This document shows, piece by piece, positions 1 to 36,103 of a stretch of 36,103 nucleotides of DNA. The notes beneath the pieces are model-generated. The model was not told the DNA's origin and searched no databases. It saw only the letters and a program-made list of their open reading frames with translations. Source of the stretch: Phycisphaerae bacterium (lineage in GTDB: Bacteria; Planctomycetota; Phycisphaerae; UBA1845; PWPN01); contig JAFGKA010000020.1 in NCBI GenBank assembly GCA_016928855.1, positions 1 to 36,103 of the forward strand. The letters are read 5' to 3'. A program made the translations under genes and the position numbers. Positions within the stretch are counted from its first letter, which is position 1; the number at the start of each line of letters is the position of its first letter.

Positions 1-357
1 CAGGCCGGCATCGACATGTTCGACTGCGTGCTGCCGACGCGGAACGGGCGGAACGCCTACGCCTTCACGCCAACCGGGCCGCTGCGGCTCCGCAACGAGA
101 AGCACAGGCTCGACGAGCGGCCTCTGGAGACCGGCTGCGACTGCGCGGCCTGTACGGGCTTTTCCCGGGCGTACATCCGCCACCTGTTCCTGGCCGGCGA
201 GATGCTCGGGCCGATCCTGGTCTCGCTGCACAACCTGCGGTTCTACCAGCGGCTCATGCGGCGGATCCGGGACTTGATTCCCAGCGGCGACTGGGCGACC
301 ATGTCCGCGGAATTCCCCGTGACCCGGCCGGCCGCGGCCGAAGGAGACACCGAGTGA
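1..357 (+). CDS. tgt: Queuine tRNA-ribosyltransferase, C-terminal part (5' truncated by window)
   Basis: This is the 3' end of a tRNA-guanine transglycosylase, which exchanges guanine-34 for a queuine precursor in GUN-anticodon tRNAs. The frame is open from base 1, so the gene begins outside the window. Seen: the segment [14 protein letters not shown] typical of the catalytic region, then the zinc site as CDCAAC followed about 30 residues later by the ligand His in SLHN. The C-terminal helix ([10 protein letters not shown]) and the short acidic tail are normal for the family, so nothing is missing at this end. The stop overlaps the GTG of yajC by 4 nt, indicating translational coupling. The tgt-yajC order is common in bacteria. 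Identification is firm; only the N-terminal two thirds are unseen. Confidence 0.95.
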
Positions 358-692
358 GTTTGATCGAATCCATGCTGATGCCAACCGTCCTCGCCGCCGG
401 CGCCGACCAAAGGGTCGTCTGGGGCGGTCTCATCCTGATGCTGGTCGTGTTCTATGCCGTCATGTTCTCCGGCAATCGCAAGGAAAAGAAGAAGCGCCGC
501 GAGATGCTGGAGAACGTCAAGAAGAACGATCGCGTGATGACGATCGGCGGCGTGATCGCTACCGTGGTCAACGTCAAGGACAACGAGATTGTCCTCAAGG
601 TCGACGAATCGACGAACGCCAAGGTCACCTTCGTCCGCGGCGCGATCCAGAAAGTGCTAGCCGACGACGAAACCCCCTCCATCGAACGATAG
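354..692 (+). CDS. yajC: Preprotein translocase subunit YajC
   Basis: A 112-residue YajC, the small inner-membrane partner of SecDF in the Sec translocon. Seen: one hydrophobic segment at about residues 22-40 ([18 protein letters not shown]), followed by a very basic stretch ([10 protein letters not shown]) and a soluble beta-rich domain with the family signature [13 protein letters not shown] and a V[12 protein letters not shown] segment. The start is taken as GTG at 354, which overlaps the tgt stop. secD and secF normally follow yajC; here about 1.1 kb without a recognisable gene follows, so the SecDF genes must lie elsewhere or be separated. The length is normal for the family. Confidence 0.95.
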
Positions 693-725
693 CCGTTCGC
701 GGGCGGCATGGGCAGGCCCGCAGGA

Positions 726-747
726 GGGCAGGCGCAGCAGCCTGCCC
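726..747 (+). terminator. GC-rich hairpin downstream of yajC, possible terminator without U-run
   Basis: A perfect 8-bp stem GGGCAGGC / GCCTGCCC encloses a 6-nt loop, 33 nt after the yajC stop. It is followed by CGCATTTCGG rather than a run of T, so it is not a canonical intrinsic terminator. Position suggests transcript-end stabilisation or termination for tgt-yajC; this is inference. Confidence 0.4.
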
Positions 748-811
748 CGCATTTCGGTCTACTGATCTACTGCTTACCTGCTCAACTGTTCCCGCCCAAG
801 GGCGCCGGTGC

Positions 812-845
812 CACTGGTCCCGACGTACGTCGGGATCTGCCAGTG
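812..845. repeat. Long palindromic element (GTGCCACTG...CCAGTGCTCTTC type)
   Basis: Positions 818-835 are a perfect 18-bp palindrome centred on ACGTACGT. Outer arms CACTGG (812-817) and CCAGTG (840-845) extend it, with a 4-nt bulge (TCTG) on the right side. The flanks GGTGCCACTG on the left and CCAGTGCTCTTC on the right reappear in shorter, degenerate form at 11120-11150. This suggests a dispersed intergenic hairpin family rather than a site specific to this locus. A dyad this strong could form a hairpin in RNA or single-stranded DNA. Confidence 0.7.
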
Positions 846-1081
846 CTCTTCGCGTCGCGACTTCCTGCATGATTCGCGCCGCTTCCGGATAAGCCGGCTG
901 GACAAGTGCGACAAGGAAGACGAGACACGTTCGTGACTGACCGCTGAGGCAGCCGGTGATAGCGTGTCGGCACGCCTTGGCAGTGAGACAGGCTCCGGGC
1001 AAGACGGCGTTTCGTGTGCTCGACCGCGGCGCAGGCGTGACAGCACTGTGCAAGAATACGGCCGAAAGAACATGATTCGAA

Positions 1082-1110
1082 CCGGAAAACGAACTCGTCC
1101 CGTTTTCCGG
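1082..1110. repeat. Perfect 10-bp inverted repeat
   Basis: Arms CCGGAAAACG (1082-1091) and CGTTTTCCGG (1101-1110) are exact reverse complements around a 9-nt loop. No gene is adjacent and no T-run follows the right arm. It could be a hairpin in an unrecognised transcript, an operator, or a remnant of an element end. Confidence 0.6.
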
Positions 1111-1809
1111 GCCCTAGAACCTATTGATTTGGTGATGTACGATATGGTCCAAGCAAGTGCCGCGAGGGTGGTTCAAAACGTCGTTCCATGGCGAATACCC
1201 CTCTGCAGCACGCTCTTCGGGCGAGAGCGGTTGAGCCGGTCTGCCGTAGATCAGTAGAGCCCAATGCCGGGGGCGGTCGTTGCGCGTGGCTACCGGGCGG
1301 TGGATCGCGCCGGCGTGTGGCGTTTTTCGAGGTTGCGCAGCGTTCGGTGATGGGTCAGTTTGGCCGGCGGCGGGGCGATAAGATGGGGGTTGTCGGCGGT
1401 GGAATCCGGGGGGCGATGTTCCGCAGGGGGCCGTGGCCGTAATTCTCACGTTTCGTGTTGACACGTCGCGCAACGAATCGTACGTCGGACATTGGCGAAC
1501 TGTGTGTTGGTTGTTACGCGCTCATGCGCGAGAGGTATGACATTCTTTGATGCGTGTGTCCATGTCGTGACGTTCGAACGTCTGAAGCCGCTCCGAGACA
1601 CTGGCGGGGCGGCGGGTAACCCCGCTATTGAACAATTTTCGCGATCGTGTACGCGGCCATTTCCGCGCGCCCGGTCCGTTGTGGGAGCGGCCGGACCGCC
1701 TTGCGGCGCCGCGTGCATTGTGTGGCAGGGCGGCTTCGCGGGGATGGCACGAGGCTTTGTGAGTGGTACGGTTCGAGGCTGGACGATGGGGTGGATGAGG
1801 AGGCTGGTC

Positions 1810-3465
1810 ATGAAAAACGACAGAACAAGAATGACGATCCTGGCGCTGTGCGTTGGTGGATTCGTCGCGATCGTCGGGTGTGATGATTTCATGTTGGTCA
1901 TCGAGAACCCGCAGCCCGAGGAGGCGAGCTATACGCTCGCGGCCGACGCCGACGAGTGGGGCGCGGCGGTCGATCCGACAGCCCGGCGTGTCGTGGCCGA
2001 GCACAAGGCGCAGGGCGACAAGGGCAGAAATGACAAGAAGGGCGGGGATGACAAACACCACAAGCACGACAAGAAACGCGAAAACTCGGTCGAGATTTGT
2101 CATATTCCCCCCGGCAATCCCGATGCGCGTCATACGATCACCGTGGCGGCGGCGGCCGTAGCGGCCCATCTGGCGCACGGCGACGTTCTGGGCGCGTGCC
2201 CGGTGGAGGATACCGACACCGACACCGATGGTGACGGTGTAGCCGACGACGTCGACCTGTGCCCGGATACGCCGGCCGGTTCGGACGTCGATGCGAACGG
2301 CTGTGTCCTGGAGGGTTCGCTGTTGGTCGATGCCGGGGCCGATGTGACGGTTGCGGTCGGCGGCACCGCGGTTCTGGGCGGCTCGCCCACGGCCAGTGGC
2401 GGGACGGGCGGGTATGCGTATGCGTGGTCCCCGGTGACGGGGCTCAACGACGTAACGGCGGCAAATCCGGTGCTGACGGGCTTGGCCGAGGGTACGTTCA
2501 CGCTACTGCTCGCCGTGATCGACAGCGCCGGCACAACGGCGACCGACACGGTGACCGTCACGGTGCTGCCGGCGGCATGGACGCCGCATGCGGTAACAGT
2601 CGAGCAGACGCTGACGGTGGGGCGGTTCCCCTACGCGATGGCGATTTCGCCTGATGGCAGCCGCCTCTACGTCTCCAACTACACCGACGACACGGTTTCG
2701 GTCGTTCGCGTTGCCGATGCCCAGGTCGAGCTGGCTATCCCGGTTGGCGACGGGCCGCGCGGCGTCGCGGTCTCGCCGGATGGCCGATTCCTCTATGTGT
2801 GCCACGCTTACGAAGACACACTGGCGATCATTCAGACCTCGGATCATGCCGTCGTCGATACCGTATTCGTCGGCTTTGTGCCGGACCGCGTCGCTGTCTC
2901 GCCGGACAATCTGTTCGTGTACGTGACGCTCGCCGATGACCAGGTCGCCGTGATGCGTGCGTCGGATCACGTCTTGATCGCCACCGTGCCAGTCGGCAGT
3001 TGGCCGATGGGCGTCGCCACGTCGCCGGACGGGCGCTACGTCTTCGTGAGCAACTACTCGAGCAATATGGTTTCCGTGATCAGTACGTCCGACCACGCCG
3101 TGGTTCAGTCGATTCCCGTGGGCGCCGGGCCGTCCTCGGTTGTGACGTCACCGGACGCGGCCTATGTCTACGTGGCCAATGTGGCGGACAACACGGTTTC
3201 GGTAATTCGGACGGCGGACTTTGTCGTGGTCAAGACGATCGCCGTCGGCCGGATGGTCTGGGAACTTGCGGCGTCGCGCAATGGACTGTACGTCTACGGG
3301 ACGAATTACCTGGATGCGACCATCACGGTGATCCAGACGTCGGACTTCAGCGTGGTCGACATGGTGCCCGTTGGCGAATACCCGAAGGCCATCACCGTCT
3401 CCCCGGACAGCACCACGGTCTACGTGGCGAACGAACAGAGCATGTCCGTGCGCGTCGTGCGGTAG
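1810..3465 (+). CDS. Lipoprotein with CHIPPGNP, TSP3-like, PKD-like and seven-bladed YVTN propeller domains
   Basis: A secreted, lipid-anchored protein of 551 residues. The start at 1810 is chosen because GAGGAGG at 1797-1803 lies 6 nt before it and a lipoprotein signal follows (basic KNDRTR, hydrophobic core, lipobox IVGC with Cys24). Next come a Lys/His/Asp-rich linker, a short domain with CHIPPGNP and AHLAHGD motifs at about 95-130, an Asp-rich calcium-binding stretch of the thrombospondin type 3 kind (DTDTDTDGDG), a PKD/Ig-like domain at about 175-255, and seven tandem repeats of about 42 residues with (V/I)PVG..P..VA.SPDG..(L/V)YV.N, a YVTN-type beta-propeller. The seven repeats would close one propeller. 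Role is probably surface binding or adhesion; no enzyme motif is seen. It stands alone, with large gaps on both sides. Confidence 0.85.
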   Translation: MKNDRTRMTILALCVGGFVAIVGCDDFMLVIENPQPEEASYTLAADADEWGAAVDPTARRVVAEHKAQGDKGRNDKKGGDDKHHKHDKKRENSVEICHIPPGNPDARHTITVAAAAVAAHLAHGDVLGACPVEDTDTDTDGDGVADDVDLCPDTPAGSDVDANGCVLEGSLLVDAGADVTVAVGGTAVLGGSPTASGGTGGYAYAWSPVTGLNDVTAANPVLTGLAEGTFTLLLAVIDSAGTTATDTVTVTVLPAAWTPHAVTVEQTLTVGRFPYAMAISPDGSRLYVSNYTDDTVSVVRVADAQVELAIPVGDGPRGVAVSPDGRFLYVCHAYEDTLAIIQTSDHAVVDTVFVGFVPDRVAVSPDNLFVYVTLADDQVAVMRASDHVLIATVPVGSWPMGVATSPDGRYVFVSNYSSNMVSVISTSDHAVVQSIPVGAGPSSVVTSPDAAYVYVANVADNTVSVIRTADFVVVKTIAVGRMVWELAASRNGLYVYGTNYLDATITVIQTSDFSVVDMVPVGEYPKAITVSPDSTTVYVANEQSMSVRVVR

Positions 3466-4003
3466 ACTGCCGGCGTGTCGATGGCTGTGCTCAACATGTG
3501 GTCTCGTCGAGGCGGGGGAGGAGCCCCCGGACCGCCTCGACGGACCGCAGGGCGGCCATGACGGTCGTTTTTTGCCCCGCCGCTGGACCTTGCTCCGACC
3601 GGGAACGGATGCTCGGCCCGGAGGGTTGCGATCAGCCAGGCGGCCAGCGGCGGGCTCATTGTGCCCACGTCAAGCGGATCCACGAGCAATAACATCTGGT
3701 CACAGCGTTGGTTGCAGCGGTTGGCCTCGTGCGAATCGTCGATGAGTACTTGCTCGTCCATGGGCCGCTCACGGGCACACAAGGGCAGCCCCATCGCGGT
3801 AACCGGCTGTCAGGAAGAGAGTTAAGTCGCCCGACGTGCACGCTAGCCGCTGCATTCACGGCCGGACAAGACGCCAATGACCGAAGCGCGGAGGTCACGC
3901 CCCTTTCGCCAGCAGCATCCGACGAACACGGGCAACGCCTGCGGGCCTGCCCATCCCACGCTTCTATGCGGTCCGGGGTCTTTCGTGAGCTAAACCCGTG
4001 GGG
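3466..4003. other. Intergenic interval without a recognisable gene
   Basis: Apart from the hairpin at 3505-3542 I see nothing defined in this 0.54 kb until the rplM promoter. A minus-strand frame over 3480-3770 encodes a stretch reading MLLLVDPLDVG...PLAAWLIATL that looks mildly protein-like. It has no ribosome binding site and no family I recognise, and it runs into Arg/Pro-rich sequence, so it could be a decayed gene or chance. Confidence 0.5.
3505..3542 (+). terminator. Strong hairpin downstream of the propeller lipoprotein
   Basis: Arms CGTCGAGGCGG (3505-3515) and CCGCCTCGACG (3532-3542) pair over 11 bp, and the 16-nt loop can pair further (GGG with CCC). It lies 40 nt past the stop codon of the lipoprotein gene. 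No T-run follows, so it is a candidate transcript-end structure rather than a textbook intrinsic terminator. Confidence 0.45.
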
Positions 4004-4031
4004 TTGACATGAGTTGTGAATCCTATAGACT
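4004..4031 (+). promoter_or_regulatory. Putative sigma70-type promoter of rplM-rpsI
   Basis: A perfect -35 hexamer TTGACA (4004-4009) is followed after 16 bp by TAGACT (4026-4031), a 4/6 match to the -10 consensus. It lies about 65 nt upstream of the rplM ATG, leaving a leader in which an L13-type autoregulatory structure could sit. No other good hexamer pair is visible near it. Confidence 0.65.
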
Positions 4032-4094
4032 GCAGGGCTCCACGCTGGCGGCCGGTCCGCAGGTGGCGATGTTCCAGACTAGCAGGGAATTGGC

Positions 4095-4538
4095 ATGGCT
4101 CGCAATACAGGAAAATCGTATCTGGCCAAACCGGGCGAAATCGAGGGTCAGTGGCATCTGATCGATGCGACGGACAAGATTCTCGGCCGGATGGCAACAC
4201 GCATAGCGACGATCTTGATGGGCAAACACAAGCCCACCTACACGCCGCACACGCTGACCGGTGATTTCGTGGTCATCGTGAATGCCGAAAAGGTCAAGCT
4301 CACGGGTCGCAAGACGGAAATGAAGACCTATGAGCGGTACACGTACTATCCGGGCGGGCGCAAAGTGATCCCGTTCACGACGATGCACGCGAAGCATCCC
4401 GACGATGTGATCCGGGTGGCCGTGCGGCGAATGCTGCCGAAGAACCGACTTGGGCGGCAGATGCTCTCGCGGCTGAAGATCTACGCGGGTGCGGAACACA
4501 ATCATCAGGCGCAGCGGCCCGAGCCGCTGGCGATTTAG
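4095..4538 (+). CDS. rplM: 50S ribosomal protein L13 (uL13)
   Basis: 147-residue uL13, a 50S subunit protein that binds 23S rRNA early in assembly. Seen: WHLIDATDKILGR.A near the N-terminus, GKHKPTYTPH..TGDFVVIVNAEKV, the RYTYYPGG segment, VRRMLPKNRLGR and the C-terminal KIYAGAEHNHQAQRP, all hallmark blocks in the usual order. The start ATG at 4095 has AGGGAA about 7 nt upstream. It is followed 27 nt later by rpsI, the conserved rplM-rpsI pair. Length is normal, with a small extension before the first block. Confidence 0.98.
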   Translation: MARNTGKSYLAKPGEIEGQWHLIDATDKILGRMATRIATILMGKHKPTYTPHTLTGDFVVIVNAEKVKLTGRKTEMKTYERYTYYPGGRKVIPFTTMHAKHPDDVIRVAVRRMLPKNRLGRQMLSRLKIYAGAEHNHQAQRPEPLAI

Positions 4539-4565
4539 TCGGCTGGCCCCTAACGCATTGAATGG

Positions 4566-5051
4566 ATGACGAACGTGAGTGACGAATCGACACCCACCCC
4601 AGCGGAATCAGTGACGCCGGCGGCGCAGCCGGCTGGCCAGGCGCCCGCGGCGGCGAAGCCGGGCACGGGCTTCTCCTTTGGCACGGGGCGGCGGAAACGG
4701 GCGGTGGCCCGGGTCCGCGTGCGGCCGGGCGGCGGCGACTTTGTCGTCAACGGGCGCAAGCCTGACGTGCACTTCTGCGAAGAGAAGGATCGCAAGGCGA
4801 TCTTCAAGCCGCTGGAGGTGACGGATACCCTCGGCAAGATGGACGTTTCGGTGACCGTCAACGGTGGCGGGTTCACCGGCCAGGCTGGCGCGATCGTGCT
4901 TGGCCTTGCGCGGGCCCTGAAGCGGTTGGATACGGCCTACGAGCCGAGCCTGCGCAGCGCAAACCTGCTGACGCGGGACAGCCGTATGGTCGAGCGTAAA
5001 AAATACGGCCAGAGCGGCGCACGGCGTCGGTTCCAGTTCTCGAAACGTTAA
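4566..5051 (+). CDS. rpsI: 30S ribosomal protein S9 (uS9) with N-terminal extension
   Basis: 161-residue uS9, whose C-terminal tail reaches the P-site tRNA in the 30S subunit. Seen: GTGRRKRAVARVRV at about residues 39-52, the VTVNGGGFTGQAGAI..GLARAL block, RDSRMVERKKYGQSGARRRFQFSKR split over the C-terminus, ending in the invariant SKR. The first 35 residues are a low-complexity Ala/Pro/Thr/Glu-rich extension not found in the roughly 130-residue bacterial core, probably disordered. ATG 4566 is used; GTG 4575 is an alternative. Co-transcribed with rplM and closed by the terminator at 5081. Confidence 0.98.
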   Translation: MTNVSDESTPTPAESVTPAAQPAGQAPAAAKPGTGFSFGTGRRKRAVARVRVRPGGGDFVVNGRKPDVHFCEEKDRKAIFKPLEVTDTLGKMDVSVTVNGGGFTGQAGAIVLGLARALKRLDTAYEPSLRSANLLTRDSRMVERKKYGQSGARRRFQFSKR

Positions 5052-5080
5052 TGCGACATTTGAGCTGTTGACGTGGACCA

Positions 5081-5112
5081 GGGCTCCGGCGAGCATGTCG
5101 GGGCCCTTTTTT
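5081..5112 (+). terminator. Intrinsic terminator of rplM-rpsI
   Basis: A 10-bp stem (GGGCTCCGGC with GTCGGGGCCC, two G-U pairs in RNA) closes a 6-nt loop and is followed at once by six T residues (5107-5112). It lies 29 nt after the rpsI stop. This is the best canonical rho-independent terminator in the window. Confidence 0.9.
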
Positions 5113-5149
5113 CATTCCGCGCCGAAGGCGCGAATCGGGAAACACGATC

Positions 5150-6172
5150 ATGCCAGAGCATTTGCGAGTTGCGATTGTGGGGGCGACCGGCTACGCCGCA
5201 CTGGAGGCCGTGCGCCTGCTGGAGCAGCATCCGCACGCTGAGGTGGCGATGCTGTGCTCGCGGCGGGATCCCCAGCCGCTGTTCTCCGACATCTTTTCGG
5301 CGATGCGCGGCCGATGCGATCTGCATTGTGAGCCGATCGATGCGGCAGCAATTGCGAAGAAGGCCGAGGTGGCGATGCTGTGCCTGCCGGCGGGTATCGC
5401 GATGGAACTCGTGCCGGCGTTGCTGGCCGCGGGCGTCAAAGTCATTGACTATTCGGCGGACTATCGGCTGAAGTCACCCGCGGACTATCAGGAGTGGTAC
5501 GTCCGCGAGCACACGGACCTCGAGCATCTGGACGAGGCTGTTTACGGCCTGCCGGAGCGGTTCCGCTCGGAGATTCGCACGGCGCGGCTCGTGGCCAACC
5601 CGGGGTGTTATCCGACAGCGGCCGTGCTCGGGGCCGCGCCGTTCGTCGAAGCCGGCCTGGTCGATCCGCAGGACATCATCGTCAATGCGGCCAGCGGGAT
5701 CAGCGGCGCCGGCCGCGAGCCCAAGCAGGAGCACCATTTCCCGGAGCGAAACGAGAACTTCGAGGCCTACAAGGTCGGCGAGCACCGCCACATGGTCGAG
5801 ATCGAACGGATGCTCGATGGCTGCGCGCCGAAGGGCCGGACGAACGTGCTGTTCGTGCCGCACCTTGTCCCGATGGAGCGGGGCATCCTGACGACAACGT
5901 ACCTCAAGCCGCTTCAGCCGGTGTCGGTCGAACACGCCGCGCAGACGCTCGCGCAGGCCTATGCCGACGAGCCCTTCGTGCGGCTGCGGAGCGGCATGCC
6001 TTGCACGCGGGACGTGGCACGCACCAACCTGTGCGACCTCACGGTGCGCGTGGCGAAGGGGCGGCTGATCGTGGTTTCGGCGATCGATAACATGGTCAAG
6101 GGCGCCGCCGGCCAGGCGATCCAGAACATGAACCTGATGTGCGGACTCGATGAGACGGCCGGCCTGCTCTGA
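5150..6172 (+). CDS. argC: N-acetyl-gamma-glutamyl-phosphate reductase
   Basis: 340 residues; catalyses the NADPH-dependent reduction of N-acetylglutamyl phosphate to the semialdehyde, third step of arginine synthesis. Seen: N-terminal NAD(P)-binding motif VAIVGATGYAALE, the YSADYRL segment, the catalytic cysteine C153 in ANPGCYPTA, SGISGAGRE, and the late FVPHL.PM.RGI..T block. Length is typical. argJ follows after 9 nt, so the two are an operon. The Shine-Dalgarno is weak (GGGAAA about 10 nt before ATG). The terminator at 5081-5112 separates it from rpsI, so it needs its own promoter, for which I see no clear hexamers. Confidence 0.96.
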   Translation: MPEHLRVAIVGATGYAALEAVRLLEQHPHAEVAMLCSRRDPQPLFSDIFSAMRGRCDLHCEPIDAAAIAKKAEVAMLCLPAGIAMELVPALLAAGVKVIDYSADYRLKSPADYQEWYVREHTDLEHLDEAVYGLPERFRSEIRTARLVANPGCYPTAAVLGAAPFVEAGLVDPQDIIVNAASGISGAGREPKQEHHFPERNENFEAYKVGEHRHMVEIERMLDGCAPKGRTNVLFVPHLVPMERGILTTTYLKPLQPVSVEHAAQTLAQAYADEPFVRLRSGMPCTRDVARTNLCDLTVRVAKGRLIVVSAIDNMVKGAAGQAIQNMNLMCGLDETAGLL

Positions 6173-6181
6173 GGTGATTCT

Positions 6182-7387
6182 GTGGCAAACAACACCATTA
6201 CCGCCCCGAAAGGCTTTACCTGTGGCAGCGCGGTCGCTGGATTGAAGAAGACTGGCATCCGTGACATCGGCGTGCTGGTGGCGGATTGCCCCTGCACGGC
6301 GGCGGCGACGTTCACGACGAACCGGTTCTGCGGCGCCCCGATTGTTGTCGGCCGCGAGCATATCCGCGGCGGTCGCCTGCAGGCCGTGGTCGTCAATAGC
6401 GGCGTCTCGAACGTGGCGACTGGCGAGCGCGGCGTGCGCGACGCCCGCGAGATGTGCGAGCGTCTGGGCAACGCGATCGACGTGGATGCACGGCACGTGT
6501 TGCCGTCGAGTACGGGCGTCATCGGCCGTTTTCTTCCAATGGACAAAATTCGCAACGGCATCGACGCGGCGCTGGCGGCTCGTTCCGCCAGTGCGAGGGC
6601 AGGGGCGGCCTTCGCCCGCGCGATCATGACGACGGACACACGCATGAAGCAGGCATGCGTGCGGTTTTCGATGGGTCGCGGCCGGGTTACGCTGGCCGGC
6701 TGCGCCAAGGGCAGCGGCATGATCGCGCCGAACATGGCGACGATGCTCGCGTTCCTGACGACTGATGCGGAGGTTTCCGCACCGGTGTTGCGGCGCGTAC
6801 TGCGCGAGGCGGTCGAGCAGACGTTCAACCGCGTCAGCGTGGATGAATGCCAATCGACGAGTGATACCGTGGCGATTCTGGCCAGCGGCCTGGCCGGTGG
6901 GTCAGCGGCGTATACGATTGGCTCGCGGGCGGCCAAGTCGTTCGCGGCGGCCCTGCGTGACGTGAGCGATTCGCTTGCGCGGCAGATCGCCGCCGACGGC
7001 GAAGGTGCGACGCGCGTCATCGAGGTGTTCACGCGGCGGGCCCGCTCGGCGAAGGACGCGCATCGGGTCGCACGGGCGGTGGCCGCCAGCCCCTTGGTCA
7101 AGACGGCTGTAAACGGGGGTGATCCGAATTGGGGACGGATCGTGCAGGCTCTTGGCACGACCGACGCGGCGTTCGATCCACAGCGGGTACAAGTCAAAAT
7201 CGGCCCGCACATCGTGTTCCGACGTGGCCGCCCGGTAGACGGGATTCTGGCGCCGCTGCAGCGATACATGAAGGGCAAGGAAGTCATGATTGCCATCGAT
7301 CTCGCCGCGGGTGACCGCGAGGACCGCGTGCTCACGTGCGATTTCTCGCGCGAATACGTGGCGATCAACGCAGACTACACGACGTGA
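6182..7387 (+). CDS. argJ: Bifunctional glutamate N-acetyltransferase / ornithine acetyltransferase
   Basis: 401-residue ArgJ; recycles the acetyl group from N-acetylornithine to glutamate and can also make N-acetylglutamate from acetyl-CoA. Members self-cleave to alpha and beta chains at an Ala-Thr bond; here KGSGMIAPNMATMLAF places the nucleophile at T187. Other seen blocks: VVVNSG.SNVATGERG, PSSTGVIGRFLPM, NRVSVDECQSTSDT, GGDPNWGRI. Starts with GTG at 6182, 9 nt after argC. A conserved ArgJ implies the cyclic arginine pathway in this organism. No frameshift or missing motif seen. Confidence 0.96.
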   Translation: MANNTITAPKGFTCGSAVAGLKKTGIRDIGVLVADCPCTAAATFTTNRFCGAPIVVGREHIRGGRLQAVVVNSGVSNVATGERGVRDAREMCERLGNAIDVDARHVLPSSTGVIGRFLPMDKIRNGIDAALAARSASARAGAAFARAIMTTDTRMKQACVRFSMGRGRVTLAGCAKGSGMIAPNMATMLAFLTTDAEVSAPVLRRVLREAVEQTFNRVSVDECQSTSDTVAILASGLAGGSAAYTIGSRAAKSFAAALRDVSDSLARQIAADGEGATRVIEVFTRRARSAKDAHRVARAVAASPLVKTAVNGGDPNWGRIVQALGTTDAAFDPQRVQVKIGPHIVFRRGRPVDGILAPLQRYMKGKEVMIAIDLAAGDREDRVLTCDFSREYVAINADYTT

Positions 7388-7456
7388 GAAGAAGGCAGCG
7401 AGTCAGCCAGTTGGCGGGGCAGCAACAGGGCGAGTTCGCATCGACGGTACAGAATC

Positions 7457-8284
7457 ATGTTCATTGCCGACCGCTTCTTCTACCGACCGACCCGCGACGT
7501 ATATAGTTCGCCGGAAGCCTCTGGGCTGGCGTTTGAATCCGTAATGTTCGATGCCGCCGACGGCACGCGACTGCACGGCTGGTTCCTTCCCGCGGCAACC
7601 GAGGCCGCGTGCGGTACGGTCATTCACCTCCACGGCAATGCCGGCAACATCACCGGGCATTTCGAGCACGTGGCCTGGCTGCCGCCGGCTGGCTGGAACG
7701 TCCTGTGCTTTGACTACCGCGGCTATGGCCGTTCGGCGGGGCGTCCGACGCGGGCCGGACTCGTGGCCGATGGGCATGCGGCCATCGACTATGCGAAAGA
7801 ACGTGACGACGTCGAGCCTGATCGCATCGTTGTGCTGGGCCAGTCGCTCGGCGGGGCAGTGGGCACGGTTGTCGTGGCCGAGCGGGATGACGTGGCCGGG
7901 CTGGTTGTGGCTGGCGCGTTCAGCCACTATCGACGTGCGGCGGCGTGGCACATCCGGCGCGATCCGATCCTGTTCGCCCTGGCATGGTGGCTGCCGCGGT
8001 TGTTGATGAGCAGCGGGCTCGAGCCGATCGACGCCATCGCTCGCGTGGCGCCGACGCCGCTGCTGGTCATGCACGGCCGAGAGGACGAAATCGTTGATCC
8101 GGCCATGGCCGAGGAACTCTTCGCGGCGGCCGGCGAGCCGAAGGAACTTTGGCTGATGGATGGCGTCGGACATTACGTCTCGCCCGAAGAGGCCGGCGAG
8201 GTTGCGGGCCCGCGACTGCTCGATTTCTTCCACAGGTGCGTCGAGGATTCCCGGGACGCGCTCACGCCAACGGTCGAACGATGA
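7457..8284 (+). CDS. Alpha/beta hydrolase (YfhR/ABHD13-like)
   Basis: 275-residue serine hydrolase of the alpha/beta fold. Seen: oxyanion-side HLHGNAGN at 58-65, FDYRGYGRS at 85-93, nucleophile elbow GQSLGG with S130, a late HGREDEIVD that supplies the acid, and GVGHY supplying the His. This order and the short lid match the YfhR/Bem46/ABHD13 group, of unknown natural substrate. The N-terminus (MFIADRFFYRPTRD) resembles the segment that follows a membrane anchor in these proteins, but no membrane helix is encoded upstream. Its 3' end overlaps the convergent cyclase gene by 23 nt. It lies 69 nt after argJ and may be read with it. Confidence 0.85.
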   Translation: MFIADRFFYRPTRDVYSSPEASGLAFESVMFDAADGTRLHGWFLPAATEAACGTVIHLHGNAGNITGHFEHVAWLPPAGWNVLCFDYRGYGRSAGRPTRAGLVADGHAAIDYAKERDDVEPDRIVVLGQSLGGAVGTVVVAERDDVAGLVVAGAFSHYRRAAAWHIRRDPILFALAWWLPRLLMSSGLEPIDAIARVAPTPLLVMHGREDEIVDPAMAEELFAAAGEPKELWLMDGVGHYVSPEEAGEVAGPRLLDFFHRCVEDSRDALTPTVER

Positions 8285-8912
8285 CCCGCGCCGGGCTGGC
8301 CTCGCCGCCGACGATGCGTAGCGGCAGCGCCACCATCTCATAGCGACCGGGCTGGACCTGAGACAAATCGAGCGATTCGATCACGATGACGCCGGCGCCA
8401 AGGAGCGTGCAATGGGCCCTCGATCGTGCATCGTCGTACGAGTCGACCGACAGGTAGTCGATGCCGACCAGTCTGACGTTGTGCTCGACCAGCCAGATAG
8501 CCAGGTCGGCTTCGAGTGCGTGATAGGCTGGGTCGAATCTACTGTTGTGCCATAATGCCTGGTTGGCGGTCTTGAACAGAACGCGGGCGCCGTTGCCGAT
8601 GTCGGCGTCCCGGACGTCGGCGACTTGCACGGGACGGGCCTCTTTCACCTCGATGACGGTCGCCGGGCCACAGAGGGCGTCGAGGCTGAGGGCGTCGATC
8701 GTTGTGCCGTCAGGAACGAAGTGCTGCGGGGCGTCGATGTGCGTGCCGGCGTGGGTGCTCATCGTGACTTCCGACAGCTTGCACGTACCGGGTGTTGTGA
8801 TCGTGTGAATGGTCCTGAGCTGGAATGGGGGGTCACCCGGCCAGTCGATCATGCCGCCGTGCAGCGGTCGGGTGCAGTCGATCCATCCGGACGCGGTGGC
8901 CGGCTTGGGCAT
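8262..8912 (-). CDS. Cyclase family / kynurenine-formamidase-like metal hydrolase
   Basis: 216 residues starting at the ATG at 8912. Family known: cyclase/arylformamidase (KynB-like) zinc hydrolases with an HxGTHxD metal motif. Seen: STHAGTHIDAPQHF with H54, H58 and D60; a later ..GIDYLSVD and HCTLLGAGVIVIESLDLS typical of the C-terminal half; a closing LPLRIVGGEASPARVI. The substrate cannot be told from sequence: no kynurenine pathway gene is nearby, and the family also includes isatin hydrolases and other cyclic-amide hydrolases. It follows the lipoprotein gene by 26 nt on the same strand, so the two likely form an operon, and it overlaps the convergent hydrolase by 23 nt. Confidence 0.85.
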   Translation of the reverse strand: MPKPATASGWIDCTRPLHGGMIDWPGDPPFQLRTIHTITTPGTCKLSEVTMSTHAGTHIDAPQHFVPDGTTIDALSLDALCGPATVIEVKEARPVQVADVRDADIGNGARVLFKTANQALWHNSRFDPAYHALEADLAIWLVEHNVRLVGIDYLSVDSYDDARSRAHCTLLGAGVIVIESLDLSQVQPGRYEMVALPLRIVGGEASPARVIVRPLA

Positions 8913-8938
8913 GATGTATCCCTCGGTCGGGCGCGGAG

Positions 8939-9532
8939 TTACTCGGTCGGCGTCGGTGCGGGCACGTTCTGCATGAGCTGGGCGATGTCGCCGGCGTGCC
9001 TGGCCTCCAAATAGTCGCGCACGTCGAGATCGCGCCGGGTCAGCAGAGCGGTGCCCTCGATCCGCGTGGCCAGCCTGCCCTTGGCTTTGACGGTCACGAG
9101 CCACTGTCGGGCAGACTTGCGTTTCAGCCAGACACAGCCTTCGACGAAGTCCTCGCGGCCGCGCTGCTCGCCATGGGTCTGATAGAAGAAGCCGTGGGCG
9201 GTGGCCGTTCTGCCGATGGTATAGGCCACAATCTCCTGGGCCGTCGAGTCAGGCACGGACAGGTAGACGGTGTATTCCGCATCGCCCGAGGTCGCGCCGG
9301 GCAGCGGGAATCGCAGCAGAATATGCCAGGCCTCAGCCGTATCCGCATGGCCGTAGGCGGCTTCATCGCTGGTCAGTTTCATGTGTTGCTGCCGCCCGGT
9401 CAGGCGGGGCTGGTTCACGAGGAATGTCGCGCGGGGAGCGCAGCCGGCCACGCCAAGAACCCATCCGATTCCGAGCAGGAAGAGAAGGACCTTGTCGCGC
9501 CATGTCCGTGCGTTTCGCGGCGGCCGATGCAT
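8939..9532 (-). CDS. Lipoprotein of unknown function
   Basis: 197 residues from the ATG at 9532, chosen because it begins a lipoprotein signal: basic MHRPPRNARTWRDK, hydrophobic core, lipobox VAGC with C31. The mature part has a beta-rich look (YTVYLSVPD, AHGFFYQT, RQWLVTVKAKGRLA) and ends in a helical stretch and an acidic/Pro tail. I recognise no family. It lies directly upstream of the cyclase gene and diverges from cinA across a 196-bp gap. An in-frame extension to 9757 exists but lacks any signal features. Confidence 0.7.
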   Translation of the reverse strand: MHRPPRNARTWRDKVLLFLLGIGWVLGVAGCAPRATFLVNQPRLTGRQQHMKLTSDEAAYGHADTAEAWHILLRFPLPGATSGDAEYTVYLSVPDSTAQEIVAYTIGRTATAHGFFYQTHGEQRGREDFVEGCVWLKRKSARQWLVTVKAKGRLATRIEGTALLTRRDLDVRDYLEARHAGDIAQLMQNVPAPTPTE

Positions 9533-9728
9533 ACGGTGGGGATTATAGTGGGACACGAGCCGCGGCGATAGTACCGCGGCATCAGGGCGTGCCCGCCCAG
9601 CCATGAGGGTCACGGGGGATGCTGGCGGACACTGGCGGACGAGGCGCCAGTGATCATCCCGCTTGAGGACGCTGCCGGCTGCACAGTGACGCTTGCTGCG
9701 CGGGGCGCTTCTGCTATGGTTGATCGCG

Positions 9729-10979
9729 ATGCATGCAATCGTCATGAGCATGGGCAACGAGCTGACGAGCGGGCAGACCGTCGATACGAACTCGGCCTGG
9801 CTTTCGCGTCAGCTCGCGGCGTTGGGAATTTCGGTCCGCCGTCACATTACGGTGGCCGACGAGTTGGACGTGATCCGGGCTGCGCTCGACGCAGCCGCGC
9901 GGGATGCCGATGTCGTGCTGACGACCGGCGGAATCGGGCCGACCGAGGATGATCTCACGCGGCATGCGCTGGCGGCGGCGATGGGGGTCGGGCTCGAATT
10001 TCATGCGCCCAGCCTGGAGCACATCCGTGAGTTCTTTGCCCGTCGTAGCCGCGACATGCCCGAGGCCAACCGGATCCAGGCGATGTTCCCGGCCGGCAGC
10101 ACGCCGATCGAGAACATCTGCGGGACAGCGCCGGGGATTCAGGCGAAGCTGCACCAGGCCGACGTGTTTGTCATGCCGGGCGTGCCCCGCGAGATGCGCG
10201 TGATGTTCGAGCGAAGCGTGGCGCCGCTGCTTGCCGGGCGAGGTGCCGGGGTAATTCTAATGCGGACCGTGCATACGTTCGGCGCTGGCGAGTCGGACGT
10301 GGGCACGACGATCCGCGATTTGATGCGGCGCGGACGCAATCCGACGGTCGGCACTACGGCACAACAGACGATCATCGGCGTGCGGATTCAGGCCGCCGGC
10401 CGCGATTTCGCCGAGGCCAGACGTCTGCTCGACGCGGACACGGCCGAGCTTCGTCGACGGCTGGGCGATCTGGTCTTCGGCGAGGATGATGAAACGCTCG
10501 CCGACGCCGTGGGCGCGCAGTTGCTGCGGACCGGGCAAACAGTCGCGACGGCCGAATCCTGCACCGGCGGGCTGATTGCCAAGAGCCTCACCGATGTGTC
10601 CGGCAGCAGCGCGTATTTCCTCAGCGGTCTCGTGACCTATTCCAACGAGGCGAAGGTGCGTCTGCTCGCCGTGCCAGAAGCACTGATCCTTGAGCACGGC
10701 GCGGTTAGCGCGCCCGTCGCCGAAGCGATGGCGGTGGGGGGGCGCCGCCTTTTCGGCGCGGACTGCGCGCTTTCGACGACGGGCATCGCCGGCCCGACTG
10801 GCGGTACGGCGACCAAGCCCGTCGGCCTCGTATTCTTCGGCCTCGCCCACGCCGGCGGCTGTGAGGTGCACGAACGCCGCTTCGGCAGCGAGCTGACGCG
10901 CAAGGAGATCCGCGACCGGGCCCGCAAGTTCGCGCTCAATCTTCTGCGTCTTCGATTGTTGCACGCCAGTTCGGCCTGA
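9729..10979 (+). CDS. cinA: CinA-like protein: MoCF-type domain plus nicotinamide-nucleotide amidohydrolase
   Basis: 416 residues from ATG 9729. N-terminal COG1058 domain with SMGNELTSGQTVDTNSAWLS at the start and TTGGIGPTEDDLTR; C-terminal PncC/CinA domain with ATAESCTGGLIAKSLTDVSG, GLVTYSNEAK, GAVSAPVAEAMA and TTGIAGPTGG. Family role: ADP-ribose pyrophosphatase and deamidation of NMN in pyridine-nucleotide salvage; the old competence link is not implied here. Length matches two-domain CinA. An upstream in-frame extension to 9693 only adds a hydrophobic stretch and is not used. Divergent from the lipoprotein gene. Confidence 0.93.
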   Translation: MHAIVMSMGNELTSGQTVDTNSAWLSRQLAALGISVRRHITVADELDVIRAALDAAARDADVVLTTGGIGPTEDDLTRHALAAAMGVGLEFHAPSLEHIREFFARRSRDMPEANRIQAMFPAGSTPIENICGTAPGIQAKLHQADVFVMPGVPREMRVMFERSVAPLLAGRGAGVILMRTVHTFGAGESDVGTTIRDLMRRGRNPTVGTTAQQTIIGVRIQAAGRDFAEARRLLDADTAELRRRLGDLVFGEDDETLADAVGAQLLRTGQTVATAESCTGGLIAKSLTDVSGSSAYFLSGLVTYSNEAKVRLLAVPEALILEHGAVSAPVAEAMAVGGRRLFGADCALSTTGIAGPTGGTATKPVGLVFFGLAHAGGCEVHERRFGSELTRKEIRDRARKFALNLLRLRLLHASSA

Positions 10980-11020
10980 TCCGCATTCCTGACTGCGGCG
11001 GCCGCCAGCCACTGGAACGG

Positions 11021-11090
11021 TATCCCCTTGACGAGTCGCCGCTCCGGCGTGACACTCCCGAGCCGTAGCGAGGAAGGTCGGAGGTGGGAA
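11021..11090. repeat. Imperfect direct repeat, copy A
   Basis: Aligns without gaps to 11321-11390 with 50 of 70 positions identical by hand count. Best conserved parts are TATC..CTTGACGA, the GACACTCC core and the end GGAAG.TCGGAGGT.GG. The function is unknown. Confidence 0.6.
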
Positions 11091-11119
11091 CAGGCGCCGC
11101 TGCTGGCCGTACTCTTCGT

Positions 11120-11150
11120 GTGCCACTGCTCTGTGAGCAATGTTCTTCTC
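11120..11150. repeat. Short palindromic element related to 812-845
   Basis: GTGCCACTGCTC-TGT-GAGCA is a 5-bp stem (TGCTC/GAGCA) with partial outer pairing, followed by ATGTTCTTC. The outer words GTGCCACTG and TG(C/T)TCTTC are shared with the larger palindrome at 812-845, which suggests a common, degenerating repeat family. Confidence 0.5.
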
Positions 11151-11320
11151 AGGACGCCACCGTTCCGGTACCGCATCGCGGCTTCCGCTGTGCAGGTGAG
11201 CCTTGTGACCGTTTCGCCCGGGGCGCACGTCGTCCGCACACTGCCGACACTTTGGCGGCACACGGACGCTGAATCGGGGGTTTGATGCAATTTGCCGGCG
11301 TTCGGCAGCCGCCCGCGCGC

Positions 11321-11390
11321 TATCTGCTTGACGATCCACCCGTTCGGCACGACACTCCTGTTCCTTATCGCGGAAGTTCGGAGGTTGGGT
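11321..11390. repeat. Imperfect direct repeat, copy B, upstream of the HAD gene
   Basis: Second copy of the 70-bp sequence, exactly 300 bp after copy A. It contains CTTGACGA and GACACTCC and runs to 13 nt before the ATG at 11404, so it covers the place where that gene's promoter and ribosome binding site must be. Confidence 0.6.
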
Positions 11391-11403
11391 TCTGGAGTTC
11401 TTC

Positions 11404-12798
11404 ATGAAACCGAAACGGGCCGTGTTGAGTCCGGACGACGCTGTGCGCTTCTGGCGTGAGTCGCTGGGGTCGGCTGCGCAGATCGCGCTGGTGGCCAATC
11501 CATCGTACGTCGCCAGTTCGTACGAGCTGTATCCGCTGGCACCGGCCAATCCGGGGCCGCTCGCCGCGCTTGTGGGCGTGGTCAAGGACATGGACGGCAC
11601 GACGACCACGACCGAACCGCTGTGCCTGCATTCGCTGGAGTGGATGGTGCGGACGATCACCGACCGAATGGATCGTCGCGTCTGGGCCGGATTCGATCAC
11701 GAGAAAGACCACCCCAACATCATCGGCAACTCGACGACGCGTCACGTCGAATATCTGCTGCGGACCTACGGTGGCGACGCCAAGCCCGAAGCGTTTCGGC
11801 GAGCATTCGTGTTGGCGGTGCTCTGGACGCTCGGTCGCGGTCGGGACGAACGACGGCGGCGCGAGGTTCGCGCGACAGCCGCGGCGCTTGGGCTCGCTGG
11901 GATGCTGCGCGATGATGCCTTCATCCGCTTGGTTGAGGAACGCGTGGATCCGTTCGCGCGGAAGCAGCCGGCCGTCGAGGCGCTCGCGACGAAGTACGCG
12001 GGTGCGGCCGCGATCGATGATTTCACGGAACAGGTTCGCGCCGCGGTGGATATTTACTACGTTCGCTACCATACGATTCTTGCAGCCCTCGACGAGGGGC
12101 GTGGCGACGAATATGCCGGCGAACTGGGCCCGGACGCTGGTCCGAACCTCGTGGCGCCGATGCCGGCGGTAGGCTTCTTCCTGGCGCTGACCAAGGGCTG
12201 GCTGGGCGAGCGAGCGGGTGTATTTCATGACGAGTTGGCCGCGCATCTGGCCGAAAAAGGCGACGAGCGCACCCGCGTCGATCGGGCCGCGCTGCGGGCG
12301 ATGGGGCGATACTTCGCGGCCAATCCGGTACGAATCGCAATCGTGACGTCGTCCATTGCGTACGAGGCCGACATCGTGCTCGCCGAGGTGTTTCGCATCC
12401 TGCGCGAGCAGGCCGCCGGCTGGCCGCTGCCGCAGGCCGACCGCGACCGGATCGTCGCCGGCTTCGCAAGCCATCGCAGCTTCTATGATGCCTTCATCAC
12501 CGCGTCGGATTCATCCGAGATCCGCCTCAAGCCGCACCGTGACCTCTACAGCATCGCGTTGCACGAGATGGGCGTGGCCCGCGACGAGTACGACCGGGTT
12601 GTCGGCTTCGAGGACAGCGAGTCGGGCGTCGTCGCGATTCGGGCGGCGGGGGTCGGCTGCTGCGTCGCGCTGCCGTTCGCCCAGTCCGCCGGCCACGACT
12701 TCGACGCAGCCGTCCACGTCCTGCACGGCCAGTTCCCGGAGGTCATCCTCCGCTATCAGTGCTTTCTGTCGCCCGAGGCCATCCAGGCATTCGCGTAG
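11404..12798 (+). CDS. HAD-superfamily hydrolase with enlarged cap
   Basis: 464 residues, about twice the usual length of a beta-phosphoglucomutase-like HAD phosphatase. Seen: motif I VKDMDGTTTTTE (nucleophile D62, general acid/base D64), motif II IVTSS, motif III in LKPHRDLYSIAL, motif IV GFEDSESGVVAIRAAG. The roughly 270 residues between motifs I and II are a helical insertion, an expanded cap domain that probably decides the substrate. The first 55 residues before motif I (with VANPSYVASSYELYPLAP) are also extra. The substrate cannot be named. It is monocistronic, preceded by repeat copy B. Confidence 0.85.
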   Translation: MKPKRAVLSPDDAVRFWRESLGSAAQIALVANPSYVASSYELYPLAPANPGPLAALVGVVKDMDGTTTTTEPLCLHSLEWMVRTITDRMDRRVWAGFDHEKDHPNIIGNSTTRHVEYLLRTYGGDAKPEAFRRAFVLAVLWTLGRGRDERRRREVRATAAALGLAGMLRDDAFIRLVEERVDPFARKQPAVEALATKYAGAAAIDDFTEQVRAAVDIYYVRYHTILAALDEGRGDEYAGELGPDAGPNLVAPMPAVGFFLALTKGWLGERAGVFHDELAAHLAEKGDERTRVDRAALRAMGRYFAANPVRIAIVTSSIAYEADIVLAEVFRILREQAAGWPLPQADRDRIVAGFASHRSFYDAFITASDSSEIRLKPHRDLYSIALHEMGVARDEYDRVVGFEDSESGVVAIRAAGVGCCVALPFAQSAGHDFDAAVHVLHGQFPEVILRYQCFLSPEAIQAFA

Positions 12799-12954
12799 CG
12801 TCGTGACTGGATGTGCAGGCAGCAGGCGCCTCTTCTTGTCTGATGCCTTGGGGGGTCGGGCCTGGATGGCTTTCTAGTCCTCGTCCGTCTGTCCGGTTTG
12901 GGTATTCTGGGTAGCATAGGCTTGAGCACCCACCGGAAAACGTCTTGGATTCCC

Positions 12955-12982
12955 TTGCGTTGATCTGGGAAAACGGTACAAT
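12955..12982 (+). promoter_or_regulatory. Putative sigma70-type promoter of the PEP-CTERM gene
   Basis: TTGCGT (12955-12960) and TACAAT (12977-12982, 5/6 to consensus) are separated by 16 bp in an otherwise gene-free 264-bp gap. The -10 ends about 80 nt before the gene start at 13063. The -35 is weak. Confidence 0.45.
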
Positions 12983-13062
12983 TTGGACTTTGCGAACTGG
13001 ATAGTCGATATTGCCGGGCCGCGCGGCTCGGCCAAGTCATGTTCAGAGACGGGAGGCGAGAG

Positions 13063-13746
13063 ATGTTTCGTGGTTGTATTCATATTTGGCGATGCGCTGT
13101 ATGCGCAGCGGTTGCGGTCTTCTTTACGGGTGGTGTCGCCCAGGCAACCCTGATTCTCGATTGGCAGTATTCCGAAGCGACAGCCGAACTCGGACAATCT
13201 GAGACTGTGGTATTCAGCGATCACGACGAGGGAATGTCGGCGATGGCTGAGGTTGAAGATGCCGGTCTCGGCTCGTCGAGCGCTGAACTGGAAATCCTGC
13301 AGCAGGTCGATGCGCTGGATGTGTGGACTGTCGATCTTGCGACGGCGATCGATTTGTCCGTCAATGAGGATGCGGGTGGAGCAATCAACTTCGCCCGCGG
13401 AGAGACGTATTTCCAGTTAGCTGTGATCGTCAGTGATGTTCCGTATGCGTTCGATCTCGAATACGAGTTCGACGAGCCTTCGGGGCCCTTTATTACGAAT
13501 GCCGAGCATTTCGTGTGTCAGTACGGGAGCGGGTCCGTGCTCTATCCACGGACTGAACCCTACATCCTGCTTTGGGGAGGGATGGACTACACGGCGAGCG
13601 GGTTGGATTCTTCAGGATGGGGCTATCTGTGTGCCCACGCCGAAACGAATGTGACCCTGAGCATTGAGCCGGTTCCCGAACCCATCACGCTGAGCCTGCT
13701 GGCCGTTGGTGGCTTGGCAGTGCTCCGACAGCGTCGCAAAGCATAA
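13063..13746 (+). CDS. PEP-CTERM sorting-domain protein
   Basis: 227-residue exported protein. The start at ATG 13063 has GGGAGG 6 nt upstream. Seen: N-terminal signal peptide (hydrophobic AVCAAVAVFFTGGVAQA, cleavage likely after AQA), an acidic beta-rich body without recognised domain, and a C-terminal VPEPITLSLLAVGGLAVLRQRRKA-type tail: the PEP motif, a hydrophobic helix and a basic end. Family knowledge: such tails are cut by an exosortase and the protein is displayed at the surface or in exopolysaccharide. No exosortase gene lies in this window. The role of the body is unknown. Confidence 0.88.
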   Translation: MFRGCIHIWRCAVCAAVAVFFTGGVAQATLILDWQYSEATAELGQSETVVFSDHDEGMSAMAEVEDAGLGSSSAELEILQQVDALDVWTVDLATAIDLSVNEDAGGAINFARGETYFQLAVIVSDVPYAFDLEYEFDEPSGPFITNAEHFVCQYGSGSVLYPRTEPYILLWGGMDYTASGLDSSGWGYLCAHAETNVTLSIEPVPEPITLSLLAVGGLAVLRQRRKA

Positions 13747-13779
13747 CGGGGCGTTTTGCATGTGACGGGCGAAGGCAAT

Positions 13780-13806
13780 GGGGCATGAGTCTTTGTCTCA
13801 TGCCTC
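13780..13806. terminator. Hairpin between convergent genes, possible bidirectional terminator
   Basis: GGCATGAG (13782-13789) pairs with CTCATGCC (13797-13804) around a 7-nt loop, extendable by two pairs including a G-U. It lies 33 nt after the PEP-CTERM stop and before the end of the leftward sigma54 operon. No T-run on either side. Confidence 0.45.
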
Positions 13807-13891
13807 TCGCCTCGTCAGCGGCGTGCTACCGCCATGTGGCGTCATGGTCGATCTCGTCGTCGCGGCTGCTGCAAAGGGGAAAAGACGGCGA

Positions 13892-14500
13892 TTATCGACG
13901 GTTTGTATTCCGCATCCTTAAGGCGACTTCTGCCACACGCTTTCCGAGATGGGAGGCCGTCTGCATTCCGAAGTCATCTCGCTCGGCACCGCCCGCCGTA
14001 CCGCTGAAGACCGTTGCGCCGAAGTGTGCCGTCGGTTGGCCATCGCTCACGCAGACCATGTCGTGGCAGAGCATAGCTGCCTGCACGGCTTGAATCGTAA
14101 GTTCCTGGCCACCGTTGCGGACGCCGCCGACGGCCAGTACCCCGCCGACACGGTTGCGAAAGATCCAGCCGTTACGACGGAACATGACGCATCGATCGAT
14201 AAATGCCTTGCACTGAGCGGCCATCATTCCGAAGTAGACTGGCGTTCCGATGATCATTCCAACCACTTCCTCATCCGCCAGGGTCGGAATCAGCGACGCG
14301 AAGTCATCCTCGATCGGGCAAGCCAGTTGTGAATTGCATTCGCCACAGGCCAGGCAGGGACGAATGTCGAGTCCAGCGAGCTCGATCAGGACGGTCTTGA
14401 GACCCTCGCCTTGTTCTCGTGCCGCCGCGAGGCATACCTGCATGGCCTTGAACGTAGCTTGACCCGGACGCGGACTGCAGCAAATCCCCAACACCTTCAT
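13892..14500 (-). CDS. Iron-sulfur flavoprotein (NADPH-dependent FMN reductase family)
   Basis: 202 residues, flavodoxin-like fold that binds FMN. Seen: N-terminal GICCSPRPGQA (phosphate loop), the compact cysteine set C49-x2-C52-x2-C55-x5-C61 (CLACGECNSQLAC) that in archaeal Isf proteins holds a [4Fe-4S] cluster, then GTPVYFGMMAAQCKAFIDR and a late GGVRNGGQE. GGGAGGA precedes the ATG at 14500. It is the last gene of the leftward operon, 28 nt after the radical SAM gene. A likely role is electron delivery within the metal-sulfur system encoded around it (inference). Confidence 0.85.
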   Translation of the reverse strand: MKVLGICCSPRPGQATFKAMQVCLAAAREQGEGLKTVLIELAGLDIRPCLACGECNSQLACPIEDDFASLIPTLADEEVVGMIIGTPVYFGMMAAQCKAFIDRCVMFRRNGWIFRNRVGGVLAVGGVRNGGQELTIQAVQAAMLCHDMVCVSDGQPTAHFGATVFSGTAGGAERDDFGMQTASHLGKRVAEVALRMRNTNRR

Positions 14501-14528
14501 GACGGGTAATCCTCCCGAACCTGCGCAT

Positions 14529-15479
14529 TCAAACGCCGGTATTCCCAGTCGAGCGGTCGTTTGGGCGGATCACCCGGTAGTAGACTCCCTGACGTTCCAC
14601 GACCGGCTCAATCCGTTTCTGTCGGCACATTTCGTCCGCGTACTTGATCACCTCGTTGGTATGCAGCCCAAGCGCAGAGACGATATCCTGAACCGAACAC
14701 GGGCGTCGGCGAAGCATTTCCAGGATGTCATTTTCGCTTGCTCGTGCTTCGCCCTGCGACGCCGTGTGGGGGTAATCCGCAATTACCTCAGCCTGCGGCG
14801 AAAAGAGGCCGGCAAGCCGGACCAGTCGCTCGCGTGGAACCGGCTCGGCGAAGCTTTGTGCGGGTGGTCGTGTTACCGTGTTCAGATGGACGCGGTCCGG
14901 CCCGATGCGTTTCACCCATTCAGCGATCTTGTGGACCTCCACGTCAACCGAGGTGTAGCCGGCCAGCAGGAAGACCTCAAGCCAGTACTGCCCGTGGAAT
15001 TCACGCCGGAAGGCGATCAAGCCCTCGAGCATCTGTGCAAACGAAATCGAGTCATGGGGGCGATTGATATGCTGGAATCGCGATTCGTCGCCGGCATCCA
15101 GGGAGGGGATCACAAGATCGGCTTGCTGCAGTTCCCTCCGAACGTCCGACCGCCAGAGCAGTGAGCCGTTGGTGAGCACCGCGACTGGGACGCTGGTGAT
15201 TACCTTGATTCGCCGAATCAGTTCGTCCAGTCCCGTACACAGTGTCGGTTCCCCGGAACCACTCAGCGTGATGTAGTCAAAATGGCTGTTCTGCTTTCGG
15301 CTGATATCGGCCAGCACCGGCCCCCAACTCACGAATTCGGTTCGCTCGACTGTCCTATTCGTGGTGGGCCCCAATTGGCAATAGATGCAGTCATACGTGC
15401 AGGTCTTGAACGGGACCAGGTCGATGCCCAACGACCGGCCGAGTCGGCGGGAGGGTACAGGTCCAAACGTGTAACTCAT
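14529..15479 (-). CDS. Radical SAM protein (COG0731-like) with C-terminal winged-helix-like region
   Basis: 316 residues. Seen: CTYDCIYC giving the cluster ligands C27-x3-C31-x2-C34, preceded by GPVPSRRLGRSLG(I/V)D, the characteristic opening of this family; SGSGEPTL (the SAM-binding GGE-like motif); AVLTNGSLLWR. The last 70 residues (ILEMLRRRPCSVQDIVSALGLHTNEVIKYADEMCRQ) look like a winged helix. These proteins are common beside ORP/NifX-like genes in anaerobes, reaction unknown. Between the FmdB and flavoprotein genes in the leftward operon. Confidence 0.87.
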   Translation of the reverse strand: MSYTFGPVPSRRLGRSLGIDLVPFKTCTYDCIYCQLGPTTNRTVERTEFVSWGPVLADISRKQNSHFDYITLSGSGEPTLCTGLDELIRRIKVITSVPVAVLTNGSLLWRSDVRRELQQADLVIPSLDAGDESRFQHINRPHDSISFAQMLEGLIAFRREFHGQYWLEVFLLAGYTSVDVEVHKIAEWVKRIGPDRVHLNTVTRPPAQSFAEPVPRERLVRLAGLFSPQAEVIADYPHTASQGEARASENDILEMLRRRPCSVQDIVSALGLHTNEVIKYADEMCRQKRIEPVVERQGVYYRVIRPNDRSTGNTGV

Positions 15480-15518
15480 CGCTCACTGTCCGTTACGGCC
15501 TATGATCGTGGGCCGATC

Positions 15519-15776
15519 TCACTCGCTGCAGGGTGGTCGCTCGCACGCTGTGTCCCTGCCGCAACATGGCCGTTCCTGGCCACACCGAGTGTTGGAACGG
15601 CCGTACTCCGTGGCGTAGAAACCCGAACCTTTGAAAATCACTGCGCCTCCAGCTCCAATGAGACGCTTCAGCTTGCCGTTGCACGCGGGGCAAGTCGTCA
15701 GTGGCGAGTCCTTCATCGATTGGAATCGCTCGAAGCGATTCCCGCATTGCTGGCATTCATATTCATACGTGGGCAT
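15519..15776 (-). CDS. FmdB-type zinc ribbon protein
   Basis: 85 residues. Begins MPTYEYECQQCG and continues ..TTCPACNGKLKRLIGAGGAVIFKGSGFY, the standard FmdB zinc ribbon with CxxC pairs at 8-11 and about 29-32. The C-terminal tail is unusual in carrying five more Cys residues (TRCGQERPCCGRDTACERPPC). Family role unsettled; once linked to expression of formamidase/Mo enzymes. A clear AAGGAG lies upstream of ATG 15776. Cys-rich tail could bind metal (inference). Confidence 0.85.
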   Translation of the reverse strand: MPTYEYECQQCGNRFERFQSMKDSPLTTCPACNGKLKRLIGAGGAVIFKGSGFYATEYGRSNTRCGQERPCCGRDTACERPPCSE

Positions 15777-15859
15777 TCATCGCTCCTTGCTGGAGAAACA
15801 ACGGCCTCGCGGTTCCACGATGGCCGCGTTACGGACGGCGATGCACACTCTCCTGTTGC

Positions 15860-16357
15860 TCACGGCGCATTCTCCGATGGACTGAGGTCGGACCGGTCCA
15901 TGAACATTCCCTTCGCAGTGGCTTTTACTTGGCCATCCTGCAGCAACTGGGCACGCAACTGGTAGACAGGATGGTTTTCCCACTCGATCCATGCCCGAAC
16001 GGTCACACCATCGCCCGATCGTACCGGATGGCGAAACGCAAGCTCCATCCTGGCCGTTACGCCGGTCCGTCCATGGGTAAACAGGCAATTCGTCATGGCT
16101 CCATCCAGCAGCATCGCAATGATGCCTCCATGCATCATATTGGCGTAGCCTTCACAATAGCCGTTTCCTTGATACCGGCCCTCTACCGCGCCATCGACAC
16201 ACCTGCGAAACTTCAAATTGAAGCCCCACGGATTCTTCTGTCCACACAGCACGCAACGAGCGTGAGCATGATGGCCAACCTCGGATACTGATGATTGGCG
16301 GCGGTCAGTGGTCACAGAGGTTTTCACCGGATACCAGGGTTCCGTTGAGATAGTCAT
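15860..16357 (-). CDS. PaaI-family hotdog thioesterase
   Basis: 165 residues from the ATG at 16357, which has AGGA about 9 nt upstream but overlaps the preceding NifX-like gene by 53 nt. A GTG at 16315 would reduce the overlap to 11 nt, so the start is uncertain. Seen: CVLCGQKNPWGFNLKF near the N-terminus and the hotdog core MMHGGIIAMLLDGAM (catalytic region), then MELAFRHPVRSGDGVTVRA. Members hydrolyse acyl-CoA thioesters; the CxxCG opening is common in the subgroup found in anaerobes. Why a thioesterase belongs to this operon is unknown. Confidence 0.85.
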   Translation of the reverse strand: MTISTEPWYPVKTSVTTDRRQSSVSEVGHHAHARCVLCGQKNPWGFNLKFRRCVDGAVEGRYQGNGYCEGYANMMHGGIIAMLLDGAMTNCLFTHGRTGVTARMELAFRHPVRSGDGVTVRAWIEWENHPVYQLRAQLLQDGQVKATAKGMFMDRSDLSPSENAP

Positions 16358-16643
16358 CTACTGTTTCCTGCACGGGCCGGCATTTGGCGCCGACGACCAC
16401 CTTGATTCCACTCTGAAGGAACAGTTGCTGGGCCCGCTGCCCCATCCCACCGGCAATGATGACCTCGACACCCTGCTCGTGCAGCCAGCGAGGCAGCACG
16501 CCGGGCTCGTGGGCTGGCGGCACGGCATAGTTTGTCGCGATCGTCTTCTTATCCGCCGGATCCACCTCGACCAGTGCGAACTGCTCACAGTGGCCAAAGT
16601 GGGCGCTCAACTGACCATACGTTACCGGTATGGCGATCTTCAT
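16305..16643 (-). CDS. NifX/NifB-associated family protein (dinitrogenase Fe-Mo cofactor fold), HFGHC type
   Basis: 112 residues of the NifX/NafY/VnfX fold that holds metal-sulfur clusters. Seen: MKIAIPV..GQLSAHFGHCEQFALVEVD, PPAHEPGVLPRWLHEQG, GGMGQRAQQLFLQSGI.VVVGA, ending in CDH. The HFGHC and terminal CDH are candidate ligands. AGGAGGA precedes the ATG. No nitrogenase gene is in the window, so this is not evidence for nitrogen fixation. It lies 20 nt after the ORP-like gene in the sigma54-controlled leftward operon. Confidence 0.88.
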   Translation of the reverse strand: MKIAIPVTYGQLSAHFGHCEQFALVEVDPADKKTIATNYAVPPAHEPGVLPRWLHEQGVEVIIAGGMGQRAQQLFLQSGIKVVVGAKCRPVQETVDDYLNGTLVSGENLCDH

Positions 16644-16663
16644 GTTTCCTCCTGGTCGTCAAA

Positions 16664-17026
16664 TCATACCCAGTGTCCTTGGACGTCGGCGGACCTCGCC
16701 GCCTGGAGCTTGCCCGCTTTGTATTGCTCGACTGCGTCAGCGACGGTGCCCGACGCGCCTGTGTGGATTGCCACGCCGCCCGCTTGCAGTGTCGAGAAGG
16801 CCTTGGGGCCGACATGGCCTGTGATCAGCGCGGAGACACCCAAATCCACGATGTTTCTGCCGGCCTGGATGCCTGCTCCTTGTGCGGCATTCAGGTTGAC
16901 GGCGTTGTCGACGGTCGCTGATTCCCCCGTTTCCGTATCCACCACGATGAAATAGCGCGCCCGGCCAAAGCGAGGATCGACGAGCGCATCCATTCCCGGG
17001 CCTTGGGACGTTACCGCGATCTTCAT
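16664..17026 (-). CDS. ORP-like NifX-family metal-cluster protein
   Basis: 120 residues from the ATG at 17026, with AAGGAG 5 nt before. Sequence pattern MKIAVTSQG.GMDALVDPRFGRA.YFIVVDTETGE, then NAAQGAGIQAGRNIVDLGVSALITG.VGPKAFSTL and a C-terminal QGHWV. The DPRFGR opening and GHW end are typical of the orange protein (ORP) group, which in Desulfovibrio carries a Mo-Cu-sulfide cluster. The cluster assignment here is by family resemblance only. First gene after the sigma54 promoter at 17063-17078. Confidence 0.88.
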   Translation of the reverse strand: MKIAVTSQGPGMDALVDPRFGRARYFIVVDTETGESATVDNAVNLNAAQGAGIQAGRNIVDLGVSALITGHVGPKAFSTLQAGGVAIHTGASGTVADAVEQYKAGKLQAARSADVQGHWV

Positions 17027-17062
17027 GGGATCTCCTTGCGTAGAGTGTCCGAACAGCCCGTG

Positions 17063-17078
17063 AGCAAGTTCCATTCCA
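17063..17078 (-). promoter_or_regulatory. Sigma54 (-24/-12) promoter of the leftward operon
   Basis: On the minus strand the 16-mer TGGAATGGAACTTGCT has the GG and GC dinucleotides exactly 10 bp apart, a perfect -12 TTGCT and 5 of 7 matches to TGGCACG at -24. Predicted transcription start is near 17052, 26 nt before the ATG at 17026. The dyad at 17184-17206 lies about 143 bp upstream of that start, a usual distance for an enhancer-bound activator. Confidence 0.78.
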
Positions 17079-17183
17079 TGCACGCCCGATAGTGGTTGAA
17101 TAAATCGGAAGTGCCTTTTGTGCATAACTTTATAGGCATTTGTGTCGACGTCTCCCAGATCGGCGGATACGAGAATGCTCAGC

Positions 17184-17206
17184 TAGTGTTGCAGTGTGCA
17201 ACACTA
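17184..17206. promoter_or_regulatory. Activator-binding dyad 1 (UAS for leftward operon)
   Basis: A perfect 10-bp inverted repeat, TAGTGTTGCA and TGCAACACTA, around GTG. It overlaps the stop codon of the sigma54 activator gene. Two related 23-bp dyads at 18616-18638 and 18649-18671 keep the TTGCA-N3-TGCAA core and the CTA/TTA end. The natural reading is an enhancer for the adjacent activator. Confidence 0.75.
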
Positions 17207-18565
17207 CCCTGGACGTGTTCGGCCGTCTTTGGCTGGCGGATCGATGCCGAGCGATCTGATCTTGCGGTACAGCGTGCTGGCGTCAATGCCGAGGTCTCTG
17301 GCCGCGCGACGACGGTTCCCCTGTTGGCGGCGAAGGGCTTCGACAATCATCCGCTTCTCCATCGATTGCAGAGATGGCGATTCCGCTCGGCTCACCGCGT
17401 CTCCAGAAGCGGCGGATCGAAGCTCGGCCGGGAGGTGAGCCAGCTCGATCATGTTTTTGCGGCAAAGGACGAACGCCTGCTCGATGATGTTTTCCAGCTC
17501 GCGGATATTGCCCGGATAGTCATGCTCGATCAGCCGGGCCAGGACTTCGCTGGACACTCCACGCACATCCTTGCCCTGGAGACGGTTGAATTTGGCTACC
17601 AGGTGATCGACCAGCAGCGGAATGTCCTCACGGCGTTGCTGAAGCGAAGGCAGCTTCAGGTACACTACGCGGATTCGATAATAGAGATCTTCCCGGAACC
17701 TGCCACCGCGAACCAGTTTGCTCAGATCCTTGTTGGTGGCTGCTACGACACGAATATTCACCTTTGTGGAGTGTACGGCTCCGAGCGGCTCGATGCATCG
17801 CTCCTGAAGAACGCGAAGCAGCCGTACCTGCATGGCCGGTGAGATATCACCGATTTCATCAAGGAAAACAGTCCCGCCATCCGCCATGGCCAGCCGTCCC
17901 GCCTTGTCGCGCCGCGCGTCAGTGAAAGCGCCCGCTTTGTAGCCGAAAAGCTCGGATTCCAGCAGGTTGTCGGGCAAGGCGCCACAGTTGATGGCAACGA
18001 ATGGCTTGCGCTTCCGGCGCGAGAGGTTGTGCAGAGCCCGGGCCACGAGTTCCTTGCCCGTGCCACTGGCGCCCTCGATCAGAACGGTGCTGTCGCTCTC
18101 GGCAATCTGCGGCAGGATCGCGAACACGTCGCGCATCGCCGCACTGCGCCCGACGATGTCCTCGAATGTGTAGCGCGAGGTGAGTTCCTTGCGGAGCTCC
18201 TCCACCTGACTCAGATCCTGGAAGGTTTCCACCCCGCCGATCACCGTACCGGCCGTGTCCTTCAACAAGGCCGTGGAAAGGCGAATGGGGATTCGTTGAC
18301 CCGCCTCGTTGATGATGTGGGCCGTTGTGTTGACTACCGGTTGGCCGGTACCAAGCGTCTGCCTCAGCGCGCACGCGTTTTCGCAGATGCTCGCGCGAAA
18401 GACTTCGCAACACGGCTTACCCATCGCGTGCTCTCGGGAAACACCGAGGATTCGCTCGGCTGCTCGGTTGAACGCCGTAATCCGCCAGTCCAGATCAACC
18501 GTGAAGACGCCTTCGTTGATCGAATCCAGAATGACGTTCTGTGACTGATGAACCGTTGGTGCCAT
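17204..18565 (-). CDS. Sigma54-dependent transcriptional activator with Cys-containing PAS domain
   Basis: 453 residues. N-terminal PAS domain (about 8-120) with four Cys at 52, 53, 61 and 65 (PCCEVFRASICENACALRQT), a candidate redox or Fe-S/metal sensor. AAA+ domain with Walker A GASGTGKE at 165-172, the sigma54-contacting loop GAFTDA at 212-217 (the usual GAFTGA has Gly), Walker B VFLDEIGD at about 233-240, and the RREDIPLL and YPGNIRELEN blocks. C-terminal Fis-type helix-turn-helix (about 405-445). Arrangement between two operons, with matching dyads on both sides, makes it their cognate regulator, as DVU2106 is for the Desulfovibrio orp operons. Transcribed leftward from a promoter overlapped by dyad 2. 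Confidence 0.95.
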   Translation of the reverse strand: MAPTVHQSQNVILDSINEGVFTVDLDWRITAFNRAAERILGVSREHAMGKPCCEVFRASICENACALRQTLGTGQPVVNTTAHIINEAGQRIPIRLSTALLKDTAGTVIGGVETFQDLSQVEELRKELTSRYTFEDIVGRSAAMRDVFAILPQIAESDSTVLIEGASGTGKELVARALHNLSRRKRKPFVAINCGALPDNLLESELFGYKAGAFTDARRDKAGRLAMADGGTVFLDEIGDISPAMQVRLLRVLQERCIEPLGAVHSTKVNIRVVAATNKDLSKLVRGGRFREDLYYRIRVVYLKLPSLQQRREDIPLLVDHLVAKFNRLQGKDVRGVSSEVLARLIEHDYPGNIRELENIIEQAFVLCRKNMIELAHLPAELRSAASGDAVSRAESPSLQSMEKRMIVEALRRQQGNRRRAARDLGIDASTLYRKIRSLGIDPPAKDGRTRPG

Positions 18566-18604
18566 CGATGAAGTCCGTATGCGTCCTGCTGACCAATACT
18601 CTAA

Positions 18605-18633
18605 ATGATAGGCGATGGAATTGCAATACGCAA
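18605..18633 (-). promoter_or_regulatory. Putative sigma70 promoter of the activator gene
   Basis: On the minus strand, TATCAT (18610-18605, 5/6) lies 17 bp after TTGCGT (18633-18628). The -35 falls inside dyad 2, so the bound activator would be expected to block its own promoter. Confidence 0.5.
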
Positions 18634-18638
18634 TACTA
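18616..18638. promoter_or_regulatory. Activator-binding dyad 2
   Basis: Core TTGCA-ATA-CGCAA with right flank TACTA. 16 of 23 positions match dyad 1 by hand count. Its centre (18627) is 33 bp from that of dyad 3 (18660), about three helical turns, as for tandem activator sites. Confidence 0.65.
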
Positions 18639-18648
18639 TCAAGCGAGA

Positions 18649-18671
18649 TAATGTAGCAGAATGCAATGTTA
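18649..18671. promoter_or_regulatory. Activator-binding dyad 3
   Basis: TAATGTAGCA-GAA-TGCAATGTTA, 16 of 23 positions matching dyad 1 by hand count, with the same 3-bp spacer. Lies 115 bp before the rightward operon's first ATG, in place to act on that operon's promoter. Confidence 0.65.
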
Positions 18672-18756
18672 TTTCGTGCGTGACATCCACGATGGAATCA
18701 ACATAAGCCACGTACAATAGGAGAGTTAGATTGATCGCCGTCACGTTCTTGCACCA

Positions 18757-18772
18757 TGGCACGCGAATTGAC
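18757..18772 (+). promoter_or_regulatory. Candidate sigma54 promoter of the rightward operon (imperfect -12)
   Basis: TGGCACG at 18757-18763 is a perfect -24 element and TTGAC at 18768-18772 sits at the right spacing, but the near-invariant GC at -12 reads GA. Predicted start would be near 18784, giving an almost leaderless transcript for the ATG at 18786, which indeed has no Shine-Dalgarno. Chance or a weak promoter remains possible. Confidence 0.4.
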
Positions 18773-18785
18773 GGGCCTACAAGTG

Positions 18786-19238
18786 ATGAAGGTAGCGATT
18801 CCTCACTGGCAGGGCCGGGTGTCTCCGGTGTTCGACGTCGCGACCCGCGTGCTGCTCGTCGAGACTGCAAAGGGTCGGGAGCACGGCCGGGGGGAATTGT
18901 GCCTGACGGCTACAGACCCCACGCAACGGGCCGGTGAACTTGTCCAAGGTGGAACGGAAATCCTGATTTGCGGCGCGATCTCCTGGCCGTTGGAGATGGC
19001 CGTTTCCGCGACGGGCATTCAGGTCATCGCCCAAGTGTGCGGTCAGATGGAGGATGTGCTGAGAGCTTTCTTGGAAGGCCGGCTCTCTGATCCGGTGTTT
19101 CTGATGCCCGGCTGCTGCGGGCGACGCCGACGGTTCCGTGGTGCGCGGGGTCATGGTCGCGCCGGCCGTCGTGCAGACAGGAGGGCGGATCCGCGGCGGG
19201 GCAGCGGAGGAGGCCGGGGCCGAGGGCCGTTGACCTGA
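18786..19238 (+). CDS. NifX/NifB-associated family protein with CC and Arg/Gly-rich tail
   Basis: 150 residues from ATG 18786. The first 110 residues are a NifX-type fold: MKVAIPHWQGRVSPVFDVATRVLLVE, GTEILICGAISWPLEMAVSATGIQVIAQVCGQMEDVLRAFL in pieces. Then PGCCGRRRRFRG and about 30 residues rich in Arg and Gly. The Cys pair before a basic tail could hold metal or bind a partner or nucleic acid (inference). In-frame codons upstream (to 18756) are possible but the MKVAIP start matches its relatives. First gene of the rightward operon, without a visible Shine-Dalgarno. Confidence 0.85.
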   Translation: MKVAIPHWQGRVSPVFDVATRVLLVETAKGREHGRGELCLTATDPTQRAGELVQGGTEILICGAISWPLEMAVSATGIQVIAQVCGQMEDVLRAFLEGRLSDPVFLMPGCCGRRRRFRGARGHGRAGRRADRRADPRRGSGGGRGRGPLT

Positions 19239-19331
19239 TCACGTGGCGTGCGTCTACGATCCGGCACGGAACATCCGGCAGGCCGTCTGCGATCGATCGT
19301 CACAGTACTGCAATGCAAGGAGTCAACAACG

Positions 19332-19526
19332 ATGCCACAAGGTGATGGAACTGGCCCGCCGCAGGATGGCGGCAGCCGAAGAGGACGTGGCGGCGGCCCG
19401 TTTGCCGCAGGCCCGGGCGGGCAGTGCGTGTGCCCGAAATGCGGCCACAAGGCCGCTCACGTTCGCGGGCAGCCCTGCAGCGAGCAGGAATGCCCGAAGT
19501 GCGGAACGAGAATGTCGAGAGGTTGA
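19332..19526 (+). CDS. Small Gly-rich zinc ribbon protein with MPxGDGTGP leader
   Basis: 64 residues, ATG 19332 with AAGGAG at 19317-19322. Opening MPQGDGTGPPQDGG followed by RRGRGGGPFAAGPGG and a zinc ribbon CPKCGHKAAH...C..QECPKCGTRM with two CPKCG knuckles. The first nine residues match the next gene's product (MPAGDGTGP). Such short proteins occur beside NifX-like and Mrp-like genes in anaerobes; function unknown. A scaffold or metal-binding adaptor is a guess. Confidence 0.8.
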   Translation: MPQGDGTGPPQDGGSRRGRGGGPFAAGPGGQCVCPKCGHKAAHVRGQPCSEQECPKCGTRMSRG

Positions 19527-19552
19527 TTCGAACACAGTGAAGGAGCAAAACG

Positions 19553-19912
19553 ATGCCAGCAGGAGATGGAACAGGACCGATGGGGATGGGTCCCATGACA
19601 GGCCGTGCGGCCGGGTATTGCACCGGCTTTGATGTCCCTGGTTTCATGAATCCGATCCCGGGGCGTGGAATGGGCTACGGTTTCGGTTGGGGCCGAGGTC
19701 GGGGCCGGGGTTGGCGGCATGGCTACTACGCCACGGGGCTGCCAGGCTGGTCCCGATGGGGCGCGTGGCCGGCCTACGGAGTCGCACCGGTGCCGGCACC
19801 AGCCCAGGAGACTGAGACGCTCAAGGCCCAAGCGACGCACATGGAAAGAGCCCTCGATGAGATTCGCAAGCGGATCTCCGAACTGGAGGCGGCGCAGTCG
19901 CAGGAGGGTTAA
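19553..19912 (+). CDS. DUF5320 family protein
   Basis: 119 residues, ATG 19553 preceded by AAGGAG with 8-nt spacing. Opens MPAGDGTGPMGMGPMTGRAAGYC, split here as the DUF5320 signature ending in a Cys; then a Gly/Arg/Trp-rich stretch (GRGMGYGFGWGRGRGRGWRHG), a Pro/Ala hinge and a C-terminal coiled coil (about 85-115, TLKAQATHMERALDEIRKRI). Family known only by co-occurrence with ORP/Mrp-type genes. The Gly/Trp-rich part looks unstructured, the coiled coil suggests self-association. Confidence 0.85.
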   Translation: MPAGDGTGPMGMGPMTGRAAGYCTGFDVPGFMNPIPGRGMGYGFGWGRGRGRGWRHGYYATGLPGWSRWGAWPAYGVAPVPAPAQETETLKAQATHMERALDEIRKRISELEAAQSQEG

Positions 19913-19913
19913 C

Positions 19914-20369
19914 GTGCCACGTGGTGGAAAAGGGCCTGGGCAGGGTGGCCGCCGCGGCAGATGGGGTCGGCAGGCTCCGCGCGGACGTGATGGAGGCGGA
20001 TCTACGCGCGGCCGATGGAATCGATCGACTCCGGATTCTCGCCCGCCGCGCGGAGCGGAGACGGAAAGCCCTTCGCCGAATCACACCGATTCGGCTTCGG
20101 CAGAGCTGGATGCGCTGAAGGGCCAGGCTCGGGCACTGGAGCAGGAGCTGCAGAGGGTGCAATCGCGCCTTGCCACGGCGCCGACGCCGAGATCAATCGC
20201 CGTTGTGGCCGTGGATGGTGCCCTGTGCGCGGGATGTGGAATCTGTGCCTCCGTCTGCCCGAACGAGGCAATCGTGATAGAGCGGACGGCGGTGATCGAC
20301 CCGGAGCGGTGCTCAGGATGCGGGGCGTGCGTGCGGCAATGCCCGCGCGAAGCCATTCGTTTCCTGTGA
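19914..20369 (+). CDS. Ferredoxin-like protein, two [4Fe-4S] motifs, with Gly/Arg leader and coiled coil
   Basis: 151 residues starting with GTG at 19914, with GGAGGG 5 nt upstream and only 1 nt after the previous stop. N-terminus MPRGGKGPGQGGRRGRWG echoes the MPxG..GP leaders of the two preceding genes. Then about 40 disordered residues, a short coiled coil (LDALKGQARALEQELQRVQSRL) and a classic two-cluster ferredoxin: CAGCGICASVCP and CSGCGACVRQCP. Likely an electron or cluster carrier tied to the same complex (inference). Confidence 0.87.
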   Translation: MPRGGKGPGQGGRRGRWGRQAPRGRDGGGSTRGRWNRSTPDSRPPRGAETESPSPNHTDSASAELDALKGQARALEQELQRVQSRLATAPTPRSIAVVAVDGALCAGCGICASVCPNEAIVIERTAVIDPERCSGCGACVRQCPREAIRFL

Positions 20370-20401
20370 TGCCCAAGCAGCTTACGCGATCGCGAGGCAT
20401 C

Positions 20402-20677
20402 ATGAATACGGTCGAATGCAGAAATCACGTTCGCTATTCGTTAAGCGATGAGGATGGCCTGCTTCGTTTTCGGGCGTTCGAGGTCACGGATGAACCCGAT
20501 TGCGGAGACGCAGTCAACAGGCTTCGCGAGTATCTTCTGGGGCGCCCCCTGAAGGATGTCCGCGTGGAGGAGTTGACGAGGCTGGACAGTGGTGGAACCT
20601 GCGCGTGCATGGGTGAGGTGATCCAAGCCGTTCGGGAGTGCCAGGAGATGTTTGTGCGGTCTCGGGAGAACCGGTAG
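20402..20677 (+). CDS. Small NifU/IscU-like protein
   Basis: 91 residues, ATG 20402. Sequence NTVECRNHVRYSLSDEDG..., CGDAVNRLREYLLGRPLKDVRVEEL, GGTCACMGEVIQAVRECQEMF resembles the second half of the NifU/IscU scaffold domain, with Cys residues in the CGD and TCACM segments that could be cluster ligands. It is shorter than IscU (about 125 residues). The relationship is a pattern judgement, not proven. Three nt separate it from the membrane protein gene. Confidence 0.6.
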   Translation: MNTVECRNHVRYSLSDEDGLLRFRAFEVTDEPDCGDAVNRLREYLLGRPLKDVRVEELTRLDSGGTCACMGEVIQAVRECQEMFVRSRENR

Positions 20678-20680
20678 TTC

Positions 20681-21298
20681 ATGATTCGGGTCATCACACA
20701 AGAACTTAAACGTCATGCGCCGTTCACTATGATGGGCACGCTGACGGGTGTGGCCATCATGATGGTGATTATCCTCACCGGGGCTTCGCCCTCTGTGTCG
20801 AGGGCCCTGTTCTGGGTATTTCATCCTCTCCACGTGCTTCTCAGCGCGCTGGTTACCAGCGCGATGTACGTGCTGCATGGCAAGCGGTCATGGGTCAGGC
20901 TCGTCCTGATCGGGTACCTGGGGTCGGTGGGTATTGCGACGCTCAGCGATTCAATCATGCCTTACGTCGGCGAATGCCTGTTGGGTATGCCGAATCGCGG
21001 TGTGCATCTCGGCTTCATCGAGAAATGGTGGCTGGTCAACCCGTTGGCTCTGGCGGGAATCGCGATTGCGTCTCGCTTGCCGCGTACGAAGATCCCACAT
21101 GCCGGTCATGTGCTGCTGAGCACCTGGGCCTCTCTTTTTCACATAACGATGGCCCTGGGGACCGACGTGGATGTGGGGACCATCGTGCTCAGCGCGGCAT
21201 TTCTGTTCCTGGCCGTTTGGCTTCCGTGCTGCACGAGCGACATCGTGTTTCCGCTCCTGGTCGCAGGAGCGCAGAAGGAGAAGGCAAGGGCAACATGA
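20681..21298 (+). CDS. Integral membrane protein of unknown function
   Basis: 205 residues with about five or six hydrophobic segments (for example MMGTLTGVAIMMVIILTGA, LVLIGYLGSVGIATL, NPLALAGIAIAS, TIVLSAAFLFLAVWL). Contains FHPLHVLLSALVTSAMY with two His near a membrane face and a CC pair in WLPCCTSDIVFPL near the C-terminus, which could bind metal. I do not recognise the family. Its stop overlaps the following ATPase start by 4 nt, so it is part of the operon; a membrane transporter or anchor for the system is an inference. Confidence 0.75.
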   Translation: MIRVITQELKRHAPFTMMGTLTGVAIMMVIILTGASPSVSRALFWVFHPLHVLLSALVTSAMYVLHGKRSWVRLVLIGYLGSVGIATLSDSIMPYVGECLLGMPNRGVHLGFIEKWWLVNPLALAGIAIASRLPRTKIPHAGHVLLSTWASLFHITMALGTDVDVGTIVLSAAFLFLAVWLPCCTSDIVFPLLVAGAQKEKARAT

Positions 21299-22152
21299 GA
21301 ATAGCTGTGGCGAGCGGTAAAGGTGGAACCGGCAAGACGACCGTGGCGACGAATCTTGCGTATGTGGCATCACTCGATGGGCAGAGCGTCGCGTACGTTG
21401 ATTGCGACGTCGAAGAACCCAACGGGCACTTGTTCCTCAAGCCCGAGATCACCTCGCGAAGCCCCGTGGCCCGGCAGGTTCCGGAGGTGGACCCGGCGAA
21501 GTGCACACTGTGCGGGTTGTGCGGCGAGATCTGTCAATACAGCGCGATCGTGCCCGTGGGCCAGACGGTTCTGGTCTACCCCGAACTATGCCATGCGTGC
21601 GGAGGGTGTGTCCTTGTCTGCCCTAGTGGAGCGATCGCGGAGCAGCCGCGGGAAATCGGCCGGCTGGAGACCGGGCGTGCTGGCGCGATTCACTTCGTGC
21701 ACGGGCTGCTGAACATCGGGGAAGCGATGAGCCCTCCGTTGATCCGGCAGGTGAAACAGGCGGCGCCGGATGCCGACATCGTGCTGATCGATGCGCCGCC
21801 GGGCACATCCTGTCCCGTGATCGAAAGCGTGCGGGGTGCGGATTACGTGCTGTTGGTCACGGAACCCACACCGTTCGGACTCCATGATCTGAAGCTCGCG
21901 GTCGAGATGGTACGAGCACTCAAAATGGCTTTCGGGGTCGTAATTAACCGCGCGGGAATGGGCGACAATGAGACTGCCACGTATTGCCGGGCCAATCGGA
22001 TTGAGATCATTGAAGAGATTCCCGATGACCGTCGCATCGCTGAGGCGTATTCGCGTGGTGTGATGATGTGCGAAGCCCTGCCCGAGTATCGATCCCTGTT
22101 TGAAAAGCTCTTCACGGCGATGACGAAGGAGAGAAAGCGACGTGTGGGATAG
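21295..22152 (+). CDS. MinD/Mrp-type P-loop ATPase with inserted two-cluster ferredoxin domain (1)
   Basis: 285 residues, start ATG 21295 overlapping the previous stop. Deviant Walker A SGKGGTGKTT near the N-terminus, YVDCDVEEPNGHLF, then an inserted ferredoxin with C70-x2-C73-x2-C76-x3-C80 and C99-x2-C102-x2-C105-x3-C109, then Walker B-like IVLIDAPPGTSCPVIES and TEPTPFGLHDL. This is the cluster-carrier ATPase family related to NBP35/Mrp; the Desulfovibrio orp locus has proteins of the same build. Probably loads or moves metal-sulfur clusters in the cytoplasm. Pairs with 23133-24068. Confidence 0.93.
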   Translation: MRIAVASGKGGTGKTTVATNLAYVASLDGQSVAYVDCDVEEPNGHLFLKPEITSRSPVARQVPEVDPAKCTLCGLCGEICQYSAIVPVGQTVLVYPELCHACGGCVLVCPSGAIAEQPREIGRLETGRAGAIHFVHGLLNIGEAMSPPLIRQVKQAAPDADIVLIDAPPGTSCPVIESVRGADYVLLVTEPTPFGLHDLKLAVEMVRALKMAFGVVINRAGMGDNETATYCRANRIEIIEEIPDDRRIAEAYSRGVMMCEALPEYRSLFEKLFTAMTKERKRRVG

Positions 22153-22197
22153 GGATTGGCAAGCGGAGTTTAATCGGAACACTGACAGAGGGCTCCT

Positions 22198-22551
22198 ATG
22201 AACGCATTGATTCTGTTCAATCATCAGCCATACGACGGGACAGACGTTACGTGGAATGGCCTGCGGCTTGCCGGCAAACTGCTCGATCTGGGCATAGAGG
22301 TGCGCGTTTTTCTCATGAATGATTCCGTGGATCTCGCCCGTGACGCCGCCAAAGGGCCGGAGGACTACTTCGATCTGGGACAGATGTTGAAGGATCTCAT
22401 CAACAGGGGCGTAACTGTTAAGGTCTGCGGAACGTGCAAGGCACGGTGCGGGATTCACAAGAACGAGCCGTACTTCCATGGCGCCAACGAGGCCACCATG
22501 GCCGAATTGGCGGAGTGGGTCAGCGAGGCGGATAGAATCGTCGCTTTGTAG
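22198..22551 (+). CDS. DsrE-family sulfur-relay-like protein
   Basis: 117 residues, ATG 22198 with AGAGGG 5-6 nt upstream. Seen: ALILFNHQPYDGTDVTWNGLRLA, LGIEVRVFLMNDSVDLA, then VKVCGTCKARCGIHKNE, where the CGTC Cys is the place of the sulfur-carrying Cys in DsrE-like proteins; the third Cys (ARCG) is extra. Family known for persulfide transfer (DsrEFH, TusBCD). It could feed sulfur to the cluster ATPases or to the NifX-like proteins. Not fused, no partner DsrF/H seen. Confidence 0.82.
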   Translation: MNALILFNHQPYDGTDVTWNGLRLAGKLLDLGIEVRVFLMNDSVDLARDAAKGPEDYFDLGQMLKDLINRGVTVKVCGTCKARCGIHKNEPYFHGANEATMAELAEWVSEADRIVAL

Positions 22552-22558
22552 GATCACG

Positions 22559-23119
22559 ATGAGCCACAATGCTGTAACGGATGACTTCTACGAAACGATC
22601 AAGCCGCGTCTTCACAGGCGTATTGGCCGCGAAGTGCGTGTGGCCCACCGGGTGCTGGACCTGGGTTGTGGGTCATGCGGCCTCGTCCGATATTTGGCCG
22701 ACGCCTGCAAGCAGCAAGTTACCGGTGTGGACATTACCAGCGACAGTTTCCCGTCACGGCGTCATACGTCGAATGGAAGTCGTTACCACTGTCTCAAGCA
22801 CGACGCGGCCAGCCTGGGCTTCGCGGAAGACGGTTCGGCCGATGCCGTGGTCACCGTATGGGCGCTGCACGAGATGGCCAAGCCGAAGGCGATTCTTCAG
22901 GAAGCATACCGGGTTCTGCGTTCAGGCGGCGAGGTTTTGGTTGTCGATTTCCCGCGCGGTTCTCTGGCTCAGAGGCTGTGGAATGAGAAGTACTTCCGAC
23001 CGCCCCAGGTTAAGGCCCTGCTTGAGGGGGAGGGTTTCGAACAGGTGCAGGTCCGCCTGATTGAGCAGGGGCAGGTTATGTGGGCGCGTGGATACCGCCC
23101 GCTGGCGAATCAGACATAG
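22559..23119 (+). CDS. Class I SAM-dependent methyltransferase (1)
   Basis: 186 residues, ATG 22559, 7 nt after the DsrE-like gene with GTAGGAT upstream. Seen: motif I VLDLGCGSCGLVRYLA, motif II-like VTGVDITSDS, ADAVVTVWALHEMAKPKAILQEAYRVLRSGGEVLVVDFPRG. The core is intact but the protein is short, with little beyond the fold, so the substrate is unknown. Its location between DsrE-like and ATPase genes suggests a role in the same system. Confidence 0.85.
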   Translation: MSHNAVTDDFYETIKPRLHRRIGREVRVAHRVLDLGCGSCGLVRYLADACKQQVTGVDITSDSFPSRRHTSNGSRYHCLKHDAASLGFAEDGSADAVVTVWALHEMAKPKAILQEAYRVLRSGGEVLVVDFPRGSLAQRLWNEKYFRPPQVKALLEGEGFEQVQVRLIEQGQVMWARGYRPLANQT

Positions 23120-23132
23120 CGACAACGAAGGG

Positions 23133-24068
23133 ATGGCGAAGCACATGGCGGCAGAGCCTGAGGAATTGGTTGTAGTCAGCGGAAAAGGTGGAACGGGCAA
23201 GACATCGATTGTTGCGTCATTCGCGGCGTTGGCCCGCACGTCCGTCCTCGCCGATTGTGACGTCGATGCGGCGGATCTCCATCTTGTTCTGGAGCCGAAG
23301 GTTTTGAAGCGGGACTCCTTCTCGGGCGGCAAGCGGGCGCGCATCAAGTCGGGCCATTGTATCGCGTGCGGCAAGTGCGAGGAGGTCTGTCGATTCGACG
23401 CGATTTCCTATGACGGGCCCGGTAACGGACGGGTGGCCCGGACCTTCCGCGTGGACCCGATTGCCTGCGAAGGTTGCGGAGTGTGCGCCTGGTTCTGCGC
23501 CGAGCAGGCCATCGAATTCGCACCGGCCGTGAATGGGGAATGGTTTGTCTCTCAGACGCGCTTCGGCCCGATGGTCCACGCCAAGCTGGGCGTCGCCGAA
23601 GAGAACTCCGGCAAGCTTGTGAGCCTTGTTCGCACGGTGGCCAAGGCGGCGGCCGAGCAGCAGGGATTGGACCTGGTGATCATCGACGGCTCGCCGGGCA
23701 TCGGCTGCCCGGTGATCGCGTCGATCACCGGCGCGAGCATGGTGCTTATCGTCACCGAGCCCACGTTGAGCGGACAACACGACATGGAGCGCGTGGCGCA
23801 GCTCGCGCGACACTTCGACATCCCGGCGATGGTCTGCGTCAACAAGTGGGACCTGAACCCGCAAATCGCCGACGAGATTGAGTCGCTGGCGCGAAAAACC
23901 GGCTTCGAGGTGGCCGGGCGGGTTCGATACGACCGCGCAGTGACCCAGGCCCAGATTCGAAAGCAGACAGTGGTCGAATACCAGGACAATGGATGTGCCG
24001 AGGACATTCGGAGCGTCTGGACGTTTGTGCGCAATCGATTGGATGCACGGGAAAAGGCGCGCGGCTGA
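23133..24068 (+). CDS. MinD/Mrp-type P-loop ATPase with inserted two-cluster ferredoxin domain (2)
   Basis: 311 residues from ATG 23133; ATG 23145 is also possible and better placed relative to GAAGGG. Walker A VSGKGGTGKTS at 15-25, ADCDVDAADLH, ferredoxin insert with C76-x2-C79-x2-C82-x3-C86 and C112-x2-C115-x2-C118-x3-C122, IIDGSPGIGCPVIASI and TEPTLSGQHDM. Paralogue of 21295-22152. Two such ATPases are present in the orp2 operon of Desulfovibrio (DVU2103, DVU2104), which supports the same type of locus. Likely forms a heteromer with ATPase 1 (inference). Confidence 0.92.
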   Translation: MAKHMAAEPEELVVVSGKGGTGKTSIVASFAALARTSVLADCDVDAADLHLVLEPKVLKRDSFSGGKRARIKSGHCIACGKCEEVCRFDAISYDGPGNGRVARTFRVDPIACEGCGVCAWFCAEQAIEFAPAVNGEWFVSQTRFGPMVHAKLGVAEENSGKLVSLVRTVAKAAAEQQGLDLVIIDGSPGIGCPVIASITGASMVLIVTEPTLSGQHDMERVAQLARHFDIPAMVCVNKWDLNPQIADEIESLARKTGFEVAGRVRYDRAVTQAQIRKQTVVEYQDNGCAEDIRSVWTFVRNRLDAREKARG

Positions 24069-24149
24069 GACGAGAGGAAGAACTCCGGCCCAGGCGATTG
24101 CAGGGCGAGTGCCCCATGGCCAGGCCCCGGATCAAGAGGTATCAACAGC

Positions 24150-24848
24150 ATGACCGGCGGCTCGGTCCTCAATTCGCACACACTATTTGACTTCGGGCCC
24201 CTGGCTTCGGAGTATGAGCGATGGTATGCGACGCCTGCCGGAAAAGCATACGACGAGGCGCAGAAATCCGACATCGGCAGATTCCTTGAGCCTGCGTTGC
24301 ATGGAGCCCGCCTGCTGGACGTGGGCTGTGGTACAGGGCATTGGAGCCGGTTCTTCGCCTCGTTGGGGTATAGAGTGGTGGGAATAGATATCTCCGAGGA
24401 AATGACCCAGGTTGCCAAGGCCCGTTGGGCATTCAATTGCCATTTCGGCGTGGCCGATGTTTTGGACCTGCCGTTTGATGACCACCGCTTTGATGTCGTA
24501 ACGGCGATGGCAGTGATGGAATTCACCTCGGACCCTGCCGCCGGATTACAGGAGATGGCTCGCTGTGTCACCCATGGCGGGCATATGCTGATCGGAACAC
24601 TCAACAGTCGCTCGGCCCTGAATCAGCAGCGCCTCTCAGAGGGCAAGCAGCCCTACGCGTCAGCACATCTCTTCTCGCCCGAGGAAGTTCACAGTCTTCT
24701 TGCCCCGTGGGGAGAAGTCCACATGGTCGACTCAATGCCTGGTGAGCGCAATACGCGGCCACTGCTGCCCGGGCGTCTCGGCAATCGACTGTCGATGCAT
24801 CGAGGACGGCTCCGGGGGCCCTTCATTGTCGCAGAGGTGCGACGATGA
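24150..24848 (+). CDS. Class I SAM-dependent methyltransferase (2)
   Basis: 232 residues, ATG 24150 with AGAGGT upstream. Seen: LLDVGCGTGHWSRFFA (motif I), VVGIDISEEM, DVLDLPFDDHRFDVVTAMAVMEF, and a C-terminal block HLFSPEEVHSLLAPWGEVH. Ubie/Arsenite-type architecture but no cysteines typical of ArsM, substrate unknown. The 18 bases at 24701-24718 coding LAPWGEV recur at 29563-29580 in a probable decayed copy. Separated by 81 nt from the ATPase gene. Confidence 0.87.
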   Translation: MTGGSVLNSHTLFDFGPLASEYERWYATPAGKAYDEAQKSDIGRFLEPALHGARLLDVGCGTGHWSRFFASLGYRVVGIDISEEMTQVAKARWAFNCHFGVADVLDLPFDDHRFDVVTAMAVMEFTSDPAAGLQEMARCVTHGGHMLIGTLNSRSALNQQRLSEGKQPYASAHLFSPEEVHSLLAPWGEVHMVDSMPGERNTRPLLPGRLGNRLSMHRGRLRGPFIVAEVRR

Positions 24849-24988
24849 ACGTTCGTGCTAGCGTCAATTGAGGTGCACAACGGCTTGTCGAAACGCAACG
24901 GCCGGGCAGAAGGTTTGTTGAAGGGCGGAAATGAGCAACACCACGGGCCCCTATTACGTGCCCGCCCATACGAAAGGATACCTATAGC

Positions 24989-26158
24989 ATGGCTCCTGAT
25001 CCTTTGACCCCGTACGGCAACCGGCCGATGGTGACCCCCATCGTCAACGCCGTGAACTACGAATACCTCTCGTTTGAGGTACTTCGGCAGATCACCGATG
25101 GCGAGATCGACGGCTATACGTACCACCGTGACGACAACCCGACCGTTCGCGAGGTCGAACGGAAGATTGCCGCGTTGGAGGGTGCGGAGGACTGCGTCGT
25201 TTGCACCTCCGGGATGGCTGCCTGCACGATGGTGTACCTCACGTATCTCAAGGTTGGCGACCACCTGATCATTTTCCATGATACCTATGGGGCGAACTAC
25301 AAGGTGTCGCTGATCCTGGAGCGTCTCGGCGTAGAGATTACCTGGCTGAACGCCGATGAGGCCGACAAGATCGGCGAACACATCCGGCCCACTACGCGGA
25401 TGATCTTCCTGGAAACGCCCAGCAACCCGCTCTGCAAGATCATCGATATCGCCGCTGTCCGCAAGGCGGCTGATGCCGTTACGGCCATGGTTGTCGTCGA
25501 TAACACCTTCGCCACGCCGTATCATCAGAACCCGCTTACGCTGGGCGCGGACCTCGTGGTGCATAGCGCTACGAAGGCCCTGGGCGGCCACAATGATCTG
25601 ATGGCTGGCGCGATTGCCGGCACGAAGGAACATTACAACCGGCTGTGGTTCACCCGCCAGGCGATCGGCACGACGCTCGACGCCTATTCCGCGTTCCTCC
25701 TCGACCGGGGGCTCAAGACGTTCGAGTTGCGCGCAAAAGCGATCGCCCGTAGTGCACAGACGGTCGCGGAGTTTCTGGCCGAACACACCAAGGTTTCTCG
25801 CCTTTCCTTCCCAGGGCTGGCCAGTCATCCCGACCATGCCGTGGCAGCAAGTCAAATGCACAGAGGATTTGGCGGAATGCTTGCCTTTGACGTAGGCGAG
25901 GACGAAGAGGACGCCAAGCGGTTCATTGCGGCGCTTCAGACGATTTACCATGCTGTCAGTCTCGGCGCCACGGAATCACTCATCTGCATTCCATACCTGA
26001 CGACGATGCTCTATCTGCCGCCGGAGCGACGAACAACATTCGGTATTGGCAGGAACACGGTTCGGCTCTCGATCGGCATCGAGCCCGCCGAGATCCTTAT
26101 CAAGGATATTAAGCAGGCACTGGCATGCGTGGCACAGGGAGTGACGCTGGATGGCTAA
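24989..26158 (+). CDS. Cys/Met metabolism PLP-dependent enzyme
   Basis: 389 residues, fold type I of the cystathionine gamma-synthase/lyase and methionine gamma-lyase group. Seen: YGNRPMVTPIVNAVNYEY, SGMAACTMVYL, HDTYGANYKV, FLETPSNPLCKIIDI, the PLP-binding Lys in HSATKALGGH, and the late PGLASHPDH..A..QM..GFGGMLAFD and RLSIGIEP. The residue aligned with the reactive Cys of methionine gamma-lyases (YGC) is Ala here (YGA), so classic gamma-lyase specificity is doubtful; synthase or beta/gamma-lyase remain possible. First of a gene set with a Thi4-like protein. AAAGGA lies about 10 nt before the ATG. Confidence 0.87.
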   Translation: MAPDPLTPYGNRPMVTPIVNAVNYEYLSFEVLRQITDGEIDGYTYHRDDNPTVREVERKIAALEGAEDCVVCTSGMAACTMVYLTYLKVGDHLIIFHDTYGANYKVSLILERLGVEITWLNADEADKIGEHIRPTTRMIFLETPSNPLCKIIDIAAVRKAADAVTAMVVVDNTFATPYHQNPLTLGADLVVHSATKALGGHNDLMAGAIAGTKEHYNRLWFTRQAIGTTLDAYSAFLLDRGLKTFELRAKAIARSAQTVAEFLAEHTKVSRLSFPGLASHPDHAVAASQMHRGFGGMLAFDVGEDEEDAKRFIAALQTIYHAVSLGATESLICIPYLTTMLYLPPERRTTFGIGRNTVRLSIGIEPAEILIKDIKQALACVAQGVTLDG

Positions 26159-26351
26159 CGGCAAGATCACCATTCGTGTGGAATGCGCCATTGGTGGTCG
26201 GCGCTCGCCTGCTGAAACCACGCGCTCTTTCCGGGGCGACGTCCTCGTCGGCAGCGTGCGACAGCCGGATATCCGATCGGAACGGGTCGATACCGGCACG
26301 CTCAAACGTGGTCAGTGTAGCAGCGGCACAATTGCGGAGGCGATGGAATGA
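26151..26351 (+). CDS. Small hypothetical protein, coupled to both neighbours
   Basis: 66 residues; its ATG overlaps the stop region of the PLP enzyme by 8 nt and its stop overlaps the Nudix start by 4 nt. No family recognised: MANGKITIRVECAIGG then a basic, Ser/Arg-rich middle and an Ala-Met-Glu end. The tight overlaps suggest a real gene in the operon, but the sequence composition could also be chance in a GC-rich frame. Confidence 0.4.
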   Translation: MANGKITIRVECAIGGRRSPAETTRSFRGDVLVGSVRQPDIRSERVDTGTLKRGQCSSGTIAEAME

Positions 26352-26848
26352 TGGGTTCTTACGTCGCAAGTCTCCGGTCTCGCCTGGGATCCCAGCGAAT
26401 TCTGTTGCCTGGTGTGCGCGCGATCATCCTGGATGATCGCGACGAGGTCCTGCTTCAGCGTAGAACCGACATGGCATGCTGGGGGCTGCCATCCGGATCG
26501 GTGGAACTCGACGAAACGGCACTGGAAGCCCTGAAACGCGAGGTTCGCGAGGAAACCGGCCTGGAGGTACGCCACGCTGAGCCAATGGCCTTGTACTCCG
26601 GCCCCAGCCAGCGATTTGCGTATCCCAACGGTGATGAAATCCAGTGTTTCTCCGTCGCATTCGTCGTGCGCGACTGGACCGGTGAGCCCAAGGCGGACGG
26701 CGTTGAGGGCTCGGAAGTCCGGTTCTGGCCGACCCATGCGTTGCCGGAAGACTTCGTCGCAATTCATGCGAAAACGATGGATGACTTCGCGAAGTACAAT
26801 GGTGATTTCATGCTTTCAAACGAACCCAGAATGGAAAGGAATGTCTGA
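26348..26848 (+). CDS. Nudix hydrolase
   Basis: 166 residues. The Nudix box is intact: G-SVELD-E-TALEALK-REVREETGL (GX5EX7REUXEEXGU), preceded by LLQRRTDMACWGLP. Hydrolyses a nucleoside diphosphate linked to some moiety; the WGLPSGSVE form resembles ADP-ribose and NTP-type members, but substrate is not decidable. Overlaps the previous small ORF and shares one base with the next start (TGATG), so translation is coupled. Confidence 0.9.
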   Translation: MMGSYVASLRSRLGSQRILLPGVRAIILDDRDEVLLQRRTDMACWGLPSGSVELDETALEALKREVREETGLEVRHAEPMALYSGPSQRFAYPNGDEIQCFSVAFVVRDWTGEPKADGVEGSEVRFWPTHALPEDFVAIHAKTMDDFAKYNGDFMLSNEPRMERNV

Positions 26849-27225
26849 TGGTGTCTATGCCCGAAATTGCCCGCCAGGCGTGGGAGGATCGTGACGGTCC
26901 CGTCATTCTCGCGACGGTCAGCTCGGACGGCATTCCCAATATTATCTACGCTACGTGTGTCGGCTTGCTTGGCAATGACCGCCTCGTGGTGGCTGACAAC
27001 TACTTCGACAAGACCCGCAAGAACCTGCTGGCCGGCGGGAAGGGTTCACTGCTGTTCCGGTCCAAGGCCGGTAAGGCTTTCCAGGTGAAGGGTACACTCG
27101 AATACCACACGGAGGGCGAGGTCTTCCAGTACATGAAGACGTGGAATTCCCCGAAGCACCCCGGACATGCCGCGGCGGCGCTGCGCATCGAAGAGGTCTA
27201 TTCCGGGGCAGAGAAGCTCTGTTGA
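26848..27225 (+). CDS. Pyridoxamine 5'-phosphate oxidase-family protein
   Basis: 125 residues of split-barrel FMN-binding fold. Seen: ILATVSSDGIPNIIYATCVGLLGNDRLVVADNYFDKTRKNLLAGGKGSLLFRS in pieces, FQVKGTLEYHTEGE. The short form without the PNPOx catalytic C-terminus is typical of flavin-reductase-like or F420/FMN-binding relatives, so real PdxH activity is unlikely. Starts on the A of the Nudix TGA, fully coupled. Could supply flavin chemistry near the Thi4-like gene (inference). Confidence 0.82.
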   Translation: MVSMPEIARQAWEDRDGPVILATVSSDGIPNIIYATCVGLLGNDRLVVADNYFDKTRKNLLAGGKGSLLFRSKAGKAFQVKGTLEYHTEGEVFQYMKTWNSPKHPGHAAAALRIEEVYSGAEKLC

Positions 27226-27256
27226 GTCAGGCAGTAGCCGTGTGAGGTCGCGAAGC

Positions 27257-28051
27257 ATGAACAGTTTCGAGGAAACAGATGTATCACAGGCGATCCTGGA
27301 GGCCTATCAGGCCAAGTTCGTCGAGGCACTGCGCAGCGACGTCATTATTGTCGGCGCGGGCCCGTCCGGCTTGGTGGCCGCGTGGCGGCTGGCCGAAAGC
27401 GGTCTTCGTATTGTGGTGCTGGAGAAACGCCTCAGTCCTGGCGGCGGCATCTGGGGTGGAAGCCTCGGCATGAACGAGGTCGTCGTGCAGAAAGAAGCCT
27501 TGGGCATTCTGGATGAAGCCGGTGTGCGGCATCAGCCCAGCGGGCGTCTTTTTACGGCCGATGCGATGGAACTGGCATCGGCATTGTGCCTCAAGGCGCT
27601 GCATGCCGGAGCGGTTCTGCTCAACCTGATGATGGCAGAGGACGTTTGCGTGCGCTCCGGGCGAATGACCGGCATTGTCGCCAACCGCTCCATGCTCGGC
27701 GAGAGTTTGCCGATCGATCCCATCGTCTTTTCGGCCAGGGCGGCGATTGACGCCACCGGCCACGAAGCGGTCTTGGCGAACTGTCTCCAGCGTCGCGGGC
27801 TCTTGAAAGAAGGTCTCGGCAGACTTCCAGGTGAAGGCCCGATGGATGCCCCGGCGGGTGAACAGTTTGTGGTGGACCACGTAGCCGAGTTGTTCCCGGG
27901 CTTATGGACGACCGGGATGAGCGTCTGCGCATCCCAAGGCGGTCCGAGAATGGGACCGATTTTCGGCGGCATGCTCATGTCGGGTGCGAGAGTTGCCGAG
28001 CAGTCGGCGCGAGTCCTTCCAAAGGCTGAAGAGGGGAGTCGCCCCGATTGA
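27257..28051 (+). CDS. thi4: Thi4-family thiamine thiazole synthase / FAD-dependent protein
   Basis: 264 residues. Seen: DVIIVGAGPSGLVAAWRLA, EKRLSPGGGIWGG, VDATGHE-type IDATGHE at 165-170 and a C-terminal GPRMGPIFGGMLMSG, all Thi4 features. In yeast Thi4 a Cys before MDP gives its own sulfur; archaeal relatives have His there and use free sulfide. Here the matching segment reads ESLPIDP (P152), with neither Cys nor His, so a suicide mechanism is excluded and a sulfide-using or different reaction is likely. ATG 27257. In an operon with a Cys/Met PLP enzyme that might release sulfide. Confidence 0.85.
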   Translation: MNSFEETDVSQAILEAYQAKFVEALRSDVIIVGAGPSGLVAAWRLAESGLRIVVLEKRLSPGGGIWGGSLGMNEVVVQKEALGILDEAGVRHQPSGRLFTADAMELASALCLKALHAGAVLLNLMMAEDVCVRSGRMTGIVANRSMLGESLPIDPIVFSARAAIDATGHEAVLANCLQRRGLLKEGLGRLPGEGPMDAPAGEQFVVDHVAELFPGLWTTGMSVCASQGGPRMGPIFGGMLMSGARVAEQSARVLPKAEEGSRPD

Positions 28052-28127
28052 GTGGCGGCGCCCTGAGCAGCCGACGGGAGAGCGGAGGATACGTTGCCAA
28101 CACGACCGAAGTGATGAAGGAGTTCGC

Positions 28128-29468
28128 ATGACTACAGCCGACATTGTCATTCTCGGCGGGAGTGCTGCTGGTATCACAGCCGCCATAACAGCTCGAAGGC
28201 ATCACCCGGACAAGCGCATTGGCCTGGTTCGCAAAGAGAAGCAGGTCATGATCCCGTGTGGCATTCCCTACATCTACGGCACGCTGGGCAGCCCGCAGAA
28301 GAATCTCATCCCGGATTCCATTCTGGAAACGAACCGGATTGATCTGCACATCGCCGAGGTGACGAAGATCGATCGGAAAGAGCGCAGGCTTGGAACGAGC
28401 GAAGGCGACGTGAAGTACGAGCGGCTCATTCTGGCGACGGGCTCTCTTCCCACCAAGCCGCCGATCCCTGGTGTGGACCTCGATGGCGTCTTCGCCATCC
28501 TGAAGGATGTCGAGCACCTGCGCATGCTTCAGCAGCGGCTGCAGAAGGCAAGTGATGTCGTCATCATCGGCGGCGGTTTTATCGGGATCGAGTTCGCCGA
28601 CGAGATCAACAAGATCGGCGGTAAGGACGTGACCGTGCTGGAGCTTGCGCCGAACTGCCTGAGCTTGTCCTACGATCCGGACTTCTGCACCGAGATGGAG
28701 AACCTGCTCACCTCGCGCGGCATTACCGTGCGTACTTCGGCGACCGTGGAACGGATCGCAGGCGACGGACGTGTCAGCGCCGTTGCGTTGGCGGACGGTT
28801 CCAGCGTACCCGCCGACATGGTCATTCTTGGCATCGGCGCCCGAGCCAATGTCGAGCTGGCCAGGCAGGCGGATCTGCGCCTGGGGCCCACGGGCGGCAT
28901 TGCGGTCGATCGCACCATGCAAACATCAGACCCCGCCATTTTTGCCTGTGGAGACTGCGCGGAGAAGATATCGTTCTTCGGCGGCCGGCCCTCGCCCCTC
29001 AAGCTGGCGTCCATCGCTCAACTGGAGGCCCGAATTGCCGGAGCGAACGTCTTCGGGTTGCGTCGGGAAAGCGACGGCACGTTAGGCATCTGGTCCACGG
29101 CGGTAGGCGAGTTAGCCATGGGTACCGCTGGCCTTACCGAATCCATGGCCAAGGACCGCGGCTACCAGGTCGTCTGCGGCACCGTGGAAACGCCAAACCG
29201 CCACCCCGGAGCCATGCCGGGCGCTGCTCCAGTCAAAGTGAAGCTCGTTTTCGAACTTCATTCGCAGGTGCTCATTGGCGGCCAGGTCCGCGGCAACACG
29301 TCGGTCGGCGAAATGATCAATACCATCGCCGCGTGCGTGCAAAAACGGATGACGGCCGAGGATATCGCCATGTTCCAGATGGGGACGCATCCGGCATTGA
29401 CGGCGTCACCGATCGTATACCCCTTGGTCAACGCGGCCGAACTCGCCCTGAGCCAGGCGCGACAATAG
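28128..29468 (+). CDS. CoA-disulfide reductase-like FAD/NAD(P) oxidoreductase
   Basis: 446 residues, ATG 28128 with AAGGAG 5 nt upstream. N-terminal FAD motif VILGGSAAGITAA, single Cys C44 in MIPCGIPYIYG (the redox Cys of CoADR/NADH oxidase), second nucleotide motif VVIIGGGFIGIEFADE, and FACGDCAEK. C-terminal dimerisation domain present. Family members reduce CoA or other disulfides, persulfides or oxygen using NAD(P)H. Together with DsrE and the Thi4-like gene it supports sulfur chemistry. Upstream in-frame codons to 27984 overlap the Thi4 gene and are not used. Confidence 0.88.
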   Translation: MTTADIVILGGSAAGITAAITARRHHPDKRIGLVRKEKQVMIPCGIPYIYGTLGSPQKNLIPDSILETNRIDLHIAEVTKIDRKERRLGTSEGDVKYERLILATGSLPTKPPIPGVDLDGVFAILKDVEHLRMLQQRLQKASDVVIIGGGFIGIEFADEINKIGGKDVTVLELAPNCLSLSYDPDFCTEMENLLTSRGITVRTSATVERIAGDGRVSAVALADGSSVPADMVILGIGARANVELARQADLRLGPTGGIAVDRTMQTSDPAIFACGDCAEKISFFGGRPSPLKLASIAQLEARIAGANVFGLRRESDGTLGIWSTAVGELAMGTAGLTESMAKDRGYQVVCGTVETPNRHPGAMPGAAPVKVKLVFELHSQVLIGGQVRGNTSVGEMINTIAACVQKRMTAEDIAMFQMGTHPALTASPIVYPLVNAAELALSQARQ

Positions 29469-29479
29469 CCCTGGCAGCG

Positions 29480-29704
29480 ATGAAGTTCAGCTCGAGCCTG
29501 GTGGCCGGATTGCACGACGCGTCGGCGGATCTTCACTTGTCCAATCAGGTCTGCCGTCTCTCTGCCCCGTGGGGAGAAGTTCGTAGGATCACCTCTTCCC
29601 GGGAGGAGCCCAACGTGCGGTCACTCATGCCCACGATAGACGCGATGCACTGCGCGGAGGCGTGGGTTCGACCCGCCACGCGCGGCGTCGAGAAGGCGGC
29701 TTGA
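29480..29704 (+). pseudogene. Decayed methyltransferase C-terminal fragment (possible)
   Basis: An open frame of 74 codons contains DLHL...LSAPWGEVRRI...REEPNVRSLMP, which aligns with HLFSPEEVHSLLAPWGEVHMV...GERNTRPLLP at the C-terminus of the methyltransferase at 24150-24848. 18 bases (29563-29580) are identical to 24701-24718. There is no SAM-binding domain before it, so it reads as a leftover of a duplicated or inserted gene. Real function as a small protein cannot be excluded. Confidence 0.5.
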
Positions 29705-29783
29705 ATTGCGCCGCCGTGGGTGTATCCTAGCGGTGTCAAGCGATTCGGATTGCATGCGGGCTGACTGGGAATCGAGCGAGGAG

Positions 29784-30854
29784 ATGGTTGTGGCCAGACG
29801 TCGAGCGCATGGAGGCCTCCGCCGGATACTGGGTGGCCTGTTTTTCGTGACTTTGGTAGCCGGCGCGTTCTGGTGGGGGCTGCCGTTGTTCCAGGCAGCG
29901 AACAAGGCGACCGGCCCTTCGCCCGATAACCTGTTGCGAAGCACGGAGACCCCTTCGGGCGGTTCCGCGAGCCTGCGGCCGCCGGTTGAGCCTGTACTCA
30001 AGCCCGTTACCCCGACGCCGACGAGTTCCCCCGCAGGGGGTGGAACGTCTGCCCGCGTGACCAGCCCTTCGGTGCCGACCTCCCAGCCGTCGCCGCGCGT
30101 TGGGGCCGAGCAGGGTCTGGCGGACTACCAGGCGGGGTTGGCGGCCTTGGCCCGCGAAGACGCTGTCGAAGCCCGTTCCCGTCTCAGCGCCGCGATCGAG
30201 CGAGGGCTGGCCCGGCCCAGGGCCGAGGACGCCCGGGCGAAGCTCTCCGAGATCAACGAACGGATGATCTTCTCGCCGGAGCGGCTGACCGAGGATCCGC
30301 TCGTCGACAGCTACAGGGTCAAGCCGGGCGACAGTGTGGCGAAAATTGCCAAGGCGCACAGTATCTCGGAGGAATTCGTTGCTCAGGTCAACCGCCTGCC
30401 CAACAAGGATTTCATCCGCGTCGGGCAGACACTCAAGGTGGCGAATGGTCCATTCCATGCGGTGGTGGACAAGTCCGATCACGAACTGAGCATTTTCCTG
30501 GGAAACACGTTCATTCGCAGCTTTCGTGTCGCCCTTGGTGAGCACGGCAGCACGCCCACCGGCAAGTGGAACGTCAAAGACCACCTGGTGAATCCGAGCT
30601 GGGTAGACCCGCGGACCGGCAAACGATGGCATGCCGATGATCCGCAGAATCCCATCGGTGAGTACTGGATCGGCCTCGAAGGCATCGAGGGCGATGCGGT
30701 CGGTCAGGTCGGCTTCGGCATCCACGGCACGATCGACGAGGCGAGCATCGGCCAGGATGTCAGTATGGGGTGTATCCGGCTCGCCGCCAAGGATATCGAA
30801 CTTGTCTACAAGCTGCTGGTACCTCGCCAATCGACTGTGATCGTGCGCGACTGA
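29784..30854 (+). CDS. L,D-transpeptidase with LysM domain
   Basis: 356 residues from ATG 29784; GTG 29790, 6 nt after GAGGAG, is an equally good start. N-terminal membrane anchor (LRRILGGLFFVTLVAGAFWWGLPLF) then a Pro/Ser/Thr-rich linker, a helical region (about 115-165), a LysM repeat (YRVKPGDSVAKIAKAHSISEEF...VNRL...VGQTLKV) and a YkuD domain with HGTIDEASIGQDVSMGCIRL, which supplies the catalytic His and Cys. Periplasmic peptidoglycan cross-linking or lipoprotein attachment enzyme. The 15-nt gap to the next gene suggests co-transcription. Confidence 0.92.
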   Translation: MVVARRRAHGGLRRILGGLFFVTLVAGAFWWGLPLFQAANKATGPSPDNLLRSTETPSGGSASLRPPVEPVLKPVTPTPTSSPAGGGTSARVTSPSVPTSQPSPRVGAEQGLADYQAGLAALAREDAVEARSRLSAAIERGLARPRAEDARAKLSEINERMIFSPERLTEDPLVDSYRVKPGDSVAKIAKAHSISEEFVAQVNRLPNKDFIRVGQTLKVANGPFHAVVDKSDHELSIFLGNTFIRSFRVALGEHGSTPTGKWNVKDHLVNPSWVDPRTGKRWHADDPQNPIGEYWIGLEGIEGDAVGQVGFGIHGTIDEASIGQDVSMGCIRLAAKDIELVYKLLVPRQSTVIVRD

Positions 30855-30869
30855 CCGGGATGCGCAACC

Positions 30870-31223
30870 ATGCCTGACGATTCCACAACGACGGTGGCCG
30901 AGTTGCGGGAGCAGATGGCCCGCTTTGTGGCCGACCGTGACTGGCAGCAGTTTCACGATCCCAAGAACCTCACGATGTCCATCGCGATCGAGGCTGCGGA
31001 ATTGATGGAACATTTCCAGTGGCTTCGCAGCGACCAGATCGCGCAGATTACCGGCGATCCCGCGGCGTTGGGGCAGGTGCGCGAAGAACTCGCTGACGTG
31101 ATGGCGTTCCTGCTTTCGCTGGCAAACGCTCTCGATGTCGACGTCAGCCAGGCGCTGACGGAAAAAATGGCTAAAAACGAGCTGAAATATCCAGCGGAGC
31201 GGTTTCGCGGTCGTTTCCGCTAG
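30870..31223 (+). CDS. MazG-like nucleotide pyrophosphohydrolase (dCTPase/RS21-C6 type)
   Basis: 117 residues. Seen: DWQQFHDPKNLTMSIAIEAAELMEHFQWL and REELADVMAFLLSLANAL, the paired E-rich helices (EAAEL..., EELAD) that bind Mg in all-alpha NTP pyrophosphohydrolases. The FH.PKNL opening is specific to the DCTPP1/RS21-C6 group, which removes dCTP analogues. Length is usual. No toxin-antitoxin partner seen. Confidence 0.9.
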   Translation: MPDDSTTTVAELREQMARFVADRDWQQFHDPKNLTMSIAIEAAELMEHFQWLRSDQIAQITGDPAALGQVREELADVMAFLLSLANALDVDVSQALTEKMAKNELKYPAERFRGRFR

Positions 31224-31407
31224 GGCTGGCCAGGCGGGGCGCGGGCGAATTGACACCCGAACGGTAGGGCGTTAGCTTCGGGGCCAGGGGTGTATTCCAG
31301 GTGCGGCGTGCCTGTGAATCGTCGGGGACCGGGCTGCATAGGTGGCCCAGGGACAGGCGGTTGTGTGATGCGGCGGCTGTGCGGCAAACCTCAGGGACGA
31401 GTTCACC

Positions 31408-33180
31408 ATGCGGCTACGATTCAGCTCTTTGGTCAGCGTTTCGGTTTTTCTGATGCTCTCGTCGGCGGCCTGTGAGCTGTTCGACCCCAATCAATGGAAG
31501 GCGACCGACGGGACAAGCGTCGAGCCGGCCAAGCCTGAGCCGGTGCTGGCGTACTCGGACGCCGGCGATGCCGCGGGGCAGGGTGTCTGGGCCGCCGATA
31601 CAGGAACGGTCGCGTCGGTTGCCTACCTTCGTGGAAACCAGAACATGGCGGTGGGGGGCTACGGTCTCGTCATCGGGCTGGATGGTGGGGGCAGCTCGAC
31701 TTGCCCGCAGTCCGTGGCGGAGTACCTTCGCAAGGAGATTCGGCGCACCCAGCTCGGCGCTTCACCTACGGTGTCGCACGCCATTTCGCCGGACGACCTC
31801 ATCAAGAGCCCGCACACTGCGGCGGTGATGGTCATGGGCGAGATCCCCGCGGCGGCCCTGAAGGGCCGTCGTTTTGATGTGTTCGTGCGGGCGGTCGATC
31901 AGGACGTGAAATCGCTGGCCGGCGGTACGCTGCTGCCGTGCGATCTGCGGCTCCTGTCAACCGGAATGCGGCCCGATCCGGAAGGGCGGCTGCTTGGCCG
32001 GGCGGCCGGGCGGGTGTTCACGAACCCGTTCTCACGGGACGGTGACACCACCAGCGACAGCGATCCGCGGGAAGGGCGGGTCCTGGGCGGCGGATGCAGC
32101 ACCAACGAAGACCGGCGAGTCGCGCTGAATCCGGTTTCGCCAAGCTACTCGATCGTGCGCGAGGTGGCCCGGTCGATTAACAATCGGTTCGGTCCGACAC
32201 ATAAGAGCGCGGACCCACTGAGCCCATCGAGCGTGAAACTGAGCGTGCCGCCGCAATACGAAGGCCGTGAGAGCGAGTTCCTGGAACTGGCCACGCACAT
32301 TCCGCTGGCTACCGGCCGGGAGATGATCGAGTTGCGTGCCAAGGCGCTGAGCGATGATTTGGCGCGTCCCGAAGCTCCGTACGAGCGAACATCGCTGTGC
32401 CTCGAGGCGATCGGCCCTTCCGCGATCCCGTTCGTCCGAAAGCACTATACGCATCGACAGCGGGCGACGAGCTATTTCGCGGCCCGCGTGGGTGGCCGCC
32501 TCGGCGACGATCTGGCAATCGAGGTGCTGCGCCAGCATGCGGAAGAGCGTGATGGTTCCTATCGCCAACCAGCCATCGAGGAGCTTGGTCGCATCGAGGT
32601 CGCGCCGGCCATGGTGACTTCGGCTCTGCGGGGGTTGCTGGAGGATGACGATCCGCGGATTCGCATCGCGGCCTACGAGTCGTTGCGGCGGCGCGACGAT
32701 CCTGTTGTGCAGAGCTATCGGGTGGGCGAGGAGAATTTCGTGCTCGACGTGGTGGCGAGCAAGGGCTCCGGGCTGATCTATGCTCGGCGCACGGGTGAGC
32801 GGCGTATCGTGCTGATCGGCAGTTCGATTCGCTGCCGGCCGCCGCTGTTTTATTCGGGCACGGATCGTCCTGTCACCCTGTCCGCGAACGGCGATGCGGA
32901 GAAGATCACCCTGGTGCGTCGCTTTGACGACGGCCGGCGTATCTCCGATCCGGTCCAGGTTTCGCTTGACGTGTCGGAGTTGGTTCGCGTGCTCGGTGCG
33001 GATCTGGCACCGGGCGGGTCGGGCGGCCTCGGTGCCGATTACGGCCTTGTGCTCGACATCCTTTCCGAATTCTGCCAGTCCGGCGCGATCCTCGCGCAGT
33101 TCCGGCTCGAACAGACGAGTGTGACGGACTTGCTCGGTCCGATCGAGCCGATGGTCCGGCCGGAAACCGACGAGTTATAG
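31408..33180 (+). CDS. FlgI (P-ring)-like lipoprotein with HEAT-like repeats
   Basis: 590 residues. Lipoprotein signal with lipobox SAAC and C22. Residues about 60-330 carry FlgI features: MAVGGYGLVIGLDGGG, VMVMGEIPAAALKGRRFDVFVRAVDQDVKSLAGGTLLPCDL, SIVREVARSINNRFG. Residues about 335-440 are alpha-helical HEAT-like repeats (ERTSLCLEAIGPSAIPFVRKH, DLAIEVLRQHAEE, TSALRGLLEDDDPRIRIAAYESL). The end is beta-rich. No flagellar genes are near. True flagellar P-ring proteins are shorter (about 370) and have an ordinary signal peptide, so this is likely a surface or envelope ring protein of other function. Confidence 0.8.
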   Translation: MRLRFSSLVSVSVFLMLSSAACELFDPNQWKATDGTSVEPAKPEPVLAYSDAGDAAGQGVWAADTGTVASVAYLRGNQNMAVGGYGLVIGLDGGGSSTCPQSVAEYLRKEIRRTQLGASPTVSHAISPDDLIKSPHTAAVMVMGEIPAAALKGRRFDVFVRAVDQDVKSLAGGTLLPCDLRLLSTGMRPDPEGRLLGRAAGRVFTNPFSRDGDTTSDSDPREGRVLGGGCSTNEDRRVALNPVSPSYSIVREVARSINNRFGPTHKSADPLSPSSVKLSVPPQYEGRESEFLELATHIPLATGREMIELRAKALSDDLARPEAPYERTSLCLEAIGPSAIPFVRKHYTHRQRATSYFAARVGGRLGDDLAIEVLRQHAEERDGSYRQPAIEELGRIEVAPAMVTSALRGLLEDDDPRIRIAAYESLRRRDDPVVQSYRVGEENFVLDVVASKGSGLIYARRTGERRIVLIGSSIRCRPPLFYSGTDRPVTLSANGDAEKITLVRRFDDGRRISDPVQVSLDVSELVRVLGADLAPGGSGGLGADYGLVLDILSEFCQSGAILAQFRLEQTSVTDLLGPIEPMVRPETDEL

Positions 33181-33203
33181 CCGCGTGGGCGGAATCGGCG
33201 GTC

Positions 33204-35372
33204 TCATGCCGTGAGGCGCGTGTCTTCCTCGGACGCTCTCATCTTCGCCACGCCTTCCGGACCGCCGACGACGATGATGCTGTCCGCGGGATGAAGGGTG
33301 TCAGACGCGCCCGGTGTGGTCAGTTTGTCAGGGCCTCTGCGTATGCCGATGACCGTGACGCCGTAGCGATTCCTGAAATCGAGTTCCGCGAGGCTTCTGC
33401 CGACCCAAGCCGAGTCTGGTGGCACATGGATCTCGCCGGCGTCGAAGGCGCTGGCCTGTTCCTGGGGCGCGCCCAGTTCGCGTTGACGCAGATACTCGAC
33501 CGCCCGCGGTGCTTGTTCGGGCATGCATAGCAACACGATCCGGTCACCCGGATACATCTGAAAGTCGGGGCTAGGGTTGAAATGAACCTTGCCGGCGCGG
33601 CTGACGGCCAGCGCGGACACGCCAAGCTCGCGGCGCAGGTCCAGTTCGCGCAGGGTCTTGCCTGCGAAAACGGACCCGGGCTGCAGAGAGACCTCCTCCA
33701 GCACGGCAGGCCAATCGCGAAGGCCTGGCAGCGATTGAATGGCTCCGGTCACGGCCTCGACCGCCTGTTCGGCCGCATCACTGAACGGTTGCAGCACCAG
33801 ATGGGCGCCAAGCTCGCGATACGCCTTGGCATGGTCCAATCCGCCGGCCGTCAGCGCGATACGGCCGTGAAACGCGCTCTCCTGTAGAAGGGCGAACAGG
33901 GCGGTGTTAATCTCCCGGTCGCGGATCGTGCAGACCACCCAGCGCGCCGTACTGATTGGGAGCTGGCCGAGCATTTCCGGGTCGCCCACATCGCCATACA
34001 GGACGGGCAGTCCCATTCCACGGCCACGTTCCAACGCCTGCGGGTCGAAATCAACGGCCAGCAGGTGCCAGCCGTGCTGTCGAAGCCGTGAGGCGATGGC
34101 GCCGCCGTAGTTGCCCAGCCCCATGACGATGATCAGGTGGTCCTCGGATGCTGTCGGTTCCGCCCCAGCATGGGCTTCACGAAATGGGTTGGACCGCTCG
34201 AACACGTCCAACACGCCCGACAGCCGGGCATAGAGCCGCCCCGAGTACAGGATCATGTAGGTGGAGGCGAAGATCGTGACCAGGCCGACCAGCGTGATCA
34301 GGCTCATGGCGGACGTGTCGATGTGGCCCAGGCTCAACCCCAGAGCGGCGAGGATGAGCGAAAACTCGCTGATCTGGGCCACGGCGAGGCCGGACATGAA
34401 GCCCGTGCGCTTGCGGTACCCCATCACGCCCATGATGACCATGACGATCAGTGGATTGCCGATCAGCACGAATACCGAAAAGACAGAGGCTTTGCCTGCT
34501 TCCGCGCCGAGCGCCGACAGGTTCAACTGTGCGCCCAGGTTGATGAAGAAGAACAGGAGGAGGAAGTCTCTCAGGACGACCAGCCGGGCGCCGATGGCGT
34601 CCCGCTGTTGTGTGGACGCCAGTGATACGCCGGCCAGAAACGCTCCGACTTCCTTGCTGAAGCCGAGCAATTCCGCTGTGGACGACAACACAATGGCCCA
34701 TGTGATCGCGAAGAGCACGAGTAGTTCCTGGGATCGGGCGATGTAGGCCAGGGCGCGCGGCAATGCCCATCGCATCAGAACGACAATCGCGCCAAGCATC
34801 AGAAGGCCCCGACCCAGGACCCAGAGCGACTCAACGAAAAGGCTCCTGTCGTCCTGGCCACCTCCGAACGCGGTCAGCCCGATCAAGGCAAGGATCGCCA
34901 CGATGTCCTGGACGATCAGAAAACCGACCGCAATGCGCCCGTGAAGGGAGTCGATTTCCTTCTTGTCCGACAGCAGTTTGACGATAATGATCGTGCTCGA
35001 AAACGTCAGCGCCACCGCGACGTAAGCGGCGGTCATCAGCGGCATGCCGAACGCCATGGCGATGGCGAAGCCGACCAGCGAGGTGAAGAGGACCTGGCCC
35101 AAGCCCGTCGCCAGGGCCACAGGACCAACCGTGCGGATCATGCCGATGTCAAGACGCAGTCCCACCACGAAAAGCAGCAACGAAATCCCGATGCTCGCCA
35201 GCAACTCAATCTCGTGGGCGTCCTTGACCAGCCCGATCGCGGAAGGGCCTACGAGAATACCGGCGAACAGGAACGATATGATGAGCGGCTGGCGGAGCCT
35301 CAGGCCGATCGCCGCGATCGCGGCGGCCACCGCCAGTACCCCTGCAACCTCAGCAAACGGCGTCCATTCCAT
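33204..35372 (-). CDS. Kef-type monovalent cation:proton antiporter with TrkA-N and two TrkA-C domains
   Basis: 722 residues from ATG 35372 (AGGA 8 nt upstream). About 12 membrane segments of the CPA2 family fill residues 1-390 (SFLFAGILVGPSAIGL, VQDIVAILALIGL, SKEVGAFLAGVSLAS), then TrkA-N with IIVMGLGNYGGAIASRL and an acid-ended LLAVDFD, then two RCK-C/TrkA-C domains (about 575-640 and 650-715). Cytoplasmic nucleotide-sensing domains gate potassium or sodium efflux. The doubled C domain is a variation seen in some bacteria. Convergent with the FlgI-like gene across 23 bp. Confidence 0.9.
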   Translation of the reverse strand: MEWTPFAEVAGVLAVAAAIAAIGLRLRQPLIISFLFAGILVGPSAIGLVKDAHEIELLASIGISLLLFVVGLRLDIGMIRTVGPVALATGLGQVLFTSLVGFAIAMAFGMPLMTAAYVAVALTFSSTIIIVKLLSDKKEIDSLHGRIAVGFLIVQDIVAILALIGLTAFGGGQDDRSLFVESLWVLGRGLLMLGAIVVLMRWALPRALAYIARSQELLVLFAITWAIVLSSTAELLGFSKEVGAFLAGVSLASTQQRDAIGARLVVLRDFLLLFFFINLGAQLNLSALGAEAGKASVFSVFVLIGNPLIVMVIMGVMGYRKRTGFMSGLAVAQISEFSLILAALGLSLGHIDTSAMSLITLVGLVTIFASTYMILYSGRLYARLSGVLDVFERSNPFREAHAGAEPTASEDHLIIVMGLGNYGGAIASRLRQHGWHLLAVDFDPQALERGRGMGLPVLYGDVGDPEMLGQLPISTARWVVCTIRDREINTALFALLQESAFHGRIALTAGGLDHAKAYRELGAHLVLQPFSDAAEQAVEAVTGAIQSLPGLRDWPAVLEEVSLQPGSVFAGKTLRELDLRRELGVSALAVSRAGKVHFNPSPDFQMYPGDRIVLLCMPEQAPRAVEYLRQRELGAPQEQASAFDAGEIHVPPDSAWVGRSLAELDFRNRYGVTVIGIRRGPDKLTTPGASDTLHPADSIIVVGGPEGVAKMRASEEDTRLTA

Positions 35373-35562
35373 TCGGTAATTCCTGTGCGCGCTGAGCGCG
35401 GCAGCGGCGCGCTTCCTCTGCCACAGGATACCGGGCGCGATCCGGGCTGCCAACGCCCGGTTTCCTGGCCGTGGCCCCTCGGGCGGGGCGTTCTGTTCCT
35501 CGGCGGCAATCGCTGGAGGGGGGGGCGGAGCACACGGGCGCCGGACCGGCGGGGCTCAGACC

Positions 35563-36102
35563 TCATTTTCCGATCGACCATCGACACTGGAGCCGCTCGA
35601 GGGTGGCCGTCAGCGCGTCCGCATCGACCCAGTCGAGATTGACGATGGCAGGGCGGCTGCCCTCGTCATACACGTGCACGATGGCGTGATCCCCCTTCTT
35701 GACGAACGCAAGCCGTGCGGGTCTGTGTAGCGGGTAGTCACGGAGAATTGTGTACTTCTTGTACACCAGTCGATGGTCCGTCAGGACGACGCCGGCTGAA
35801 CCCGCCTCCGTTGGCGAGAAGCCGGTGTCACGGAAATACCGCATGAACTGTTCATTGCCGTCGGGCGTGAACCACTGGGTGATGCGATGCCGGATGCGCG
35901 GGTCCAGCTCGCGCCACGCGTCGTGCTGCCGATCGCGAGCCTCGATCAACCGTTCATACGCCGCACTTTCGCGCCCGCCGTTGTTGCGGAAGAAACTGAC
36001 CGCGGCCGCGAGAGATGCGATCCGAAGGCGGCAGACCTCCTGGCCGCGCCGACTCAATACATGGGCCTCGATCTCCCGCAGGGCGCCACAGTAGTCGCAC
36101 AT
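35563..36102 (-). CDS. Hypothetical protein at the window edge
   Basis: 179 residues as seen; the ATG lies at 36102, one base before the window end, so it may be an internal Met of a longer gene. Opens CDYCG, a half zinc-knuckle, then a helical region (REIEAHVLSRRGQEVCRLRIASLAAAVSFF) and a C-terminal beta-rich part with VVLTDHRLVYKKYTILRDYPL...AFVKKGDHAIVHVYDEG that looks like a PH-type domain. No family recognised. Same strand as the antiporter, 190 nt apart. Confidence 0.55.
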   Translation of the reverse strand: MCDYCGALREIEAHVLSRRGQEVCRLRIASLAAAVSFFRNNGGRESAAYERLIEARDRQHDAWRELDPRIRHRITQWFTPDGNEQFMRYFRDTGFSPTEAGSAGVVLTDHRLVYKKYTILRDYPLHRPARLAFVKKGDHAIVHVYDEGSRPAIVNLDWVDADALTATLERLQCRWSIGK

Positions 36103-36103
36103 G

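Follow-up and report, generated by a model that had tools for sequence, protein, structure and literature searches.

The open reading frame under study lies in a 36,103-nucleotide stretch of a Phycisphaerae contig (the whole of this stretch is called the window in the following) and encodes a conserved, genuine protein of 590 amino acids (Table 1). Pfam assigns residues 70-299 to the flagellar P-ring protein family FlgI (PF02119; profile positions 4-224 of 343, 87 bits at a cut-off of 25, E 1e-24) and a region around residues 381-433 to the HEAT_2 family (42 bits, cut-off 27.7). The NCBIfam model for FlgI (NF003676) gives only 70 bits, which is below its curated cut-off of 300 bits. Matches to both FlgI and HEAT_2 are present in all 54 aligned homologues, which bears out the HEAT-like repeats that a first-pass annotation had read from the sequence alone.

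Table 1. Coordinates of the gene and its predicted parts within the window.
Feature	Positions	Strand	Evidence
Whole gene, FlgI with lipobox and HEAT insert	31408..33180	+	ORF; Pfam FlgI and HEAT_2; homologues in relatives
Predicted lipoprotein signal peptide and lipobox, residues 1-22 (..LSSAA-C22)	31408..31473	+	Invariance of Cys22 after a hydrophobic stretch
Predicted unstructured tether, residues 23-65	31474..31602	+	Low AlphaFold pLDDT; poor conservation
FlgI upper inner-ring (IRU) and outer-ring (OR) region, residues 66-300	31603..32307	+	Structural alignment; hhalign
Inserted HEAT-repeat block, residues 301-432	32308..32703	+	HEAT_2; matches to alphaRep and HEAT structures
FlgI lower inner-ring (IRL) domain, residues 433-570	32704..33117	+	hhalign; separate domain model

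An AlphaFold model built from the 54 homologues has a mean pLDDT of 88 and is confident outside the signal peptide and the tether; there, values are mostly below 60 up to about residue 60, and below 50 for residues 29-54. The four best Foldseek matches of the full model are FlgI chains (E 6e-15 to 5e-14), and residues 66-300 of the model superpose on residues 20-244 of FlgI (7cbl/8z5n) with a Z of 16.6 (VIA-align). The FlgI features suspected at first sight have therefore passed the comparison with solved FlgI structures in addition to the Pfam search. The IRU and OR region also aligns to canonical FlgI in hhalign with a probability of 99.9 and an E of 7e-35. The HEAT block does not match the canonical FlgI profile (hhalign probability 0.7); residues 301-432, approximately, resemble HEAT and alphaRep structures instead, with Z up to 9.9.

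In published FlgI the IRU consists of the mature residues 12-159, the OR of residues 1-11 and 160-230, and the IRL of residues 231-346 (PMC8298488). The profile of residues 431-575 of our protein can be aligned with the C-terminal end of the 22 canonical FlgI proteins with a probability of 91.5, an E of 8.7e-7 and a score of 47.9, while the best of 60 column-shuffled profiles reaches 23.7 and the reversed profile 18.6. A separate model of residues 431-590 has a pLDDT of 94. FlgI is absent from the top 50 Foldseek matches of this domain model and was found by a second-look aligner, in which FlgI 247-363 is the top structural match (Z 6.1, 2.6 A over 76 residues; the next match has a Z of 4.2). 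Because a Z of 6.1 is weak alone, the assignment as IRL is based on this match together with the profile match and the collinear domain order. The "beta-rich end" described in the first-pass annotation is thus a real domain, not an extra one but FlgI's own C-terminal domain. As the IRL follows the HEAT block, the repeats are inserted within a whole FlgI and not appended to it as a fusion, which is how they had been seen before; a truncated FlgI with a C-terminal HEAT fusion was rejected for the same reason. On the evidence of profiles and models the protein is a complete FlgI in which a HEAT solenoid, about 130 residues long, sits close to the beginning of the IRL.

The lipobox at the start of the protein, also proposed beforehand, holds up in the homologues: its Cys (Cys22) is present in 54 out of 54 members but in none of the 22 canonical FlgI proteins. 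The residue at position -1 is usually Gly, and the lipobox pattern fits 34 of the 54 sequences in its loose and 20 in its strict form. With this Cys following a hydrophobic signal the protein is predicted to be lipidated, that is, to be a bacterial lipoprotein. In a joint alignment of both groups fold-core residues such as G30, V68, D85, G100, G120 and A194 are kept in all 54 members. K63 and K95 of FlgI are lysines which face or contact the flagellar rod (PMC8298488); K63 is found in 17 of 22 canonical FlgI proteins compared to four of the 54 members, and K95 in 19 of 22 compared to eight of 54. With the rod-facing lysines mostly gone and a lipobox in place of the ordinary signal peptide, the sequence argues against a function as a genuine P-ring protein. 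In the phylogenetic tree the 54 members form a single clade apart from canonical FlgI (local split support 1.0, stem length 0.98).

Among the ORFs scanned in the window no flagellar gene was recognised, in agreement with the first-pass annotation, but the genome does possess flagellar genes elsewhere. The host genome (G000) has FlhA and, on a separate contig, a flgG-flgA-flgH-flgI-flgJ cluster including a canonical flgI; its FlgI was assigned by Pfam and the neighbours were read by eye from the ORFs. The ORF between flgA and flgI is read as flgH and is separate from the gene studied here. A genome check for flagellar genes, which had been proposed earlier, therefore places our gene outside the flagellar set. 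Searching G000 for FliF yielded no match at E 1e-3; because FlhA and flgGAHIJ are present this is no sign of flagellum loss, and a divergent FliF or an assembly gap may explain it.

Searching 294 genomes of the phylum with the profile, we found full-length members across the class to which the window belongs, as well as in several families from outside this class; elsewhere in this sample there are partial matches only, mostly to canonical FlgI or HEAT proteins. The protein has a match in 99 of the 101 genomes of the window's order, in most of them at full length and in a few as fragments; in G045 and G061 the match is weak. From the class as a whole 236 genomes were drawn, nearly all at least 95% complete. 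A FlgI-profile match is present in 235 of them and a FlgI-HEAT-like match in about 231 (about 98%, counted from our own table), and only a few have a canonical-strength FlgI match alone. About 52 of the 236 are without a canonical-strength FlgI match and have a single weak one (E about 1e-14 to 1e-26), as is typical of the variant studied here; five of these (G044, G075, G077, G227 and G320) were confirmed by direct protein search, while the rest were judged solely by match strength. Three of the five, G227, G320 and G075, keep the gene and lack canonical FlgI, FlhA and the rod/hook C-domain, and the assembly of G227 is a single contig with a completeness of 99%. Thus the gene does not depend on a flagellum. 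G044 and G077 do carry FlhA, in G077 as a fragment. Most of the named relatives in a 15-row alignment scan belong to assemblies of Phycisphaerae or of other Planctomycetota; a small number are titled Alphaproteobacteria or Actinomycetes, which we take as putatively misassigned bins. No plasmid or phage record matches the protein, and a mobile or plasmid/phage gene was rejected.

The strongest clue from the genetic context is invisible from the window alone: in most related lineages the gene is linked to smc. Loci were deduplicated and counted where the sequence extended far enough. Of the 72 such loci outside the window's order, 69 have smc as the next gene downstream, on the same strand and mostly at a distance within about 250 bp; inside the order this applies to 2 of 47. 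The identity of smc was confirmed with TIGR02168. The three outside-order loci without an adjacent smc are L188, L198 (smc 2.8 kb away) and L069, and in L156 the called smc ORF runs into the end of the gene, probably due to an early start codon. In the host genome smc is found on another contig. Apart from smc, the commonest neighbour in 20 distant loci is common to only four of them, so the smc pairing stands out against a gene order which is otherwise scrambled across the same distances. Besides smc no widely conserved neighbour exists in about 120 loci, and no flagellar operon context was noticed among the loci examined. Within the window's order a conserved operon was sought in 20 loci and none was found, and the eight smc loci of this order have no common upstream gene that we could see. 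An old pairing with smc which was mostly lost in the window's order would fit both arrangements. The window's order keeps the gene with the linkage mostly lost, so the pairing is not obligatory. Five loci of this order (L099, L105, L106, L111, L115) have, 59-162 bp downstream of the gene, an ORF which by eye looks like a lipid A acyltransferase.

To our knowledge FlgI is known only as a flagellar bushing. We consider it probable that our protein represents an ancient FlgI paralogue which was repurposed for a flagellum-independent housekeeping job in the cell envelope. In the broader wording of a flagellum-independent envelope scaffold the claim is likely. The non-flagellar envelope protein of planctomycetes suggested by the first-pass annotation therefore remains the best reading, as the gene lies outside the flagellar set and is kept in genomes without a flagellum. 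Those few members that keep K63 or K95 count against repurposing. A FlgI paralogue may have become an envelope scaffold by giving up its contact to the rod and acquiring a lipid anchor together with a HEAT surface for docking. The protein would be exported and lipidated, and its flexible tether would keep it in the periplasm. Its FlgI part could self-associate, perhaps to a ring or an arc on the peptidoglycan, with the HEAT block facing outward as a docking platform. The outer-ring domain of FlgI resembles OmpA-type peptidoglycan-binding domains (PMC8298488), a likeness which would suit a scaffold seated on the cell wall. The P-ring is a 26-fold assembly; whether our protein forms a ring is, in our estimate, an evenly balanced question.

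The linkage to smc may reflect a role tied to chromosome segregation or division; we regard such a connection as possible but less likely than not. SMC is a cytoplasmic protein, so direct contact with a protein predicted to be exported to the periplasm is unlikely. Any link would be indirect, through shared expression or through a joint role in segregation and division. The most specific version, a periplasmic ring derived from the P-ring and encoded with smc, which in planctomycetes would help to link segregation of the chromosome with constriction of the envelope or with budding, we hold to be unlikely.

The same data could also describe a lipoprotein that works as a monomer or small oligomer, binding peptidoglycan via its FlgI outer-ring fold and a partner via the HEAT block without forming any ring, the smc linkage being an old gene order kept for transcription. 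The OmpA-type likeness of the OR domain reported in PMC8298488 suits this reading too, as does the window's order, which mostly lost the smc linkage and kept the gene. However, the protein retains each of the three FlgI domains by which subunits contact one another, and the remaining gene order around the gene-smc pair is scrambled over the same distances, so that we consider this alternative possible but doubtful.

Flagellar motors of other phyla are known to have accessory rings, and one could imagine the protein as a second ring of the planctomycete motor, namely a lipid-anchored collar stacked onto the P ring, to which the HEAT block would add further periplasmic structure. Its FlgI fold and the co-occurrence of its gene with canonical flgI in nearly every genome of the window's order speak for such a collar. 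Nevertheless it is improbable given that the gene persists in G227, G320 and G075 without the three flagellar markers, that the loci examined show no flagellar operon context, that the rod-contact lysines are mostly gone and that the linkage is to smc. Equally improbable is a ring around another trans-envelope machine, for example a pilus secretin or a non-flagellar type III system. The FlgI OR domain resembles secretin N3 domains as well (PMC8298488), and in three genomes that carry our gene (G357, G366, G374) an FlhA/SctV-like gene occurs while the rod/hook domain is missing, but the roughly 120 loci show no widely conserved neighbour except smc, and G227, G320 and G075 keep the gene in the absence of FlhA/SctV. 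In G357, G366 and G374, which are also without the canonical FlgI, the FlhA/SctV-like gene may belong to a non-flagellar type III system. Finally, HEAT repeats combined with smc linkage are reminiscent of condensin HEAT (HAWK) subunits, which are located in the cytoplasm and bind the kleisin of SMC, but the conserved export signal with its invariant Cys argues against a subunit of this type.

Among known proteins canonical FlgI (PF02119; 7bgl, 7cbl, 8z5n) is the closest likeness to the repurposed paralogue which we favour: IRU, OR and IRL occur in the same order, and Gly, Asp and Ala residues of the fold core are conserved. Our protein differs from FlgI by a lipobox Cys where FlgI has an ordinary signal peptide, by the HEAT insert of about 130 residues, by the loss of K63 and K95 in most members, and by a gene which lies outside the flagellar operon and is kept without a flagellum. 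As a HEAT solenoid the insert is nothing unusual and is like those of HEAT_2, PBS-lyase HEAT and alphaRep proteins, but here it is embedded in another fold and in a predicted exported protein. With FlgH of the flagellar L-ring the protein shares being a lipoprotein of an envelope ring system by prediction (PMC8298488), whereas its ring-protein matches are to FlgI and no Pfam FlgH match was reported. In the open literature searched we found no description of a FlgI-HEAT lipoprotein, and the main text of a study on essential genes of Planctopirus limnophila (PMC10632474) does not mention flagella, the P-ring or SMC.

A FlgI paralogue with a lipid-anchor signal and a putative docking insert is thus a near-core gene of the class, kept even in members that have lost the flagellum. 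Annotation based on profiles will call it a "flagellar P-ring protein", and this may wrongly imply flagella in non-flagellate planctomycetes. The division machinery of planctomycetes is unusual, and the smc linkage offers a specific, testable tie to chromosome segregation or division.

Two further regions of the window may be mentioned. Two genes upstream of the FlgI-HEAT gene, at positions 29706-30854, lies an envelope gene combining LysM and YkuD (L,D-transpeptidase) domains. Between 19665 and 24068 a 4Fe-4S protein is encoded near two MinD/ParA-like ATPases with ferredoxin-type Fe-S domains, which resemble carriers of the Mrp/NBP35 type.
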